This document shows, piece by piece, positions 1-64,000 of a stretch of 64,000 nt of DNA. Made by a program: the position numbers and the translations under genes. The DNA lies in assembly GCF_000226295.1 (NCBI RefSeq), contig NC_016024.1, forward strand, positions 1,099,501-1,163,500, written 5' to 3'. The stretch comes from Chloracidobacterium thermophilum B. Lineage in GTDB: Bacteria; Acidobacteriota; Blastocatellia; Chloracidobacteriales; Chloracidobacteriaceae. Positions within the stretch are counted from its first letter, which is position 1. Every line of letters begins with the position of its first letter. The notes under the pieces are model-generated. The model was not told the origin of the DNA. It did no database searches and worked only from the letters and a program-made list of their open reading frames with translations.

Positions 1-65
1 TCCAGGAAATTCACCAGTGGATCAATTGGCTGATAATCGAGATAGGCGCGGATGTTCTGTAACAT
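1..65 (-). CDS. 5' end of an unidentified gene (partial)
   Basis: An ATG at 65 on the minus strand opens a frame that runs without a stop off the left edge of the window (about 21 codons, beginning MLQNIRAYLDY). It lies 36 nt downstream of the radical-SAM/DUF512 gene on the same strand, so it could be the next gene of that operon. The fragment is too short to assign a family and no strong Shine-Dalgarno is visible, so the call rests only on the open frame and the spacing. Confidence 0.35.
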   Translation of the reverse strand, partial: MLQNIRAYLDYQPIDPLVNFL

Positions 66-101
66 GGTTATTCACAGGACACAGAGAATGCCTTCATATC
101 A

Positions 102-1505
102 TCAAACCATTTTCTGAAGCGCGCCACTGTCCGGCGGTGTGGCACGGGTTGTGCGGAGCGCCGCTGCCACAAAATCTTCACCCGTCATCCCGGCCAGATG
201 GACTTCCATGCCGAGTCGCTGGCCGACATCCGCCAGCGTCAGGTTATCGAGGAACAGATGCCGTTCGCCCATCACCATTTCATTGGGGATAAGCAGATGC
301 TCGCCTTTGAAGTGGTCCCGCATGGCGATGAGATCGCTGCCCGTCACCAGTCCGGCCACGTTGACTTCCGGGCCAAAGTATTCGTTCCGAATGGCAACCA
401 CGTGCAGGCGGGTGCCGAACTCCGCATTGAGCTGCTCCGCCAAGCGTAAGAGATGTGAAGCAAACAGGGCGCCGGTCGCCACTGTGACCGGCAGAAACGG
501 CCCCTGCAGCGGACGTTTCCGCAGCCGCCGCACGGCCTTCTGGAAGCTGTCCAGGAAGCGCCGGACCATCCCCACCCCGTCTTCAATCTGGGGGTAGTCG
601 CCATAGTGCCGTGCCGGGGGAATGGGCACTCCGGCACGGATGTAAAACTCATCGCCCAGAAAGGCAAAACTCGTCCCATAGCGACGTTTGAGTTCGTGCT
701 GAATGGGCGTGACCAGCTCGATGATGCTGGCTTCCCATTCATCGGTGGGTGCTACGAGCAGGTGGCGTTTCCGGTGGTGTTTGGTCAGCCCGACCGGCAC
801 GATGGCTACTGAACTCACCCCTTCGGGATGGAGTGCTGCCAGGTCATAGATGGTACGGCGCAACACATCGCCGTCATTGATGGTTGGACACAGCACGACC
901 TGCGCGTGCAGTTCGATACCGTGAGCCAGCAGCCGCCGCATGGTGCCGAGAATGTCATCCGCCTGCTTGCGCCCCAGCAGGTGCCGCCGCACTTCGGGGT
1001 CGGTGGCATGGACCGAGACATACTGAGGCGAAAGGCGTTGCTCGACAATCCGGTTGAATTCTTCCTCGGTGAGCGTCGTCATCGTGGTGTAGTTCCCGTG
1101 CAGGAACGACAGCCGGATGTCTTCATCCCGGAAAAACAGCGACGGACGCGCATCCGGCGGGTTTTGCTCACAGAAGCAGAACAGGCATTCGTTGCCACAC
1201 TGCCGGGGCTTGAACGCTTCAAAGTCCAGTCCCCATATCTCGCCTTCGCCGATCTCGACGTGAAGCTGGCGGGTGGTGCCATCCGGGTGGATGACCGTGA
1301 GTGTCACCGCATCTTCCGAGCCGGTGTAGAACTGAAAATCCAGATAGTCCCGGACTTTGCGCCCGTTGACGGCCAGAATGCGGTCGCCCGGCCGCAGACC
1401 CACGGCCGCGCCGAGTCCATCCGGGTCCACTTCCGTCACGGTGACGCCTTTTTTGGCCTTGAGTTCGACAATCGGGTAAATGGTTTCAAATTGCAGGCTG
1501 TACAT
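102..1505 (-). CDS. PDZ/radical-SAM-type DUF512 protein
   Basis: A 467-residue protein of the DUF512 family. The N-terminal 90 residues look like a PDZ-type domain (AAVGLRPGDRILAVNG). A radical-SAM-like cysteine cluster CGNECLFCFC (Cys-X3-Cys-X2-Cys) follows near residue 103, then the long DUF512 C-terminal region. Family members are predicted 4Fe-4S radical-SAM enzymes of unknown substrate, often encoded near GTPase or ribosome-associated genes. The length is typical and the ATG start is clear. It is probably first in a short minus-strand operon with the partial gene at the window edge. The enzymatic reaction is unknown. Confidence 0.85.
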   Translation of the reverse strand: MYSLQFETIYPIVELKAKKGVTVTEVDPDGLGAAVGLRPGDRILAVNGRKVRDYLDFQFYTGSEDAVTLTVIHPDGTTRQLHVEIGEGEIWGLDFEAFKPRQCGNECLFCFCEQNPPDARPSLFFRDEDIRLSFLHGNYTTMTTLTEEEFNRIVEQRLSPQYVSVHATDPEVRRHLLGRKQADDILGTMRRLLAHGIELHAQVVLCPTINDGDVLRRTIYDLAALHPEGVSSVAIVPVGLTKHHRKRHLLVAPTDEWEASIIELVTPIQHELKRRYGTSFAFLGDEFYIRAGVPIPPARHYGDYPQIEDGVGMVRRFLDSFQKAVRRLRKRPLQGPFLPVTVATGALFASHLLRLAEQLNAEFGTRLHVVAIRNEYFGPEVNVAGLVTGSDLIAMRDHFKGEHLLIPNEMVMGERHLFLDNLTLADVGQRLGMEVHLAGMTGEDFVAAALRTTRATPPDSGALQKMV

Positions 1506-1701
1506 CGGTCATGCATCCCACCGGACAGAAAGCCGGGATACGCAGGTTGTGCCGGCTGGCAGGCACAACGCTGGTCAAGCTTACGAAGCACAAAGCCATG
1601 AAAGGCTAACGGCCGGCGGTCACGACGGCAAATCATTCCCGTACCCGGAAGGTGAATATCGGTTGGGTGTAAGCGATATGGGCTCTGGGGTGAGACCTGG
1701 G

Positions 1702-2301
1702 TCAGGGCCAGTCTGGTGCGGGCTTTGCCTGAAAGGCAGCTTGCCCGTGGCGCATGGCATCCACGAGCAGAATGGTCATCATGGTTTTGGCATCCACGAT
1801 GCCTCCCTGATAGACGAGGTTTCGCGCTTCGGCAAACGGCAGGCGGACCGTGCGGATGTCCTCATCGGTGTCCAGGCTTTGCGGGCCGGGAGTCAGTCCG
1901 GTGGCAAGGAAACAGTACAGGATTTCCGTGCTGTAGCCGGGCAGGGCGTAAAACTTTGTCACGAACGTCAGGGTGGAGGCCTGGTAGCCGGTTTCTTCCC
2001 GGAGTTCCCGGTGCGCAGCCGCTGCTGGCGCTTCGCCCGGTTCGAGCCGTCCGGCCGGGGCTTCGAGCAACACTTGCCCGGCCGGATGGCGATACTGCCG
2101 GATGAGCAGAACGTCGTCGTTTTCAAAGAGGGGCAGGACAGCGGCTCCGCCAAGGTGGTGAATCACATCGAGCTCGAGCCGCGCGCCGGAAGCCAGCTCA
2201 ATGGCGTCGTGCGAAGTCTCAAACACGCGCCCACGGTGAAAAAAAGTGCGTGACAGCAGCCGAACGGCACCGACATCAGGCTGATTGGGGTTGGTTGGCA
2301 T
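1702..2301 (-). CDS. NUDIX hydrolase, ADP-ribose pyrophosphatase type
   Basis: A 199-residue protein with a complete Nudix box: Gly, five residues, Glu, seven residues, then RELREETGY. The Glu residues of this box bind the catalytic Mg2+. The layout, with an N-terminal beta domain and a central Nudix fold containing YRHPAGQVLLEAPAG, resembles the ADP-ribose pyrophosphatase (NudF-like) subgroup, which hydrolyses ADP-sugars to AMP and sugar phosphate. It is probably cytoplasmic. Substrate identity is inferred from family resemblance only. It lies between unrelated minus-strand genes with gaps of about 110-200 nt. Confidence 0.85.
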   Translation of the reverse strand: MPTNPNQPDVGAVRLLSRTFFHRGRVFETSHDAIELASGARLELDVIHHLGGAAVLPLFENDDVLLIRQYRHPAGQVLLEAPAGRLEPGEAPAAAAHRELREETGYQASTLTFVTKFYALPGYSTEILYCFLATGLTPGPQSLDTDEDIRTVRLPFAEARNLVYQGGIVDAKTMMTILLVDAMRHGQAAFQAKPAPDWP

Positions 2302-2414
2302 GGTTTCCGTGGCCGGGCGCAGTCCTGCTGTACAGCTTGGCCGACGCCGGGAAAGGCGGCAAGTCAGTCTGCCGCCCGCTCCGCCGGAGGTGGCGAAGCC
2401 GGTGGCGGACCCTG

Positions 2415-3194
2415 CTACCAGAGCATTTCAAACTCCATGTCGGTGGCGCCACTTCCCCGGTCAACAATGCGAACGACGGCTGTGAAGTTGTTGTTGGCAG
2501 AGGGTTGCTGAAAGACCTCGACCCGTCCGCGGCCGCGCAGGCGGTTGACGCGCACGGTGAGTGGCCGCCGGGGAAGGGGACTCGTAAAGGTGAAGCGTTC
2601 GTTGAGCGTTGGTTGCCCGGAGATGAGTTGCGTCCGGGCAGTGGCGCCTTGGACGTAAATGTAGATTTCATCATCCACCCGCCCGAACCATCGCATGCGT
2701 CCGCTGACCTGCCCATCCTGCCAGTCGCCATTGTTGCGGCGTCCGCCCTGGCGGCCATCTCTGGGGTCGAAGCCGGGGTTGCCGCCACCAAACCGCAGTT
2801 CGCGGCTGATGTCGTCGAGCGTGCTGCGCAGACCGCTCCAGCCCGTTTCAAAGTTGGCCTGGCTGCGGAGAAAATCAACGGCTTCGAGCAGTTCGGCTTC
2901 GGAGCGGCCTTCACGGGTCATCTGCGCCAGGAGTTCGGCCCCGGCGACAAACATCCGCGCCTGGTAGAGCCGCTGGAGGTCGCGCCGGTTGTTGTTGAAG
3001 CTCCGGCGGTAGTCGCGTTCGAGGCGGTCGGCCGCATCCCGCGACTGGCGGACAAGTTGCCCGGCCAGGTTGTCAAGGCGGGCGTTGAAGCGTTGTCCTC
3101 CAAACGCTGGGATGACCGTTGGGAGGAGGAACATCAGCGCGAGCAGCAGCCCCCAACCTGAACCGGCAAAGCGGGTGTGAACCTGTGTTTGCAT
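2415..3194 (-). CDS. secreted hypothetical protein
   Basis: 259 residues starting with a plausible signal peptide (hydrophobic residues about 13-32, followed by AFGGQ). The mature part has an alpha-helical, Arg/Gln-rich first half (residues about 35-135), a Gly/Arg/Asn-rich linker near 135-160, and a predicted beta-rich C-terminal third. No family is recognised. The protein is probably periplasmic or extracellular. It has its own upstream gap and no clear operon partner. The ATG at 3194 gives an intact signal peptide, which supports this start. Confidence 0.7.
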   Translation of the reverse strand: MQTQVHTRFAGSGWGLLLALMFLLPTVIPAFGGQRFNARLDNLAGQLVRQSRDAADRLERDYRRSFNNNRRDLQRLYQARMFVAGAELLAQMTREGRSEAELLEAVDFLRSQANFETGWSGLRSTLDDISRELRFGGGNPGFDPRDGRQGGRRNNGDWQDGQVSGRMRWFGRVDDEIYIYVQGATARTQLISGQPTLNERFTFTSPLPRRPLTVRVNRLRGRGRVEVFQQPSANNNFTAVVRIVDRGSGATDMEFEMLW

Positions 3195-3309
3195 AGGTGC
3201 GAAATCCTGTGTGTCGTCAAAGTCTTGAGGTCAGTGCCAGCCGACCTGTGTTGTGGCTCAAGATGTGTCCGGTGTCCTTCGTGTTGGTTGAGGCAGGCCG
3301 GAAAAACAT

Positions 3310-4713
3310 TTATTTCGCAGGAACTGCCGGCGATGGGGCTGCGGCTGCGCTTTCAAGCCAGTCTGTCGCCATGGCTGCCATCACAGCGACGCCAACCGGA
3401 AGGCACTGTTCATCCACATCGAAATCAGGCGTGTGGAGCATCGCCGTGATACCTTTGGTTTTGTTTCCAACGCCGAGGAAGTAGAAAAAGGCCGGCACGC
3501 GGTTGGCAAAGTAGGAAAAATCCTCTGCTCCCATCTGGGGACGGGTCGGCACGAGATGTCCTTCGCCCACGATGCGCCGGATGGTGGGAAGCATCTGGGC
3601 GACGAGCGGAGCGTGGTTGACGGTCACGGGGACGATGCGTTCGTAGTCGAGTTCATAACTTGCGCCGTGGCTTTCCGTGACGCCCTTGAGAATCTGCCGC
3701 ATCAGCGGCTCGATGCGGGCGTGTACGTCCGGGTCAAGCGTACGCACGGTGCCTTCCATGCGGACTTCATCGGCCAGAATGTTGAAGCGGTTGCCTCCGT
3801 GAATGCTCCCGATGGAGAGCACCAGGGGCGACTGGGTATCAATCCGCCGGCTCCGAATGGTTTGCAACTGCTCGATGACCGCTGCTGCCGTCACGATGGC
3901 GTCAATGCCTTCGTGGGGATATGCACCGTGAACTTTTTTGCCGTGTATGGTGATGAGAAACCGGTCGGCGCTGGCCATGGCGGCCGTCTCACAGTACCCG
4001 ATGGAGCCGACTTCAATGGTGGGCATGCAGTGGAGACCGAAAATGGCATCCGGCGTGGGCGCGTCAAAGGCACCTTCTTCGAGCATCATTTTGGCTCCGC
4101 CGCGTTCACCCCGGGGCGGGCCTTCTTCTGCGGGCTGGAAAATGAACTTCACCGTGCCGGGCAGTTCAGCGCGGTACCTGGCAAGCACTTCGGCCACGCC
4201 CAGTGCCACGGTTGTGTGAACATCGTGGCCGCAGGCGTGCATGACGCCTGCATGCCGCGATTTGTAGGGGGTGTCGCGGATTTCCTCGATGGGCAGGGCG
4301 TCCATGTCCGCGCGGATGGCAATGACCCTGCCCGGCTTGCCGCCGCGCAGTACACCAATGACGCCGTGGTGGGCAATCCCGGTCTGGACTTCCAGCCCCA
4401 ACGCCCGCAACCGCTCGGCGACGATGCGGGCGGTGCGTTCTTCCCGGTTCGAGAGTTCGGGATGCTGGTGCAGGTCGCGCCGGATTTCGATAAGCTTGGG
4501 GGTCAGATCGCGGATGTCAGCCGCGTAGCGCGCATCCCGCGCCAGAACGGCGGCCGATACGGGAGGAGAGGAAGGCATGGCAGAAGATGCAGTGACCGGA
4601 CGAAAGAAACAACCGCTCCAGAAGCAGCAGGTCGGGGACGGCCGCGCCGGGAGAACACCCAGCGCCACCATCCCCAGCAGAATGAGGCCCAGTCTTGGAA
4701 GGTAAACCCGCAT
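3310..4713 (-). CDS. M20 family amidohydrolase/peptidase with signal peptide
   Basis: About 467 residues. The N-terminal 30 residues are hydrophobic and look like a signal sequence, so the enzyme is probably exported. The body is an M20D amidohydrolase (IAA-amino acid hydrolase/hippurate hydrolase/AbgB type): DLHQHPELS, ACGHDVHT with the metal-binding Cys/His pair, QPAEEG, and the C-terminal GAEDFSYF. These enzymes cleave N-acyl or amide bonds of amino-acid conjugates using a di-metal centre. The ATG at 4713 is preferred over an upstream TTG at 4734. It ends close to the divergently unrelated secreted gene. The substrate cannot be read from sequence. Confidence 0.88.
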   Translation of the reverse strand: MRVYLPRLGLILLGMVALGVLPARPSPTCCFWSGCFFRPVTASSAMPSSPPVSAAVLARDARYAADIRDLTPKLIEIRRDLHQHPELSNREERTARIVAERLRALGLEVQTGIAHHGVIGVLRGGKPGRVIAIRADMDALPIEEIRDTPYKSRHAGVMHACGHDVHTTVALGVAEVLARYRAELPGTVKFIFQPAEEGPPRGERGGAKMMLEEGAFDAPTPDAIFGLHCMPTIEVGSIGYCETAAMASADRFLITIHGKKVHGAYPHEGIDAIVTAAAVIEQLQTIRSRRIDTQSPLVLSIGSIHGGNRFNILADEVRMEGTVRTLDPDVHARIEPLMRQILKGVTESHGASYELDYERIVPVTVNHAPLVAQMLPTIRRIVGEGHLVPTRPQMGAEDFSYFANRVPAFFYFLGVGNKTKGITAMLHTPDFDVDEQCLPVGVAVMAAMATDWLESAAAAPSPAVPAK

Positions 4714-4736
4714 GGGAGAACCGAGGCTGGCCAAGT

Positions 4737-5291
4737 TCAGCCTTGGGGTTGCCGGTTGCGCCGCGCCTGAATGCGGCGCAGCACAACGCCTGTCAGAAAT
4801 GCGCCGACAAACGCCGCCAGCAGGTTGAGGAGCAGCCCAAGCCCGACAACGGCCCAGCCCAGGGCTGCGCCTGACACCTGCATCACCAATACCGTTGTGC
4901 CAAAGAACAGACAGGCCGAGGCGAGGCTGCCCGGCAGCGAAACGAAGGTGGGCACCCGGCCGGCATACTTGGCCTGAATGGCGGCATTGCGCTGGGCGCG
5001 CTTTTCACCGGTCGGGTCGAGTTGCCGGTTGAGAAAACCGATGATGAACGCCAAGGCAACGGCCATTCCCACGTGCAGCCCAAAGGCCAGCGCCAAGTGG
5101 GTCAGGTTGAGGTGGGTCCGCAGCAGGGCAGCCGCAAGCTGGAGCGCAGCCAGGGCCGTCATGAAGAAAAACGACGACCAGAGCAGGGTGACGCCCAGCC
5201 AGGTGCTGTAGCCAATCCGCCGTGGTGCCGGGTCATAGGCGACCGGCTTCGTGGTTGGCTTGGGGTACAACACGGAAGCTGTTGCATTCAT
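4737..5291 (-). CDS. multi-pass membrane protein of unknown function
   Basis: 184 residues with about four hydrophobic segments: residues about 27-50, 55-85, 115-138 and 143-165. The segments are separated by a charged cytoplasmic loop (QLDPTGEKRAQRN), and the C-terminus is Arg-rich. No family is recognised. The ATG at 5291 is chosen over a TTG 42 nt upstream. It sits 23 nt upstream of the M20 gene and 42 nt downstream of the alpha/beta hydrolase on the same strand, so the three may be co-transcribed. Nothing links them functionally. Confidence 0.7.
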   Translation of the reverse strand: MNATASVLYPKPTTKPVAYDPAPRRIGYSTWLGVTLLWSSFFFMTALAALQLAAALLRTHLNLTHLALAFGLHVGMAVALAFIIGFLNRQLDPTGEKRAQRNAAIQAKYAGRVPTFVSLPGSLASACLFFGTTVLVMQVSGAALGWAVVGLGLLLNLLAAFVGAFLTGVVLRRIQARRNRQPQG

Positions 5292-5333
5292 AAGCAAGGC
5301 CCTCACGGCAGGGACGGAAAAAGCAACCTGCAA

Positions 5334-6269
5334 TCAACCAAGGTCAAAGACATTCATCCGCAGAAACCGTTGCACGGCCAGGTTGAAGGCTGCCGGCGTT
5401 TCATCCTGGGGGCAGTGTCCGGTATCCGGGATGACAACGGATTCGGCGTGGGGAATCAGCTCGCGGAAGGGTTTGAGCAAGCGTGGCGGGAGCAGCCGGT
5501 CGCGTCCTCCCCAGACAAGGAGTGTCGGGGCGTGGATGCCGTTGGGGGCTTTGACAAAGAAATCATCCGGGTGACGGGCTACCGCCAGGTAGGAATACTT
5601 CGCGCCGGGCTGCCGGAGGGGGGCCACGAAGGCTTCAACCAGGTCGGGGGTAATGGCTTCCGGGTTGAAGTAGGCCGAGGTCAAGCCCTGCCGGGCGATG
5701 TCCGGTGTGGCAAACAGCCAGTAGGAGACATCGCGGAGCAGCGGGTTTTCGGCGGCAAAGCGCAGGATACGAAAAAGCGCATCAGAGGGCGTCCGTGGCG
5801 GGTAGCCACTTGGATCGACGAGAACAAGTCCGGCTGTCCGCTCAGGATAGTCATGGGCGAACTGTGCGGCGACCAGGCCGCCCATCGAGTGACCAAAGAT
5901 TGTCACCTTCTCCAGCCGGCGGGCATCGAGAAAATCACGTACCTGCTCTCCCCACAGCCGGGCGCTGTAGTGCACGTCAGGCATGTCGCTTTTGCCAAAG
6001 CCCAGGAGATCGAGGGCATACACGGTGGCGTCGGCAGCGAGCACCGGGATGTTCTTACGCCAGTGTTCAACCATGGCGCCGTAGCCATGGAGCAGAACAA
6101 TGGCCTGGCCGGAAGGGTGGGGATCGGTTTCCCAGACCCGGATGCGGCCGTGCCGCCAGTGCCAGAACGTTTCGGTGACGACCACAGTGGCGGTTTCTTC
6201 TGTGGCGTCCGCTGATGGCGTACCGGTCGTTGCTTCCGCCGGGAAGTCATCCACAAGCAGGGCAGACAT
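5334..6269 (-). CDS. alpha/beta-fold hydrolase
   Basis: 311 residues with the classic alpha/beta hydrolase pattern: oxyanion motif LLHGYGA, nucleophile elbow GHSMGG (Ser nucleophile), a later acidic residue in WGGRDRLLPP, and the catalytic His in DTGHCPQ near the C-terminus. The closest resemblance is to the epoxide-hydrolase/haloalkane-dehalogenase/lipase-like branch commonly annotated as 'alpha/beta hydrolase'. There is no signal peptide, so it is likely cytoplasmic. The gene is probably the first of a small minus-strand group with the membrane protein and M20 hydrolase. Substrate unknown. Confidence 0.88.
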   Translation of the reverse strand: MSALLVDDFPAEATTGTPSADATEETATVVVTETFWHWRHGRIRVWETDPHPSGQAIVLLHGYGAMVEHWRKNIPVLAADATVYALDLLGFGKSDMPDVHYSARLWGEQVRDFLDARRLEKVTIFGHSMGGLVAAQFAHDYPERTAGLVLVDPSGYPPRTPSDALFRILRFAAENPLLRDVSYWLFATPDIARQGLTSAYFNPEAITPDLVEAFVAPLRQPGAKYSYLAVARHPDDFFVKAPNGIHAPTLLVWGGRDRLLPPRLLKPFRELIPHAESVVIPDTGHCPQDETPAAFNLAVQRFLRMNVFDLG

Positions 6270-7059
6270 AGGGAAAAACAGGACAAACGGTGAACAGGAA
6301 GGTTCGTGGGGCGCTCAAAGTATGCGCCGAAACGCCGTTTCTGAACAACCTTTTTTGGAATCTGCCGGGGCGATGCCGTAGCTGTCCTGTCCACGCCATG
6401 GCTGACGATGGCGGCTGTCTTTGCGGCGCACGGGGTAGCTTCAGCCGCAGTGCGGGCGCATCAACTGGTTGCGTCAACTACAGCCGCAGCATCACGGCCT
6501 GTATTCTGCCGCCACGTTGGCGACAGGCTTCAAACTTTTCCGCCCATAAACCAACCAGCCTGCCGCTTGGTTTGAGAAGCTGCTTTCCGTCACGTGTCTG
6601 GATGCCAATGCGCGCGTGAATGGAGGTGAATGTCCTGTTCTCCGGCAGGCTTTTCCCTCCATTACCTCAACCTGTGTTATCTCTCCATTCCAAATTCAAG
6701 GCTGGTAAAAGACATCGAGCACAGGGTTGAAACATAGGGCAGGCCCGATCGCAGTGCCGGCTGTAGCGCCCAGGATGGCAGACTTGAAGGCGCCACCGTG
6801 CAGCCCAGTGACATCGAAAAATGCCGATACAAACCAGATTGCCCTGCCGAGTCGTCAAAACGATATGTTCCCTCACCTGGTGAAACCAATCGTCACGGGT
6901 CAACACCAGGAAGCACCAGAGGCGAAGAGGCTGGCCGAAAGCAGTAGCCCGGGTCCTGGGTTTTTATTGACTACTCCATCTTTTGCAATAGCAATAGCAA
7001 TAGCTCCAATCAATGTTCGCTTCGACTTGTACGACTCCACAGCACTGACCACATCACTC
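6270..7059. other. gene-poor boundary region before the HerA/NurA/DpdA cassette
   Basis: About 790 bases with no convincing gene. The stretch is less GC-rich than the flanks toward its right end. It holds a weak -35-like TTGACT (6967-6972) followed by three copies of a hexamer. A minus-strand open stretch around 6696-6850 lacks a start and could be a gene remnant. The open frame upstream of the first cassette gene is not convincing as coding sequence. This may be the left junction of an acquired segment. Confidence 0.5.
6985..7002. repeat. three tandem copies of a GCAATA hexamer
   Basis: GCAATA is repeated three times in direct tandem, about 60 nt upstream of the start of the first cassette gene and just downstream of a TTGACT sequence. 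Such a repeat lies where copy-number changes could alter promoter spacing, but no convincing -10 element is fixed here. Confidence 0.7.
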
Positions 7060-7806
7060 ATGATGAATCACAAGCGACTTCTCATCCTGTCCTGTTCGCA
7101 GCGTAAGAGCCACAAGGAAGGTCTCTTGCCAGCGATTGAGCGCTATGATGGCCCATTGTTTCGCATTTTGCGGCGTTATCAGAAAACCCAGGACACCAGG
7201 AACAGGGAAGCAGAACCGAGTCTGAGTACCTATATCCTTTCAGCCGAGTTCGGACTGATTTCTGCCGAATACCCAATTCCATATTATGACTGTTGTATGA
7301 CGAGACACCGTGCCCAGATGCTTCATCCGGTCGTTATGGACAAGCTGAAGAATCTTCTCACTGGTGGTTGCCGTTTTCAGGAACTCTTCATCTGCCTGGG
7401 ACAAGCTTACTGGCCTGCCTTGGAAGGATGGGAGGCATTTGTTCGTCGGGATATGGCTGTCCACGTGGCCTGGGGTGCGATTGGAATGAGGCAGAGTCAG
7501 CTCTACGAATGGCTGTATGGCACACCTCCGTCTGCATCTGCTCCAAGCAAATCAGGGCAACCCAGTCTTCGTGGGATGGCTGTTGAACTCAGCCCACAGC
7601 AAATCTTTGAGATTGCACGTCAGGGACTACGAGGAAGCAGCAGAATGACAACTTTCTGTCACATGTGGTATATCCCGGTTGACGGCCAACGGGTTGCACC
7701 CAAATGGCTCGTCAGCCGGTTGACCGGCTTGCCAGTCAGCACCTTCAGAACAGATGATGCCCGACGACTTTTGGCCCAACTGGGGATTGAGGTCAGGCGC
7801 GCATGA
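7060..7806 (+). CDS. DUF6884-like protein, first gene of the cassette
   Basis: About 248 residues. The N-terminus is a hydrophobic strand followed by a Ser-Cys-Ser-Gln-Arg-Lys motif (RLLILSCSQRK), then ALFRI-like helix, LSAEFGLIS and IPYYD. This layout is typical of the small DUF6884-type family found beside tRNA-guanine-transglycosylase-like and phage genes; I assign it on pattern only. The downstream half (GLRGSSRMTTFCHMWY..) is unassigned. The ATG at 7060 is preferred because upstream in-frame sequence looks non-coding. Its stop overlaps the NurA start in an ATGA, indicating translational coupling. Confidence 0.6.
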   Translation: MMNHKRLLILSCSQRKSHKEGLLPAIERYDGPLFRILRRYQKTQDTRNREAEPSLSTYILSAEFGLISAEYPIPYYDCCMTRHRAQMLHPVVMDKLKNLLTGGCRFQELFICLGQAYWPALEGWEAFVRRDMAVHVAWGAIGMRQSQLYEWLYGTPPSASAPSKSGQPSLRGMAVELSPQQIFEIARQGLRGSSRMTTFCHMWYIPVDGQRVAPKWLVSRLTGLPVSTFRTDDARRLLAQLGIEVRRA

Positions 7807-9293
7807 AACCAGACCAGACTCAAGATCATCACCTGACTGAAAAGGGTGTTCAGGAAGAGATTCAGCGCCAGCCAAGCCTGATGACGAGGCTGGTTGAAAA
7901 TTCTCTGACAGTAGCGACGAGTCTGCGAGACAATTACTTCAAGAACACCGCCAGGTTCGTTGCCCATCTGCGTCAGGCTATGGATGAGGCAAACAAGGGA
8001 GAGCGACCAAACTCTCCGCTCAAGGTATTTTCAGTTGGAGAAGTTGACTGGTCTCAGTACCAAAATGAGGTGGTCACGTTCATTGATGGCGGGATAGGTC
8101 GCGTGCAGTTCTCCAGCCAGGTACCTATCCTGCTCCGGGTGGGGTCGTATTGTGTGCGCACTGGCGAGAGATGTCTGGCGAAGCGGGAGCAGTTCGGCTA
8201 CTACCCTGTGATTCTGGGCGATCTGGAAGGCGGCAGCAAAGAGCGAAAGGACTTTCCTGATATTGTTAGGATCACGGCTGAGCTGCTTGGCGGACTGTCG
8301 GCACTGGAGCGTACCCCTGACCTCTCGGTGCTGATGTTCCACGGCCCACTGGTTTATCTCATGGGGGGATACGCAGGTCACACACCTTTCACAGAAAAAG
8401 ACATCGATCTGTTCCTGCACCATTACGCACGCGATACCGCAACCGCCAGCCGGCTCAAAGATGAGTTCCTCCAAGAGGCATTTGTCAACATCTATCCACA
8501 GATGACAGGGAACCACAAAGAATGGAAAAGGCGTCGCCTGTTCGAGCCTCTGGCCTGGATGGCTTTTCTGTATCGGCGGTTGATACAGGAGGCGCGCAAG
8601 AGAAAGCCTGTTCCAATCATTGCGGGTGTTGTCGAGCGCGGTGACCTCCGTGAGTTCAGCGAGTGCATCCTGCTGGATCGAGTCTTTCTTGGCCTGCGTG
8701 AGAAGGGGAACGATGATTACTTCAACAAGATGTACGGACGATCTGATCTCGATTCGTCCAAGTCGCTTCTGGACAAGCTTGGCTATACCGATACCCTTCT
8801 CCTGGCGATGTTGCTCAGGCCTGGTGAGTACTCTGAACCCTGGAACATCAGCAAATACGATGGGCTTCGGAAGGGTGAAATCTCCCTTCCAGGCGAACCC
8901 GGTACCAGCATGGTGAATTTTGCGCCACTCAAACCGGGCCCCATTGGGTTCCCAAAGGTTCTCGGTTGCTATGTCCACGTTTCGGAAACAACTGAGCCGA
9001 TCCGTGTCGAAATCTTCGAGGAGCTTGGCCGTGATCAAATTGCTGAGGCTGCGCGTCGCGTGTACCTGTATTCGCGATTGTTGCCGGGCTACGGCTTTCC
9101 CGTCGGTCTGGATATTGCCGACAAGTTTGTACGTGTGCCGAACTGGCTGACCGACGCATATAGCAAGTTGATCCGGCATCACTTGGGGGTAAGCCTGCAA
9201 CAAGGCGAAATCAGCGATGCGGAAATGCGGCGTATCCTGATTCAGGCAATCTACATGACCCATCGGGACTGGCTCTTCCGTCCCTCCAGCTAA
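7803..9293 (+). CDS. nurA: NurA-like nuclease
   Basis: 496 residues. The first part contains VVTFIDGGIG, with Asp95 placed like the first metal-binding Asp of the NurA fold (RNase H-like, Mn2+-dependent 5'-3' exonuclease/endonuclease). A second acidic patch is in VLMFHGPLVYL. It is followed in the same direction by HerA, and NurA and HerA are well-known partners: HerA forms a hexameric translocase ring and NurA a dimeric nuclease that together resect DNA ends. It overlaps the preceding gene by 4 nt and ends 23 nt before herA. The protein is longer than many archaeal NurAs. Family assignment depends strongly on the HerA neighbour. Confidence 0.75.
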   Translation: MKPDQTQDHHLTEKGVQEEIQRQPSLMTRLVENSLTVATSLRDNYFKNTARFVAHLRQAMDEANKGERPNSPLKVFSVGEVDWSQYQNEVVTFIDGGIGRVQFSSQVPILLRVGSYCVRTGERCLAKREQFGYYPVILGDLEGGSKERKDFPDIVRITAELLGGLSALERTPDLSVLMFHGPLVYLMGGYAGHTPFTEKDIDLFLHHYARDTATASRLKDEFLQEAFVNIYPQMTGNHKEWKRRRLFEPLAWMAFLYRRLIQEARKRKPVPIIAGVVERGDLREFSECILLDRVFLGLREKGNDDYFNKMYGRSDLDSSKSLLDKLGYTDTLLLAMLLRPGEYSEPWNISKYDGLRKGEISLPGEPGTSMVNFAPLKPGPIGFPKVLGCYVHVSETTEPIRVEIFEELGRDQIAEAARRVYLYSRLLPGYGFPVGLDIADKFVRVPNWLTDAYSKLIRHHLGVSLQQGEISDAEMRRILIQAIYMTHRDWLFRPSS

Positions 9294-9316
9294 AACCAGC
9301 CAAGAAGGGGTAAGCC

Positions 9317-11119
9317 ATGACTGCTCCCGCAGGTTCACAACCGGGAAACGATCACTATGTGGGAACTCTGGTAGGCGAAAGCACCAGCCGTGAGTTTCGC
9401 CTGGCGGTGGCCCATGAGACCATTCGGGAACAAGACATTATTGCCGTGGATGCGCAGTTGCGCCGGCCGGGGGCGAGTGAGACGCCTGAAAAGATTCGCA
9501 TTTGGGCCAAAGTACAGCGTATCGAGCGGGTGAACCCTCTGTTTCCATCCGAAGCTGGCCACGAGCTAGCTGCCACTCGCACTGATCCCTTTGATACGGT
9601 GCTTTCTCTCAGCCGGGAGATGGTGACGGCGGTCTGTCAAGTCCTGGGCGCCGAACCGCTGGACGGTAACAGAGAAGGGAAGCTCGATCACTTGCGCTAT
9701 CCACCTCAACCGGCCTCCAGTGCCTACCGGCCGGAAGAGAAGGACATCGCCCGTGTCGTTTTGGGTGAACTCCAACAGAAACAACAGCGCGCCTTGGACA
9801 TCGCCACGCTCTCCAACCGCCCTGAAGTGGATGTCAAGGTAGATGGCCACGCCATTGTTACCCGCCATCTGGCTATCCTGGCGATGACAGGTGCCGGCAA
9901 GAGCTGGACAGCCCGGCGGATCATTGAGGAGTTAGCGAAGAAGAACTATCCCATTGTGATCTTCGATCCGCATGGGGACTATACAGGACTTGCTGATGTG
10001 CCAGAGCTGCGAGAACGTGTCACGCGCTACTATGCTCGTTTCCCGATATTTGAGGAAGATGGCGAAACCATAGCGGAGATCGTCAGTACATTGGGATATT
10101 TATTGACTGATACGATGCGTGCCCGCTTCGACGATGTCTTTCGTGCTGCAAAGAGTTTCATTGTGGATGATGAGAAAGAAATGCAGGAACGGACGCAGTG
10201 GTTGGCTGAAACACTCAAGAACCATGAGTTGCTTACCAATGGGATCAAACCAGATTTATGGCTTCTTGCGATGTTGGCTGAAGCTGGCGAGACGGTTCTG
10301 CGCAGCGAGGACACAACTGGCAAGCAGAAACTGACGGACTGGGGTTGGCCCAAGTTTATGGGAGGGTACTCCAAAACTGACTGCCGGACACTGGAAGGCA
10401 TCAAGAAGCGCTCACGCCGGGCGGCGAAAGTACTCCACCGCATGGAGCTTACCAACCAGAAGATCGCTCGCAGCGCCCAACCGATCCCGACGGATCGAAA
10501 GCAACTGGTAAACTACGGGAAAATCAGTGTGGTTGCATTGGCAGGTTATACCAGCGATTTCCAGGCAACCATCTACAGCATCATCGCTGATGACCTCTTC
10601 GAAGCCCGTGTCAGTGGCGAAAAAGCCCGTGTCAGTGGCGAAGAAGCCCGTGTCAGTGGCGAACTGAAACTGCCGGTGCTTCTTCTGCTGGAAGAAGCAC
10701 ATAATTTCGCTCCTGCACGGGCCATGACACCCGCTGAACTGCGTGCGATTAGCATCACCAAACAGATTGCCCAGGAAGGCCGCAAGTTCGGCGTCGGATT
10801 GATTCTCATCAGCCAGCGTCCCTCGCGCCTCGATGAGACAACCCTATCCCAGTGCAATTCCTACATCATCATGCGCATGGTCAATCCAGCCGACCAGAAG
10901 TTTGTGCGGAACGTTGTGGAAACACTGGCCGAAGATGAAGCAAAGCTGCTTCCCGATCTGGATGTTGGGGAAGCGATTCTGTCTGGCCAGTTGATAAATT
11001 TCCCCGTCCTGGTGCGGATCAAAAAGCCGGAATCGCAGGGTGAGCGTGAAGAAAAGGATGCGTTTGAGGCACTTGAGGAAGCCCACAGAGAAGCTCAGAA
11101 CGCTGTGGGAAGACCATAG
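9317..11119 (+). CDS. herA: HerA-like hexameric DNA translocase ATPase
   Basis: 600 residues. An N-terminal beta-barrel (HAS-barrel-like, residues about 10-110) precedes a HerA/DUF87 ATPase. Walker A is MTGAGKSWT (Lys195), IFDPHGDY follows, Walker B is VLLLLEEAHN, and a late arginine-rich motif ISQRPSRLDE fits the HerA/FtsK-type sensor region. HerA pumps DNA and, with NurA, processes ends; in bacteria it also appears in anti-phage modules. A 7-residue unit is repeated three times between the barrel-side strand and Walker B. It starts with ATG after AAGGGG and is 5 nt upstream of the DpdA-like gene. Confidence 0.9.
   Translation: MTAPAGSQPGNDHYVGTLVGESTSREFRLAVAHETIREQDIIAVDAQLRRPGASETPEKIRIWAKVQRIERVNPLFPSEAGHELAATRTDPFDTVLSLSREMVTAVCQVLGAEPLDGNREGKLDHLRYPPQPASSAYRPEEKDIARVVLGELQQKQQRALDIATLSNRPEVDVKVDGHAIVTRHLAILAMTGAGKSWTARRIIEELAKKNYPIVIFDPHGDYTGLADVPELRERVTRYYARFPIFEEDGETIAEIVSTLGYLLTDTMRARFDDVFRAAKSFIVDDEKEMQERTQWLAETLKNHELLTNGIKPDLWLLAMLAEAGETVLRSEDTTGKQKLTDWGWPKFMGGYSKTDCRTLEGIKKRSRRAAKVLHRMELTNQKIARSAQPIPTDRKQLVNYGKISVVALAGYTSDFQATIYSIIADDLFEARVSGEKARVSGEEARVSGELKLPVLLLLEEAHNFAPARAMTPAELRAISITKQIAQEGRKFGVGLILISQRPSRLDETTLSQCNSYIIMRMVNPADQKFVRNVVETLAEDEAKLLPDLDVGEAILSGQLINFPVLVRIKKPESQGEREEKDAFEALEEAHREAQNAVGRP
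10604..10666 (+). repeat. in-frame 21-bp tandem repeat inside herA
   Basis: Three near-identical copies of a 21-bp unit (GCCCGTGTCAGTGGCGAA plus three bases) encode ARVSGE-K/E three times (about residues 430-450). The repeat lies just before the Walker B strand. The unit length is a multiple of three, so expansion or contraction would keep the reading frame. Confidence 0.85.
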
Positions 11120-11124
11120 CCACA

Positions 11125-12204
11125 ATGGAAATCGTTGCTGGCTTGAGCCTCAAAAACCTGAAGCCCCGTGTATGGGACCCGGATTCGCCTTACTATTTAC
11201 CCGATCTGAAAGCGGTCATGGTTTCCTATGCTGACTTCGCCAGTAGCCCGGCGCGTCGTCAGGCTGCCATGCGCCACGGATTGCGCGCCTTCCTGGGGGT
11301 GCCTCCGGGGGTGATGATCTATTTGGACAATGGTTCCTTCCAGCAGTTGACAAAGGGAGGAAGCACCTCGCGCGAGGACTACGAGGAATTTGTTGAACAG
11401 GCAAAACCCAATTGGCACGCCATTCCACAGGATTTTGTCCCCACACCTTTTATGACGGATGCGGAGCAGCTCAACTGCTTTCATCAGACGATGGAGATAA
11501 ATCGAGAGTATCGGCACGATGGATATGTACCGGTCATCCACATTAGCCGCTACCTGTCGGACTACTTGAAAGCATTTCTTACAGACAAGCACTTGTGCCG
11601 GAAAGGGAAAGTCGCTTTGGGAGGAATTGTTCCTAACCTGCTGCGTGCGCCGAAGGCCATACCGTATGCCAATGTGCTGGATAGTCTTCATCGGGTACGT
11701 CACCAATTGGGCAATTGGCAACTGCATGTTTTTGGCTTGGGAGGGACGGCAACCATGCACTTGGCTATCCTTTTGGGAGTGGATTCGGCTGATTCAGCCG
11801 GCTGGCGAAATCGGGCAGCACGTGGAATCATTCAGTTGCCCGGACGTGGGGATCGCTTGGTAGCCAATCTCGGAAAATGGCGCGGACGAGAACCAAATGC
11901 TGAAGAATGGGCTATGCTGGCAAAATGCCCCTGCCCAGCCTGTCAAGCTGACGGCCTGGAGGGTTTGAAAGCCAACGGGCTAAAAGGTTTTTGCCATCGG
12001 GCTACCCACAACCTCTGGGTATTACTCACCGAGGTCAAAGAAGTTGAGCTGCGCCTGTCTGACGGAACGTATCGAGACTGGTATCAGGGGCATCTTGATA
12101 ACTCGACCTATCGCCCATTGGTCGAGTACGTTCTCAGGTTGTGCGCGGTAAAGATGACTTCCAAACCTGCCAGGAAGATGCAGAGCGACTTTGAGAAGCG
12201 ATAG
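11125..12204 (+). CDS. DpdA-like tRNA-guanine-transglycosylase-fold protein
   Basis: 359 residues of the TGT superfamily. Visible features are YLDNGSFQQL, placed like the D-x-G-x-x-Q substrate-binding motif; a central GLGG and GVDSADS (Asp220/Asp223), matching the catalytic-Asp segment; and a complete TGT zinc site Cys268-Pro-Cys270-Pro-Ala-Cys273 plus His295. TGTs exchange guanine for 7-deazaguanines in tRNA; DpdA relatives do this in DNA. The association with a DUF6884-like gene, NurA and HerA, rather than tRNA-modification genes, favours a DNA-directed DpdA role, but no preQ0 genes are in view. Last gene of the cassette. Confidence 0.75.
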   Translation: MEIVAGLSLKNLKPRVWDPDSPYYLPDLKAVMVSYADFASSPARRQAAMRHGLRAFLGVPPGVMIYLDNGSFQQLTKGGSTSREDYEEFVEQAKPNWHAIPQDFVPTPFMTDAEQLNCFHQTMEINREYRHDGYVPVIHISRYLSDYLKAFLTDKHLCRKGKVALGGIVPNLLRAPKAIPYANVLDSLHRVRHQLGNWQLHVFGLGGTATMHLAILLGVDSADSAGWRNRAARGIIQLPGRGDRLVANLGKWRGREPNAEEWAMLAKCPCPACQADGLEGLKANGLKGFCHRATHNLWVLLTEVKEVELRLSDGTYRDWYQGHLDNSTYRPLVEYVLRLCAVKMTSKPARKMQSDFEKR

Positions 12205-12219
12205 GGGTCTGGTTCGCCA

Positions 12220-12326
12220 GTGTTGCACCAAGTGCAGCACAGACTTACTGGGCCTTGCCCTTGGCCGCCAACAGGGGACTGGAGATGTTTTCCTTGGCTT
12301 GGGGAGGCATCTCCAAGGGCAAGGCC
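12220..12326. other. hairpins downstream of the cassette
   Basis: Two inverted repeats follow the DpdA-like gene. The first (12220-12240) is a 9-bp stem with one G-U pair and a CAA loop. The second is a perfect 14-bp inverted repeat (12251-12264 and 12313-12326) with a nested 8-bp repeat in its 48-nt spacer. No run of T follows, so this may be a Rho-assisted terminator, an RNA structure or an end of the mobile segment. Confidence 0.6.
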
Positions 12327-12606
12327 GAGTAGGGCACTTCAGAAACCTGCAAACACGAGCAGTCACCTCGGCTGTTTTTCAGCCGGCCTCAGTGCAACGT
12401 TCTGCCCAAAACTCCATACAAGGTGCCGTGCTTCCGGCCCAAAGCTGGCTGCTTCCGGTTCGACGCCAAAAACTTTTGGCCGCAGCCCGGGTCAGATGTA
12501 GGTTGATGTCAGGCGTCGCACAAACGCCACGTCTCGCGTCGTAACGTTGCAAAGCGTTCTTCCCCACACGCTCAAGACGCATAGCCTTCCCTGTGGAGGA
12601 TGCTGC

Positions 12607-13491
12607 ATGTCGGCACGTCGCGTTGTTGCCATCTATGGTAAAGGCGGAAGCGGAAAGTCTTTCATCACCTCGAATCTCAGCTACTACCTGGCGAGCAAGT
12701 CGCACCGGGTGTTGCAGATTGGCTGCGACCCCAAACACGATTCCACGGCGCTGCTGTTTGGCGGCAAGTCGCTCCCGACCCTGCTTGAAGCCTGGGCGCT
12801 GCGGCAGGAAGCCAAAGCTGCCAACCCCGTACCGCCCATCAGTGAAGTCGTCTTCAAACGCCATGGCGTCTTTGCCATGGAACTCGGCGGCCCCGAAGTC
12901 GGGCGCGGCTGCGGGGGACGGGGCATCACCCTCAGTTTCGATCTGCTGTCACAGATGGGCTTCGCCGATTGGGAGTTCGACTACATCATCTATGACTTCC
13001 TGGGCGATGTCGTGTGCGGCGGGTTTGGCACTCCCATTGCCAAGTCCATGGTGCGGGACATCATTCTCGTCGGCGGCAATGACCATCAGGCACTCTATGT
13101 CGTCAACAACCTGTGTGGCGCCGTGCGCTACTTCGCCGAACAGGGCGGAACGACGCGCGTCCTGGGGATGATCATCAACCGGGATGACGGCTCCGGCTGG
13201 GGTGAGCGGTACGCCCAGGAAGCCGGCATTGACATCATCACCCGGATTCCCCTTTCAGACGAAATCCGTAACCGCAGCATGGCCTTTCAACTGATTGCCG
13301 ATGACCCCCGGCACCGTGGTTACTTCGAGGACATCGAGTGGGCCATTCTGCACGGCACGCCAAAACTGCCCAAAGCCGTGGACTTCGAGGCTTTTTCCAG
13401 CGACATCATGCGTACGCGCAACCTCGGCGGACTGGACCCGGCCCTGGAAGAAGACCTCATGCCCTCCCAGTTGGAATGCATGGTGATCTAG
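12607..13491 (+). CDS. bchX: chlorophyllide a reductase iron-protein subunit BchX
   Basis: 294 residues of the NifH/ParA-type ATPase fold. The P-loop is IYGKGGSGKS and a nucleotide-specificity segment reads IGCDPKHDSTALLFGG. The two cluster ligands of the bridging 4Fe-4S cluster are Cys102 (GRGCGGRG) and Cys137 (VVCGGFG). The segments MELGGPEVGRGCGG and FLGDVVCGG are BchX-like rather than BchL-like. BchX passes electrons, with ATP hydrolysis, to BchY-BchZ, which reduce chlorophyllide a on the bacteriochlorophyll route. No bchY or bchZ is in the window. The start is fixed by GGAGG 5 nt upstream of ATG at 12607. Confidence 0.93.
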   Translation: MSARRVVAIYGKGGSGKSFITSNLSYYLASKSHRVLQIGCDPKHDSTALLFGGKSLPTLLEAWALRQEAKAANPVPPISEVVFKRHGVFAMELGGPEVGRGCGGRGITLSFDLLSQMGFADWEFDYIIYDFLGDVVCGGFGTPIAKSMVRDIILVGGNDHQALYVVNNLCGAVRYFAEQGGTTRVLGMIINRDDGSGWGERYAQEAGIDIITRIPLSDEIRNRSMAFQLIADDPRHRGYFEDIEWAILHGTPKLPKAVDFEAFSSDIMRTRNLGGLDPALEEDLMPSQLECMVI

Positions 13492-13584
13492 GCGATCCCG
13501 CTGCGCTGGCGGCACCCTGCACGGTGGCGCACGGGCTTCCCTGGCATCCAGGAAGCAGGGAAATCAAACGCGGATGGCGCCGCC

Positions 13585-13935
13585 ATGCTTTGGGCTATCC
13601 TGCTTTTCAGCGCACTCTTTCTGCTCGCGCTCATCGTTCCTGTTTTCATCATCGTTTCATGGCTGCACCATCTGAGAGATTTCAGCGGGATTGTCGCGCA
13701 GGGGGTGCCCACGGAGGCGATGGTCGAACGCAAATACAGCCACCATCGCGTCGTCATCACCTACCGGGATGCGGGCGGCTGGATGCACCGGCACTACCGG
13801 AAGCTTCTGCCCAGTGATTTCCATCGCCTGCAGGTAGGCCGCCCGGTCCGTATCCTGTACCTGCCACATCGCCCGCACGTCTGGGCCTTTGCCGAAGATG
13901 TCGAGCAGGCGCGACGACTTCAGAGCCGCCAATAG
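13585..13935 (+). CDS. small membrane protein (DUF3592-like)
   Basis: 116 residues: one N-terminal transmembrane helix (residues about 3-28), then a beta-rich soluble part with VPTEAMVERKY, VITYRDAGGWMHRHYRKL and a C-terminal VGRPVRILYLP strand. The arrangement resembles DUF3592-type proteins, which have a TM anchor and one beta-barrel domain. Function is unknown. It follows bchX in the same direction (93 nt gap) and precedes dnaE, with no obvious functional tie. Confidence 0.6.
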   Translation: MLWAILLFSALFLLALIVPVFIIVSWLHHLRDFSGIVAQGVPTEAMVERKYSHHRVVITYRDAGGWMHRHYRKLLPSDFHRLQVGRPVRILYLPHRPHVWAFAEDVEQARRLQSRQ

Positions 13936-14091
13936 GCAACAGGGGTGCAGAGCCACAAGGCCACTCACGGCATTCGCCAGCCGGGCTTTGGAGGGCACTG
14001 CATTGAAGCCCGTTTGTGTCTTCGGCTAGGCTGCCTCTGCTGCCGTCTTTGCCTGGCAGCGGCACTCCAGAAACACACCCAAAGGTGAGGT

Positions 14092-16815
14092 ATGGCGGCC
14101 GAAGACTTTGTTCACCTGCATCTGCACTCCGATTACAGCCTTCTGGACGGCGCCATCCAGCACGAGGCGCTGGCCGAGCAGGCGCAGCGCCTGGGTTTCA
14201 AAGCCATTGCCGTCACCGACCACGGCAACATGTTCGGCGCGATGGGCTTCGCCAACGCCATGAAAAAAGTCGGCGTCAAGCCCATCATCGGCATGGAAGC
14301 CTACGTTGCCCGTGGTTCGCGCCATGATCGTGGCAAACCCGACACCGACGGCGAACGCGGCACCAATCACCTCATTCTGCTGGCTCTGGACGAAACGGGA
14401 TACAAAAACCTCGTCCGGCTCGCCTCGCTGGGCTATACCGAGGGCTACTACTACAAGCCCCGGATTGACAAGGAAGTGCTCGCCCGGCACGCCGAAGGGT
14501 TGGTGGCCCTTTCGGCCTGTATGTCCGGCGTGCCCGCGTCGCTCATCCTGCGCGACCGGGTTGAGCAGGCCCAGTGTGAGATTGGGGAATACAACGAAAT
14601 CTTCGGCCGGGGACGCTACTTTCTCGAACTTCAATCACACCGTGGGCTTGAAGACAACCAGACCAAGGTCAACCGGGCGCTCACCGAACTGGCAGCCCGG
14701 CTTGACATACCGCTCGTTGTCACCAATGACGCCCATTTTCTGACTCAGGATGACTACGAAGCCCACTGCGTGCTGATGTGCCTGCAAACCGGCAAGGCAT
14801 TGCGTGAGGGCAGCTTTCACTACTCACCTGACCACTATGTGAAAAGCGCCGCCGAAATGTGGGCCCTGTGGGGCAACGAAAACCCGCAGGCGCTGCGCAA
14901 CACACTCAAGATTGCCGAGATGTCCACTTTCGAGTTTGGCAAAGCACCAAACTACCTGCCCATCTTTCCTGTGCCGGAGGGGTTTACCCTGACGAGCTAC
15001 TTTGAGCACGTAGTCCGTGCCGGTCTGGAAGAAAGGCTGCAGCGCCTTGCCCCGTCCAACCCGGAACAATACCGCGCCCGCCTCGACTACGAAATCAGCA
15101 TCATCGAGCGCATGGGCTATGAGGGCTACTTTCTCGTCGTCTGGGACTTCATCCGGCATGCCCGCGAGCGGGGGATTCCGGTCGGACCCGGACGCGGCAG
15201 CGCCGCCGGTTCGCTTGTCGCTTACAGCCTGCACATCACGGATGTTGACCCGCTGGCGCACGATCTGCTCTTTGAGCGGTTTCTCAACCCGGAGCGCGTC
15301 TCCATGCCCGATATTGACGTGGATTTCTGTATGCGTGGGCGCAGTGCGGTCATCGAGTACGTCAGCCAGTTTTACGGGCGCGAAAACGTTTCCCAGATTG
15401 CCACTTTCGGGACCATGGCTTCACGGGCGGTCATCAAGGATGTCGGGCGCGTGCTGGAAATGCCCTACCCGGAGGTTGAGAAAATCGCCAAGCTCATTCC
15501 GCCGCCACAGCGTGGGCGCAACGTCTCCATTGACGACGCCCTCACCATGGTGCCTGAGCTGAAACAGGCTTACGAGAAACGGCCCGAAGTCAAGCGCCTC
15601 ATCGATCTGGCCCGCCGACTTGAGGGCGGCGCCCGGCACTCCTCCATCCATGCCGCTGGCGTGGTGATCTCACCGCAGCCGGTGGCGGAACTCGTGCCAG
15701 TGTTCAAAACCAAAACCCGTGACCGCGAGCGGGGTGAAGTCGAGGTCATTGCCACGCAGTACAACATGAACGACCTCGAAAAGGCCGGCATGCTCAAGAT
15801 GGACTTCCTGGGGTTGACCGCCCTGACCATCATCGAGGACTGCCTGACGAGCATCGAGCGGGAAACGGGCCAGCGTCCTGACCTGACGCAAATCCCCACA
15901 AACGATCCGGCAGCGCTCAAGCTCTTTGGAGAAGGCGAAACCGATGCCGTGTTTCAGTTTGAGGGGGACGGCATCAGCGAAATTGCCCGGCGGCTCAAGC
16001 CCAGCGGGCTGGATGACATCGTGGCGCTCAATGCGCTCTACCGTCCAGGGCCGCTCGATTCCGGGATGGTGGACGACTACATCGAGCGACGCCACGGCCG
16101 GCGGCGGGTGACGTACGACTTCAAGGAACTCAAGGACGTGCTGGAAAACACCTACGGCGTGCCGGTTTTCCAAGAGCAGATCATGGCGATTTTCCAGCGC
16201 CTGGCCGGGTATTCCCTGGGCGAAGCCGATCTGGTACGGCGGGCGATGGGCAAGAAAAAGCGCGAGGAACTTGACGCCCACAAAACCAAGTTCATCGCCC
16301 AGGCCATGGCGCGCGGACACGACCGCGCCAAACTCGAAAAGCTCTGGCAACAGCTTGAAGGCTTTGCCGACTATGCCTTCAACAAGTGTGTCACCGGCGA
16401 GGCCACTCTGCGGGATGCTGTCACCGGTGCGGCCGTTTCAATTGCCGAACTGGCCAGCCGTGACGTGGAGGCGGCCGGCGCACCCTTCATCACCTGGAGC
16501 TGGAACGGCCAGGAAGTCGTGGTCAACGAGTTGGTTGAGGTGTTTCCCACCGGCGAAAAGGAAGTCGTCGAAATTGAACTCGAAGACGGGCGGACGCTGC
16601 GCTGTACGCTTGACCACAAGTTTTACACCCGTGACGCGGATGGGCAGGGCTGTTTTCTCCCGTTGCGGGAGATTCTGGCGCGGGGGCTGGCACTTTACAC
16701 CTGCGATGAACCTGCGGCTGAAGCCAATACGCCGCCGACTGGTATGGAGAAACCGCATCCTGGACAGCCCTGCGTTCAGGACACACAAGCCGGTGCACAG
16801 GGCCTGTGCAGGTAA
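14092..16815 (+). CDS. dnaE: DNA polymerase III alpha subunit, N-terminal part ending in a split-intein half
   Basis: The first 765 residues are the N-terminal two-thirds of DnaE. They comprise the PHP domain (HLHLHSDYSLLDG), the catalytic palm with Asp407/Asp409 (PDIDVDF) and Asp571 (MDFLGL), and the region up to FADYAFNK. Residue 766 is a Cys starting an intein-like N-fragment that runs to the stop. The HhH/OB/tau-binding C-terminal part is missing and the next gene begins 12 nt later. If not a pseudogene, the other half must be encoded elsewhere and joined by protein trans-splicing. The GGTGAGGT before ATG fits as ribosome-binding site. Confidence 0.9.
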   Translation: MAAEDFVHLHLHSDYSLLDGAIQHEALAEQAQRLGFKAIAVTDHGNMFGAMGFANAMKKVGVKPIIGMEAYVARGSRHDRGKPDTDGERGTNHLILLALDETGYKNLVRLASLGYTEGYYYKPRIDKEVLARHAEGLVALSACMSGVPASLILRDRVEQAQCEIGEYNEIFGRGRYFLELQSHRGLEDNQTKVNRALTELAARLDIPLVVTNDAHFLTQDDYEAHCVLMCLQTGKALREGSFHYSPDHYVKSAAEMWALWGNENPQALRNTLKIAEMSTFEFGKAPNYLPIFPVPEGFTLTSYFEHVVRAGLEERLQRLAPSNPEQYRARLDYEISIIERMGYEGYFLVVWDFIRHARERGIPVGPGRGSAAGSLVAYSLHITDVDPLAHDLLFERFLNPERVSMPDIDVDFCMRGRSAVIEYVSQFYGRENVSQIATFGTMASRAVIKDVGRVLEMPYPEVEKIAKLIPPPQRGRNVSIDDALTMVPELKQAYEKRPEVKRLIDLARRLEGGARHSSIHAAGVVISPQPVAELVPVFKTKTRDRERGEVEVIATQYNMNDLEKAGMLKMDFLGLTALTIIEDCLTSIERETGQRPDLTQIPTNDPAALKLFGEGETDAVFQFEGDGISEIARRLKPSGLDDIVALNALYRPGPLDSGMVDDYIERRHGRRRVTYDFKELKDVLENTYGVPVFQEQIMAIFQRLAGYSLGEADLVRRAMGKKKREELDAHKTKFIAQAMARGHDRAKLEKLWQQLEGFADYAFNKCVTGEATLRDAVTGAAVSIAELASRDVEAAGAPFITWSWNGQEVVVNELVEVFPTGEKEVVEIELEDGRTLRCTLDHKFYTRDADGQGCFLPLREILARGLALYTCDEPAAEANTPPTGMEKPHPGQPCVQDTQAGAQGLCR
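16387..16812 (+). other. N-terminal intein fragment within DnaE
   Basis: 142 codons following FNK. Block A is CVTGEATL, with a predicted nucleophilic Cys1. The block-B-like segment is GRTLRCTLDHKF (the TxxH of Hint-domain inteins). The stop codon falls before any endonuclease or C-terminal (HN) block. The insertion lies after FNK, about four residues downstream of the classic cyanobacterial DnaE split site (before CFNK). Confidence 0.8.
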
Positions 16816-16827
16816 GACTGGAAGACG

Positions 16828-18219
16828 ATGCCAACGAAACGCAGCATTCTCATTGTGGACGATGAGAAAAATCAGCGCGACATCCTGGACATGATTCTGT
16901 CGGCGGAGGGCTATCGGACGGCAACCGCGCCCAGCGCCGAAGCTGCCCTGCGCATGGCCCGCGCCGAACGGTTTGACGTGGTGCTTACCGACCTGAAGAT
17001 GGGAGGGCAGAGCGGGCTGGACTTGTTGCGCGCCCTGACCCAGGCGGATTCGTCCCAGTTGGTCATTCTCATGACGGCGCACGGCTCGATTGAATCCGTC
17101 AAGGACGCCCTGCGGCTCGGCGCGGTGGATTACCTGGAAAAACCACTCGACCGTGAGCGGCTGCTGACCGTTCTGGCGCAGGCCCTTTCCCGTCTGGATG
17201 CGCTGGATGCCGACCTCATCGGCAACAGCGAGCCGATGCAGAAGCTCAAGAAAATCATTCTGAAGGTGGCGGCTTCGGATGAAACGGTGCTTGTGCGCGG
17301 CGAAAGCGGAACGGGCAAGGAACTCGTGGCGCGCGCACTCCACCGGCACAGTCCGCGGGCGGCCGCCGTGTTTCACGTCGTCAACTGTGCCGCCATCAAT
17401 GAAAACCTGCTCGAATCCGAACTTTTCGGACACGAAAAGGGAGCGTTTACCGGCGCGGTGGCCGAGAAGAAGGGGCTGTTTGAAGTCGCCGACCGGGGCA
17501 CGCTGTTTCTTGACGAAATCGGCGAACTCAACGTGGCGCTCCAGGCGAAGCTGCTCCGCGCTCTGCAGGAGGGGGAAGTGCAGCGGGTTGGCTCGACCAG
17601 GGTCATCCGGGTGGATGTGCGGGTGGTGGCCGCCACGAATCGTCCGCTCGAAGACATGGTGGCCGCCAAAACCTTCCGCGAAGACCTCTATTACCGGCTC
17701 AATGTCATTCCCATTCACCTGCCGCCGCTGCGCGACCGGCGGGAGGACATTCCGCTGCTTGTCGAGCGGTTTCTGGCCCGGCAGTCGCGTGGCGCAACGC
17801 ATTACACCATCACGCCGGAGGCGCTTCAGGTGTTGCAGGCTTACGACTGGCCCGGCAACGTCCGGCAGCTTGAATCGGCGCTCAAACGCGCGGCCCTGCT
17901 GTGTGAAGGGGATACCATCGGGGTGGAAGACCTGCCAGTGGAAATCCGCCAGGCGACAGGCGTTCCGGCATCCGCGCCGGCGCCGCCTTTTCAGTTCCGC
18001 CTTCCGCCCGAAGGTATTTCCTTCGAGGAAGTCGAGCGGTCGCTCATCGTCCAGGCGATGGAAAAAACCGACTGGAACATCACCCGTGCCGCCAAACTTC
18101 TGGGGCTGACCTTCCGCACGTTACAGTACCGGCTCGAAAAGTTCGGCCTGCGGCGTCCGAGCGATACTCCGTCCGACGACGCTCCGGCGGCGGAGGCTCC
18201 GCCGGACAGAACCGGGTAA
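16828..18219 (+). CDS. NtrC-family sigma-54 response regulator
   Basis: 463 residues: receiver domain (acidic pocket Asp11/Asp12, phospho-acceptor Asp55 in LTDLKM), AAA+ domain with Walker A GESGTGKE, the sigma-54-contact loop GAFTGA, Walker B LFLDEIGE and arginine finger region, then a C-terminal Fis-type HTH (NITRAAKLLGLTFRTLQYRLEKFG). It activates sigma-54 promoters when phosphorylated. No partner histidine kinase is adjacent. It begins 12 nt after the dnaE stop, and atpI follows 10 nt later. Confidence 0.95.
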   Translation: MPTKRSILIVDDEKNQRDILDMILSAEGYRTATAPSAEAALRMARAERFDVVLTDLKMGGQSGLDLLRALTQADSSQLVILMTAHGSIESVKDALRLGAVDYLEKPLDRERLLTVLAQALSRLDALDADLIGNSEPMQKLKKIILKVAASDETVLVRGESGTGKELVARALHRHSPRAAAVFHVVNCAAINENLLESELFGHEKGAFTGAVAEKKGLFEVADRGTLFLDEIGELNVALQAKLLRALQEGEVQRVGSTRVIRVDVRVVAATNRPLEDMVAAKTFREDLYYRLNVIPIHLPPLRDRREDIPLLVERFLARQSRGATHYTITPEALQVLQAYDWPGNVRQLESALKRAALLCEGDTIGVEDLPVEIRQATGVPASAPAPPFQFRLPPEGISFEEVERSLIVQAMEKTDWNITRAAKLLGLTFRTLQYRLEKFGLRRPSDTPSDDAPAAEAPPDRTG

Positions 18220-18229
18220 GGGATTGTCT

Positions 18230-18676
18230 ATGGCTTCTGCTTCCGAACCGCCTGATGAGCCGTCATACCTCAGCCCGGAGGCAACCGAACGGCGTGTCCG
18301 GCACCTGACCCTGATCATCACGTGCGCTATGGCGGTTGGGGCCGGTCTCGTCTGGGAAGCTGGAGTGGGGGCCGGGGTCGCTGTTGGCGGCGGACTGGCC
18401 TACCTGAACTTTGTGTGGATGCGGGCGAGCCTGCAATCCATCGTGGCGACGGCCGCCGCCGGTGATGCCGGCCCTGCCCGGCGGCCGTCACGTCTTCAGA
18501 TGGCCAAGTTTTTTCTGCGCTGGATGGTCATCGGCGTGGTCATCTGGCTGTCCATACAGGTTGCGTCCGGGCTGGTGGTTGCCATAGTATGCGGCCTTTT
18601 CGCATTGCCGCTGGCCGTCGTGGTGGAAGCTCTGGTGCAGGTCTGGTATGGGCTGAACGACGAGCCGGTCACGTAA
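18230..18676 (+). CDS. atpI: ATP synthase-associated AtpI-like membrane protein
   Basis: About 148 residues with four hydrophobic segments (residues about 26-44, 46-68, 95-112 and 113-135) and a charged N-terminus. It matches small AtpI-type proteins encoded first in F0 gene groups, which assist c-ring assembly or ion supply. It is followed at once by atpB and atpE. The ATG at 18230 has a nearby AAGGGA and is favoured over a TTG 6 nt upstream. Identification is mostly from position and topology. Confidence 0.75.
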   Translation: MASASEPPDEPSYLSPEATERRVRHLTLIITCAMAVGAGLVWEAGVGAGVAVGGGLAYLNFVWMRASLQSIVATAAAGDAGPARRPSRLQMAKFFLRWMVIGVVIWLSIQVASGLVVAIVCGLFALPLAVVVEALVQVWYGLNDEPVT

Positions 18677-18709
18677 CTTCCGGGGTGTGTGCCAGTACGC
18701 CCGCTCACT

Positions 18710-19510
18710 ATGGCTTTGACTATGGCATCGTCCATGACCTTTCTCCCGTTTCCGCTGGTGCTGGCCGATGAAGGCGCAGCGCATGCCCATCCCTGGCTTG
18801 TGGAGCAGGTGTATCACCTGACCGGCCTTTCAGACCGTGAGTTGCCGCCCCACGTCATCATGCTGCTCATTGCAGCGGTGATCTGTGTCGTCGGTTTCAA
18901 GCTGCTCGTCGGCAAGCCGTCGGTGGACAAACCGGGCTTTGGGCAGCAGATCGTCGAGATCATCGTGCTTCAGGTCCGCGACATGGTGGAGCAATCCACA
19001 GGGAAGTACGGGTTCAAGTACCTGGGCTATCTGCTTCCGTTGGCGGCGCTCATCCTGACCTCAAACCTGATGGGCCTGTTTCCTCTGTTTGAGTCTCCCA
19101 CGGCCAACTTCAACGTCACCCTTGCGCTGGGGCTGATGACGTTCGTGTACTACATGTTCATGGGCTTTGCGCAGCAGGGGCTTGGCTACCTGAAGCACTT
19201 TACGGGCGGACTGACGGCCGGGTTGATGGCCATTATGGGCGGCATCATTTTCATCTTCGAGATGTTCAGCAATGCCATCCGGCCGGCGACGCTGGCGCTG
19301 CGGCTCATGATCAACATGTTTGTGGACGAGCAACTGGGCATCGCTTTCGGGAGCATCTACCAGATACTCGTGCCCGTGCTGCCCATGCTGCTTGGCACGT
19401 TCGTCGCCGTGGTGCAGACATTTATTTTCGTGCAACTGTCCATCATTTATCTGAGTGAAACCGTGCCCCACGATGACCACGGCCACGAAGACGAACACGC
19501 CCATGCCTGA
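18710..19510 (+). CDS. atpB: ATP synthase F0 subunit a
   Basis: About 266 residues, membrane embedded. An N-terminal signal-like segment is followed by a periplasmic portion and five to six transmembrane helices. The key helix contains the conserved Arg in a RPATLALRLMINM-type segment that faces the c-ring. Subunit a forms the ion half-channels. The C-terminus is His/Asp/Glu-rich (HDDHGHEDEHAH). It lies between atpI and atpE. Its start is uncertain: ATG 18710 or a GTG at 18689. Confidence 0.95.
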   Translation: MALTMASSMTFLPFPLVLADEGAAHAHPWLVEQVYHLTGLSDRELPPHVIMLLIAAVICVVGFKLLVGKPSVDKPGFGQQIVEIIVLQVRDMVEQSTGKYGFKYLGYLLPLAALILTSNLMGLFPLFESPTANFNVTLALGLMTFVYYMFMGFAQQGLGYLKHFTGGLTAGLMAIMGGIIFIFEMFSNAIRPATLALRLMINMFVDEQLGIAFGSIYQILVPVLPMLLGTFVAVVQTFIFVQLSIIYLSETVPHDDHGHEDEHAHA

Positions 19511-19759
19511 GTGTGTTGACCGGCCAACTCCCGCTGTCGTTGCGTGGGCCGGCCGGTCATTTCTTTCCCTGGCGCCTCACGTTGCCTTTGGTGCTATGCC
19601 AATGCCCTTTTTCGTGTGTTGCTGGAACGCTGTACGTCCCAACGTCACAGGCTGCAATCCCGGACACACGGCACTTATGATTAGGCGTAGGCCGCGGGCA
19701 GGTTGGGCGTCGCTGCTGATAACCTTTTGATGTTCCCTGACTTTTCTGGAGACACACCC

Positions 19760-20068
19760 ATGACGAAAAAACTGTTCCTGAAAACACTGGCGACGGCATC
19801 GTTCCTGATGGCGATGTCCCTTCCTGCTCTGGCTGCTGAAGGTGGCAGCGGTGGCGGTACGTACAAAATTGCCTTGGGGGCGCTTGCCGTGGGCATTGCG
19901 GCCGTTGGTTGCGGTCTGGGCGACGGCAACGCCATTGCGGCGGCCTGTGAAGGCACGGCGCGCAATCCGGGCGCGGGGCAGCGCATCTTCACCACCATGC
20001 TCATCGGTATGGTGCTCATCGAAACCCTCGTGCTGTTTACCTTCCTGGCGGCCTACCTGGGCTTCTAA
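19760..20068 (+). CDS. atpE: ATP synthase F0 subunit c with signal-like N-terminus
   Basis: 102 residues. The first 25 look like a signal/leader ([21 protein letters not shown]). The two-helix hairpin follows: helix 1 ends [19 protein letters not shown] and helix 2 carries the ion-binding Glu88 in VLIETLV. Asp55 falls where Na+-type c-subunits carry a Gln, and Thr89 sits next to Glu88. A terminator follows. No F1 genes or atpF are nearby. GGAG precedes the ATG. Confidence 0.95.
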
Positions 20069-20097
20069 GGCGGCCGTCACCACAACCGGAATCCCCG

Positions 20098-20148
20098 GCA
20101 AGCCACCGTTGGTCACCGATAACCGGAGGCCGGCGGTGGCTTGCTTTT
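20098..20148 (+). terminator. Rho-independent terminator after atpE
   Basis: A perfect 11-bp stem (20098-20108 with 20134-20144) is followed by TTTT and a T-rich tail. It closes the atpI-atpB-atpE transcript and lies just ahead of the cold-shock promoter. Confidence 0.85.
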
Positions 20149-20165
20149 GTGTTTTAACAAACCAA

Positions 20166-20194
20166 TTGACGGATGCCGTGACACGGGTTACTTT
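20166..20194 (+). promoter_or_regulatory. sigma-70-type promoter of the cold-shock gene
   Basis: TTGACG (20166-20171), 17-nt spacer, TACTTT (20189-20194). It would give an untranslated leader of about 160 nt before the csp start at 20364, the length expected of cspA-type thermoregulated leaders. Confidence 0.6.
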
Positions 20195-20363
20195 CGCGCT
20201 GCTCACATACAAACCGTTGCTTGCCAATGCTGTCCAAGGCCGTCACTACCTGCAAGGGCAGGGGTATGTCTGGACACAGGGCGCCGGGAATGTACGTCGG
20301 GCCCGGACCGTGTCTGACCGACACGGACGGCAAAACAGTATTTCTTTTCGGGAGGAGTCCCCC

Positions 20364-20573
20364 ATGTCACGCACCACAGGCAAAGTCAAGTGGTTCAATA
20401 ACAGCAAAGGTTATGGCTTCATCGAGAATCCGGGTGGGCACGATGTTTTCGTGCATTACTCAGCCATCAAGGAAGACGGTTATAAATCCCTCAGCGAGGG
20501 GCAGATCGTCGAGTATGAGATTGTGAACGGCCCGAAGGGGCCCCAGGCGGAAAACGTCGTCAAGACAGCCTGA
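20364..20573 (+). CDS. csp: cold-shock domain protein (CspA family)
   Basis: 69 residues, a single cold-shock OB fold with both RNA-binding motifs intact: [12 protein letters not shown] (RNP1) and DVFVHYSAI (RNP2). CspA-family proteins bind single-stranded RNA or DNA and melt mRNA structure. A strong Shine-Dalgarno (GGGAGGAG) precedes ATG. The long promoter-to-start leader and a clear terminator make it a one-gene unit. Confidence 0.97.
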
Positions 20574-20609
20574 ACACTCGCTCTTTATCACCCTTTCCCC
20601 TATTGTTGT

Positions 20610-20643
20610 GCGCCTTGCGGGGCAACCGGCAAGGCGCTTTTTT
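20610..20643 (+). terminator. Rho-independent terminator after csp
   Basis: A perfect 9-bp GC-rich stem (20610-20618 with 20629-20637) is followed directly by six T residues. It fits as the end of the csp transcript. Confidence 0.95.
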
Positions 20644-20812
20644 GGCGCTATTGCCGGGTGATTCTGTGGATTTGCCGGCCCCAGTGGGCGCGGCTGGCGA
20701 CTGACAGCGCACCGCCCCGGCGGATGCAGTTTGAAATGCGGCGGCTGCGTTGCCTGCCAGATGCGAATTGGCCGTGGTTTCGGGCTTTGGCAGGGCGCAC
20801 CGTCATGTCAAG

Positions 20813-21316
20813 ATGCAGCCAGTCAACTATTCTCACAGCTCCCCCAGAACAGGCGTGAACATCGTGGATGTGCTGGAAGGTCAGATTACGATTCGGGCCC
20901 GGCCGGAAACCATTTTCCCCTACCTGGTCGAGCCGATGCTTCTGCCGTTGTGGTCGCCGACCGAAGCGCGGGTGGCCCGGGTCGGGCGTAAGAAGCACGG
21001 CGTCGGCGCCAGACTGCGCGTGGAGTTCGTGGCCCACGGGCTGGACCCGGTGGAGTACGAAATCATTTGCCAGGAAGCCACCCGTCTGGTCAGCCGCTTT
21101 ACGGGCACGATGTCCGGCGAGGACATCTGGACGCTGACGCCCGACGACAGACGGACGAAAGTTCACAACCGGATGGTTTTCCACCAACCGGAGGATTTTC
21201 TGACCCTGGTGGGGTGGAAAACAGTTGGGCGGATGATTGCCGAACGTGACGTGCGCAACAAAATGCCGCTTCTCAAACGCGCTGTTGAAGAACAATGGCG
21301 TCCGGCCGGGGCCTGA
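20813..21316 (+). CDS. SRPBCC/START-fold protein
   Basis: About 167 residues with the SRPBCC layout: N-terminal strand GQITIRARPETIFPYLVEP, a curved beta-sheet and a long C-terminal helix (MPLLKRAVEEQWR). Members bind hydrophobic ligands or act as polyketide cyclases/CoxG-type proteins, and no ligand can be inferred here. The start is uncertain: ATG 20813 or a GTG at 20855 that begins directly at the fold. It is read in the same direction as the following SDH-type protein, about 100 nt away. Confidence 0.7.
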   Translation: MQPVNYSHSSPRTGVNIVDVLEGQITIRARPETIFPYLVEPMLLPLWSPTEARVARVGRKKHGVGARLRVEFVAHGLDPVEYEIICQEATRLVSRFTGTMSGEDIWTLTPDDRRTKVHNRMVFHQPEDFLTLVGWKTVGRMIAERDVRNKMPLLKRAVEEQWRPAGA

Positions 21317-21414
21317 CTGGGCCGGGCAAGCCTGAGCTTTGCCTTGCCCACGTGCCACGGAGGGCTTTCTGCCCGTTGTTTCCGGGGAGTTGTTTTTCGG
21401 GAAAGGGAAAAACA

Positions 21415-22476
21415 ATGGCAAACGCAAGTGGAGCGCCGGATACGCGCGAAGCAGTCTCTGAAACGAATAGCAAGCCCAAACGTGCGTCGGAACTGGTTCG
21501 TCCTCCGATTCTGCTGGCTGAAACCCAGGCGATTGTCCGGCGCATTGAAGCCCGGATCGGGGAGACCTTTCTGGTGTACTGGAACTCGCCTGGTGGTTCG
21601 GTGTGTCAAAACGACGTGGTGGGCTTTTATGAACTGCTGCGGGGGATCGGCAAGCAGGACCGGGTGACACTGTTCATCAAATCCGACGGCGGGGACGGCA
21701 CCGCCTCGCTGCGCATCGTCCACCTGCTGCGGCAGTTTGCCGCGCATATCACCGTGGTTGTGCCGCTGGCCTGTCTTTCAGCCGCGACGATGATTGCGCT
21801 CGGCGCGGATGAAATCCGCATGGGGCCGCTGGCGCACCTGTCGGCTGTGGATACGGCGCTGACCCACGACCTCTCACCCATTGACAAGGACAACCTGCGG
21901 GTGCGCGTCAGCCCCGATGAACTCAACCGCATTCTGGCGCTCTGGCGACAGGAAACGCGCGGCGAAACGGTCAACCCGTACGAAAACATCTTCAAATATG
22001 TTCACCCGCTTGTCATCGGTGCGGTGGACCGGGCCAGTTCGCTGTCCATGCGGTTGTGCACGGAAATTCTGTCATACCACATGAAAGATGCGGAAAAAGC
22101 ACGGGCGATCAGCCACACGCTCAACGCGGAATATCCTTCGCACGTCTATCCCATCACCCTGCGCGAGGCGCAGCGGATTGGCCTCAACGCCCGTGAACTC
22201 GACCCGGAACTCAATGATCTGCTCATTGAACTCAACGAGATGTATTCCGAAATGGGGCAGAAGGCAATTACGGACTTCGATGAGCAGAACTACCACGACA
22301 ACGGCATTCTGAACATTCTGGAATGCCGCACGAGCCAAATCTTCTACCAGAACGATACCGACTGGCACTACATGATGAACGAACGGCGGTGGATTCGGCT
22401 CAACGACAACAGTTCCTGGCGCAAGGCGGAGCTGGTCAACGGGGAAGTCGTGCAGAGCGTCTTCCACATCCGCTAG
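21415..22476 (+). CDS. SDH-type serine proteinase (ClpP-like fold)
   Basis: 353 residues of the serine dehydrogenase proteinase (SDH/PF01972) family, a ClpP-crotonase-like fold. Visible features are YWNSPGGSV, FIKSDGGDGTA and CLSAATMIALGADEIRMG, which carries the probable nucleophilic Ser. Family members are membrane-associated or cytoplasmic proteases of unclear substrate. The C-terminal region (SQIFYQNDTDWHYMM..) is specific to this branch. The ATG at 21415 follows GGGAAAAAC. It is convergent with the TonB-like gene. Confidence 0.85.
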   Translation: MANASGAPDTREAVSETNSKPKRASELVRPPILLAETQAIVRRIEARIGETFLVYWNSPGGSVCQNDVVGFYELLRGIGKQDRVTLFIKSDGGDGTASLRIVHLLRQFAAHITVVVPLACLSAATMIALGADEIRMGPLAHLSAVDTALTHDLSPIDKDNLRVRVSPDELNRILALWRQETRGETVNPYENIFKYVHPLVIGAVDRASSLSMRLCTEILSYHMKDAEKARAISHTLNAEYPSHVYPITLREAQRIGLNARELDPELNDLLIELNEMYSEMGQKAITDFDEQNYHDNGILNILECRTSQIFYQNDTDWHYMMNERRWIRLNDNSSWRKAELVNGEVVQSVFHIR

Positions 22477-22488
22477 GCACATCCGCCA

Positions 22489-22531
22489 GGCCGCATCCTG
22501 CGGGCCGCATCCTAGCGGGCCGCATCCTAGC
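22489..22531. repeat. short tandem repeat between convergent genes
   Basis: GGGCCGCATCCT occurs three times in tandem with small variation (two copies followed by AGC) in the gap between the SDH-type and TonB-like genes, extending to the last codons of the latter. Its role is unknown and it may be replication slippage. Confidence 0.75.
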
Positions 22532-23579
22532 CGCGCTTGAAGTTTTGTTTGAGCAGGGCATTGACCTGGCTGCGGGTCATCTGCACGGTGGCGGTGAGGC
22601 GCTTGCCTTCAGCCTTGATTTTGGTGTTGTTGAGAAAGGCGGCCGTATCGCCCCGGCGCGGCACCAGCAGCAGTCCGGCCGTGATGAGGTTCTGCAACCC
22701 GCTGGCTTCGAGCGGTGAAGCCGCAAAGCCGGCGATGCGCAGGGTGGTGAACTGCGGGCCGACATCGAGGGTCAGCGTCGTCGAGGTCAGAATGTGCAGC
22801 GGGCCGAGCGCCTGGGATGCACTGACCGCCTGCGCAATGTTCAGTGCAGCTTCATCCACTTCGTCAATGCCCGACGATTTCACAATCCGAATGCCCGACA
22901 GCCGTCCGCTGGGTTCCACCCGGAAGGCCAGCGTGATGCTGAAGTTCTGGTTTTCGATGTCGAGCTGCCCGGTCTCGCTGAGGCTGTAGAGCTTGGTGAC
23001 GATGGCCTTGATGGGCCCGATGTCCACTTTGCCGAAGCTGGGCGGCCCGCCGGGCTTGGCTGGTTCGTCCGCAGGGCGTTCCCGGTTTTCCCGTTCGGCA
23101 GCGCGGCGCGCTTCGGCTTCCCGTTCAGCTTCGCGTCGCTGGCGCTCGGCTTCCGCGCGGCGGCGGGCCTCTTCTTCCTCGCGTTTGCGGCGGGCCAGCG
23201 CGGCAGCGCGCGCCTGGGCATCCGGTTTGGCCGGCTGGTCAGCCGGGGGCGCCACCCAGCTCTCCGGGTTGGGCAGGGGCTTGTAGCGTGGGTCGGTGAG
23301 CGTGATCCAATCCACGTCGTATTCACGCTCCACCACTTCGACTTCAAACGGAGCGATGAACGTCCGGTATGCCAGATAGCCCAGGAACGAAAAGTGCAGC
23401 AGCAGGGCCAGCATCAGTCCCAACCGAAACCCGTGCCGGACCCACCAACTGGGTTCTCCCTCGAAGTCGAGCGTATGCGGTGTGGCATAGATGAAGCCGC
23501 GCAGAATATAGGCTTTGGGCGACGGCACGGCCGGCGCTGGCTCATCTGAAGCGGGCGAAGCTGGGCGTTCATCATTCAT
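22527..23579 (-). CDS. TonB-like protein with charged coiled linker
   Basis: 350 residues: a cytoplasmic N-terminus (about 45 residues), a single transmembrane helix (LMLALLLHFSFLGYLAY), a Pro/Ala and then strongly Arg/Glu-rich helical linker (about residues 115-180), and a C-terminal domain with VEPSGRLSGIRIVKSSG, a TonB-like strand motif. This matches the TonB/TolA plan for energy transduction across the periplasm. ExbB/ExbD are not adjacent. It is convergent with the SDH-type gene. Assigned with moderate confidence because the C-terminal half extends beyond a standard TonB domain. Confidence 0.7.
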   Translation of the reverse strand: MNDERPASPASDEPAPAVPSPKAYILRGFIYATPHTLDFEGEPSWWVRHGFRLGLMLALLLHFSFLGYLAYRTFIAPFEVEVVEREYDVDWITLTDPRYKPLPNPESWVAPPADQPAKPDAQARAAALARRKREEEEARRRAEAERQRREAEREAEARRAAERENRERPADEPAKPGGPPSFGKVDIGPIKAIVTKLYSLSETGQLDIENQNFSITLAFRVEPSGRLSGIRIVKSSGIDEVDEAALNIAQAVSASQALGPLHILTSTTLTLDVGPQFTTLRIAGFAASPLEASGLQNLITAGLLLVPRRGDTAAFLNNTKIKAEGKRLTATVQMTRSQVNALLKQNFKRG

Positions 23580-23795
23580 AGCGCAAGTCAGGACGTTGCA
23601 TCGTGGAAAAAAGTTTCCCCCGTTGCAAGCGCGTTACCGGCCCGCCAGCCCCCGGTGTCGGCGTTGATATTCGTCCCTTGCTTGTCACACTGCACCTGCT
23701 TTCGTACTATCGGCGTGTCCGTGCAACAACAACCCCGTATGCACGACCCCGTATGCACGGCGCGTCCGGCTGTAATTATCGTTTCACGCCATGCC

Positions 23796-25280
23796 ATGTT
23801 GTCCGACGTGACGCTTCAGGGTTCTCCGGTCAGTCCCGCACTTCGCCCGTCGTCTTCCGTCCCCACGCCCCGTTCGGTATCCGGGCGCTACCAGGTTGCC
23901 CGACGGGCAGCTCAGGTCGTTGGGGCGGCCACGCCGCTCATTCTGGACTACTGGCGCGACGAGCAGCGGTTTTTCTTCTTCGGCGGTGCGCGTGAGGTGA
24001 GTGAGGCGACGCACCAATACCGGGCGCGCCGCATCCGGTCGGAAATCGAACGCCTGGGAATTGGTTTCATCAAGGTGGGGCAGGTCATCAGTACGCGCGG
24101 GGACCTGCTGCCCAAGCCCTACCTCGACGAACTGCGTACGCTCCAGGACAGTTTATCCCCTCTGACGTTCGGGGAAGTCCATGCGACGCTCGAAGCCACC
24201 TACGGCTGCCCCCTGGAAGATGTTTTCGAGCAATTCGAGCCAACACCCATTGCCACGGCGAGCATCGGGCAGGTTCACCGGGCGCAGTATGCCGGGCAGT
24301 CGGTTGTGGTCAAGCTCATCCGTCCCGGCATCCAGCATCAGCTCGCCACCGACTTCCGCATCGTAACGGCGCTGTTGCGCTTTCTCGATGAACAGCTCGT
24401 GCGCTTCCGGCAGGAAAACTCAGATGTCCACGTGCTGACCCGCCTGTTTTCCCAGATTGTGACTGAAGTCAATGCCGGACTGCGCGAGGAAATGGATTTT
24501 GTCTTCGAGCGCGCCAATGCCGAGCGGCTCGGCGCCCTGCTGGCCGATAACCCGCTGGTTGTCGTCCCACGGGTGATTGGGGAACTGTGCCGCCCGAACG
24601 TGCTCGTGCTGGAATACCGGCCGGGCATCAAAATCAGCGATGGCGACGCTCTGCGGGCCGCCGGTTTCGAGCCGCTGAAGATGGTCGAGCGGCTGGTTGA
24701 GGTCTATCTCGAAATGATATTGGTTCACGGCGTGTATCACGCCGACCCGCATCCGGGAAATGTCGCCGTGGATGAGCGCGGACGCATCATTTTGTATGAT
24801 TTCGGCATCGTACGCACGCTATCGGCACGCATTCGGGAGAGCCTGCTCAAGATGACGCTGGATGGCCTGCGCGGCGATGTGCCGGCCATCGTGGATGAAC
24901 TCTACCGCATGGGCGTGGTGGACCCGGCGGCAGACCGGGCGACGGCGCTGCGCGTTGGCGAGAAGTTCCGGGAACTGTACCTGCGGGACATGCCGACGGC
25001 TGAACGAATCGAAGCCGTTGGGCGCTACATGCGGGATGCGTTTGGCTATGTTCCCCTGCGCATGCCGAAAGAAATGGTGTATGTCTTTCGTGTCGTTTCC
25101 ATGCTCGAAGGGCTGGGAACGTGCTTCAAACCTGGTTGGAACATCATGGCGGACGCTTCGCCCGCCGTTCAGCGAGGCATTCGTAAAATGATGATGGCCA
25201 GTGAAACCATCCGGTGGCCGGAACTCATTGCCCAGTGGGTCGGGCGGTGGTTCCGGGCACTCTTTGCACGCCCCGCCTAG
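23796..25280 (+). CDS. UbiB/AarF (ABC1) family kinase-like protein
   Basis: About 494 residues with the ABC1/UbiB signature set: KxGQ-type FIKVGQVIS, VVVKLIRPG (ATP-site Lys), REEMDFVFERANAERL, a VLEYRPG motif and the catalytic DPHPGN/DFG pair (HADPHPGNVAVDERG, ILYDFG). UbiB/AarF proteins support quinone biosynthesis and lipid homeostasis at the membrane; a C-terminal hydrophobic stretch is weak. The ATG at 23796 is chosen because the upstream in-frame portion looks unconserved. It is followed 77 nt later by a secreted TPR gene. Confidence 0.9.
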   Translation: MLSDVTLQGSPVSPALRPSSSVPTPRSVSGRYQVARRAAQVVGAATPLILDYWRDEQRFFFFGGAREVSEATHQYRARRIRSEIERLGIGFIKVGQVISTRGDLLPKPYLDELRTLQDSLSPLTFGEVHATLEATYGCPLEDVFEQFEPTPIATASIGQVHRAQYAGQSVVVKLIRPGIQHQLATDFRIVTALLRFLDEQLVRFRQENSDVHVLTRLFSQIVTEVNAGLREEMDFVFERANAERLGALLADNPLVVVPRVIGELCRPNVLVLEYRPGIKISDGDALRAAGFEPLKMVERLVEVYLEMILVHGVYHADPHPGNVAVDERGRIILYDFGIVRTLSARIRESLLKMTLDGLRGDVPAIVDELYRMGVVDPAADRATALRVGEKFRELYLRDMPTAERIEAVGRYMRDAFGYVPLRMPKEMVYVFRVVSMLEGLGTCFKPGWNIMADASPAVQRGIRKMMMASETIRWPELIAQWVGRWFRALFARPA

Positions 25281-25357
25281 AGACCGTGGGCAACTTGGCT
25301 GCGCCCAGATAAGCGCCAAGCCCAGTCCGTGGTCGGGTAAGTGAGGAGGACTTTGTC

Positions 25358-26629
25358 ATGCGGCATTATGCGAAGCAGTTTAGGTGTGCCGGTCTCCGTC
25401 TGTGCGGGCTGGCGCTCTGTGTGGGATTGCTGGGAACGGCGGCGTGGGCCCAGAACGGGGCGATTCGGGGAACGGTGTATTACCAGGAAAATGCCAACGC
25501 CAAGCCGGAGCCGCGGCCGGGCGTCGAGATTCTTATCCTGCGCCAGGACATCAAAGGACAGCTCAAGACGAAGACCGATAAAAAGGGGACGTATTTCTAC
25601 ACCGTTCAGGCGTTTGGAACGTACGTCGTGGTGGCTCACGGGCCCGGCTACAAGTACCAGGTGAAGCCTCCCGTGCGCATCACCAGCACGGAACCGGTGC
25701 AGATTGACATCACGCTAACACCGGGTGATGGCCGCCTCCCACCAGTGGAGCAGTTGCTGGCCGAAGCCCAGGGCGGCGGGACACCAGCAACGCCACCGCC
25801 TGCCGCCGCTCCGCCAGAGCCAACAGCGGAAGAAAAGGAAGCCGCCGCCAAACTCAAGGCCGAACGGGAACGCATCGAAAAAGAAAATGAGCGCGCCCGG
25901 AACATCAACGAGCAGCTTCGCACTTTGATGGATTCCGGCAATGCCGCCTTCAACCGGGGCGACTACGAAACGGCAGCCAGCGATTACCGGAAGGCGTTGG
26001 CACTCGATGACAATCAACCGGGCTTTCTGGGCAACCTGGCTTCAGCCACCCTGCAAATCGCTGTCAAGCACTTCAATGCCAAGCGGCGCGATGAGGCGCG
26101 GAAGGCGTTTCAGGAATCAGGTGACGCAGCCGCGCGCGCCGTGGCGCTCAACGACGCCCAGCCGCCTGAACGCCGCGATCCGTCTTATCGCAGCAAAGCG
26201 GCTGAAGCTTACCGCTTCCTGGCCGAACTCTATGGCGATGCCGAAGCCGGCGAAAAGGCCGCCAGGTTTTACATCGAACTCGCCGACATGCAGACCGATG
26301 CCAAGAAGCGCAACGAAATGCGGGTTCGCGCCGGTGATTCCTACCGCTTTGCCGGCAAATTCAAGCAGGCGGATGAGTTTTACCGCGCTGTCCTGCAGGA
26401 GGATGCCAACAACATCCCGGCTATGAACGGACTTGCCATGTCGCTGCTGTCGTCTGACCCGGAGTTGCTTGACCCGAACAAAGCCGGGGAAGCCATTGCC
26501 CTGTTTGAGATGGTCGCGGCCAAGGCCACCGATCCCAACATGAAGCAATCGGCGCAGGCCAGCGCCGAGTACATCCGAACAACCGCCAAGGAAATTGTCC
26601 GTCCCAAGCCGGGGCGGAAGAAAAACTAG
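25358..26629 (+). CDS. secreted TPR-repeat protein with carboxypeptidase-regulatory-like domain
   Basis: 423 residues. Signal peptide about 1-31 ([18 protein letters not shown]). A beta-sandwich (carboxypeptidase-regulatory-like) covers about 35-130, then a Pro/Ala linker and an Lys/Glu-rich coiled segment, then TPR helices from about residue 195 ([21 protein letters not shown]). It is likely periplasmic, mediating protein interactions. It has a strong SD (GAGGAGG) and is 61 nt upstream of ispG in the same direction, so the two may be co-transcribed without a known shared task. Confidence 0.85.
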
Positions 26630-26690
26630 ATGCGATGGTTGCGCAGCCTGCTTGCGCCAGGCCGCGCAGCACACGCGAAGGATCAGCCTT

Positions 26691-27926
26691 ATGCCTGTTG
26701 CCCCTCGTCGGCGCTCAGTGCCGGTCAATGTCGGCGGCGTCATCATCGGCGGCGGCGCGCCGGTTGTCGTCCAGTCCATGACGAACACGGACACGGCCGA
26801 TGTAGCCGCCACCGTCGAGCAGGTGGCGGCCCTGCATGCCGCCGGTTCGGAAATCGTACGCATCACTGTCAATGACCGCGATGCAGCGGCGGCGGTCCCG
26901 GACATTGTGCGTGGTCTGCGGGCGCGTGGCGTGGAAGTTCCTCTCGTTGGCGACTTTCACTACAACGGCCACACGCTGCTGCGCGACTTCCCGGAAACAG
27001 CCCGTCTGCTGGCCAAGTACCGGATCAATCCCGGCAATGTCGGTTTCGGGAAAAAGCACGATGAGAACTTCAAGGCCATTGTCGAACTGGCGATTCAGTA
27101 TGAAAAGCCGGTGCGGATTGGCGTCAACTGGGGATCGCTCGATCAGGCGATGCTGGCGCGCATGATGGACGAAAATGCCCGGCGCGACCCGCCGCTTTCC
27201 GCGCGTGAGGTCATGCTGGAAGCCATGTGCGCCAGCGCCCTGGAGTCGGCCGCGCTGGCCGAATCCATCGGCCTGCCGCATGACCGCATCATCATCAGCA
27301 CGAAAATTTCGGAAGTGCAGGACCTGGTTGAAGTCTATCGGGCCATTGCCGCCCGGTGCGACTACCCGCTGCACGTCGGTTTGACCGAAGCCGGCATGGC
27401 CATGAAGGGCATTGTGGCCAGTGCCATCGGTATCGGTTTGCTGCTTCAGGAAGGCATCGGGGACACCATCCGTGTGTCCCTGACGCCGACCCCCGGCGGC
27501 GACCGGACCGAGGAGGTGCGTGTCGCCCAGACGATTCTGCAAACGATGGGCATCCGCAGCTTCACGCCGCTGGTCACAGCCTGTCCGGGGTGCGGGCGCA
27601 CGACGAGCACCCTGTTTCAGGAAATGGCGCAGGACATCCAGACCTATTTGCGGGAACAGATGCCCGTCTGGAAAACCCGCTATCCGGGGGTTGAAACGCT
27701 CAAGGTGGCCGTCATGGGGTGCATTGTCAACGGCCCCGGCGAATCCAAGCATGCCGACATCGGGATTTCGCTGCCGGGCACCGGAGAAGACCCCAAAGCT
27801 CCGGTCTTCGTGGATGGCGTCAAAGTCACCACGCTCGAAGGCGAACGGATTGTCCCGGCGTTCATTGACATTCTCAACGACTATGTCGCGCGGCGCTTTG
27901 GGGCGTCTGCGGGTGTAGGTCGCTGA
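26691..27926 (+). CDS. ispG: 4-hydroxy-3-methylbut-2-en-1-yl diphosphate synthase
   Basis: 411 residues, the two-domain IspG/GcpE. The N-terminal TIM barrel includes [11 protein letters not shown] and VQSMTNTDT; the C-terminal 4Fe-4S domain has ACPGCGRTT and [11 protein letters not shown], so three Cys ligands plus the Glu are present. IspG reductively converts MEcPP to HMBPP in the MEP isoprenoid pathway, needed here for carotenoids, bacteriochlorophyll tails and quinones. The ATG at 26691 is placed after the TPR gene. Its stop lies 4 nt from the convergent MATE gene's stop. Confidence 0.97.
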
Positions 27927-27929
27927 GCC

Positions 27930-29336
27930 TCATCTCTGGAGCGGAACGGCACGCGGCTCAGGTGTCGGACGGCTCAGGGCCTGAAAACGCAGGAAAAACA
28001 GGACAGCCGCCGTGGCCAGCCCGACGACATAGCCCATCCAAATCCCGACTTCCCGCCAGCCCAGCCGGAACGCCAGTCCGTAGCTCGTCGGCAGTGCCAC
28101 CAGCAGGTAGGCAATGAAAGCCAGAACGGTGGGCAGCAGGGCATCGGTCATGGCACGCAAGGCGGACAGGAGCACCACCTGTAGCCCGTCGAAAAGCTGA
28201 AATACCGCCGCGACCAGCAGGAGCGTGGCGGCGATGCTGACTACCGCCGGGTCGGTGGTAAACAGGGTCGGCAGCCAGTGCCGCAGCGCGACGAAGACCA
28301 GCGCTGTAAAGCCCATGTACACCAGGACGATATGCATGGCCGCCAGTCCGGCGGCCCGCATGGCGCGCCGCTCGCCCGCGCCAAGGTAGTAACTGACCCG
28401 GATCGTTGCGGCCGACGCAATCCCCGAAGCTCCCATAAACGTCAGCGAGGCCAGCCCAAGGGCAACCTGATGTGCGGCCAGTTCGAGCTTGCCGAGCCAG
28501 CCCATCATGACGGCTCCGGCCGCGAACGCACCCACTTCAAGCACGAACTGTCCGCCCAGCGGCAGGCCCAGCCGCAGATAGTGCCGGATGGCGGCCCCGT
28601 CCCACAGCGTCCGGCGCAGGGTTGCGCGATAGGGGGCAAACAGGCGGAGGCGGATGAAACACAGAGCGAAGGTTCCCGCCAGAACCAGGCGCACGAGCAG
28701 GGTAGCCACTCCGGCCCCCACGATACCCAAGCGTGGAAAACCTCCGTGCCCGAAAATCAGCAGGTAGTTCAATCCCAGATTGAGCAGGACTTCCAGAACC
28801 GTGATGAGGGCCGCGAGGCGCGTATTCCCCAGCCCTTCCGTAAACTGCCGGAACGTCTGAAAGACCATGACCGGCAGCAGCGAAGCCGTCAGCAGCAGGT
28901 AGTAGGGCCGGGCCGTGGCCGTCACCTCCGGCGTCTGTCCGAACGCATCGAGCCATGGGTAGAGCGCCAGCAGTACAAAGGTGATGAGCAGGGCCACCGC
29001 CACGTTGACCGCCAGCCCGTGGCTGAACCACTGCGCCGCCGCGCCGACATCATTGGCCCCCCGCGCCGCGCCGACAAGGGGCGTCATGGCCAAAGTGAAG
29101 CCCACACCGAAAACCAGCCCGATGACAAACACGCTCTGCCCAAAGGCGGAAGCCGCCAGGGCGGTCGTGTCGTAGTGACCGAGCATCAGGCTGTCTGTAA
29201 GCTGCACGATGAGGTGGCCCATCTGGGAAAACATGACGGGCAGCGCCAGTTTGAGATGGGCGGCGTAGTGACTGGCCGGGCGGTGGTGGCGCGTGTCGGC
29301 CGGCGCGCAGCCGGAAGCAACCGGGACGGAAGCCAT
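27930..29336 (-). CDS. MATE family multidrug/Na+ efflux transporter (NorM-like)
   Basis: About 468 residues with 12 predicted transmembrane helices in two homologous halves; the first half begins ALPVMFSQMGHLIVQLTDSLMLGHYDT, a typical MATE opening. These exporters move cationic drugs or metabolites out in exchange for H+ or Na+. The ATG at 29336 is preferred to a TTG 42 nt upstream. It converges on ispG. No regulator is adjacent, and the substrate is unknown. Confidence 0.93.
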   Translation of the reverse strand: MASVPVASGCAPADTRHHRPASHYAAHLKLALPVMFSQMGHLIVQLTDSLMLGHYDTTALAASAFGQSVFVIGLVFGVGFTLAMTPLVGAARGANDVGAAAQWFSHGLAVNVAVALLITFVLLALYPWLDAFGQTPEVTATARPYYLLLTASLLPVMVFQTFRQFTEGLGNTRLAALITVLEVLLNLGLNYLLIFGHGGFPRLGIVGAGVATLLVRLVLAGTFALCFIRLRLFAPYRATLRRTLWDGAAIRHYLRLGLPLGGQFVLEVGAFAAGAVMMGWLGKLELAAHQVALGLASLTFMGASGIASAATIRVSYYLGAGERRAMRAAGLAAMHIVLVYMGFTALVFVALRHWLPTLFTTDPAVVSIAATLLLVAAVFQLFDGLQVVLLSALRAMTDALLPTVLAFIAYLLVALPTSYGLAFRLGWREVGIWMGYVVGLATAAVLFFLRFQALSRPTPEPRAVPLQR

Positions 29337-29418
29337 AACCAAAGGCGTCTGAAGACTAACGGCTGATTCAATGGCCAAGGGTGGCAGCAGGCATCATCCC
29401 TGACCACGTACCGTGCGT

Positions 29419-31170
29419 CTAGCTCGCCGTAGTGAGGTAGTGGGCTTCGGCGGGTGAAACAACAGCCGGAGCCGAAGCAGCCGTCGGCGCAATGATTGTC
29501 TGACGAACCGCCGCCAGCAGGTTGGAACTGGGTTCGCGTCCGATGACCACCAGCGAGCTTTCCGATGCGGCAGCGCAGGGGTTGAGGCTCATCGCCTGCC
29601 CGGCGTATTCCAGCCGCAGCCAGCCGCCGGTGGTTTTGAACACACCTTTGGCGCGGGAGATGTCGCCAAAGTCTCCGGCCGTCATTGCCTCGAACACCTG
29701 CTGTAATCCGGCCGCGTCAAAGACGGCCGAGAACGTTTCCGAGATTTGCCGGAAGGCCAGGCGTGGGGCAAGGGTTTCGCCCAGGCAGGCGTCGTCCTGC
29801 GTGTCGCTGAGGTCGCGGAGATCAAGCCGCCCAAAGCTTGTGTAGATGACCTTGGCCGCAGGGTTGCAACCGGCAAGGCGCTGCTGGAGCCGGGCCAGTT
29901 CCGCCTGTGAGAGACTGTCGCACTTGTTGATGACGACCGTGGCTGCCGCTTCAACGTAGGCGGCAATGGCCATCTGTACGGCACGGTCGGCCAGCAGCCA
30001 CTGCTTGCCATCCACAACCGCCACGACGCGAATCGGGCCGAGCAGTTCCCGGCAGCCCGGCTGGTGGAGCGTACCCAGCAGGTCACTCAGGGCGGCCGCG
30101 CCGGAGGGTTCGATGAGGATGCGTTCCGGCGCATGCTCCCGGATGATGCGTAGCAGCGTGGCCGCGACATTGCGCGACAGTGTGCAGCACAGGCAGCCAC
30201 CGGCGAGTTCGACTACAGGGGCATCTTCGGTGCTGCCTTCGCGCAGGCGTGCACCGTCCAGTCCGACATCGGCGAACTCGTTGACGAGCACCACGGTCTT
30301 GTCGCCAAGTTGCGGCAGCAGGTGGCGCAAAAGTGTCGTTTTGCCGGAGCCAAGAAAACCGCCGATGACATCCACGGTGGGTTTGACTTCCGGCGCGCGG
30401 CGCGACAGCAAGCCCCATGCCCAGACGCCAACCGGCTGCGGCAGGATGAGCCACCAGTGCTCCAGAATCGCCAGTGCCATCAGGACGCTCGCCAGCCCGT
30501 AGGCCGTGGCTGTAAACCTGTCGGGCGCCTGCAGGGCGCGGTAAAACAGCCAGTGCGCCCAGGCGGTCGAAATCGTGACCGAGAAGGGGAAAAACCAGTT
30601 GATGGGGCGTTTGGAGAAAAACTGCGTCATCCGGCGCAGATGCTCCGGCAGGTACTCCTCATTGAGGTTGCGGACGCCAAAAAACACGTTGAGCTTGGCT
30701 GACTGGTGCATCCACCAGTGGATGGTGAACGTCCACAGCGCGACCTGGTTCGGCCCGGGTGTGGCCCACCAGACGAGTGCAAAGCCGACAAAAATCGAAA
30801 GCTCGTGGTAGAGGTTGGCTTTGACGCCATGGATGAAGTGCCGCCAGCCACCGCACTGTGGCGGACACGGCGGCACTTCCATGCCGACGACATAGCCGGT
30901 GTAGTAGCTCGTCTCAAACCATCCCCAGGCGACAATCCCGGCCAGAAATCCCAGCGCCGCGCCCAGTGGTGTCGTCATGTGGCTGATGGCAGGCATCCCG
31001 GCCAAGGCTGCGACGGACACCAAGGATGACAGCACGATGACCGCCCGCCGCCAACTGCGACGCCCGCAGGCAAAAATGATGATGACCGTGGCCGCCCACC
31101 AGACGGCGACGGCAAACAGGGAGAGTCCGAGCCAGAACAGCCAGGGAGATTGCAGCAGGGTGAAAGCCAT
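29419..31170 (-). CDS. puhE: fusion of PuhE-type photosynthetic-complex assembly protein and CobW/G3E GTPase
   Basis: 583 residues. The N-terminal half (about 1-255) is a DUF3623/PuhE-type membrane protein with several helices, ELSIFVGFALVWWATPGPNQ, TIHWWMHQSAKLN and VRNLNEEYLPEHL; PuhE belongs to purple-bacterial reaction-centre assembly clusters. The C-terminal half is a COG0523 G3E GTPase: P-loop GGFLGSGKTT (about 268-277), CxCC metal motif GCLCCTL (about 325), NKCD guanine motif, and a CobW C-terminal domain. Such GTPases deliver Zn, Co or Fe. The union in one chain is unusual. The ATG at 31170 is preferred over an upstream TTG. Confidence 0.85.
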   Translation of the reverse strand: MAFTLLQSPWLFWLGLSLFAVAVWWAATVIIIFACGRRSWRRAVIVLSSLVSVAALAGMPAISHMTTPLGAALGFLAGIVAWGWFETSYYTGYVVGMEVPPCPPQCGGWRHFIHGVKANLYHELSIFVGFALVWWATPGPNQVALWTFTIHWWMHQSAKLNVFFGVRNLNEEYLPEHLRRMTQFFSKRPINWFFPFSVTISTAWAHWLFYRALQAPDRFTATAYGLASVLMALAILEHWWLILPQPVGVWAWGLLSRRAPEVKPTVDVIGGFLGSGKTTLLRHLLPQLGDKTVVLVNEFADVGLDGARLREGSTEDAPVVELAGGCLCCTLSRNVAATLLRIIREHAPERILIEPSGAAALSDLLGTLHQPGCRELLGPIRVVAVVDGKQWLLADRAVQMAIAAYVEAAATVVINKCDSLSQAELARLQQRLAGCNPAAKVIYTSFGRLDLRDLSDTQDDACLGETLAPRLAFRQISETFSAVFDAAGLQQVFEAMTAGDFGDISRAKGVFKTTGGWLRLEYAGQAMSLNPCAAASESSLVVIGREPSSNLLAAVRQTIIAPTAASAPAVVSPAEAHYLTTAS

Positions 31171-31307
31171 GAACACGACCGGGGGCGCATCAGGTTCGTC
31201 GGGCGCAAGCGCCAAAACCTGTCACCAACCTACTTTGCCCCTGGCACAAGCCGCAATGAAAACCCTTGTGCAGAACCGGCTGCCCCGCTGCCGGCGCCGT
31301 TGACCGG

Positions 31308-32220
31308 CTAGGCAGACGGCGTTCCGGCGATGAACCGGACAATGACCTGGGCGAGTTCTTCGCCTTTGTCTTCCTGCAGGAAGTGTCCCGCGCCCCGGAT
31401 GGTCGTGTGCGGCTGGTGGCGCGCGCCGGGCACGAGCTTCTGAAACACGGCGTCACCGCCCTTTGTCACCGGATCGCTGTCGCTGAACGCCGTCAGAAAC
31501 GGTTTTTCCCACTGCTGAAGGCGCTGCCATGCCTGGCGGTTGGCCGGGGCTTCCGGGTCGTCGGGCGTGGTGGGCACCAGCATAGGGAAAGCGCGCGCGC
31601 CGGCCAGGTAGCGTTCATCGGGGAACGGCGCATCGTAGGCCGCGATGACTTCCGGGGCGAGTTCCGTCACACAGGCCCCTTTGACGATGCCGCCGGCGTG
31701 AAAAACCGGCGTGGTCTGCGAGTAGTCCCGCCAGCGAAAAAAGGCTTCCGGCAGGGGATGATCGCCGGTTGGCAGGCCCGTATTGCCAACGACAATCCGG
31801 GCAAAGCGTTCTTCCAAGGCAACGGCCACGCGCAGCCCGATGAGTCCGCCCCAGTCCTGGCCAAAGAAGCGTGACCCGGTGCAGATCGAGCGCCTCAACA
31901 AAGCGCATCATCATGGCGACGTGAAACCGGTAGCTGTAGTCTTCCCGGTGGGGCAGCTTGTCCGAGCGCCCAAACCCGATGAGATCGGGTGCTACGGCGC
32001 GGTGGCCGGCTGCCACAATGAACGGAATCATTTTTCGGTAGAGATAGCACCACGACGGTTCGCCATGGAGCAGCAAAACCGTTTCGGTGGCGTCGCGCGG
32101 GCCCTCATCCAGATAGTGCATCCGCAGACCGTCGAGTTCGACGTAGTGCGGCGCAAAGGGAAAGTCCGGCAGGTTGGCGAAGCGTTCGTCGGGGGTACGC
32201 AATACGGAGGCAGCAGACAT
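31308..32220 (-). pseudogene. haloalkane dehalogenase broken by a frameshift
   Basis: The frame starting at ATG 32220 encodes a haloalkane dehalogenase-like N-terminus ([29 protein letters not shown]) up to DLHRVTL. The sequence continues in another frame as FGQDWGGL, with the nucleophilic Asp, through to a typical C-terminus with the final His in IRGAGHFLQED. One extra base at about 31861-31870 (the CTTCTTT stretch on the minus strand) separates them. Without it the two halves join perfectly. It may be a real pseudogene or a sequencing error. Confidence 0.85.
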
Positions 32221-32423
32221 GGCGCTGTACCTTACGGTGTGGAGTGTGACCGGCAAGACGGCATCAGACCGCAACCGCGGCCTATGGTGTGAAAACTGTA
32301 ATGTCAAGCCGGCTGCGGAGCGCCGGGCGCAGGTCGGCGGAACGTTCCGGTTGCCTTGGGGCCCATGGAAGGGGCGGCCGCCTCTGCCGGGTCTGGCTTG
32401 ACACGCTGCGGGGGACTCCATAA

Positions 32424-32455
32424 CTTGTACAAGCGATTCAAACAGTTGTTTGAAT
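32424..32455 (+). promoter_or_regulatory. two adjacent palindromes upstream of the ABC exporter
   Basis: CTTGTACAAG (32424-32433) is a perfect palindrome. ATTCAAAC-AGTT-GTTTGAAT (32436-32455) has perfect 8-bp arms. They end 37 nt before the permease start. The spacing and symmetry fit a dimeric repressor site, for example TetR-type, that controls the exporter operon. No repressor gene is adjacent. Confidence 0.6.
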
Positions 32456-32491
32456 TCTGTGTGCTTTCTCACCAAGTGGAGAACAAACGTC

Positions 32492-33619
32492 ATGTGGCGG
32501 ATTGGTCTGAAAATGCTGATGGGCGACCGCGCCAAGTATTTCACCCTCGTGGGCAGTGTCTCGGTGGTTGTCTTTCTGTTCATCCAGCAGGGATCGGTCT
32601 TCTGCGGTCTGATTGGGCGGACGGCCAAGCCGGTGGAAGCCATCGGCGCGCCCATCTGGGTGGTGGACCGCAACCTGCAGGTCGTGGATGAGTTCAAAGG
32701 GCTGCTGGATACCGACCTGCTGCGGGTGCGGAGTGTGGAAGGCGTCAAGTGGGCGGTGCCGCTGTTCATCCGCCAGGCGCAGGTACGGCTGCCGAACGGC
32801 AAGTTCCAGGCCGTACGCCTCGTCGGTATTGACAGTGCGACACTCGTCGGGCGGCCGCCACGACTGCTTGAAGGACGCATCGAAGACCTCAACGCGCCGG
32901 ATGCTGTCATTGTCGGACGCGCCGAAATGGAGCGGCTGGGCAGTCCCAAAATTGGCGACACCTTTGAAATCAATGACCGCCGGGCGCGGGTGGTCGGCAT
33001 TGCCGACGTGCCACGCGATTTTCTTTCCAACCCGTACCTCTACACGACGTTCGAGCGGGCCGTGCAGTACGTGCCGCGTGAGCGCAAGCTGATGAACTAC
33101 ATTCTGGCGGCGCCGAAAGAGGGGTACACCACGGAGCAGGTGCTGGAAAACATCCAGCGCACGACCGGGCTGGCGGCCTACGACGAAGATGGCATGCGGT
33201 GGTTGACGATGAACTACTACATGCGCAACACCGGTATTCCGGTCAACATCGGCATTTCCGTCGTGCTCGTGTTTCTGGTCGGGATGGCCGTCATCGGACA
33301 GACTTTCTACGCCTTCGCACTGCAAAACGAAAAGTATTTCGGGGCGCTCAAAGCCATGGGCGCCGGGAGCGGGACGCTGGTCGGGATGATCGTCCTGCAA
33401 AGCATCATCGTCGGGCTGATTGGCTACGGCATTGGCGCGGGCGGTGGTTCGCTCGTCGGCTATCTGGGCGGGCGCGGCGCGGGCAAACTGGCCTTTTACA
33501 CCCCCTATCAGCTTCTCATTATTTCCTTTGCCGCCACGATGCTGATCTGTGTGCTGTCCAGTCTGCTCAGCATCCAGCGGGTGTTGCGGCTTGAACCGGC
33601 GGTCGTTTTCCGAGGATAG
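32492..33619 (+). CDS. ABC exporter permease, DevC/MacB-like
   Basis: 375 residues with one N-terminal transmembrane helix, a large extracytoplasmic domain (about residues 45-240) and three C-terminal helices (about 255-365), the FtsX/MacB fold. It ends in the conserved [16 protein letters not shown] segment of the DevC branch. With the next ATPase and the membrane-fusion protein it forms a DevCAB-like exporter, of the kind that moves glycolipids or other amphiphiles out. The three genes are in the order permease-ATPase-fusion protein with gaps of 9-14 nt, one operon. Confidence 0.88.
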
Positions 33620-33633
33620 GTCGAGGATAGGTT

Positions 33634-34386
33634 ATGGCAAAAGCAACGGCGATCGCCGCCGCAGGTGAACAACCGACAACAATCATGGCCCCGGCCGTTT
33701 CCCTTCAGCATGTGAACAAGAGCTTCGGGGTCGGCAACACGTACCTGCCGGTGCTCAAGGACATCAGCCTCGACATCCGACGTGGCGAACTGCTGCTTCT
33801 GGTCGGACCGTCAGGTTGTGGCAAAACCACGCTTCTGTCGGTGATGGCCGGCATTCTGGATACCGATGACGGTGTGGTGGATGTGTTCGGTACACGGGTG
33901 GATCGGCTGTCGCAGTCCCAGAAAACCCGTTTCCGGCAGCAGACCATCGGGTTCATTTTCCAGCAGTTCAACCTCATTCCGACCTTGACCGCGACGGAAA
34001 ATGTCGCCGTACCGCTCATCATCAACGGGCGTCCCTACCGGGAGGCGCTGGAACGCGCCGAGCACTACCTGGACCTCGTGGGGTTGGGAAATCGTCTGGA
34101 CCACTTCCCAACCCAGCTTTCCGGCGGACAGCAGCAGCGGGTGGCCATTGCGCGGGCGCTCGTGGCCGAGCCACGGCTGGTTGTCTGCGATGAGCCGACG
34201 GCGGCGCTCGACGGCGCAACGGGACAGATGGTGATGGAGATGTTCCGCAAGGTGGCCCTGAGCGCCGACCGGGCCATTGTGGTCGTCACGCACGACAACC
34301 GCATTTTTCCCTACGGCGACCGCATTGCCGAAATGCTCGATGGGCGCATCGTGGATGTGCATGACAACCCTGACCACATCAAGTGA
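33634..34386 (+). CDS. ABC exporter ATPase, DevA/LolD-like
   Basis: 250 residues. Walker A is [10 protein letters not shown]-loop [10 protein letters not shown], signature LSGGQQQRV, Walker [13 protein letters not shown] and the H-loop VVVTHDNRI. It is a MacB/LolD/DevA-type ATPase driving the neighbouring permease. The start may be ATG 33634 or an internal ATG at about 33685 ([13 protein letters not shown]). A 12-bp motif (CGAGGATAGGTT) is duplicated at the junction with the permease stop. Confidence 0.93.
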
Positions 34387-34395
34387 GATACAGCC

Positions 34396-35490
34396 GTGAT
34401 CAAGAAAGTTTTGTCCGTGGTGTTGCCAATTGTCGGTTTGAGCTTTGCCATCTGGTGGGTCATTGCCACGGCGCGGCAGCCGATAGCGGCTCCGCCCGTG
34501 TCTCCACCGGCCGAAAGCCGCTTTGACCGCCGTATTGCCGGAGCCGGGATTGTCGAAGCCGCCACGCGCAACGTCAGCGTTGCGCCACCGCTTCCAGGAC
34601 TGGTCACGGCGGTGTTCGTCAAGGAAAACGACGTGGTGCGTGCTGGCGACCGGCTTTACCAGATTGATGACCGGGAGCAGCGCGCCCGGGTGGCGTCTGC
34701 GGATGCCAACATTGCCCGCGCCGAGGCGGCTGTAGCCACGGCCAGGGCCGACCTGTCCAATGGACGGGAAGCCGTCCGCGTTGCTCGGGCCAATCTGGAT
34801 AGCGCCCGTGCCAATCTCGCTGCCGTCGAAGCGCAGTTGGTAGATGCCGAGCAGATTGTTGCCCGCAACGAGAAACTTTACGCCGCCGGCGACATTGCCG
34901 AACGGGTGCTCATTTCAAGTCGCGCTGCCAGGGATGCCGCCCAGGCGCGGGTGTCCCAGGCCCAGGCCCAAGTCGCCCAGGCGCAAGCCCAGATTGACCA
35001 GGCCGAAGCCCAGGTGCGCAGCATCGAAGCCCGGCTGCACGAAGCCGAAGCCCAGGTGGCCGTGCTGCGCGCCCAGCGCACCGAACTGGCAGTGAACCTG
35101 TCGCGGTTGACGGTTGTGGCGCCACAGGATGGAAAGGTGCTTCAGGTTAATGTCCGCGTGGGGGAGACGTTGCCTATGACGCCTGCCACCCCGCCCGTGC
35201 TGCTCGGCAATACGGACTACCTGCAATTGCGTGTGGATGTGGATGAAATCAATGCTTCAAGGATTAGGCCCAACCTCAAGGCCACGGCCAGCCTCAAGGG
35301 GGACGCCACGAAAACCGTGGATTTGGAGTTTGTGCGCATTGATCCCTATATCCTGCCGAAGCGCAGCCTGACCGGCGACAATGCCGAACGGGTGGATGTA
35401 CGGGTGCTCCAGGTCATTTACCGTTTCAGGCCGCCGGCCTTTCCGGTCTATGTCGGGCAGCAGATGGATGTCTTCATTGATGCCGAGTAA
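34396..35490 (+). CDS. membrane-fusion (HlyD/DevB-like) subunit of the exporter
   Basis: 364 residues. The N-terminal membrane anchor is at about 5-27. Biotinyl/lipoyl-type strands follow (VAPPLPGLVTAVFVKENDVV, then later VVAPQDGKVLQVNVRVGE). The central long coiled-coil hairpin (about 105-230) is very rich in Ala and Gln (QAQAQVAQAQAQ), and a C-terminal beta-barrel closes the protein. The GTG start at 34396 follows the ATPase stop by 9 nt. It links the inner-membrane exporter to the periplasm or outer membrane. Confidence 0.88.
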   Translation: MIKKVLSVVLPIVGLSFAIWWVIATARQPIAAPPVSPPAESRFDRRIAGAGIVEAATRNVSVAPPLPGLVTAVFVKENDVVRAGDRLYQIDDREQRARVASADANIARAEAAVATARADLSNGREAVRVARANLDSARANLAAVEAQLVDAEQIVARNEKLYAAGDIAERVLISSRAARDAAQARVSQAQAQVAQAQAQIDQAEAQVRSIEARLHEAEAQVAVLRAQRTELAVNLSRLTVVAPQDGKVLQVNVRVGETLPMTPATPPVLLGNTDYLQLRVDVDEINASRIRPNLKATASLKGDATKTVDLEFVRIDPYILPKRSLTGDNAERVDVRVLQVIYRFRPPAFPVYVGQQMDVFIDAE

Positions 35491-35531
35491 GCTGGGTCCC
35501 GCTGGGGCCGCCGAATGAAGCCGGCACGCCG

Positions 35532-36539
35532 TCAGAGCGCGCCATACATCCGGGCGTAGTACTGGCGATACTCACCGCTGCGCGCACGCGCCACCCAGGT
35601 CGTGTGTTCACGATACCAGGCAATGGTTTGCGCCAGTCCCTCGGCAAAAGGAATCTGCGGCCGCCAGCCCAGCTCACGTTCGATTCGGGAACAGTCCACG
35701 GCATAGCGCCGGTCGTGCCCCAGGCGGTCGGCGACTTCGGTCAGCAGGGAAGCCGGCTTTCCAAGCAGGTCCAGCAGGGTCAGCAGCACCGTCCGGTTGG
35801 GGAGTGGAGAGCGCCCGCCGATGTGGTAGGTCGCACCGGGTTGTCCCTTTTCAAGAACGACCCGCAGCGCCGCGCAGTTGTCGTCCACGTGAATCCAGTC
35901 GCGTACCTGTTGGCCGTCACCATAGACCGGAATCGGACGGTTTTCCAAAGCATTGGTCAGCGCCAGCGGAATAAGCTTTTCGGGAAACTGATAGGGGCCG
36001 TAGTTGTTGCTCGTACGGGTGATGATGGCATCAAGTCCGAACGTGTGGGCGGCGGCGCGCACAAGGTGTTCGGCTGCGGCTTTGCTGGCAGCATAGGGGC
36101 TGCTGGGTACAAGTGGGTCATCCTCGCAGAAGAACCGTCCTTCGGGAATGCTGCCCCCCACTTCATCCGTGGAAATGTGCAGGAAGCGCCGGACGCCTTT
36201 TTCCCGCGCCACATCGAGCAGGACCTGCGTCCCCAGAACGTTGGTCAGAATGAACTCGCGTGCGCTCAGAATGCTGCGGTCCACGTGGGATTCTGCCGCG
36301 AAGTGAACAATGGCGTCGCACCGGTCAGGGATAGCGGCACGCAGGGCTTCGGCGTCGCAGATGTCACCGTGGATGAAGCGGTAGGTTGGGTGGCGTGCGG
36401 CTTCGGCCACGTTGTCGAGGTTGCCAGCGTAGGTCAGTTTGTCAAAGTTGATAATGGTTTCGGCCGGATAGTGTTTGATCCACGACCGGATGAAAGCCGA
36501 ACCGATGAAACCGGCGCCGCCGGTGATGAAAAGCGCCAT
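35532..36539 (-). CDS. rfbB: dTDP-glucose 4,6-dehydratase
   Basis: 335 residues, an extended-SDR fold. NAD+ motif TGGAGFIGS, catalytic STDE, YxxxK in SPYAASK, and RTSNNYGPYQFPEKLIPL typical of RfbB. It makes dTDP-4-keto-6-deoxyglucose for L-rhamnose or other deoxysugars. Its companions rfbA, rfbC and rfbD are not in view, so it is isolated here. The ATG at 36539 gives the canonical start at the first beta strand. Confidence 0.95.
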   Translation of the reverse strand: MALFITGGAGFIGSAFIRSWIKHYPAETIINFDKLTYAGNLDNVAEAARHPTYRFIHGDICDAEALRAAIPDRCDAIVHFAAESHVDRSILSAREFILTNVLGTQVLLDVAREKGVRRFLHISTDEVGGSIPEGRFFCEDDPLVPSSPYAASKAAAEHLVRAAAHTFGLDAIITRTSNNYGPYQFPEKLIPLALTNALENRPIPVYGDGQQVRDWIHVDDNCAALRVVLEKGQPGATYHIGGRSPLPNRTVLLTLLDLLGKPASLLTEVADRLGHDRRYAVDCSRIERELGWRPQIPFAEGLAQTIAWYREHTTWVARARSGEYRQYYARMYGAL

Positions 36540-36711
36540 AGCATAAGTGCCTCGTGTAAAGACTTGCGGACGATATAGCACGCACCCGGTCAGGTGCACA
36601 GTTTCACGGTCAAAGGCGGGCCACTCCGGGCACACAAACGTCCGGTCTGCTGCCGGGGGTGGTGTCTGTGCCGGGTATAAAGTAAGAAAGGAACAAGGTG
36701 GCCGCCACGGG

Positions 36712-36740
36712 TTGCCCCTCCGGCCGGCGCTCGGTATAGT
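36712..36740 (+). promoter_or_regulatory. candidate promoter of the ccsA-like gene
   Basis: TTGCCC (36712-36717), 17-nt spacer, TATAGT (36735-36740). The -10 matches five of six consensus bases; the -35 is weaker. It predicts a leader of about 125 nt. Confidence 0.4.
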
Positions 36741-36814
36741 TTCACACGTTTCGGCCACGACCACTACGTGGCACTGTCCGTCTGGTATCCGTTGGCTACC
36801 TGCGCCCGCCCCCC

Positions 36815-36844
36815 GACGGCAAAGCCTGTGACGGCAAAGCCTGT
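36815..36844. repeat. 15-bp direct tandem repeat
   Basis: GACGGCAAAGCCTGT occurs twice in perfect tandem, ending 27 nt before the ccsA start. The role is unknown. It lies in the leader of the predicted transcript. Confidence 0.85.
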
Positions 36845-36871
36845 GTATGTTTCACCCACCGAGGACCTGCA

Positions 36872-38503
36872 ATGTCAACTGATGCGCTCAAACTGGAGTC
36901 ATCCCTGACTTCTTCGCCCTCATCGCCGGAAGCCAAGGCATCAGCCTGGCCGCGGAGTCTGCTGTTTGTCGTTCCCATTCTGGCGGCTACGGCTTTGGTT
37001 CTGGTGCGCGCCTTCGGGACGGCCCCGACCGTGCTCAGGGAAGGGAATCTCACGGTGTTGGCGTTGCTTGCCTACCTGGGGGCGACGGCGGCCTTCGTCA
37101 TGTGGATGCTGGGACGCGAGTCGCTGCTTCAGCGCATCGGCATCGGCACGATGGCCTTTGGCTACGTCATGAACCTTGCCGCGTGGGGCATCCGGTGGAT
37201 TGAGTACATCGAGTTTGAGAAGACCAAGCCGGCGATGCAGGCCATCTGGCACACGCTGCCGCTGATGGAAAAGATTACGCATACCTATCCGCTCAACAAC
37301 CTCTACGACATCGGGCTGGCTTTTACGGGTTTTGCCGTGCTTTCCAGCCTCATCCTGACCACGCAGGACAAATACCGTTTCATCGGCGCTGTGACGATGC
37401 CGCTGGCGGCGCTGACGCTCACGCTCGTCGTCTTTCTGGGCAGCGAAGTGACCACGTTGCAACCCATTTTGCGCAGCTACTGGCGTCCGATTCACGTCAG
37501 CATTGCGGCCATCAGCTACGGCGTCTGTCTTGTCAGCTTTGGCATCGCGCTGCTGTATCTGCTCAAGGATGGAGTGCGGATCGAAAGCATGGCGTTGTGC
37601 GTGGCGATCTTCGGGCTTGTCACCTACGCCACGATTGGCGACTTCAAGGTGCTGACGACCGGCACGTACGGGTTGGGTGTCCGCTGGATGGGCAGCGGCC
37701 TCAACCTGTCCGGCGGCGGCGCGCTGCGGGCGACACTGCCTGGTGTGGGGACGCTCATGCAGCTTGGCTGGCTGGTGTATGCCGCCGCCGGCATCGCGCT
37801 GGCGGTCTATTTCTTCCGCAATGACCAACTGGCGCGGCAGTGGGGCAATCGCCTCATGGTGGCGGCGCTCATTGTGCAGGTGCTCATCTTTGGCGCCATT
37901 TTCTACCGGATGAAGTCGCCGATGGACATCAATGCGGCCATTCATCCGGGGCAGCATCAGGCGTTTGGGGCCTGGCTGGCGAAGCGTTCCGACATTGACC
38001 CGGCGACGCTCGCCCCACAGCAGCTTCAGGCGGAAGGCGCGCGCTGGCTGAACCAGAATGCCAGTGCCCTGGAAATCAGCTTCAACTCAAATCCGGTCGA
38101 GCTGGCGACCATTCTCACCCTCATTGCCTGTACGGTCTTTGTCGTCCTGTTTGCCTGGCGCGGTGCGGCGATGCTCGAAAAACTGCCGAGTCTCGACACG
38201 CTCGACGATCTGACCTACAAGACGGTTTCGGTTGCTTTTCCGCTGCTGCTGATGATGCTGGTGACGGGGGCGGTCTGGGCGAATGAGTCGTGGGGGACGT
38301 ACTGGAGCTGGGACCCGAAGGAGACCTGGGCGCTTGTGACCTGGCTGGCCTATGCGGGGTATCTCCACACGCGGATCGTGCACGGGTGGAAGGGGCGCAC
38401 CTCGGCTTACTTTGCCGTTCTGGGCTTTATCTTCGTGCTGTTCACCTACCTGGGCGTGAGTTTCCTGCTACCGGGGCTGCATTCCTACGCTGGCGTGGAC
38501 TAA
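36872..38503 (+). CDS. ccsA: System II cytochrome c biogenesis protein, CcsA/CcsB-like
   Basis: 543 residues, a multi-pass membrane protein. The C-terminal part has the haem-handling WWD-type motif SWGTYWSWDPKETWALVTW flanked by conserved His residues in hydrophobic segments, the hallmark of CcsA/ResC. The N-terminal portion is longer than typical CcsA, with extra helices. It attaches haem to apocytochromes outside the membrane together with CcsB/ResB (not in view). It would serve the c-type cytochromes of photosynthetic electron transport. ATG at 36872. Confidence 0.88.
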   Translation: MSTDALKLESSLTSSPSSPEAKASAWPRSLLFVVPILAATALVLVRAFGTAPTVLREGNLTVLALLAYLGATAAFVMWMLGRESLLQRIGIGTMAFGYVMNLAAWGIRWIEYIEFEKTKPAMQAIWHTLPLMEKITHTYPLNNLYDIGLAFTGFAVLSSLILTTQDKYRFIGAVTMPLAALTLTLVVFLGSEVTTLQPILRSYWRPIHVSIAAISYGVCLVSFGIALLYLLKDGVRIESMALCVAIFGLVTYATIGDFKVLTTGTYGLGVRWMGSGLNLSGGGALRATLPGVGTLMQLGWLVYAAAGIALAVYFFRNDQLARQWGNRLMVAALIVQVLIFGAIFYRMKSPMDINAAIHPGQHQAFGAWLAKRSDIDPATLAPQQLQAEGARWLNQNASALEISFNSNPVELATILTLIACTVFVVLFAWRGAAMLEKLPSLDTLDDLTYKTVSVAFPLLLMMLVTGAVWANESWGTYWSWDPKETWALVTWLAYAGYLHTRIVHGWKGRTSAYFAVLGFIFVLFTYLGVSFLLPGLHSYAGVD

Positions 38504-38531
38504 ACCCAACCGGTCAGTTCTTCGCACAGCA

Positions 38532-38574
38532 GCCCAAAGCGGCCGTCCACTCTTCGGGCAAGGCTGCTTTGGGC
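38532..38574. terminator. candidate bidirectional hairpin between ccsA and prmA
   Basis: A 13-bp stem with one mismatch (38532-38544 with 38562-38574) sits between convergent genes. No T-run follows on either side, so it is not a classic intrinsic terminator, but its position suggests transcript ending. Confidence 0.45.
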
Positions 38575-38577
38575 GCG

Positions 38578-39477
38578 TTATGCTGGTGTGTCACCAGGGC
38601 GGCGCTGGGCCAGAGCGGCCCACCATTCGCCGTCGGTCTGCGTCTGCCGCAGGTCAAGCCCGGCGGTCGTCAGAGCTGCTGCTACGCCGGCCTGTCGTTC
38701 GCTGAGAATACCGGCCGCGATGAGGTGTCCCTGCGGACGCAGAACACGCGCCAAATCCGATGCCAGCGCCGTGATGACCTCGGCGGTCAGGTTGGCCAGC
38801 ACCAGATCGAAGTGGCCGTCCGGGTAGGCGGTGACGCTTCCGACGTGCATCTGAAGGCGCTCACCAATGCCGTTGCCCTGGGCGTTGGCGGCGGCAATGG
38901 CAACCGCATCGGGGTCGGTATCGCAGGCGCTGCACACCACAGCGGGGAACAGCTTTGCCGCCGCAATGGCCAGAATGCCCGTTCCGGTGCCCACGTCGAG
39001 TAACCGCTCCGGTGTTGTGGGGAGCTGTTCAAGCAGTGTCAGGCAGGCTTGCGTCGTGGCATGCGTGCCAGTGCCAAACGCCATGCCGGGTTCGATGACA
39101 AGGCGCAGGCGGCCCTGCCATTCGAGGTTGGCTTCGGCTTCAGCGCGCCGCCATGGCGGAACGATGAGCCACCGCTGTCCAACGGGCTGAACCTTCCAGT
39201 CGGCTTTCCACTTCGCCAGCCAGTCTTCATGTGGACGGCGCTCGATGGCGAAATCCCGGAGATGCCCTTCGTGGTCGTCAAATGCCGCCAGTGTGTGTTC
39301 GAGCGCCGCCAGCAGGTTTTCGGCCGCCGGGGCTTCCGGGAAGTAGGCGCGCAGGGTTGTGCTGGTGTCCGTCTCGGCGACGGTTTCGAGACCCTGGGCG
39401 CCAGCCTGCCAGAAGGTCTCGCCAATGGCTTCAGCGGTGTGGGCCGGGACGGTGACGTGAACGATGTAGAAGTCCAT
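38578..39477 (-). CDS. prmA: ribosomal protein L11 methyltransferase
   Basis: 299 residues. An N-terminal substrate-recognition domain is followed by an SAM-dependent methyltransferase with MAFGTGTHATTQACL, LLDVGTGTGILAIAAAKL and the VLANLTAEV motif of PrmA. It trimethylates ribosomal protein L11. It is the last gene of a minus-strand series (surE-plsC-era-prmA), 80 nt downstream of era. Confidence 0.95.
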   Translation of the reverse strand: MDFYIVHVTVPAHTAEAIGETFWQAGAQGLETVAETDTSTTLRAYFPEAPAAENLLAALEHTLAAFDDHEGHLRDFAIERRPHEDWLAKWKADWKVQPVGQRWLIVPPWRRAEAEANLEWQGRLRLVIEPGMAFGTGTHATTQACLTLLEQLPTTPERLLDVGTGTGILAIAAAKLFPAVVCSACDTDPDAVAIAAANAQGNGIGERLQMHVGSVTAYPDGHFDLVLANLTAEVITALASDLARVLRPQGHLIAAGILSERQAGVAAALTTAGLDLRQTQTDGEWWAALAQRRPGDTPA

Positions 39478-39557
39478 CCTCGAATCCGATCATGCGCGTT
39501 ACGCCCGAAAAAGGAACTGGCTGCAATCGCGGCCGTGCTCCCGCCGACGCAGGCCGC

Positions 39558-40514
39558 CTAGCGAATGCCCAGTTCGTCAAGGCAGCGTTCGTTGTTACGC
39601 CAGTGTGGCTCGACTTTGACGAAGATTTCGAGAAAAACGTGGCGGCCCAGCATCGTCTCGATCTCGGCACGGGCGGCAGCGGCCATATCCCGCAGGCGCA
39701 GGCCGCCGCGCCCCAGGACAATGGCGCGTTGTGACTGCCGTTCCACAAGGATGACACAGGCCAGGTGAAGGCTGCCGTCTTCCCGCTCCTCCCACTTTTC
39801 GACAGCCACCGCCACGACGAAAGGCAGTTCGTCGGAAAGCTGCCGGAGCAGTTGTTCGCGCAGAAATTCCGCAACGAGGGTACGTTCGGTCTGATCCGTC
39901 AGATCGTCTTCGGCAAAGGGCGGCGGCGCGATGGGGAGATGCGTCAGCAGGCAGCGAAGGAAAACATCCGTTCCTTCACCCGTGAGTGCCGAGATGGGAA
40001 TGTAATCCAGAAAATCGTGTTCGTGGCGATAGAAGTCAATCAGCGTCAGCAGCCTGCTTTTGTCGCCGAGCCGGTCAATCTTGTTGAGCGCCAGCAGCGC
40101 CGGGCGTCCCGACTGTTTGACAAGGTTGAGCACAAACCGGTCGCCGTTGCCCGTGGAGACAGAGGCATCGCGCAGAAGCACGACGATGTCCACCGTCGCC
40201 AGCGCGTCAAGAACGGCCTGCATCATCCGTTTGTTGAGCCGGTAGCCCGGCTTGTGGACGCCGGGCGTATCCACGAACACGATTTGCCCTTCCGGGCGCG
40301 TGACGATGCCCAGGATACGGGTGCGGGTCGTCTGGGGCTTGTCGGAGACCGCCGCGATTTTCTCTCCGACCATGTAGTTGATAAGCGTGGATTTGCCGGC
40401 ATTGGGGCGCCCGATGAAGGCGACAAAGCCGCTGCGGAGGTCAGGCGAAGCCGAAGACTCCGGCGCAGGCTCCGTGGCGGGTATCAGCGGGGCATAGGAA
40501 ACTTCGCGCTCCAT
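39558..40514 (-). CDS. era: GTPase Era
   Basis: 318 residues: a G domain (GRPNAGKSTL, DTPGVH, NKID) followed by a C-terminal KH domain (AIVLGRGGLRLRDMA). Era binds the 3' end of 16S rRNA and helps 30S assembly. The ATG at 40514 starts about 20 residues before the G1 strand, a slightly longer N-terminus than usual. It lies 41 nt downstream of plsC. Confidence 0.96.
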   Translation of the reverse strand: MEREVSYAPLIPATEPAPESSASPDLRSGFVAFIGRPNAGKSTLINYMVGEKIAAVSDKPQTTRTRILGIVTRPEGQIVFVDTPGVHKPGYRLNKRMMQAVLDALATVDIVVLLRDASVSTGNGDRFVLNLVKQSGRPALLALNKIDRLGDKSRLLTLIDFYRHEHDFLDYIPISALTGEGTDVFLRCLLTHLPIAPPPFAEDDLTDQTERTLVAEFLREQLLRQLSDELPFVVAVAVEKWEEREDGSLHLACVILVERQSQRAIVLGRGGLRLRDMAAAARAEIETMLGRHVFLEIFVKVEPHWRNNERCLDELGIR

Positions 40515-40555
40515 AGGTTACTATTGCAGCTACCGTGACGCGGACTGGTGAGATG

Positions 40556-41323
40556 CTACCGTGCGGAGCCGGGTTCCTGGGACGGTTGGACAGCACTGCC
40601 CGGTATGAGACTTTCCGCTGCGGCTTTCAGTTCATCGAACATCACCCGTACCCGCTGCCAGCAGGCCGTGGCAAATTGTTCCTTCGTTGGAAAATCGGCG
40701 GGCAGCAGCGGTTGGCCGTACCTGATCCAGACCCGCGTCGTGAGCTGTTCAATAATTTTTTCCGAGCCGAAAATGGCAATCGGGACGACAGCGATGTTTT
40801 CCTGCCAGGCCGTCCAGATGAGGCCCCAGTGCGGTTCGGGCTTGGGTTCGCCGGTTTTGCTGCGGGTGCCTTCGGGAAACAGGTAGATCGAGCTGACTTC
40901 GCGGATGCGCCGGATGGCGTCGCGTTGGACGCGCTTGCGGTCTTCCGGGTCGGCCCGGTCGAACAGCAGGTTGCCGCCAATGTTGCCGGCAAAGGCAATG
41001 ATGGGAACGCGCAGCACTTCCTTTTTGCCGATGAAGGGATAGGGACTCAGCGAGAGCAGCAGTGGCGTATCGGCCAGACTCAGGTGGTTGCTGATGAACA
41101 GGTGATTGCGCGTCAGCGGCCCACGGGTGTGCTCGTGGCCTTCGGCCGTCAGCCGCACCCCGAAAACCCACCGCAGCAGGTAGGAAAAGAACTTGAACGG
41201 GTACGTCATGATGCGCGTCCGCATGGGTTGCCGGAAGGGAAGGGCAATCCAGGCCGGAACGAGCAGAATCAGTGCCGCCAGAAGAAGGGTTGCTGCCAGG
41301 CGTAACCCGGTGATGATCTTCAT
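40556..41323 (-). CDS. plsC: 1-acyl-sn-glycerol-3-phosphate acyltransferase
   Basis: 255 residues. A hydrophobic N-terminus anchors it to the membrane. It carries the acyltransferase motifs NHLSLADTP (HX4D), FPEGTRSKTG and a late VPIAIFGS. It acylates lysophosphatidic acid to phosphatidic acid. It lies between surE (9 nt upstream) and era, in one minus-strand operon. Assignment to PlsC rather than another LPLAT is by motifs and neighbours. Confidence 0.93.
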   Translation of the reverse strand: MKIITGLRLAATLLLAALILLVPAWIALPFRQPMRTRIMTYPFKFFSYLLRWVFGVRLTAEGHEHTRGPLTRNHLFISNHLSLADTPLLLSLSPYPFIGKKEVLRVPIIAFAGNIGGNLLFDRADPEDRKRVQRDAIRRIREVSSIYLFPEGTRSKTGEPKPEPHWGLIWTAWQENIAVVPIAIFGSEKIIEQLTTRVWIRYGQPLLPADFPTKEQFATACWQRVRVMFDELKAAAESLIPGSAVQPSQEPGSAR

Positions 41324-41332
41324 ACTTTTCCT

Positions 41333-42088
41333 TCAGAGGTCTTCGGTTTCCCAGCTTTTGAGGTGTGCCAGGGCGCTGCGGTCGGTGAGGTCATTGCGCA
41401 GGGGGGTGATCGCCACCAACCCTTCGGCAATGGCCGTGTAGTCCACGTCCGGCGCTTCGTCGCGTCCGTCGGCTTCCGTACCAATCCAGTAGTAGGGCCG
41501 TCCGCGTGGGTCAAACCGTTCCTCGATGTTGGTACAAAGCAGCTTGGTTCCGGTCCGCGTGAACCGGTAGCCGCGAATCGGCCCTGGCGGAATGTTGACA
41601 TTCAGCAGGGTGTGTTTGGGAAGGCCGGCCTGCAGGACTTTGCGGGTCAGGCGGGCAGCAAAGGGCGCTGCGTGGGTGTAATCAAACTCTGTCCGCGAAA
41701 CGAGCGAGAAAGCAAGGCTTGGGATGCCATTGACTGCACCTTCGAGCGCCCCAGCCACAGTGCCGGAATAGGTGACACTGTCACCCAGATTGGCGCCGCG
41801 ATTGATGCCGGAAACGACGATGTCCGGGCGGGGCTGGCCCTTCAGAAGCCAGTGCAGCGCCAGCACGATGCAGTCTGTTGGCGTCCCTTCCACGGCATAC
41901 CAGCCGTCCCGCTCGCGCTGTTTGCGAATGCGGAGTGGACGCCCCAGCGTCACCGAGCGGGAGCAACCGCTGTGTTCGCTGGCCGGGGCAACAACCATGA
42001 CTTCGCCCAGGGTCTGAAGCTGCTCGACGAGTGCGCGCAGCCCGGAGGCATAGATGCTGTCGTCATTCGTGACCAAAATGAGTGGCAT
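41333..42088 (-). CDS. surE: 5'/3'-nucleotidase SurE
   Basis: 251 residues with the metal-site motif VTNDDSIYASG, later SGINRGANLGD and YSGTVAGALEG, all typical of SurE. It dephosphorylates nucleoside monophosphates under stress. The ATG at 42088 is fixed by the conserved MPLILVTNDD start. It lies just downstream of tRNA-Pro and its terminator, and 9 nt upstream of plsC. Confidence 0.97.
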   Translation of the reverse strand: MPLILVTNDDSIYASGLRALVEQLQTLGEVMVVAPASEHSGCSRSVTLGRPLRIRKQRERDGWYAVEGTPTDCIVLALHWLLKGQPRPDIVVSGINRGANLGDSVTYSGTVAGALEGAVNGIPSLAFSLVSRTEFDYTHAAPFAARLTRKVLQAGLPKHTLLNVNIPPGPIRGYRFTRTGTKLLCTNIEERFDPRGRPYYWIGTEADGRDEAPDVDYTAIAEGLVAITPLRNDLTDRSALAHLKSWETEDL

Positions 42089-42146
42089 GGCGTAGTCAAT
42101 AGCGCAACTCGGTAACTGTGCCAAGTGTGTTTGGCACTGTGACAAA

Positions 42147-42181
42147 GCAAAACGGCGAGGCGGGAAGTCCCGTCTCGCCGT
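42147..42181 (-). terminator. intrinsic terminator of tRNA-Pro
   Basis: A 14-bp stem with one G-U pair (42152-42165 with 42168-42181) is followed, on the minus strand, by TTTTGC. It separates the tRNA from surE. Confidence 0.9.
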
Positions 42182-42189
42182 GTGAAACG

Positions 42190-42266
42190 TGGTCGGGATG
42201 ACTGGATTTGAACCAGCGACCTCACGCACCCCAAGCGTGCGCGCTACCAGGCTGCGCCACATCCCG
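42190..42266 (-). tRNA. tRNA-Pro (GGG anticodon)
   Basis: 77-nt cloverleaf with acceptor stem CGGGATG/CATCCCG, D arm GCGC..GCGC, anticodon loop TTGGGGT giving GGG, T arm GCTGG-TTCAAAT-CCAGT, and an encoded CCA end. The minus-strand gene is followed by its own terminator. Confidence 0.97.
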
Positions 42267-42357
42267 TCAGGCGTGCCGCCATCAGCGACAAGCCGCCATT
42301 CAATCACAAGCGACGCCGCTTGTCACGCCTTCACTGTCCTTGGTTGGCTTGGTTCTT

Positions 42358-45300
42358 TCACTCCGGCAAAATCAACTTTTTGTGGAGTGGTTGCGTGTCA
42401 GGGCTGGTGCTGGCGTCAGTCGGCGACCGCACCAGCAATTGGGTTGGCGATCGCTCCAGCAATGTGTCTTGCGATGCTTCCTGCATCATCTCCTCTTTTT
42501 CGGCCGTGTTGGTACGGGAAGGGAAAGACACCCGCCCGGTCGTGGCCGTGACACCCCGGTAAGGTTGCATCCCGGCCGCCGCCGCGAGACGATTGCCAAA
42601 CTCGCGCGCCGTCGGACGTTCGTCAGGTGACTTGGCCAGCGCCTGCAGAACCACGTCGGCCACTTTTGCCGGGATACCTTCCAGCGGCGGCGGGGGCTGC
42701 CTGAGGTGTCCGATGATGACGCCCAACGTGCCTTTGCCAGTGGATGGGAAGGGCACCCGCCCGGTGAGCATCTCGTACAGCACGACTCCGGCGCTATAGA
42801 CATCCGAACGCCCATCGTAGGGACGATCATCGAGCCGCTCTGGCGACATGTAGATGGGCGTTCCCACGACGCCGCCGGTTTCGGTGATCCCGGCCAGCGG
42901 GTCGTCGGCGTCCGGCTCCAACAACTTGGCAATGCCGAAATCCACGACCTTGACGACTTCACCCTCCGGTGTCTGGTGCAGAAAGATGTTGTCCGGTTTG
43001 ATGTCGCGGTGAATGACCCCGGCCTCATGCGCCGTGGCCAGCACGTCACACACCGGCAGCATGATGGCGATGCTCCGTTCAACCGGGAGCGCCCCGCAGA
43101 GTTTCAGTTCCGTGGCCAGGGAAACGCCCTGGAGCAGTTCCATGACCAGATAAGCAATGCCATCCTCCGACACGCCGAAGTCAATCACACTGACCGCATT
43201 CGGGTGATTGATGCGGCAGGCCGAAATGCCTTCGCGCCGGAAACGCTCGACACTGGCTGTCGTGGCGTTTTTGCCGCTGGGACGAAAAATCTTGACAGCC
43301 ACCGGGCGTTGCAGGGCAACTTGTTCCGCCTGATAGACGACGCCAAACCCGCCCCCGCCAATCTTTTTCACCAGTCGGTACTTGCCGGCAATGACCGTTC
43401 CCGGCAGGACATCCGTCAGGGCGGTGAAAATCGCATTGGCCTGGCGGTGCAGCTCCAGCAACGCCTCATTTTTGCGCCCCAGTTCCTGGTTTTTGCGGTT
43501 GGCTTCCTGCTGGGCCGCCTGAATTTCCTGGAGTGCGCGTTCCAGCGCCGCATTCTTTTCGTTGAGCTGCGCCGTACGGACAGCAACCTGTCGCTCCAGT
43601 GCAGCCGCCCGGCGCTGGAGCGCCAGGTTGCGCCAGCGAAATCCACCCAGAACCAGCAGACTGAGCACCAGCAGCCCCAGCCCACGGGCCCAGAGGGTCT
43701 GGTAAAAGAACGGCTTGACCACCAGGGTCGCCGTTGTGCCGGACTCGTTCCACACGCCGTCGTTGTTGCAGGCCGTGACATGGAACCGGTACGTCCCCGG
43801 CGGGAGGTTGGTGTAGTAGGCCGTACGGCGCGTCGCCGCTTCCACCCAGCTTTCGTCAAAGCCTTCGAGCCGAAAGCGGAAGCGCATCCGTTGGGGCGCC
43901 AGAAAGCTCAGCGCCGTGTAGTGAATCTCGAATTTCCCGGTGCCGGGTTCGATGACCACCTGGGTCGGCGCCAAAAAGGTTTGTCGTTCCGTGATGACAC
44001 TTTCGATGACGACGGCCGGCGGCTGGGCGTTGAACGGCAGCCGTTCGGGAGCCAGCAGGGCAAGTCCGCCGATTGTGGCAAAGGCCAGCCGTCCGTCCCG
44101 CAACCGCAGGGCGCAGGGTTGGGACGTGCCGTTGCACTGGTTGGCGCCCATGCCGTCGCTGAGGTCAAACGTCGTGCAGTTGACTTGGGATTGTGCGCCG
44201 GACAGGAAAGCTTCGCGTTCCTGCCGGTCGAGCCGGAAGATGCCACGGTTGCAGCTCATCCAGAAGTTGTCGGCGGCATCGGGAAGGATGGCAAACACGG
44301 TGTCGTCGAAGAGTCCATCCTTGTGGGTGATTGTCCCAAAACGTCCCTCGCGGTACCAGGCCAGTCCGCCGCCGGTGCCAATCCACAGTGTGCCATCGGC
44401 AGCTTCATGAAGGGCAAAAACCAGATTGCTGGGGAGCCCTTCCTTGACGGTGAAACGGGTGATGTCCTCACCCTGGACGCGAATCAGACCGCGCCCGTTG
44501 GTGCCAATCCACATCGCGTTGTCGCGCAGTTGCGCGATGACGCGAATGTTGCCACCGGTGATGTTTTCACTCTGGGCGTCAATGGTGCGGATGACTTGCC
44601 CCTCCCGCAGAACATTGATCCCGCCGCCGACCGTTCCGACCCAGAGCGTTCCATCCTGTGCGGCACAGACGGCATAGACGTTGTCGTTGGTGAGGCCGTC
44701 GGCCGTTGTGATGGAGCGCCACCGTCCATTGGTGAAACAGAGAACACCTCCCTGGTTGAGTCCGAACCAGATACGCCCCTGGGTGTCTTCGGTGATGGAC
44801 CGGACGCCCAGGGTTTTCATGCCGGTTTCCAGCCCGTAGTGCTTCCACTGTCCTTTTTCGAGGCAGTCAATGCCAGCTTCATCGAGACCGACCCAGAGCC
44901 GGCCCTGGCTGTCCTCCAGGACGACGCGCACATTCGCATCGGTCAGCCCATGGTACGTGCTCAGGTTGACGATCCTGGCTTCACGCAGGCGGTTGAGACC
45001 GCCATTCGTGCCGACCCAGCAACTCCCTTCGTGGTCGCGGCAGATGGCCCGTACGAACCGGTGCAGAAGCCCATCTTTGGGGGTGCGCCAGTCCCATCGT
45101 CCCTGCGAGAAGCGCCCCAGTCCGCCATTTTCGATACCGACCCAGAGTGCCCCGTCAGTATCCTCATACAGGGCGTGGACGGCATCATCGGGAAAGCCTG
45201 TCCGGCGTGCATACTGGGTGAGAATTTGCCCTTGAGCATCGAGATGCAGCAGCCCCTGCTGGTTCGTCCCGGCCCACACCGTTCCATCCCGCGCGACATG

Positions 45301-45954
45301 CAGGGCAAAAACGATGTCGTTCGGTTTGCCACCGTTGAGGGAATGATTGTGAAAGACGCCGTTCCGAAAGGCAGCCAGACCACGCCCGTACGTGCCAATC
45401 CAGAGCGTTCCGTCGGGGGCCAGGGCAAGCTGCTGGAGGCTGTCGAGGGGGAGTCCATCTTTAATCGTCAGCGTCTGCCACTGGTTTTGATGCCAGCGGG
45501 TCAGCCCACGGCTGGTGGCGAACCAGAGCGCACCATCCGGGGTTTGGGCAATGTCCAGCACGAAGTCACTGGCCAGTCCCTGTTCCGTGGTCAGGGCTTC
45601 AAAGACGCCATCCCGGTAGCGCACGACGCCGCCGCCAAACGTACCAATCCACAGCGTGCCGTCGCGGTCCTCAAAGATGCACCGGATGTTATGGTTGCGG
45701 AAGGCGGGCGTGGTGCGTTTGTCAAAAGTGGCGAAGCGGACGCCATCGAAGCGCACCAGACCTTCGTAGGTGCCAATCCACAGGTAGCCCTGGCGGTCCT
45801 GCGCCAGCGCCAGCACGGCGGCCTGTGGCAGTTCATCCCGCCAGGCATCCAGCGTGTAGTCACGCAGCGAACGGCCCTCGGAGGCCATTCCGAGCGCCCA
45901 CCACAGGCACACCCAGATACCGATTCCGAACAGATGCGCACTTAATCGGGACAT
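42358..45954 (-). CDS. sensor-like protein with beta-propeller, Y_Y_Y domain and Ser/Thr kinase
   Basis: 1198 residues. A signal peptide is followed by two large seven-bladed-propeller-type regions built of Reg_prop repeats (many GTLWIGT-like blades, about residues 45-680), a Y_Y_Y domain, a transmembrane helix (about residue 770), a coiled coil, and a full Ser/Thr kinase (IGGGGFGVVYQ, VKIF, HRDIKPDN, DFG) with a disordered tail. Periplasmic ligand sensing is thus coupled to Ser/Thr phosphorylation, where the usual Reg_prop partner is a histidine kinase. The substrate is unknown. Confidence 0.88.
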   Translation of the reverse strand: MSRLSAHLFGIGIWVCLWWALGMASEGRSLRDYTLDAWRDELPQAAVLALAQDRQGYLWIGTYEGLVRFDGVRFATFDKRTTPAFRNHNIRCIFEDRDGTLWIGTFGGGVVRYRDGVFEALTTEQGLASDFVLDIAQTPDGALWFATSRGLTRWHQNQWQTLTIKDGLPLDSLQQLALAPDGTLWIGTYGRGLAAFRNGVFHNHSLNGGKPNDIVFALHVARDGTVWAGTNQQGLLHLDAQGQILTQYARRTGFPDDAVHALYEDTDGALWVGIENGGLGRFSQGRWDWRTPKDGLLHRFVRAICRDHEGSCWVGTNGGLNRLREARIVNLSTYHGLTDANVRVVLEDSQGRLWVGLDEAGIDCLEKGQWKHYGLETGMKTLGVRSITEDTQGRIWFGLNQGGVLCFTNGRWRSITTADGLTNDNVYAVCAAQDGTLWVGTVGGGINVLREGQVIRTIDAQSENITGGNIRVIAQLRDNAMWIGTNGRGLIRVQGEDITRFTVKEGLPSNLVFALHEAADGTLWIGTGGGLAWYREGRFGTITHKDGLFDDTVFAILPDAADNFWMSCNRGIFRLDRQEREAFLSGAQSQVNCTTFDLSDGMGANQCNGTSQPCALRLRDGRLAFATIGGLALLAPERLPFNAQPPAVVIESVITERQTFLAPTQVVIEPGTGKFEIHYTALSFLAPQRMRFRFRLEGFDESWVEAATRRTAYYTNLPPGTYRFHVTACNNDGVWNESGTTATLVVKPFFYQTLWARGLGLLVLSLLVLGGFRWRNLALQRRAAALERQVAVRTAQLNEKNAALERALQEIQAAQQEANRKNQELGRKNEALLELHRQANAIFTALTDVLPGTVIAGKYRLVKKIGGGGFGVVYQAEQVALQRPVAVKIFRPSGKNATTASVERFRREGISACRINHPNAVSVIDFGVSEDGIAYLVMELLQGVSLATELKLCGALPVERSIAIMLPVCDVLATAHEAGVIHRDIKPDNIFLHQTPEGEVVKVVDFGIAKLLEPDADDPLAGITETGGVVGTPIYMSPERLDDRPYDGRSDVYSAGVVLYEMLTGRVPFPSTGKGTLGVIIGHLRQPPPPLEGIPAKVADVVLQALAKSPDERPTAREFGNRLAAAAGMQPYRGVTATTGRVSFPSRTNTAEKEEMMQEASQDTLLERSPTQLLVRSPTDASTSPDTQPLHKKLILPE

Positions 45955-46067
45955 GTCATCGGGAAGCCGTCGGCCGGCTGTTCAGGCTTTGTGGGACAGG
46001 CTGTTATATGCCGGGGGACGTGAGAACAGGGACACTGCCCACCAGATGTGAGTGATGGCTTCACCGT

Positions 46068-46754
46068 TTAGATGTTCATGGCCCAGCGGGGCAGAATTTT
46101 TGGGTCATCGTACCATGTCAGCAGCGGAACGGGCAGGTGATACACGCCTTCAAGCCGGATGACTTCCGAACCTTCCAGCGCCATGCAGGGTTCCGGCACG
46201 ATGCCATCGCCCCAGACATCCCCCGGCGCACCCAGCAGGCTTTCATACAGGGCATAGGCTGTCCGTTCAGCCAGCGTTCCTTCACGGTTGCCCCGGATGT
46301 ACCGGCTGATCACGCTCACATAGCGGATTTTCGGAGCAAAAAACGCGCCGGGATAGTGCTCATTGGCCCAGCGGGTCGAGACCGAACTGGCCGGGGCCGA
46401 GCTGTGGTGCGGCGTGCCAAGGCAGACCAGCGTGGTGACGAAGCGATGGCCGGCGTAACGGCGTCCGCAGTAGTCATCCTCGCCGAGAAACTTCCGTGTC
46501 AGCCGCCCGCCGGCGCTGTGGCCGATGACCGTGACCGGCGCACCGGTCTGTTCAGCGACGGTTTCAATGCACTGTGCCATCACGTCTATGACCGGGCGGA
46601 AGTTGGCCCCGGAGGACTGCCACCAGTGGTAAGGCTCAATGGGAGCAATCCACACCTGCCGGTTGAAGGGTTCGGCCCGCAGACGGTTGGCAAGGGGAAG
46701 ATAAGCCCGCCATTCAAGGAAGTGACCGGCAACGATGACAATGGGGGAAGGCAT
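46068..46754 (-). CDS. lipase/esterase-like alpha/beta hydrolase
   Basis: 228 residues. It has VVAGHFLEWRAY at the first strand, the nucleophile elbow GHSAGG, and a C-terminal His in VYHLPVP. The layout resembles plant and cyanobacterial PGAP1/lipase-like esterases. The start ATG 46754 leads directly into the first beta strand; there is no signal peptide. Substrate unknown; neighbours are divergent. Confidence 0.75.
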   Translation of the reverse strand: MPSPIVIVAGHFLEWRAYLPLANRLRAEPFNRQVWIAPIEPYHWWQSSGANFRPVIDVMAQCIETVAEQTGAPVTVIGHSAGGRLTRKFLGEDDYCGRRYAGHRFVTTLVCLGTPHHSSAPASSVSTRWANEHYPGAFFAPKIRYVSVISRYIRGNREGTLAERTAYALYESLLGAPGDVWGDGIVPEPCMALEGSEVIRLEGVYHLPVPLLTWYDDPKILPRWAMNI

Positions 46755-46991
46755 GGTTGTGGTTGGGGACGGGCTGGCGGGTGACGTCCGGGTTGCGTTT
46801 CCCCGGACTGTTATTGAATATAGCGCATACACACGCTGTTGCCGCCGCTTTTGCCCATTTATGGGCTGCCTGCCGGGTTTGGCGGTCTTGTTTTCCAGGG
46901 CCTGATTTCGAGGGCCTGACTTTCCAGGGACTAAACCAGGGTTTCGAGCCAGGGGTTTCCAGGGGAACTTCCGCTGGAGGTAGTGTGTGTC

Positions 46992-47969
46992 GTGACCCTC
47001 GATACCGTCGTGCACGGCGATTGCTTGGCTGTGCTACGCCAACTGCCGTCGGAAATGGCTGACCTGACCTTTGCCGACCCGCCTTTCAATCTGTCCAAAA
47101 AATACCGGAGCTATGATGACCAGCGGAGCAGTGACGAATATCTCGACTGGTGTCGGCGGTGGTTACAGGAACTGCTCCGCATCACCAAACCAACGGGGAG
47201 CATCGTGGTTCATAACATTCCCCGGTGGTTGACTCACTACGCCGCCTTTCTCAACGAAAGAGCTGACTTCCGCCACTGGATTGCCTGGGAGGCGCTGGGG
47301 ATGCCGCTGGGAAAGACGCTCATGCCGCGTCACTACGGCATTCTGTTTTATGCACGGGACAAACGGCAGCAGAAGTTTTATGAAATCCGCCACCCGCACC
47401 GGCGCTGTCGCAAGTGTGGTGTCCTGCACCGGGACTATGGCGGGAAAAAACACGGGTTACATCCTTTCGGGCCGCTCGTTTCCGATGTCTGGAGTGACCT
47501 GCACCGTGTCAAGCATGCCTCACGCCGTGACCCGCATCCCTGCCAACTGCCGGAAACCCTGCTCGAACGATTGCTGCTGATGACGACTGACGCCGGAGAT
47601 GTCGTTGTTGACCCCTTTGCCGGCACGGGCACGACGCTGGTTGCTGCCAAAAAGCTGGGGCGGCACTATCTGGGGATCGAGATTGATGCTGGCTATGTCG
47701 CCGTCGCCCGGGAACGGTTGTCCCAGACGCAGGCTACGTCGCGGATTGGGGAAGTCTGGGTCAGTCAGGTGCGTGGCAATCTGGTGACGATTCGGGATTG
47801 TGACTGGCCCTATCTGCAAGCGTACTACGCCATTCCTGCGTCAGCCGCAGCGATTGAGGCAGCTCCGATTGCTTTTGACCAGCGGTTGGCGCCGATGATT
47901 GCGCGGCCAGGCCCGGCGCTGACCGAAGCTTCAGCCACACCAGCCATGCGCCGGCGAAAAACAGCTTGA
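46992..47969 (+). CDS. site-specific DNA methyltransferase (beta class, N4/N6-type)
   Basis: About 325 residues. Catalytic motif IV is ADPPFNLS near residue 30, and the SAM motif DPFAGTGTT near residue 215 lies after it, so this is the permuted beta class. A CxxC..H zinc-like insert (CRKCGVLHRDYGGKKH) is between them. Such enzymes methylate N4-cytosine or N6-adenine. No restriction enzyme gene is adjacent, so it looks orphan. The start is a GTG: 46992 gives better spacing to GGAGG than the in-frame GTG at 46983. Confidence 0.88.
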   Translation: MTLDTVVHGDCLAVLRQLPSEMADLTFADPPFNLSKKYRSYDDQRSSDEYLDWCRRWLQELLRITKPTGSIVVHNIPRWLTHYAAFLNERADFRHWIAWEALGMPLGKTLMPRHYGILFYARDKRQQKFYEIRHPHRRCRKCGVLHRDYGGKKHGLHPFGPLVSDVWSDLHRVKHASRRDPHPCQLPETLLERLLLMTTDAGDVVVDPFAGTGTTLVAAKKLGRHYLGIEIDAGYVAVARERLSQTQATSRIGEVWVSQVRGNLVTIRDCDWPYLQAYYAIPASAAAIEAAPIAFDQRLAPMIARPGPALTEASATPAMRRRKTA

Positions 47970-48043
47970 CCGGCAAACGGGTTGTTGCACAGGCTGCGTT
48001 TCCAGTCTGCCGTTGCGTAGAAAGGCAGCATGGAACCCAGCCC

Positions 48044-49627
48044 ATGTCCCTGTCTGTCACCAGTGGTTTGCGTCTGCCCTTTGCCGTTTGGGGTCCGCTG
48101 GCTGCGGCCAGCCTGTTTCCGGTCTGGTGTGGCTGGGGGCAGGGGGTCAACCTCAACGACGACGCCTACATCACCCTGACCTACGCCAAAAATCTGGCTG
48201 CCGGGCGCGGTTTTGTGTTCAACCACCCGCCGCCCACGTTTGGCACGACAACACCGCTGTTTGCTCTGCTGGTGGCCTTGCTCGCGGCACTCGTGCGTCA
48301 GGTGCCAGTGGATGTGGTGGCCGTTTGGGCAACGGTGCTGGCGTGGCTGGCGGCCGGGTGGATGTTCTGGGTGTTTCGCCGGGTCTGGCATCTGGATGAC
48401 CGGTCAGCCTGCCTTGTGGCGGTGTCCGTGCTGCTTGGTGGCTGGGCCGGGCCGCTGGGGGTTCTCGGCTCGGAGGTCTTTCTGTTTCACGCTTTGCTGA
48501 TCCTTGCGTTGTCACTGCACCTGGCCGGCAAAGCCTTTCCGGCTGGGATTGTGACCGGGCTGCTGTTTCTGACCCGTGGCGAAGGTGTGCTGGTTCTGGG
48601 GGTCATGGGGCTGTCCCTGGGGTATCGCCGGTTCGTCGGTTCCGAAGGTGAGTCAGAACCGGAAGACTGGCGGGACTGGGGCAAGTATTTCCTCGCGCAC
48701 GTCGGGCGGTTGCTGGCCGGTTTTATGCTGGTGTTGACGGTATGGGCGATCTATGCCTACCGCACCTTTGGGCAGGTACTGCCGGCGACGCTGGCTGCCA
48801 AGCGAACTCAGGCGGCGTTGGGATGGCCGAGCTTCACGCATGAGTTGCTGACCAACTGGTGGCGCACCTGGGGTGGGGCAGGCGTGGGGTATCCCCTGCT
48901 GAGTGTGTGGTGGGCGCTGGTCGTCGTGGGTTTGGTGACGGCCTTCCGGCGGCGGCTCCGCTGGAGCGTCTTTCCCCTGTGGCTCGTGGGTTATGTGGGA
49001 GGATATGTCGCGCTGGGCGTGGCCGGTTACTGGTGGTATCAGGTCCCGGTATTTCTCTCGCTTCAGGTACTGTTTGCGCTGGGGTTGGTCACGTGTCGGG
49101 AAATGCTTGAAAGGCGCTTCACGCGGTATGGGCACCGGCTGGGGCTGGCTGTCGCCATCTGTGGGTTGGCCTGGATACTGTGGCCGGCGGCCAGAGCCGT
49201 GGTCCTGTACGACGGCGACTGGCGGGCGGCTTCCTACCGGACGCTGGTAGCCTGGTTGCGTGTTCATGCCCGGCCCACAGACCGGGTTGCCTTTCACGAA
49301 GTCGGCTACCTGGGGTTTTACAGCGAGCAGCGCATCGTGGATTTGTGCGGTCTGACAACGCCGGAAGTTCTGCCACACTTTGCCCGCCGGGACCTGACCT
49401 GGCCCCTGCGGACCCTGCTCCCGGAGTGGTATGTTGCCAGTCCCACGTGGGACATCCTGCCGGCGCTGCGTGAAGGCGGGTGGCTGGACCGGTACTACCG
49501 CCGGGTAGCCGCCCTGCCAGCCCCCGATGGCGGACAACTCCAGATTTTTCAACGCTTTGATCCCCCTGAAAGTCAGGTGAACACCCATGCCGACGTTGAC
49601 GCTGGGCTATTCGCCCTGTCCGAATGA
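48044..49627 (+). CDS. multi-pass membrane protein, GT39/PMT-type glycosyltransferase-like
   Basis: About 527 residues with about 10 hydrophobic segments. The first loop has the DD pair (NLNDDAYITLTYAKNLAAGRG) and FGTTTPLFALL, typical of lipid-linked-sugar glycosyltransferases of the GT-C fold; the C-terminal soluble domain has FHEVGYLGFYSEQRIVDLCGL. It may glycosylate a surface component. The ATG at 48044 is preferred to an upstream one. Its end overlaps mqnD by 41 nt, implying co-transcription. Confidence 0.75.
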   Translation: MSLSVTSGLRLPFAVWGPLAAASLFPVWCGWGQGVNLNDDAYITLTYAKNLAAGRGFVFNHPPPTFGTTTPLFALLVALLAALVRQVPVDVVAVWATVLAWLAAGWMFWVFRRVWHLDDRSACLVAVSVLLGGWAGPLGVLGSEVFLFHALLILALSLHLAGKAFPAGIVTGLLFLTRGEGVLVLGVMGLSLGYRRFVGSEGESEPEDWRDWGKYFLAHVGRLLAGFMLVLTVWAIYAYRTFGQVLPATLAAKRTQAALGWPSFTHELLTNWWRTWGGAGVGYPLLSVWWALVVVGLVTAFRRRLRWSVFPLWLVGYVGGYVALGVAGYWWYQVPVFLSLQVLFALGLVTCREMLERRFTRYGHRLGLAVAICGLAWILWPAARAVVLYDGDWRAASYRTLVAWLRVHARPTDRVAFHEVGYLGFYSEQRIVDLCGLTTPEVLPHFARRDLTWPLRTLLPEWYVASPTWDILPALREGGWLDRYYRRVAALPAPDGGQLQIFQRFDPPESQVNTHADVDAGLFALSE

Positions 49628-50417
49628 CACGTACATTTTTGGCGCGCTGGCCCTGGGGATTGTCCGCGTTCCGGGGCTGGCGTTCGACATCCGGCTGGCC
49701 GACGTTCAGACCCTCAACGAGTGGGCGTTGGAAGGCCGGCTGGAGGTCACGAAGCTGTCGTTTGCGGCGTGGCTGACGCCGGAGGTCTCGGCGCAGTACG
49801 CCCTGCTGGAAGTCGGCGCGGCACTTGGACGCAACTGCGGCCCACTGGTTGTTGCCCGTGAGCCAATGGAACTGGGGACACTACGCAACAAGCAGGTGGT
49901 GACCCCAGGAAGATTGACGACGGCCCACATGCTGCTGCGTCTTTTCACCGGCGACGCGCCGATTGCCGCTGAACTGCCGTTTGAGCGCATCATGCCAGCG
50001 GTGGCCGGGGGGCTTTACGATGCCGGCGTCATCATTCACGAAAGCCGCTTTGTCTATCCAGACTTTGGGTTGGTCTGCCTGGTGGACTTGGGCGAATGGT
50101 GGGAACATCAGACCGGGCTGCCCCTGCCGTTGGGTTGCATTGCCGCCCGGCAGACGTTGGATGACACCACTCAGGGGGTTGTGACCCAGGCCATTCGGGA
50201 AAGCCTGGCCTATGCCGATGCCCATCCCGAGGTCATCTGGCCCTACATTGCTGCTCACGCGCAGGAAATGTCGGCGGAAGTTCAGGCGCAGCACATTGCC
50301 CTCTACGTCAACGATTTTACGCGGAATCTGGGCCCAGAAGGACGGCAGGCCATCGAAACCCTGCACCAGTATGCCCGGCGACTGGCATCACCGCCGGGTG
50401 CCAGCCAGGCGGTTTAG
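49587..50417 (+). CDS. mqnD: 1,4-dihydroxy-6-naphthoate synthase of the futalosine pathway
   Basis: 276 residues, periplasmic-binding-protein fold. LGYSPCPNDTYIFGAL at the N-terminus and GLYDAGVIIHESRF are characteristic of MqnD, the enzyme converting cyclic dehypoxanthine futalosine to dihydroxynaphthoate for menaquinone. This indicates the futalosine route to menaquinone. It overlaps the preceding membrane gene by 41 nt and converges on a GNAT pseudogene. ATG at 49587. Confidence 0.95.
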   Translation: MPTLTLGYSPCPNDTYIFGALALGIVRVPGLAFDIRLADVQTLNEWALEGRLEVTKLSFAAWLTPEVSAQYALLEVGAALGRNCGPLVVAREPMELGTLRNKQVVTPGRLTTAHMLLRLFTGDAPIAAELPFERIMPAVAGGLYDAGVIIHESRFVYPDFGLVCLVDLGEWWEHQTGLPLPLGCIAARQTLDDTTQGVVTQAIRESLAYADAHPEVIWPYIAAHAQEMSAEVQAQHIALYVNDFTRNLGPEGRQAIETLHQYARRLASPPGASQAV

Positions 50418-50962
50418 CTGGGTGGCAGCCATGAAAGCACCATGGCGGTGACGAGTCCGGTGGGTGGCTCGTTGAAGAAATCGAAGTCGCTGACGCGCCT
50501 GAACCCCAAGGCTTCGAGGCCACGGTAGCGTGCCAGCCCTGTAACCCATGACCAGTAGGCAAGCACGGTTCTGGTCCCGGCCGCGCGGGCGGCTGCCAGC
50601 CGGATGTCGTCAAAGCGCTGGCTCAGTCCCTGACGGCGGACGTCAGGGTGCACCACAAGGCGGTTGATGGAAGCGATGGGTGGCGTGATCGCGACGGGAA
50701 GTTGGGCAAACAGGTGTCCGCCGGGAGCTTCTTCAAGGCGTTCGTGGATGGAAAGCCGTCCAGCGGCAACCAGTCACGCGCCGGCAAAAGCCGCCCAGTG
50801 CCGGAACGGTGGCTTTTCCTCGCCGGGATCACGCCACTGGCCGTCAGGAAAAACGGTTGCCGGAAGCCCGGTTGTCATCCAGCACTCCGCACGCAGGCGC
50901 TGAATGCGCCGGATGGTGTCGGGGTCGGCCACTTCCACAATGCGAAGCTCATCATTGGTCAC
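50414..50962 (-). pseudogene. GNAT acetyltransferase interrupted by a nonsense codon
   Basis: One reading frame from GTG 50962 encodes a GNAT-like protein (LRAECWMTTGLP.. then LVVHPDVRRQGLSQRF, the acetyl-CoA motif, and a C-terminal ALGFRRVSDFDFF). A single in-frame TGA at 50774-50776 splits it after HWAAFAGA. The two halves are in the same frame, so a CGA-to-TGA change explains it. It may be a recent pseudogene or a sequencing error. Confidence 0.8.
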
Positions 50963-51095
50963 GGCGTGTGTGCTCCCGGCAACCAGGTGGATCAAGTTCC
51001 AGCGTGGGCTGGCGGCACCGGATGACCGGAGTACCGCCGGAGAATATGGCATTGCCGGGAGAGGTTGACCAGCGCCCGCCAGGGTAGTGGGCAGG

Positions 51096-52460
51096 TTATG
51101 CCGACCAGCGTGGCGCAACGGTAAAGGTTGGAATACTCCCGCCGCCAGCGCTGACATTGATGACGGCACTCCGGGAGGTTCGCACCACGGCCCCGGCAAT
51201 CTGCCCGCCAAGGTAGAACGGGTTGGCGTTGTATTTCATCGGCTCAAACGTGAATGTCCCGTCCGCGTGATGAATCGGGAAGGTCTCGACGGGTGTTGCC
51301 ACCCGTTGCTGCACCACCCAGAGGGCATCATCCCGGACGGCCCGGCGCAGCGCCTGCTCCCAGGTGGCGTCATCGGTTTCGCTGCCGACATAGACATTGG
51401 TGCCGCCATAGGCATCGGCCGGTTTGAGTACGAATGCTGCGCGGTGACAGGCGACATGCTCGCACAGGTCCACGCGCTGGCCATTGGGCAGGGTGGTGTG
51501 CTGCTCCGCCACGATGCGCGTCCAGGGAAGGTGCTTCAGCAGCGTGGTGCGGGCCTCGTCAGAGAGAAAGGAAAGCTGGGATGGGTCGGTGAGAAAAGCG
51601 AAGAAAGCCTTGTTTTCGCTGACGCGACAGCGGAACGAGTTGATGAAGCAGGCCGCCCGGATTTCGTAGGCCGTTGTGAAGTCACGGGTTTCATCGAGTT
51701 TGGTCAGCAGTTCACTCGTCACGACGCGCCGGTAAACGATGTCCAGGCGGGTATCCCCGGCGTAGAGCCGGCCGTCCCGCAGTTCGACTTCGCGCGGATC
51801 GGCAATGACCGCGTGGTAGCCTTCGCGGATGAAGTAGTCCCGCAGGATGATTTGGTCGGAGGAGGTGCGAACGTCCGTCCAGTCCACGATCCCGATATTG
51901 GGATGCTCCTGTCCGCCAAAGTCGCGGTAGGTGGCGAGCAGCGCCGCCAGCAGCGCCGGGCGTGGTTCGTCGGATTCGAGGACATACTGTTCGGCAAAAC
52001 GCCGGACAATGGGCAAATCCAGATAAATTTCCGTCATCGCGGCTGAATAGCCGACGCCGGCCGGTGCATCGTGGTTGAATTCCAGAAAAAATATGCCGTC
52101 TGGCGTTGGAAAAGCGTCCAGACGGGTCCAGACCACCGGGTTGTCATAGCCTGGATCGGTTCGCAGCAACTGGCGCTCGGCATCCTGAATGCGGAGCGCC
52201 TCGAAAAGGGCTTCCCGGTTGCCCCCGAACAGCCCTTTTTCAGCCGCAAGGGCGGCGTGAAGCACACTGGCGGCAGCCGTTTCAAGCTGGCGGCGTTGCT
52301 CACGGGAAAAGAAATGTGGACGCAAATGGGCCGGCATCGCTTTGCCAGCAAACAGGATGCCACGGGCCAGGAAGGCGGCATCGAGTTGCCCGACGGCCGC
52401 CCGGGCTGCCGCAGCATCTTCCGTGATGAGCCGGTGAAAATCGTCAATGGCAGGTTGCAT
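51096..52460 (-). CDS. circularly permuted ATP-grasp-like protein
   Basis: 454 residues. The segment FLEFNHDAPAGVGYSAAM and a C-terminal half with VLKPADAYGGTNVYVG and YLGGQIAGAVVRTS resemble circularly permuted ATP-grasp or glutathionylspermidine-synthase-like proteins. Such enzymes ligate carboxylates to amines with ATP. The function is unknown and the assignment rests on pattern. It lies about 130 nt from the GNAT pseudogene and 30 nt from the DUF4870 gene's end, on the same strand. Confidence 0.55.
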   Translation of the reverse strand: MQPAIDDFHRLITEDAAAARAAVGQLDAAFLARGILFAGKAMPAHLRPHFFSREQRRQLETAAASVLHAALAAEKGLFGGNREALFEALRIQDAERQLLRTDPGYDNPVVWTRLDAFPTPDGIFFLEFNHDAPAGVGYSAAMTEIYLDLPIVRRFAEQYVLESDEPRPALLAALLATYRDFGGQEHPNIGIVDWTDVRTSSDQIILRDYFIREGYHAVIADPREVELRDGRLYAGDTRLDIVYRRVVTSELLTKLDETRDFTTAYEIRAACFINSFRCRVSENKAFFAFLTDPSQLSFLSDEARTTLLKHLPWTRIVAEQHTTLPNGQRVDLCEHVACHRAAFVLKPADAYGGTNVYVGSETDDATWEQALRRAVRDDALWVVQQRVATPVETFPIHHADGTFTFEPMKYNANPFYLGGQIAGAVVRTSRSAVINVSAGGGSIPTFTVAPRWSA

Positions 52461-52490
52461 GGCAGATAGGCACAGCCGATTTCAGCCGGC

Positions 52491-52940
52491 TTACGACTGC
52501 TTTTCAGCCAAATCGCCCAGAAGCGGCAGCTTGGTCATTTCATTACCGTACGCCTTGACCATCAGGAAAATGGAAGCGCCAAGGGAGGCCAGAAAAATAA
52601 CCAGGCCAAAAAGCGTCGAAAGCAGCGACAGAACACCGCTGATTTGAACGAGCACCGTGCCCAGAATTGAGTTCAGAATTCCAATGACGGCTACGATGAG
52701 GTGAAAAAACAGTCCCTGCCAGGCGTGAAATTTGACAAAGCGGTTGGATTTTTCCACAGCAATAAAAATGATGGACAGTATCAGCCCAATGCAGCAGGGA
52801 GCATAAGCCAGCAGTCCGGCGACATTGGGTTGCAGCCCCAGGGGGCCGGGAGGTTGTCCGCCGCCAGGCATCATGGGGGACGGCTGGTATGGCTGGGAGG
52901 GCGGATAAGGCATCTGCCCGTAGGGATTCTGCGGGGTCAT
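52491..52940 (-). CDS. DUF4870/Tic20-like small membrane protein
   Basis: 149 residues. The N-terminus is Pro/Tyr/Gln-rich (NPYGQMPYPPSQPYQ), then three hydrophobic segments (about 43-62, 80-98 and 102-128) with VKFHAWQGLFF, a DUF4870 landmark. The family is of unknown function. It is upstream of the ATP-grasp-like gene on the minus strand. Confidence 0.8.
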   Translation of the reverse strand: MTPQNPYGQMPYPPSQPYQPSPMMPGGGQPPGPLGLQPNVAGLLAYAPCCIGLILSIIFIAVEKSNRFVKFHAWQGLFFHLIVAVIGILNSILGTVLVQISGVLSLLSTLFGLVIFLASLGASIFLMVKAYGNEMTKLPLLGDLAEKQS

Positions 52941-53012
52941 AGGGTAGCAAGGGTCTCCTTGTGGAGATTACCACTCGGCTGCAAGTGGATGTGGCGGGCT
53001 GAAACGCAGGGA

Positions 53013-54044
53013 TTATTTCTTTTCGATGGGGATGGCGGCAACCGTATATTCTTTTTCTTCGCGGCGGATGCGAATCTGAATGGCCGTTCCCGGACGGCTG
53101 CGGGCAATGAGCCGGTTGAAGTGACCACTCGACATCACCGGCGTTCCCTCGACGGTGACGACGATGTCGCCACGTCGCAGACCGGCCTGATCGCCGGGCA
53201 GACCCCGCTCAACCTTTGCCACCCGTACTCCACGGACCGCGCCGGTCAAACCCAGCCCGCGCCGGTCCAAAGCGGATATGTCCACAGCCTCGACGCCAAT
53301 CGAACTGCGGCGCACCCGGCCCATTGCGCGCAGATCGGGAAGAATTTCTTTCAGAATGTTGACCGGGATCGCAAAACCCAGGCCCTGTCCACGGGCAAGA
53401 ACGAGCGTGTTGATGCCGATGACCTCGCCCGTGAGTGCGACCAGCGGGCCGCCGGAGTTGCCAAAGTTGATGGCTGCATCGGTTTGCAGAAAATCATCAT
53501 AAGCGCCGTCGAGTCCACTCCGGCCCTTGCCGCTGATGATGCCAACCGTCACCGTGTGGTCGAGTTCAAAGGGGCTGCCAATGGCAATGACCCAGTCGCC
53601 GACACGCACGGCATCGCTGTCACCCAGCGGAAGCGTCGGAAGCGGTTGCTGTCCAAGGTCAACTTCAAGTAGCGCCAGATCAGTGGCTTCATCGTAGCCC
53701 CGGACACTGGCCGTCAGGATACGACCGTCCTGGGTGACAGCCAGAATGGGACCGCCAATTTTGAGGGCATCCCGGATGACGTGAAAGTTGGTGACGATTT
53801 CGCCTTTGGCATCAAGGCAGAAGCCACTGCCAATCGAGGTTCCCCCGTCTTCGGAAACCGACTGGATATTGACCACGCCGCCGTTTGTGCGCGCTACGAC
53901 ATCAGCAATGTTGGGGAGTTGCGGCACTGGGGCCGGAGGCCGTGGTTTGGGGCGTGCGCCGGGTTGTTGCGCAAGGGGAGACGACAAGAGTAAGCCCAAC
54001 CACACCAGAAGGCAGGCACAGCACTGAAGACGAAACAGGGTCAT
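53013..54044 (-). CDS. HtrA/DegP-type serine protease with PDZ domain
   Basis: 343 residues. The N-terminal signal/anchor (LQCCACLLVWLGLLL) is followed by a trypsin-like domain with His in VTNFHVIRD, Asp in ATDLALLEVD, Ser in GNSGGPL, and a PDZ domain (GLRRGDIVVTVEGTPVMSS). HtrA proteases control periplasmic protein quality. It is the last gene of a unit kinase-small ORF-htrA, its ATG overlapping the small ORF's stop (ATGA). Confidence 0.93.
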   Translation of the reverse strand: MTLFRLQCCACLLVWLGLLLSSPLAQQPGARPKPRPPAPVPQLPNIADVVARTNGGVVNIQSVSEDGGTSIGSGFCLDAKGEIVTNFHVIRDALKIGGPILAVTQDGRILTASVRGYDEATDLALLEVDLGQQPLPTLPLGDSDAVRVGDWVIAIGSPFELDHTVTVGIISGKGRSGLDGAYDDFLQTDAAINFGNSGGPLVALTGEVIGINTLVLARGQGLGFAIPVNILKEILPDLRAMGRVRRSSIGVEAVDISALDRRGLGLTGAVRGVRVAKVERGLPGDQAGLRRGDIVVTVEGTPVMSSGHFNRLIARSRPGTAIQIRIRREEKEYTVAAIPIEKK

Positions 54045-54229
54045 TGGCTCGACGGCGATTGCACCCAGAGGGGAAGGGAATCGGAGGTCGGCTCATCGGA
54101 GGATGGCGTAGCAGGTGTGTCTTCACACCGTAGCCGGGCCGCAAGTTGTTCTGCGTCATAGCCACAGACTTCGGCAAGTTGTTCCCGAATGGCGTGAAGT
54201 TTCTCCAAAAAACGTGGCTTGCGATACAT
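54041..54229 (-). CDS. small conserved-position ORF between kinase and HtrA
   Basis: 62 residues, MYRKPRFLEKLHAIREQLAEV at the N-terminus with predicted helix, then a Ser/Thr/Pro-rich tail. It starts 20 nt after the kinase stop and ends in an ATGA overlap with htrA, so it is probably translated. No family is recognised. It could link the kinase and protease, but that is only inferred from position. Confidence 0.65.
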   Translation of the reverse strand: MYRKPRFLEKLHAIREQLAEVCGYDAEQLAARLRCEDTPATPSSDEPTSDSLPLWVQSPSSQ

Positions 54230-54249
54230 CAGCAGTTGGTCTTCCAGCT

Positions 54250-55986
54250 TCAGTGGGGTGTCGTGGTCAGGCGAAACACATTGACCAGGGTGCGCGGCGT
54301 CTGCCGTTCGATGTTGACGTAGGCGCGGGCGGCTGGCACCCAGGCATCGTCGAGTATCATACCGCGTGGCTGGTATTCGGCAATTGGCAATCCGTCTGAA
54401 ATCAGCGAAACCCGCCCGGAAGCGTGAAAGAAGGTGACAAAGTGGCTGTGGTTTTTCGTGGCATAGACGGCTTCGCCCAAATCCATTTCCGCCAATTCGC
54501 GGTCGCCGGTAAAGGTGGCCAGGCGCATCGGCTGCTGGTCGCCGTCACCAAATAACACCAGGTGGAAATCACCCCCCACCGACGAGGGCATCAGCGCCAA
54601 GGCCGGTGATCCCAACGGAATCTGGTACTTGATGCGGCCGGAAGCGTCCAGACACATCACTTTGGGGCGAATGGGGCCGGATGTCACCAGGATGTCATCG
54701 TCACCCAGCACCAGAAGCTGTGGTGCCTGCAAGTAGTTACACACTTCCAGTTCCCAGCATTGCCGTCCCTCCGGCGAGTAGCCGGACAGGCGCGTGTCGT
54801 TGGCCAGAAGAAACAGGTTTTCGGCCGGGGTCACCGCCAGACTGGTTACAGGAAAGGGGAGTGAAAACAGTCGCCGGGGCGACATGTCACCGGCCGCAAG
54901 CGCGTACAGGCTGCGGTTTGTGGCGAAATAGCTTGTTGTCGCCTCAGCGTGGGGCACGGCGGTTGCCGTAATGCGCTCCGGCAGGAAGTAGGGCACAAAG
55001 CGCCGCCGGTCGAGTTCCAGAAAGCCGGTTGTGCGGGCATCCACGATATAGACAGCCGGGCGTTGGAGTGGGTTGATGACAAAGAGCTGCTGGCTGCCGG
55101 CAAGTTCGAGGGTAAACCAGGGTTCGAGTTGCTGGGTTTGTTCGAGTCCCGTGTCAGCACTGGGTGCGTTCCTGGCGGTATCGGGAGCACGCGCTGGCAC
55201 CAACGCCGCCGGACCGTCGAGCGTGTCAAGGGCTTCCAGAAGAGCTTGGGCCGACTTCATCCGCTCCCCAGGCGTTTTGTGTAAGAGCGCTGCCACAATG
55301 GGGCGTACCGGCTCTGGAATCCGGCTCAAGTCAGGTGGTTCCTTGGCGTGTTTGGTGAAAAGTTCCTCCGGCAGGCCATGGAAAGGACGCTCTCCGGTCA
55401 GAAGTTCGTAGAAAATCACCCCCAGAGAATACAGATCACTGGCATAGGTCGAAAAATCATAAAACTGCTCCGGCGCCATGTAGGCCGGCGAGCCGTTTGG
55501 CTTCTGTTGGTCGAAGACATTGGCCAGATGATTGGCGATGCCCAGGTCCGCAATCTTGTAGCGGTTGGCACCGGTGGTCGGGTCGGGAAAGACCAGGATG
55601 TTTTCAGGTTTCAGATCGCGGTGCAGGATTTGCCGGCTGTGGGCATAGGCCAGCCCGGCGGCCACATCCCGGATCACCCGGATGGCTTCCCCCATCGGCA
55701 GTGCGGTCTGCTGGTTGAGAAGGTCGCGCAGGCTGCCACCGGCGGCATATTCCAGCACCAGCTTGTTGCGTGTGTTGCCCTGTCCGTAAATGAGGTCAAC
55801 ACAGCGGACGACATTTGGATGTTGCAGGGTCGTCAGGGAAGCCAGTTCGCGGAAAAAGAGTTGGGCGGCCCTGCCGCCGCCCAGAAACTCCTTGATGGCA
55901 TACAGTTCGCCGGTGGTTGAATCACGTGCCAGATGGACAATGGCATGGGCACCGCTACCGATAACCTTGAGCGTTTCGTACGTCAT
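54250..55986 (-). CDS. Ser/Thr protein kinase with C-terminal beta-propeller-like region
   Basis: About 578 residues. Kinase domain 1-265: GSGAHAIVHLA, ATP Lys in YAIKEF, HRDLKPENI, and DLG in place of the usual DFG. The C-terminal half (about 300-575) is beta-rich, with short repeats resembling a propeller. There is no obvious transmembrane helix. The ATG at 55986 is preferred to a TTG 24 nt upstream. First gene of the kinase-small ORF-htrA unit, 150 nt downstream of the V4R/globin cluster on the same strand. Confidence 0.88.
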   Translation of the reverse strand: MTYETLKVIGSGAHAIVHLARDSTTGELYAIKEFLGGGRAAQLFFRELASLTTLQHPNVVRCVDLIYGQGNTRNKLVLEYAAGGSLRDLLNQQTALPMGEAIRVIRDVAAGLAYAHSRQILHRDLKPENILVFPDPTTGANRYKIADLGIANHLANVFDQQKPNGSPAYMAPEQFYDFSTYASDLYSLGVIFYELLTGERPFHGLPEELFTKHAKEPPDLSRIPEPVRPIVAALLHKTPGERMKSAQALLEALDTLDGPAALVPARAPDTARNAPSADTGLEQTQQLEPWFTLELAGSQQLFVINPLQRPAVYIVDARTTGFLELDRRRFVPYFLPERITATAVPHAEATTSYFATNRSLYALAAGDMSPRRLFSLPFPVTSLAVTPAENLFLLANDTRLSGYSPEGRQCWELEVCNYLQAPQLLVLGDDDILVTSGPIRPKVMCLDASGRIKYQIPLGSPALALMPSSVGGDFHLVLFGDGDQQPMRLATFTGDRELAEMDLGEAVYATKNHSHFVTFFHASGRVSLISDGLPIAEYQPRGMILDDAWVPAARAYVNIERQTPRTLVNVFRLTTTPH

Positions 55987-56135
55987 GGCGGGGGGATGAC
56001 CGGCCGGCAAAATGAACGCTGAGAGTAAAACTTACGGATAGCAACCGGCAAGTGACGGCCAAACCATACCGGCCCTGTGGAAGGTACGTGCCGGGGGAAT
56101 ACAGAAGCCGGGAGCGCATACCAGGAAAACCGATC

Positions 56136-56774
56136 CTAGACAGTTTCCACGACCTGCTCGTGCGTCATGCCGGACTTGATTTTTTCACTGATCCCACGGA
56201 GGCGTGCCGCGCCAGTCACCACAAAGCGGCTGGCTTCAGCGCCGCGTGAGATACACTCTGTCTGGACACAATCAAGGTCATGTCCGCTCATATAGCCCAG
56301 CATGCCAGCGAGAATCCCGGCAATCATGGGGTCCGAAAACTCTTCTTCGTCCCGGATGACCTCGGCGAAGATGGAGTCTTCGAGCGCCGCCGTCACGATA
56401 CCTGTTTCACGCGCCCGTGAGACATCAATCGTCATCAGTCCCCAGCCGTGATAGACGAAGTATTCGCGGAAAAACCGCAGAAACATGCTCACCGGCAGTT
56501 CACGAATCTGGAGGTTGCCCACCACTTGGGCTTCCCGCTCCAGACGGCGCATGATGCGTTCGCCCCAGATGCGTCCACAGGTTTTGAAGATAACGGGCCA
56601 GGCCGGACCTGCCTCATCCTTGACCGCCCTGTAAACACCGGTCAGGAAATCATTGGAGAGCAGGCACAGGCGCGTCTTGGCTGGATTCCACAGGACGCCT
56701 TCGCGCAGGTCGAAGCCAATCCGGCTCTCGTCAAAAAAGGTCTCCAGACCTTCAAGCAAATCCGCTGTTGTCAT
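56136..56774 (-). CDS. V4R-domain protein, globin-coupled
   Basis: 212 residues. The C-terminal part carries a V4R (4-vinyl reductase) type fold: a DCVQTECISRGAEASRFVVTG segment, with the second typical Cys position taken by Ala. V4R domains bind small hydrophobic or tetrapyrrole-like ligands and include BchJ. Its ATG overlaps the stop of the globin gene (ATGA), so the two are translationally coupled. With the globin, the second V4R and the Fe-S protein it forms a BBAG-type set. Confidence 0.85.
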   Translation of the reverse strand: MTTADLLEGLETFFDESRIGFDLREGVLWNPAKTRLCLLSNDFLTGVYRAVKDEAGPAWPVIFKTCGRIWGERIMRRLEREAQVVGNLQIRELPVSMFLRFFREYFVYHGWGLMTIDVSRARETGIVTAALEDSIFAEVIRDEEEFSDPMIAGILAGMLGYMSGHDLDCVQTECISRGAEASRFVVTGAARLRGISEKIKSGMTHEQVVETV

Positions 56775-57370
56775 GCTCCGTAATCCTCCGACAAAACATT
56801 CATGGCAAGGTCAAGATAAGGAGCTATCAGCCGGAAACTTGTGGGCTGCAACTCCTGCTGACACTCGCGCTTGACGACATAATACATGTGATAGATGGAC
56901 TTGACCTTGCCCTTGAAAGACTTGAGTTTTGCCGCCAGTGTCGGGTCAATCCTGGAAAAGGCTTCCCGCATGGCTTCTGTCTGACCGGTTTCCGGGAACT
57001 CAAAGGCCTGGAGAATGGTCTTCATCCAGATAAGCAGCTTGTCTTCAAACCAGCGCGGATCCTCAATAAGCATGGAAAGCGTGGCATAAGACAGAACATA
57101 GCGTGCATCACGGACACACTTTGCCGTGGCATGCTCATGGTGCTGCTCGTAGGGGTACATCGTGTAGATTTCTTTCACGCTGCGTCCCACGATGCCGGTT
57201 TCTTTGGCACGTACGTCTTTGGCTGCTTCGATATGTGCCTTGAGGTTGGGGTAAAGACTTTCCAGCTTGGCGAACTCGGCGTCCGTGAAGTACTTGCCTT
57301 CGGCTTGCCGGAACATGTTCGCCAGCTCAGGGTGACGATGTGGGGGAAGTGCCACGGCAGGCGATGTCAT
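56771..57370 (-). CDS. phycobiliprotein-like globin (bilin biosynthesis-associated globin type)
   Basis: 199 residues. The fold is that of phycobiliprotein subunits: YFTDAEFAKLES at the helical N-terminus, then KCVRDARYVLSYATLSMLIEDPRW, which aligns with the TCLRDLDYYLRLVTYG region of allophycocyanin. Cys85, Arg87 and Asp88 coincide with the bilin-attachment Cys84, Arg86 and Asp87. It lacks other antenna-specific features and has a long C-terminus. ATG 57370 is chosen as the last Met before the conserved helix. It is a BBAG candidate; family call by pattern only. Confidence 0.8.
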   Translation of the reverse strand: MTSPAVALPPHRHPELANMFRQAEGKYFTDAEFAKLESLYPNLKAHIEAAKDVRAKETGIVGRSVKEIYTMYPYEQHHEHATAKCVRDARYVLSYATLSMLIEDPRWFEDKLLIWMKTILQAFEFPETGQTEAMREAFSRIDPTLAAKLKSFKGKVKSIYHMYYVVKRECQQELQPTSFRLIAPYLDLAMNVLSEDYGA

Positions 57371-57492
57371 AGATGTGGATAACCTCCAAAAAAGCCTTGG
57401 TGCGGAAGACCCCTGCATTGATGAACCACGACCCTCTACAAACATCCGTGGAGTCACTTGCAGGGAAAGGAGTCACTTGCAGGGAAACGGGT

Positions 57493-58050
57493 CTAGTTTT
57501 TGGACTTTGAAGCCTGCACGGCGCTTTCGGTCGCCGCACGTAGGAAGTCGCTTGCCCCGGCGCTTGACCAGGGAGAGCGCCCGGAGCGCGTGCCGCCGCC
57601 GCTTGGGTTCCAGGGAATGCTCTGGAAGAAGGACAGTGCCGTTTCTTCGTCGGCAGCCGCTGTATCGGCTGTACCTACGACCAGGGAAGCCGCGACAGAG
57701 GCCGCTACTGCTGCTGGCGGGGTGACAACCGGAGCCGGCGCAGCAGCTTCACCCGATGCAACCCCGGGTGTAAGGGCTGTTGGAAGCGGTAGCGCGCCAG
57801 TGGTGCGGGCAGCGGCCGTCAAACGGGTCGTGGACGGACGAACAACAACGGATCGCACTGCCGCCGCGCCGCGCTGAGTCCAAGGCACCATTTCTTTGAA
57901 GAAGGCCTCGGCCGTATCTTCCAGACTCAGGGCTACACGGGCGCGCTGCATCGCCAGGTTGAGTTTTTCACGGCACCGTGCGATGCGCGCCAGCAGGGCT
58001 TCCTGCTCGTCGAGTAGGTCTTGGGGGAGTGACAGGCTCAGTGTGGTCAT
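57493..58050 (-). CDS. small protein with repeated FF-PW motifs
   Basis: 185 residues. An N-terminal helix (LLDEQEALLARIARCREKLNL) is followed by FFKEMVPW (50-57), a long low-complexity Ala/Thr/Val/Pro region (about 62-135), then FFQSIPW (141-147) and a third SPW. The repeated FF-x(3-4)-PW motif looks like a docking motif for a partner. It lies between the second V4R gene and the globin on the same strand, so it is likely part of the cluster. No family recognised. Confidence 0.7.
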   Translation of the reverse strand: MTTLSLSLPQDLLDEQEALLARIARCREKLNLAMQRARVALSLEDTAEAFFKEMVPWTQRGAAAVRSVVVRPSTTRLTAAARTTGALPLPTALTPGVASGEAAAPAPVVTPPAAVAASVAASLVVGTADTAAADEETALSFFQSIPWNPSGGGTRSGRSPWSSAGASDFLRAATESAVQASKSKN

Positions 58051-58135
58051 GGAGTTTCAATGCCTGAAGGGATGAAGCCATTGATGCCGATGGCGGTCAT
58101 TGACAGATGCATTCTGTTCGGTATAGCGGAGTCAG

Positions 58136-58798
58136 TCAGTCAACGAGTTTTTCCATAATCTCTTTGGCGGACGCACCTTCACGGCGCCAGAATTCAGCCG
58201 CATTGACCTTTTTCTGCGAGCCAATGATGAACTTGCAGCAGTCATTTCCCATCGAGTAGCACTGCACTTCGATGCCACCCCGTTCCTCACGGTCAAACAC
58301 GCTGAAAACACCGGCAAACATGCCGGCATACATGTAGCAGACCGGCTTTCCAACCTGCTCCATGGCCTTGGCAACGGCTGAATTCTTGATGGTGACAAAG
58401 ACCATGCCCTGCTTTTCAAAGCTGAAATCAATCGCCCAAGCACCCCAGCCTTCAGTGGTCAGCGGCCACCACCAGGACTCCAGTACGAACTTGCGGTTCA
58501 TCTTCCATATATCGAGCTTTCCACCGCCAAATTCGTGACGCATTTTTTCGGCAAAACGCTTCATGTCGCTGACGCCCCACTCATAGCCGCTTTTGTACAT
58601 GATAAGGTTGGAAGCATTGCCGACTTCTTCATCGAGTCCGGCATGAAGGCTGGTGATAAAATCTTCGGAAGCATAAACCCCACGCTGCCCATCCCGAAGC
58701 CGGATGGTGCGGGTGCGTGGGTCACGGGAAAGAAAGTCTTCAGGGACAAAATAGTTGTGGTAGTTCTTGATACCACCATCGGCCACATTGATTGCCAT
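58136..58798 (-). CDS. V4R-domain protein 2
   Basis: 220 residues. The V4R signature is clear at the C-terminus: EVQCYSMGNDCCKFIIGS, with Cys and Gly intact, and an N-terminal helical part. It is the second V4R in the cluster and retains Cys residues missing in the other. It lies 132 nt downstream of the 2Fe-2S gene and has its own promoter. V4R proteins bind tetrapyrroles or related ligands; the ligand is unknown. Confidence 0.85.
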   Translation of the reverse strand: MAINVADGGIKNYHNYFVPEDFLSRDPRTRTIRLRDGQRGVYASEDFITSLHAGLDEEVGNASNLIMYKSGYEWGVSDMKRFAEKMRHEFGGGKLDIWKMNRKFVLESWWWPLTTEGWGAWAIDFSFEKQGMVFVTIKNSAVAKAMEQVGKPVCYMYAGMFAGVFSVFDREERGGIEVQCYSMGNDCCKFIIGSQKKVNAAEFWRREGASAKEIMEKLVD

Positions 58799-58869
58799 GG
58801 GCGGACTCTCCTCAGTAAGGTTGGGGTGAAAATAGATGCATTGGCGGGGTATTGTGTCTGATGCTACAA

Positions 58870-58898
58870 ATGATACTGCTTGTTTTAGCTGTTGTCAA
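58870..58898 (-). promoter_or_regulatory. strong sigma-70-type promoter of the V4R2/globin genes
   Basis: On the minus strand TTGACA (58893-58898), 17-nt spacer, TATCAT (58870-58875): perfect -35, good -10. It lies in an AT-rich gap 72 nt upstream of the V4R2 start, so the V4R2, FF-PW, globin and V4R1 genes can be transcribed independently of the redox genes. Confidence 0.8.
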
Positions 58899-58930
58899 GT
58901 TGTTTTAAGTTGGGCTAAGTACTTGGCTTT

Positions 58931-59404
58931 TCAGAAAGCTGACGCCGCGAGCTTCGACATGTCAAAATCTTCGCCTTCCAGCTCCAGGATTCTGGACTTC
59001 GTGATGATTTTCCCGCGTTCAATGAGCACCCGACCATCGCGGGGGTGCAAAATCGGCACCTCGGCCCGCTTACCAACAAGCACGCGGAGGTCTTCGATGT
59101 CCTGGAGATACATGCCTTCAGGGAGTTCGACAACCACGCCATCACCAATGATGCGCGCCTGGCAGGAGAGCCGTGAACGCGCCGTAGCGCCAGTGATGGT
59201 CGCCAGCGTGCGAATCTCCCGTTCGGTGCGGGGGGTGAGACTTTCCTCGCCCTTGATGACAAACACGTGACAGGTTGCACACAGCCCCATGCCGCCGCAC
59301 GCCATGGCCACCTCGCACTGTGAGGCCAGCAGGGTGTCGAGAACCTTGGTGTCTGTCTTGACCGAAATGGTCTTGTTAATCGGTTGCAGGGTGAGGGTTT
59401 TCAT
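58931..59404 (-). CDS. 2Fe-2S ferredoxin with C-terminal extension
   Basis: 157 residues. The ligands are Cys36, Cys42, Cys45 and Cys81 (Cys-X5-Cys-X2-Cys..Cys), the adrenodoxin-like spacing. The beta-grasp fold occupies residues 1-95. An extra C-terminal 60 residues (LPEGMYLQDIEDLRVLVGKR.., DGRVLIERGKIITKSRILELEG) is unusual. It follows the FNR-like gene by 5 nt, so the two form a probable electron pair. It is the Fe-S member of the globin/V4R set. Confidence 0.9.
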   Translation of the reverse strand: MKTLTLQPINKTISVKTDTKVLDTLLASQCEVAMACGGMGLCATCHVFVIKGEESLTPRTEREIRTLATITGATARSRLSCQARIIGDGVVVELPEGMYLQDIEDLRVLVGKRAEVPILHPRDGRVLIERGKIITKSRILELEGEDFDMSKLAASAF

Positions 59405-59409
59405 GGGGC

Positions 59410-60105
59410 TTAACTCCAGCGTTCGACAAAAATACTTGTTTTGGGAATCTCAGCCGACTGGAGAACTTGCTGATAGAACTTTATTTCAGGATATTCACCG
59501 GCTGCGTAAAATTTTGTATTGGGATTTTCAAGGTAAAGGCTTCTTACCATTACCGGCGTGACACGTCCCAAACCTCCAAACCATCCTGCTGGACGGGTTG
59601 GCTGATTGAGCAGGATGACACGGGTCAGGGGACTGTTCTGCTCAAAATGCTTAAACTCAGCATCGTAGAGTACCTGACTGGGATCAGTGACTTCATGAAA
59701 GAGCGTCATGCGTCGTTCCGGCTGACGGACAAGCATGTAGTAAAAAAAGCTGCGTGCGGCCGGAATGCAGTAATCGCAGCCAATGAAACAGACCGGATCG
59801 AGGCTGTCTGTCTGAAGCTTGAGTTGTCCCATCGGACGCCCGATGGAGACTGTGTCTCCAACCTGCATCCGGTCGTAAAACTGTGTGCCAAAGTTACCGG
59901 TTCTTTTGACCGTTACCTGGAAGTACTTCTGATCGTGAGGAGATGAGCTGATGGTCAGCGGCGCCTGGTGTTTGTCATCAAGATGAACAAGGATGAACTG
60001 CCCGGGTGTGAAAGCAAAAGGGTGCTCACCAAAATCAAAGATAAATGAACGCACATCCGGTGTTTCCTGGATGATACGGCGCAGGATGTAAGGGTGCGTT
60101 TTCAT
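59410..60105 (-). CDS. FNR-like flavin reductase with degenerate nucleotide motifs
   Basis: 231 residues of the ferredoxin-reductase fold: N-terminal flavin beta-barrel (FAFTPGQFILVHL, APLTISSSP, lacking the usual RxYS Arg) and a C-terminal nucleotide domain in which the GxGxxP loop is replaced by GCDYCIP and the usual C-G-P near the end by AAGEYP. It probably still holds flavin but may not use NAD(P)H normally. It is directly upstream of the ferredoxin gene. Confidence 0.8.
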   Translation of the reverse strand: MKTHPYILRRIIQETPDVRSFIFDFGEHPFAFTPGQFILVHLDDKHQAPLTISSSPHDQKYFQVTVKRTGNFGTQFYDRMQVGDTVSIGRPMGQLKLQTDSLDPVCFIGCDYCIPAARSFFYYMLVRQPERRMTLFHEVTDPSQVLYDAEFKHFEQNSPLTRVILLNQPTRPAGWFGGLGRVTPVMVRSLYLENPNTKFYAAGEYPEIKFYQQVLQSAEIPKTSIFVERWS

Positions 60106-60203
60106 GAGTTAACTGCCACAAGCTTGGGTTATGCCGGGGTGGCGAGGCGATGGTACCGATGGGAATGCGGTGAAAACTTGGTATTCTGAGTTTCAGTGTT
60201 GAA

Positions 60204-61259
60204 CTAGCGGGAGCGCAGGCTGGCCAGTTCCTGTTCCAGCGCCCGGATGTGCTTCGCCGTCATTTCATTGGTCTGGGCCGCTTCTGCAACAAGGGTATCT
60301 ATTTCTTGCGTGAGCCGTGCATTTTCGGCGAGAGATTCACCATACACCCGGGCAAACAACCTGTGTTGACGATGTACCTGCTGGGATAGAAGGTCAAGTT
60401 CACCTTCGGTTTCTTTCGCCACTTCAAGCATGCCAAACAACGCCAAGTCGGCAACCTCAATCCGCCGTCCAAGCTGCTGAAGATGGCGGCGCACCGCCAG
60501 TTCGAGATCGTTCAGATCGGCCTGGACCTCCTCCATGTCCACAGCCGCTTCCTGCAAGCGGTATTGAAGCTGGAGAATGTCACCTTCACGCTGATGGAAA
60601 TAGTGACGCACGGTCTCTTCGATATCGTCCAGATCAGCTTGGGCTTCCTGCATATCCATTGCGGCTTCCTGCAAACGGTATTGAAGCTGGAGAATGTCAC
60701 CTTCACGCTGATGGAAATAGTGACGCACGGTCTCTTCAATATCGTCCAGATCAGCCTGGGCTTCCTGCATATCCATTGCGGCTTCCTGCAAACGGTACTG
60801 AAGCTGAAGGATATTGCTTTCGCGGTGGGACAGATGTTCGGCAACGTGCCTGTTGTATGTCAACAACGCCTGCCGGATGTCCTCCATCTCGCGGGTGACT
60901 TCGCTGACTACCGAGAACAGGTTGCGTACGGCGGTGTCGTAATGTGCCAGTTCCTGGTTGCGTTCACGCAGAAAACCCAGCGCTTCATCCCGTTCCTGGC
61001 GGAGACGGCGGATGGTCATTTCGGCTGCCTCAAGGCGGCTAATTCCGTGCTGAAGTGCCGGGAACCGCTCCAGGGTGCGATTGATGAGACCCACACACCA
61101 CCGGTACACCAGGCGGGTCAGGGTCGGTAAAACCTGAAGGGAGTCTTTTGGTCCACTTTCTGGCGGGAAGGAGACCGGTGAGAGGGAGGTGTCACTGATG
61201 GACATGGAAGCTGGCATCGGGTGCGCCACCTGCTCTTGGGGATTGTACGTGAAAGACAC
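60204..61259 (-). CDS. coiled-coil protein built on 39-residue repeats
   Basis: 351 residues, almost entirely predicted coiled coil, with a short disordered N-terminus and a hydrophobic segment near residues 50-60. Three near-identical 39-residue repeats (ILQLQYRLQEAAMDMQEAQADL..) occupy the middle. A GTG at 61259 or ATG at 61217 could start it. It is between the REC-PATAN regulator and the FNR-like gene on the same strand and may be a scaffold. Confidence 0.75.
   Translation of the reverse strand: MSFTYNPQEQVAHPMPASMSISDTSLSPVSFPPESGPKDSLQVLPTLTRLVYRWCVGLINRTLERFPALQHGISRLEAAEMTIRRLRQERDEALGFLRERNQELAHYDTAVRNLFSVVSEVTREMEDIRQALLTYNRHVAEHLSHRESNILQLQYRLQEAAMDMQEAQADLDDIEETVRHYFHQREGDILQLQYRLQEAAMDMQEAQADLDDIEETVRHYFHQREGDILQLQYRLQEAAVDMEEVQADLNDLELAVRRHLQQLGRRIEVADLALFGMLEVAKETEGELDLLSQQVHRQHRLFARVYGESLAENARLTQEIDTLVAEAAQTNEMTAKHIRALEQELASLRSR
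60550..60816 (-). repeat. 117-bp tandem repeats in the coiled-coil gene
   Basis: Two 117-bp units (60550-60666 and 60667-60783) are nearly identical, and part of a third follows up to about 60816. They encode the 39-residue coiled-coil repeat. Confidence 0.9.
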
Positions 61260-61402
61260 TCACCGAAGCTTGCAACGACGCCTGGCCTTGGCAGTTCAGG
61301 TATCCAACCAACTCTATGCGTTTGGACAAGACAGAGACACCCAAGGGGAAGAGTTGTCGCAATGCATCGGAAGTTTCGAGTATATCCAGATTTGCGGAAA
61401 AG

Positions 61403-62617
61403 TCATGGTATTTTTCCTGCCACTTGTCCGGCACCTGTACGCGGGTGTGGCTGTCGGGCGCAATCACTCATCACTGTGGGTGCAACCTCTACCTGTGTGA
61501 GCCGGTCTGTGGGCGTGGTGTCAGGGGCTTCAGGCAGCAGGTCGAGGGCTTTCAGTCCGTTGGCAAGAAACGTGAGAACGGCGGCCTGGTCAGGCACTGT
61601 GGTTTCCAGCTCGCCTAACGTACGCTGTCCATCAAACAAGCGGAGCAGACGGGCCGTTTGTTGGGGGAAGTTGTCCGACTCAAGGCTATGCCGCAATTCC
61701 GGCGCCAAGGTGTAAGCCTTCGATGGTTCAACCGGAGAGAAGGAAAGGTGGTCAGCCAAGGTCAGCAGCCAGCCGGCGGCTCTGAGCGCTGCTTCCATCA
61801 TCTGGTGTTCTGTGGCCGGGACGGCGGTCAGGGGCTGCCTGCCCCCTTCATCTTCGTCACTTGGCGGCTGTGGCACTGTCTCGCGTCCGGCTTCCACGGC
61901 GGGGGAATGGTGGGTCGCGGCGCCGGCCCGGAGGCGGGCTTCCTCGGCTTCATCCCGGCGGCGGAAGGCTTCCATCAGCAGCCCCATGAGACGGTCCTGA
62001 AGGGTTTTCGGAGGGGGCATCGCTGGCAGTGCCGCCATCTGAAGCTTGACCGCTTCCCACAGCAGGATGTCGTATGCTGCGGCTTCGCCGGAGCTTTGGC
62101 CAGTTTCGGCGTGAAAGAGTTCGCCGTCACGGAAGTAGAGATAGCCCACACGCCCGTTGGCTGTGACCCGCAGGGCGCAGCTTTTGCGCTCGGATTCCAG
62201 AAGCTGTAGAAACGAAGCCAGTGTGAATCCCTGGATAACGCCCTGCTGGCGGGCATCGAGTTCGTTACAGATGAGGTTGTGGAGTGCTGTGACACTGAGC
62301 GGCTTGCGGATGACCGGAAAGGCGCCAACGCCCTGCAGGCGGTTTTCGACAGTGCTGACCACCATGGCGGTCATGATGATGACAGGTATGTGGACCTGCT
62401 CGCTGAGCATGTGGGCAATCAGCTCGAAGCCATCCATCACGGGCATCTGCAGGTCCGTCACCACGACATCCACGGGGTGGCGCATCAGAATGTCGAGCGC
62501 TTCCCGTCCGTGTTCGGCCGTGATGATGGTGAAGGTGTCCTGGTAGCGGCCGAGCCACCTGGACACAATCTGAAGCACCGCCTGGTCGTCATCAACCAAT
62601 AGAACTCGCTTCACCAT
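61403..62617 (-). CDS. response regulator with PATAN (DUF4388) domain
   Basis: 404 residues. The receiver domain has Asp9/Asp10, the phospho-acceptor Asp55 (VTDLQMP) and Lys in VIRKP. A PATAN/DUF4388 segment (FTLASFLQLLESERKSCALRV, FRDGELFHAETG) is followed by a variable linker and a C-terminal winged-helix-like region (LFDGQRTLGELE). REC-PATAN proteins transmit phosphorylation signals by protein contact, for example in phototaxis. It is the first gene of the same-strand run leading into the globin cluster. Confidence 0.88.
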   Translation of the reverse strand: MVKRVLLVDDDQAVLQIVSRWLGRYQDTFTIITAEHGREALDILMRHPVDVVVTDLQMPVMDGFELIAHMLSEQVHIPVIIMTAMVVSTVENRLQGVGAFPVIRKPLSVTALHNLICNELDARQQGVIQGFTLASFLQLLESERKSCALRVTANGRVGYLYFRDGELFHAETGQSSGEAAAYDILLWEAVKLQMAALPAMPPPKTLQDRLMGLLMEAFRRRDEAEEARLRAGAATHHSPAVEAGRETVPQPPSDEDEGGRQPLTAVPATEHQMMEAALRAAGWLLTLADHLSFSPVEPSKAYTLAPELRHSLESDNFPQQTARLLRLFDGQRTLGELETTVPDQAAVLTFLANGLKALDLLPEAPDTTPTDRLTQVEVAPTVMSDCARQPHPRTGAGQVAGKIP

Positions 62618-62669
62618 GCTGAGCCTCTCTGGGAAAGGATGTCGTCAACGCAGGGGCTTGCGCAGGGGC

Positions 62670-63134
62670 CTAGATACCGGTCATCACCAGAAACTCAGGG
62701 GTGACGATGATGGGGCAGGGAAAACCGCTGATGAGGTTAAACCGCCGTACCCGTGCCTGTCGGTGGATGCTGGCAATATGCCCGAAATTCCACGTCACAA
62801 AGAAGTCTATGTTGTGAACCGAGGCCAGGGCGACATGAAAGGCGTCGGCCAGAAAACGTCGTTGGAAGATACCGCTGCCCACATAGCCGGCAGCCAGCAT
62901 TGTGGCTTCATCCCGGAGCGGCAGTTGGGGAAGCGGACGGATCAGGTTGAGGTAGGCAGAGCGGTACGGTTCGGCGAGTTGCTCCAGTTCGTGGTACACT
63001 AGCGGCGAGACAAATGGCTGGTATTCCCCCAAGTCGTACTCCCACCACCGCAGGGTGAGGTCGCGACGGAAGGGATCATCGTTGTCCAGGTACGCTCCGA
63101 CAACCGAAGTTTCAAGATAGAGTGTCAGTTTCAC
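62670..63134 (-). CDS. PIN-domain protein, VapC-like
   Basis: 154 residues, PIN fold. LYLETSVVGAYLDND with the first acidic residue, a central RFLADAFHVALASV with the conserved Asp, and TWNFGHIAS with the last. PIN domains are RNases, often toxins, but no antitoxin is visible upstream (about 160 nt to the divergent prkA). The GTG at 63134 has GGGGGAG 5 nt upstream, fixing the start over an ATG at 63194. Confidence 0.85.
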   Translation of the reverse strand: MKLTLYLETSVVGAYLDNDDPFRRDLTLRWWEYDLGEYQPFVSPLVYHELEQLAEPYRSAYLNLIRPLPQLPLRDEATMLAAGYVGSGIFQRRFLADAFHVALASVHNIDFFVTWNFGHIASIHRQARVRRFNLISGFPCPIIVTPEFLVMTGI

Positions 63135-63296
63135 CGTTCTCCCCCAAGCCATTCCATCTCGGTGACAATTGACGCTGGCGCCGAATGCGCCCATACTTTT
63201 CCTGCACTGTCAGCTTGCGTCCCCGACGCAGCTGCCCCGCGCAGTTTGTTTGCGCCTGATATCTGCATCTCATCGTCCGTGACGGGAGTCGCTACC

Positions 63297-64000
63297 ATGT
63301 CTGATACTGAAACCCCAAAGCCCGATATTACCCAACTTCTGGAAGCACACCGGCGTGATCGTGCTTCGCTGCACTGGGAAGGGACGTTCCGCGAGTACTT
63401 TGAAATGGCGGTCAAGCGGCCTCAGCTCACGCAACTGGCGCATGCCCGCATCTGCGACATGATTCTGGCTGCTGGCACGACGGTCATCAATCCAGGTACG
63501 CGAGATGAGATCACGCGCTACAACTTTTTCAGCGAGGAGCTTTTTGGCATTGATGAGACGATTGAGCAGTTGGTCGAGTACTTCAAGTCGGCGGCCCAAC
63601 GCCTGGAGGTCCGCAAGCGGATTCTCCTGCTGATGGGGCCGGTCGGCGGAGGAAAGTCCACCATCGTCACCTTGCTCAAGCGGGGCCTGGAGAAGTGGAC
63701 ACGCACCGAAGCCGGTGCCGTGTATGCCATCAAGGGCGACCCGATGCATGGCGATCCCATGCACCTCATTCCCCAGGAGCTGCGCCCCGAAATCCAGAAG
63801 CACTACGGCATCTACATTGAGGGCGAACTCAGCCCGCAAGCCCGCTACGACCTGGAGCACACCTACAAGGGACGGCACGAGGATGTCATTGTCGAACGGA
63901 TTGTCTTTTCGGAAAAAGACCGGGTCGGCATCGGCACGTTCGCGCCAAGCGATCCCAAGTCGCAGGATGTCTCCGAGTTGACCGGCTCCATTGACCTTTC
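63297..64000 (+). CDS. prkA: PrkA-type serine protein kinase/AAA protein (partial)
   Basis: The first 234 residues of PrkA, cut by the window edge. WEGTFREYFEMAV, the AAA-type P-loop LLLMGPVGGGKST and GDPMHGDPMHLIPQEL, and HEDVIVERIVFSEKDRVGIGTF are conserved in PrkA. It is a serine kinase/AAA protein found with SpoVR and YeaH-type partners under starvation or sporulation. ATG at 63297. Confidence 0.93.
   Translation, partial: MSDTETPKPDITQLLEAHRRDRASLHWEGTFREYFEMAVKRPQLTQLAHARICDMILAAGTTVINPGTRDEITRYNFFSEELFGIDETIEQLVEYFKSAAQRLEVRKRILLLMGPVGGGKSTIVTLLKRGLEKWTRTEAGAVYAIKGDPMHGDPMHLIPQELRPEIQKHYGIYIEGELSPQARYDLEHTYKGRHEDVIVERIVFSEKDRVGIGTFAPSDPKSQDVSELTGSIDL

What the first reader, a model, noticed from the sequence alone, without database searches (positions are those of the whole stretch)
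7060..12204. HerA-NurA-DpdA-DUF6884 cassette: candidate 7-deazaguanine DNA modification or defence island
Four plus-strand genes with 4-nt overlap and short gaps combine the end-processing pair HerA/NurA with a DpdA-like TGT and a DUF6884-type protein. DpdA proteins insert 7-deazaguanine in DNA; HerA and NurA occur in anti-phage modules. I know of no described system with this exact set. The lower GC and the remnant-like left flank suggest horizontal acquisition.
Basis: inference. Interest (0 to 1): 0.85.

Follow-up and report, generated by a model that had tools for sequence, protein, structure and literature searches.

The report
DNA-marking cassette with HerA–NurA nuclease
Four neighbouring genes that travel together between distant bacteria look like a restriction-modification system that marks its own DNA with an unusual base (a 7-deazaguanine) and uses a DNA motor plus nuclease to chew up DNA that is not its own.

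Summary
In detail: 7060-12204 encodes DUF6884, NurA, HerA and a TGT in one tight operon. It is a conserved mobile cassette. Of 21 full-length TGT relatives found in a pattern scan of genome contigs, 20 have a HerA or Rad50 gene within two genes upstream, and all 17 whose locus reaches far enough have DUF6884. Searching by NurA alone gave two new complete cassettes and a third cut off by its contig.

Several lines point to DNA modification. DUF6884 is the family of DpdC, and in another genome it is fused to a true DpdA. At least six of 15 cassettes carry a Vut_1 transporter upstream, four of them YhhQ-like. Of four distant NurA-HerA pairs, three sit by a C5-methylase, one by type I restriction genes. 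So TGT plus DUF6884 probably fills the modification slot of a restriction-modification system.

DpdB is absent from this genome and the TGT is far below the DpdA cut-off, so this is not a canonical Dpd system. DNA specificity and defence are inferred, not shown. My literature searches found no description of this set.

The parts
7060..7806 (+). DUF6884 protein (DpdC-like, YaaA-like fold), 248 aa; likelier start at 7063
   Evidence: Pfam PF21818 E 3e-6, below cut-off; a PADLOC DpdC model matches 12 of 15 cassette homologues at E up to 0.1; model resembles YaaA 5caj Z 9.7; start
7093..7107 (+). DUF6884 motif CxxxK (CSQRK)
   Evidence: Sequence; C12 and K16 invariant in 15 homologues; motif named in PMC11701544
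7237..7254 (+). DUF6884 motif LSAxxG (LSAEFG)
   Evidence: Sequence; S61 and G65 invariant in 15; motif named in PMC11701544
7803..9293 (+). NurA-family nuclease, 496 aa
   Evidence: Pfam PF09376 E 5.8e-11; FxDGG, HGxL and GLDIxDK motifs shared with methylase-linked NurAs
9317..11119 (+). HerA translocase ATPase, 600 aa
   Evidence: Pfam DUF87 E 6e-27; PADLOC HerA E 1.3e-61
9884..9904 (+). HerA Walker A (MTGAGKS)
   Evidence: Sequence; invariant in 10 homologues
11125..12204 (+). TGT / DpdA-like guanine transglycosylase, 359 aa
   Evidence: Pfam PF01702 E 2.6e-7; profile hits solved DpdA 7ui4 E 1.6e-5 and ArcTGT 1iq8 E 9e-10
11326..11328 (+). TGT D68, aligns with the DSGG aspartate of Tgt
   Evidence: Invariant in 22 homologues, aligned; catalytic role recalled from Tgt
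11791..11793 (+). TGT D223, aligns with the nucleophile aspartate of Tgt
   Evidence: Invariant in 22 homologues, aligned; catalytic role recalled from Tgt
11926..12009 (+). TGT zinc site C268, C270, C273, H295
   Evidence: Invariant in 22 homologues; zinc role recalled from Tgt

Best explanation
The cassette is a compact restriction-modification-like system against foreign DNA. The TGT exchanges guanines in the cell's own DNA for a preQ0-derived 7-deazaguanine. DUF6884, a DpdC-like base-pocket protein, takes part in choosing the site or converting the inserted base. HerA forms a translocating ring that feeds DNA ends lacking the mark into NurA, which degrades both strands. Shown here: gene identities, conserved active-site residues, tight linkage, signs of horizontal spread, a precursor-type transporter in some loci, and DNA methyltransferases or type I restriction genes beside four distant NurA-HerA pairs that lack TGT/DUF6884. 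Inferred: that the substrate is DNA, that the base is preQ0 or a derivative, that the mark protects, and that phages or plasmids are the target.
For: Linkage: HerA or Rad50 within two genes upstream of TGT in 20 of 21 full-length TGT loci; DUF6884 in 17 of 17 assessable. Independent NurA search: two new complete cassettes, one truncated after HerA, one remnant. Swap: three of four remote NurA-HerA pairs sit by a C5-methylase, the fourth by HsdS and HsdR. DpdC family (weakly) and DUF6884-DpdA fusion. Vut_1 transporter upstream in at least 6 of 15 loci, 4 of them matching E. coli YhhQ at E about 1e-12; the two cassette genomes without a convincing QueC are among those 4. Separate canonical Tgt in the genome. 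TGT closer to a dpd-island DpdA (hhalign E 2e-6) than to E. coli Tgt (E 0.09), and with GGxVP as in ArcTGT and DpdA rather than GGLAVGE. HerA-NurA of T. kodakarensis degrades both DNA strands (PMC12977600, passages read).
Against: The best single profile and fold match of the TGT is the archaeosine tRNA enzyme, not DpdA. DpdB, part of the Dpd modification machinery, is absent from the operon and had no match in the window's genome or in 8 of 15 cassette genomes searched, the window's included. QueC is near-universal (12 of 14 control genomes, and G096 without the cassette), so its presence is weak evidence. No transporter was seen in 9 of 15 cassettes, the window's included, and two of the six have no clear match to YhhQ. 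Remote NurA-HerA pairs are only 25-27% identical in NurA; no methylase subunit was seen in one of them; a further NurA-HerA pair met by another route (L013) sits with DruA. No phage or viral-contig relative was found. Nothing here measures DNA modification or defence.
Confidence: 0.6

Rival explanations
1. Type IV-like reading: TGT and DUF6884 detect or remove 7-deazaguanines in the DNA of modified phages, and HerA-NurA then degrades that DNA. The host DNA is unmarked.
For: Phages do carry 7-deazaguanine DNA (PMC6884629: start of abstract, one passage). A DUF6884 member was reported among interactors of abasic and RNA-base lesions and is modelled flipping a base (PMC11701544, passages).
Against: Precursor-type transporters upstream in some loci imply use, not removal, of a deazaguanine. 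Three of four distant NurA-HerA pairs are beside DNA methyltransferases, the self-marking arrangement.
Confidence: 0.15
2. The TGT modifies tRNA and merely shares an operon with a HerA-NurA defence pair.
For: Best family score is the archaeosine tRNA TGT; best fold match 1iq8.
Against: The genome has a canonical Tgt already. Gene order conserved across phyla. DUF6884-DpdA fusion.
Confidence: 0.08
3. A DNA repair or end-resection unit, as proposed for archaeal Mre11-Rad50-HerA-NurA, with TGT and DUF6884 acting on damaged bases.
For: Variant 3 has Mre11- and Rad50-like genes; DUF6884 lesion binding (PMC11701544).
Against: Patchy distribution: 5 of 297, 1 of 339, 8 of 350 and 2 of 346 genomes with any NurA match, fewer full-length; one congener lacks it; remote relatives sit with restriction or methylase genes.
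Confidence: 0.08
4. Abortive infection by a HerA-nuclease complex that degrades all DNA, as in DUF4297-HerA, the TGT mark serving only as a trigger or brake.
For: DUF4297-HerA degrades host and phage DNA (PMC11291478, passages read); HerA here scores on PADLOC defence HerA models.
Against: No known trigger domain in the four proteins by Pfam; modification genes would not be needed for a purely abortive system.
Confidence: 0.07

Closest known systems
Dpd system (DpdA-K, Salmonella-type 7-deazaguanine restriction-modification)
   Same: A TGT paralogue and a DUF6884/DUF328-type protein, a YhhQ-type transporter beside some loci, mobile islands, nuclease and ATPase partners (Dpd side from passages of PMC11888242, and the islands).
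   Different: No DpdB and no DpdD-K in the operon; the effectors are HerA-NurA instead; TGT far below the DpdA family cut-off.
BRC (BREX-Related Capture) system, PMC12839542
   Same: Combines a HerA/FtsK translocase with a TGT; proposed deazaguanine self-mark (passages read).
   Different: BRC has PglZ, DUF6079, STAND NTPase, DUF4007 and GNAT, and its authors found no DpdB or DpdC homologue; the cassette has NurA and a DpdC-like protein, and apart from HerA and TGT none of its four proteins is a BRC part.
Methylase-NurA-HerA-Vsr operons (L115, L116)
   Same: Related NurA and HerA (25-27% and 32-42% identity, one HerA over 218 aa only), same NurA-HerA order.
   Different: C5-cytosine methylase and Vsr in place of DUF6884 and TGT.
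Archaeal Mre11-Rad50-HerA-NurA cluster
   Same: HerA-NurA pair; variant 3 cassettes have Mre11- and Rad50-like genes and a HerA-like gene that is sub-threshold in Pfam.
   Different: No TGT or DUF6884 in the archaeal cluster (recalled); cassette is bacterial and patchily spread.
DUF4297-HerA and SIR2-HerA defence
   Same: HerA ring coupled to an effector enzyme (PMC11291478, passages; SIR2-HerA seen only as citations).
   Different: Different nuclease and no base-modification genes.

Membership tests
Dpd system | DpdA over its family cut-off | tested here: not met
   NF041059 24.6 bits against 200
Dpd system | DpdB (DndB-like, PF14072) | tested here: not met
   No match in G000, G157 or G267, nor in 5 more of the 15 cassette genomes searched; 7 of the 15 have one somewhere, which may belong to other systems
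Dpd system | DpdC (DUF6884/DUF328) protein | tested here: inconclusive
   Same Pfam family as the dpd-island protein L088:14100-14951, itself taken as DpdC by position and a weak DUF6884 match, E 6.2e-5; a PADLOC DpdC model hits 12 of 15 weakly, best of any 9e-5; hhalign E 1.1e-4, probability 56. PMC12839542 assigns DpdC to the related DUF328/PF03883
Dpd system | 7-deazaguanine in DNA | not testable with these tools
   Needs mass spectrometry
TGT superfamily | Pfam TGT over cut-off; catalytic aspartates and CxCxxC...H zinc site | tested here: met
   30.5 bits against 26.3; D68, D223, C268, C270, C273, H295 invariant in 22, aligned with Tgt
NurA family | Pfam NurA over cut-off | tested here: met
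   42.8 bits against 21
HerA family | DUF87 and HerA_C over cut-offs, Walker A | tested here: met
   95.6 and 38.9 bits; MTGAGKS invariant in 10
DUF6884 | Pfam DUF6884 over cut-off | tested here: inconclusive
   Window protein 27.8 of 30 bits; homologues L002 (37.6) and L019 (34.8) pass
DUF6884 | CxxxK and LSAxxG motifs, YaaA-like fold | tested here: met
   CSQRK and LSAEFG; model to 5caj Z 9.7, rmsd 3.5, 139 aligned
BRC system | PglZ, DUF6079, STAND NTPase, DUF4007 | not tested
   None among the four cassette proteins; flanks were not scanned for them

The most novel reading that the evidence does not exclude
TGT plus DUF6884 is a portable DNA base-exchange module that plugs into unrelated DNA-degrading engines in place of a methyltransferase: HerA-NurA, HerA-Mre11-Rad50, a UvrD helicase with a PD-(D/E)XK nuclease, or ATPase/helicase/PLD sets in haloarchaea. 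In the HerA-NurA form the bulky base acts as a dense self-mark that stops or excludes an end-degrading motor, which would be a restriction system that reads DNA during translocation rather than at a recognition site.
Probability: 0.4. Interest if true: 0.9.

Novelty: new variant of a known kind. Interest (0 to 1): 0.82.

Why it matters
It would extend 7-deazaguanine DNA marking beyond the Dpd islands and phages to a small self-contained operon in Acidobacteriota, Chloroflexota, Cyanobacteria and others. It would give bacterial HerA-NurA a clear task: degrading non-self DNA. And it would make testable how a processive translocase-nuclease spares self DNA. It also gives DUF6884, a family named unknown, a testable role beside a base-exchange enzyme. 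A four-gene cassette is small enough to move into a laboratory host.

Tried and rejected
Single-protein scan of genome contigs with the TGT found nothing; the three-row alignment A2 found 23 loci. Both scans rest on short peptide patterns, so the 23 are not a census. Viral contigs: none. Phage records: none for TGT or DUF6884. Plasmids: no match for NurA, one close TGT relative plus four haloarchaeal ones.

Clean empty site: rejected. In G096 the two flanks lie about 135 kb apart, so the insertion boundary cannot be drawn.

I first read ORF c21 of variant 3 (L002:4725-5783) as NurA-like by eye. The profile comparison gave E 0.1 and Pfam nothing, so it stays unassigned. I tested whether the 'ATP-binding protein' next to haloarchaeal DUF6884-TGT was HerA: it is a GHKL ATPase. 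Profiles of DUF6884 and NurA found no solved structure by sequence.

The DUF6884 fold search had no Foldseek E below 0.001; only the two top rows (2q07, 5caj) stand out. The C-terminal third of DUF6884 (about residues 160-248) is barely tested. The TGT tree has very long branches for DpdA sequences and is weak support. DUF366, found upstream in two loci, had no useful title among 20 of 22 listed papers (the search also matched DUF3669 and the like). PADLOC's PDC-M57A label, which matches all 15 DUF6884s, was not explained by any held paper. A Dpd review (PMC10966956) and the original Dpd paper (PMC4801273) are not held, so a prior description there cannot be excluded.

Rows dropped before counts: of the 23 loci, L036 and L037 are TGT fragments and are left out of the 21; L022 has a full-length alignment but a broken frame and is the one of 21 without HerA or Rad50. 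L020 and L012 are the same locus, as are L110 and L015, and L111 and L021. In one search the ORF filter had hidden DUF6884 of L019; restored it. The 15 cassettes used for the transporter count are window, L011, L015, L016, L017, L018, L019, L020, L021, L023, L025, L035, L085, L112 and L113; in L015 and L021 the contig starts close upstream, and L015 shows a 28-residue match to the L112 transporter at its very start, not counted. Not every upstream gene was Pfam-scanned, so six is a lower bound. The ~540-aa protein between HerA and TGT of the five variant 2 loci is only weakly NurA: L033 sub-threshold (E 6e-4, 19.8 of 21 bits), L028 no match, and both align poorly with the cassette NurA.
Full report
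WHAT IS THERE. The window (G000:C1:1099501-1163500 of a 3.70-Mb, two-contig genome; by its two replicons and a chlorophyllide-reductase-like neighbour at 12547-13491, read by eye, probably Chloracidobacterium, which is recalled and not tested) carries four plus-strand genes at 7060-12204 that overlap by 4 nt or are separated by 23 and 5 nt. They are DUF6884 (Pfam E 3e-6, just under its cut-off), NurA (5.8e-11), HerA (DUF87 6e-27) and TGT (2.6e-7). The DUF6884 start is likelier 7063, the only one of two ATGs kept in congener G157. GC is 0.541 against 0.604 for the window and GC3 is lower than in four neighbours. dN/dS against G157 is below 1 for all four genes, though NurA and TGT differ by only 9 and 3 nucleotides. 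Congener G096 has no TGT or NurA match of this kind, and the two flanks of the window lie about 135 kb apart there.

IT IS A CONSERVED MOBILE OPERON. A pattern scan of genome contigs (84,980 species by the tool's description) with a three-sequence TGT alignment returned 23 loci, 21 with a full-length TGT alignment. ORF clustering and checks by tblastn and Pfam give: DUF6884-NurA-HerA-TGT in 10 (L015-L021, L023, L025, L035; DUF6884 of L021 is divergent, 28% identity); DUF6884-HerA-(about 540-aa protein, weakly NurA)-TGT in 5 cyanobacteria (L028, L030, L032-L034); Mre11-Rad50 upstream of TGT in L024, and Rad50-TGT at contig edges in L026 and L027; HerA-TGT at contig edges in L029 and L031; and one broken DUF6884-TGT without HerA or NurA (L022). 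So HerA or Rad50 is directly upstream of TGT in 15 of 21 and one gene further in 5, and DUF6884 is present in all 17 whose locus reaches far enough. The third type is complete on a plasmid of Aulosira laxa NIES-50, where the HerA-like gene has only a sub-threshold DUF87 match. The window's TGT is closest to a sequence labelled Chloroflexi (64% identity) rather than to those labelled Acidobacteria (56-57%), which with the GC, the plasmid copy and the patchy distribution fits horizontal transfer.

To avoid ascertainment by the TGT, I searched with the NurA profile alone: any match in 5 of 297 genomes of the own phylum, 1 of 339 of the phylum of L018, 8 of 350 of the phylum of L019 and 2 of 346 of the phylum of L035. 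Full-length matches (890 bits or more) number 11: G000, G157, G267, G282, G298, G299, G738, G660, G874, G842 and G308. Three were not known from the TGT search: G874 and G842 have the complete four-gene cassette, and G282 has DUF6884-NurA-HerA with the contig ending just after HerA. G967 holds a remnant with parts of DUF6884 and NurA only.

WHY DNA MODIFICATION. First, the swap. The four remaining, remote matches (G050, G745, G857, G1178; NurA 25-27% and HerA 32-42% identical to the window's, one HerA over 218 residues only) sit beside modification or restriction genes. G745 and G857 have C5-cytosine methylase-NurA-HerA-Vsr; G050 has NurA-HerA and, 531 nt on, a C5-methylase; G1178 has type I HsdS and HsdR and an HNH gene before NurA-HerA, with no methylase subunit seen among the genes scanned. 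These NurAs share FxDGG, HGxL and GLDIxDK motifs with the cassette NurA. Against a strict rule, a further NurA-HerA pair met by another route (L013) sits with DruA. Still, in the three methylase cases the TGT/DUF6884 pair has a DNA methyltransferase as its counterpart.

Second, DUF6884 belongs with DpdC. A preprint lists DUF6884 as the Pfam domain of dpdC in dpd islands (PMC11888242, passages); another paper assigns DpdC to the related DUF328 (PMC12839542, passages). The protein next to dpdA in an Enterobacter dpd island matches DUF6884 (E 6.2e-5) and the cassette profile (E 1.1e-4, probability 56). One PADLOC DpdC model hits 12 of 15 cassette DUF6884s, weakly. In genome G010 one 583-aa protein is DUF6884 fused to a DpdA that passes the family cut-off (322 bits against 200), and its DUF6884 part is a clear homologue of the cassette's (hhalign E 4e-26). 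Haloarchaeal plasmids also pair the two domains (L003, sub-threshold; L091). The DUF6884 model (pLDDT 87.6) matches YaaA 5caj and AF0587 2q07 at Z 9.7 and 9.3, above all else.

Third, precursor supply. A Vut_1 transporter lies upstream of DUF6884 in at least 6 of 15 DUF6884-NurA-HerA loci (L017; L016, L019, L035; L112, L113). The first four match E. coli YhhQ, annotated as queuosine precursor transporter, at 26-29% identity and E about 1e-12; the other two are shorter with a weaker Vut_1 match and no clear match to YhhQ. In five it overlaps or is within 63 nt; in L019 it is 841 nt away with small ORFs between. Of 15 cassette genomes searched, 13 have a strong QueC; the two without (G297, and G299 with only E 1.4e-4) are the hosts of L016 and L019, which carry the transporter. 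QueC is common (12 of 14 controls) and these two are draft metagenome-assembled genomes, so this is suggestive only. The window's genome has QueC and a separate canonical Tgt, but no transporter beside the cassette.

Fourth, the TGT itself. Its putative catalytic aspartates and zinc ligands are invariant in 22. It carries GGIVP, as in ArcTGT (GGVVP) and DpdA (GGMVP), not GGLAVGE of bacterial Tgt (that the first two use preQ0 and that this loop matters for it is recalled). It lacks the insert after the DSGG motif of canonical Tgt, as does ArcTGT. hhalign puts it nearer a dpd-island DpdA (E 2e-6) and a haloarchaeal DUF6884-linked TGT (E 1.8e-8) than E. coli Tgt (E 0.09). In a tree it joins DpdA sequences rather than canonical Tgt (97/88), but with long branches that the program itself flags.

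WHAT SPEAKS AGAINST. The best single family and fold matches of the TGT are archaeosine tRNA TGT. DpdB is missing from the operon and had no match in G000, G157 and G267; 7 of 15 cassette genomes have a DndB-family gene somewhere. No modification or defence was measured.

MECHANISM. The T. kodakarensis HerA-NurA complex degrades both strands of dsDNA whatever the DNA end; its authors suggest antiviral defence (PMC12977600, passages). HerA-nuclease complexes defend bacteria (PMC11291478, passages). The simplest model is that TGT, with DUF6884, marks self DNA and that HerA-NurA destroys unmarked DNA. HerA's ATPase might replace DpdB. Direction of the mark (protecting rather than provoking) is inferred from the methylase swap and the transporter.

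NOVELTY. A BREX-related system with HerA and TGT, whose authors report no DpdC homologue, is described (PMC12839542, passages, where the term NurA had no occurrence in the main text). In the held open-access library, searches for HerA+NurA+TGT, two of 7-deazaguanine/DpdA/HerA (20 of 45 listed), DUF6884, HerA+NurA+anti-phage, two of DpdA/DpdC/YaaA/DUF328, HerA+NurA+methyltransferase+restriction-modification, TGT+HerA+defense system and three of NurA/HerA/7-deazaguanine/queuine showed no description of this set; listings were read, and the passages cited above. Two main Dpd papers are not held. I rate it a new variant of a known kind: a deazaguanine restriction-modification-like system with a HerA-NurA effector.

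Noticed in passing
L070 7376-12647 (genome G010): DUF6884-DpdA fusion followed by a UvrD-like helicase and a PD-(D/E)XK nuclease: another pairing of the base-exchange module with a DNA-end-processing engine.
   Followed up: partly
L115 4669-10495 and L116 723-6461: C5-methylase-NurA-HerA-Vsr operons, a restriction-modification-like arrangement I found no name for in one literature search.
   Followed up: partly
L013 8973-14855 (genome G086): Broken TGT fragment beside a DruA-NurA-HerA set, joining a Druantia protein with a different NurA-HerA pair.
   Followed up: no
L003-L006, L091, L092 (haloarchaeal plasmids): TGT genes with an adjacent DUF6884 domain (Pfam-scanned only in L003 and L091; L092 by tblastn), BrxC/D-like or GHKL ATPases, and preQ0 genes or a transporter on some; L091 also has a DEAD helicase and PLD protein upstream.
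   Followed up: partly
L015 3-671 and L085 1972-2547: DUF366 gene upstream of the cassette in two loci, 73% identical; a link to deazaguanine supply is unknown.
   Followed up: partly
window 10601-10663: Three in-frame 21-nt repeats (ARVSGE-type) in HerA; the congener's HerA is 11 residues shorter overall.
   Followed up: no
L023 7580-8395: HNH and TRADD-like N-terminal domain in one frame with the start of HerA; the HerA frame appears split.
   Followed up: no
L002 2575-4690: Sigma-70-like and IrrE-peptidase genes inside the Mre11-Rad50 variant, a possible regulatory pair.
   Followed up: no
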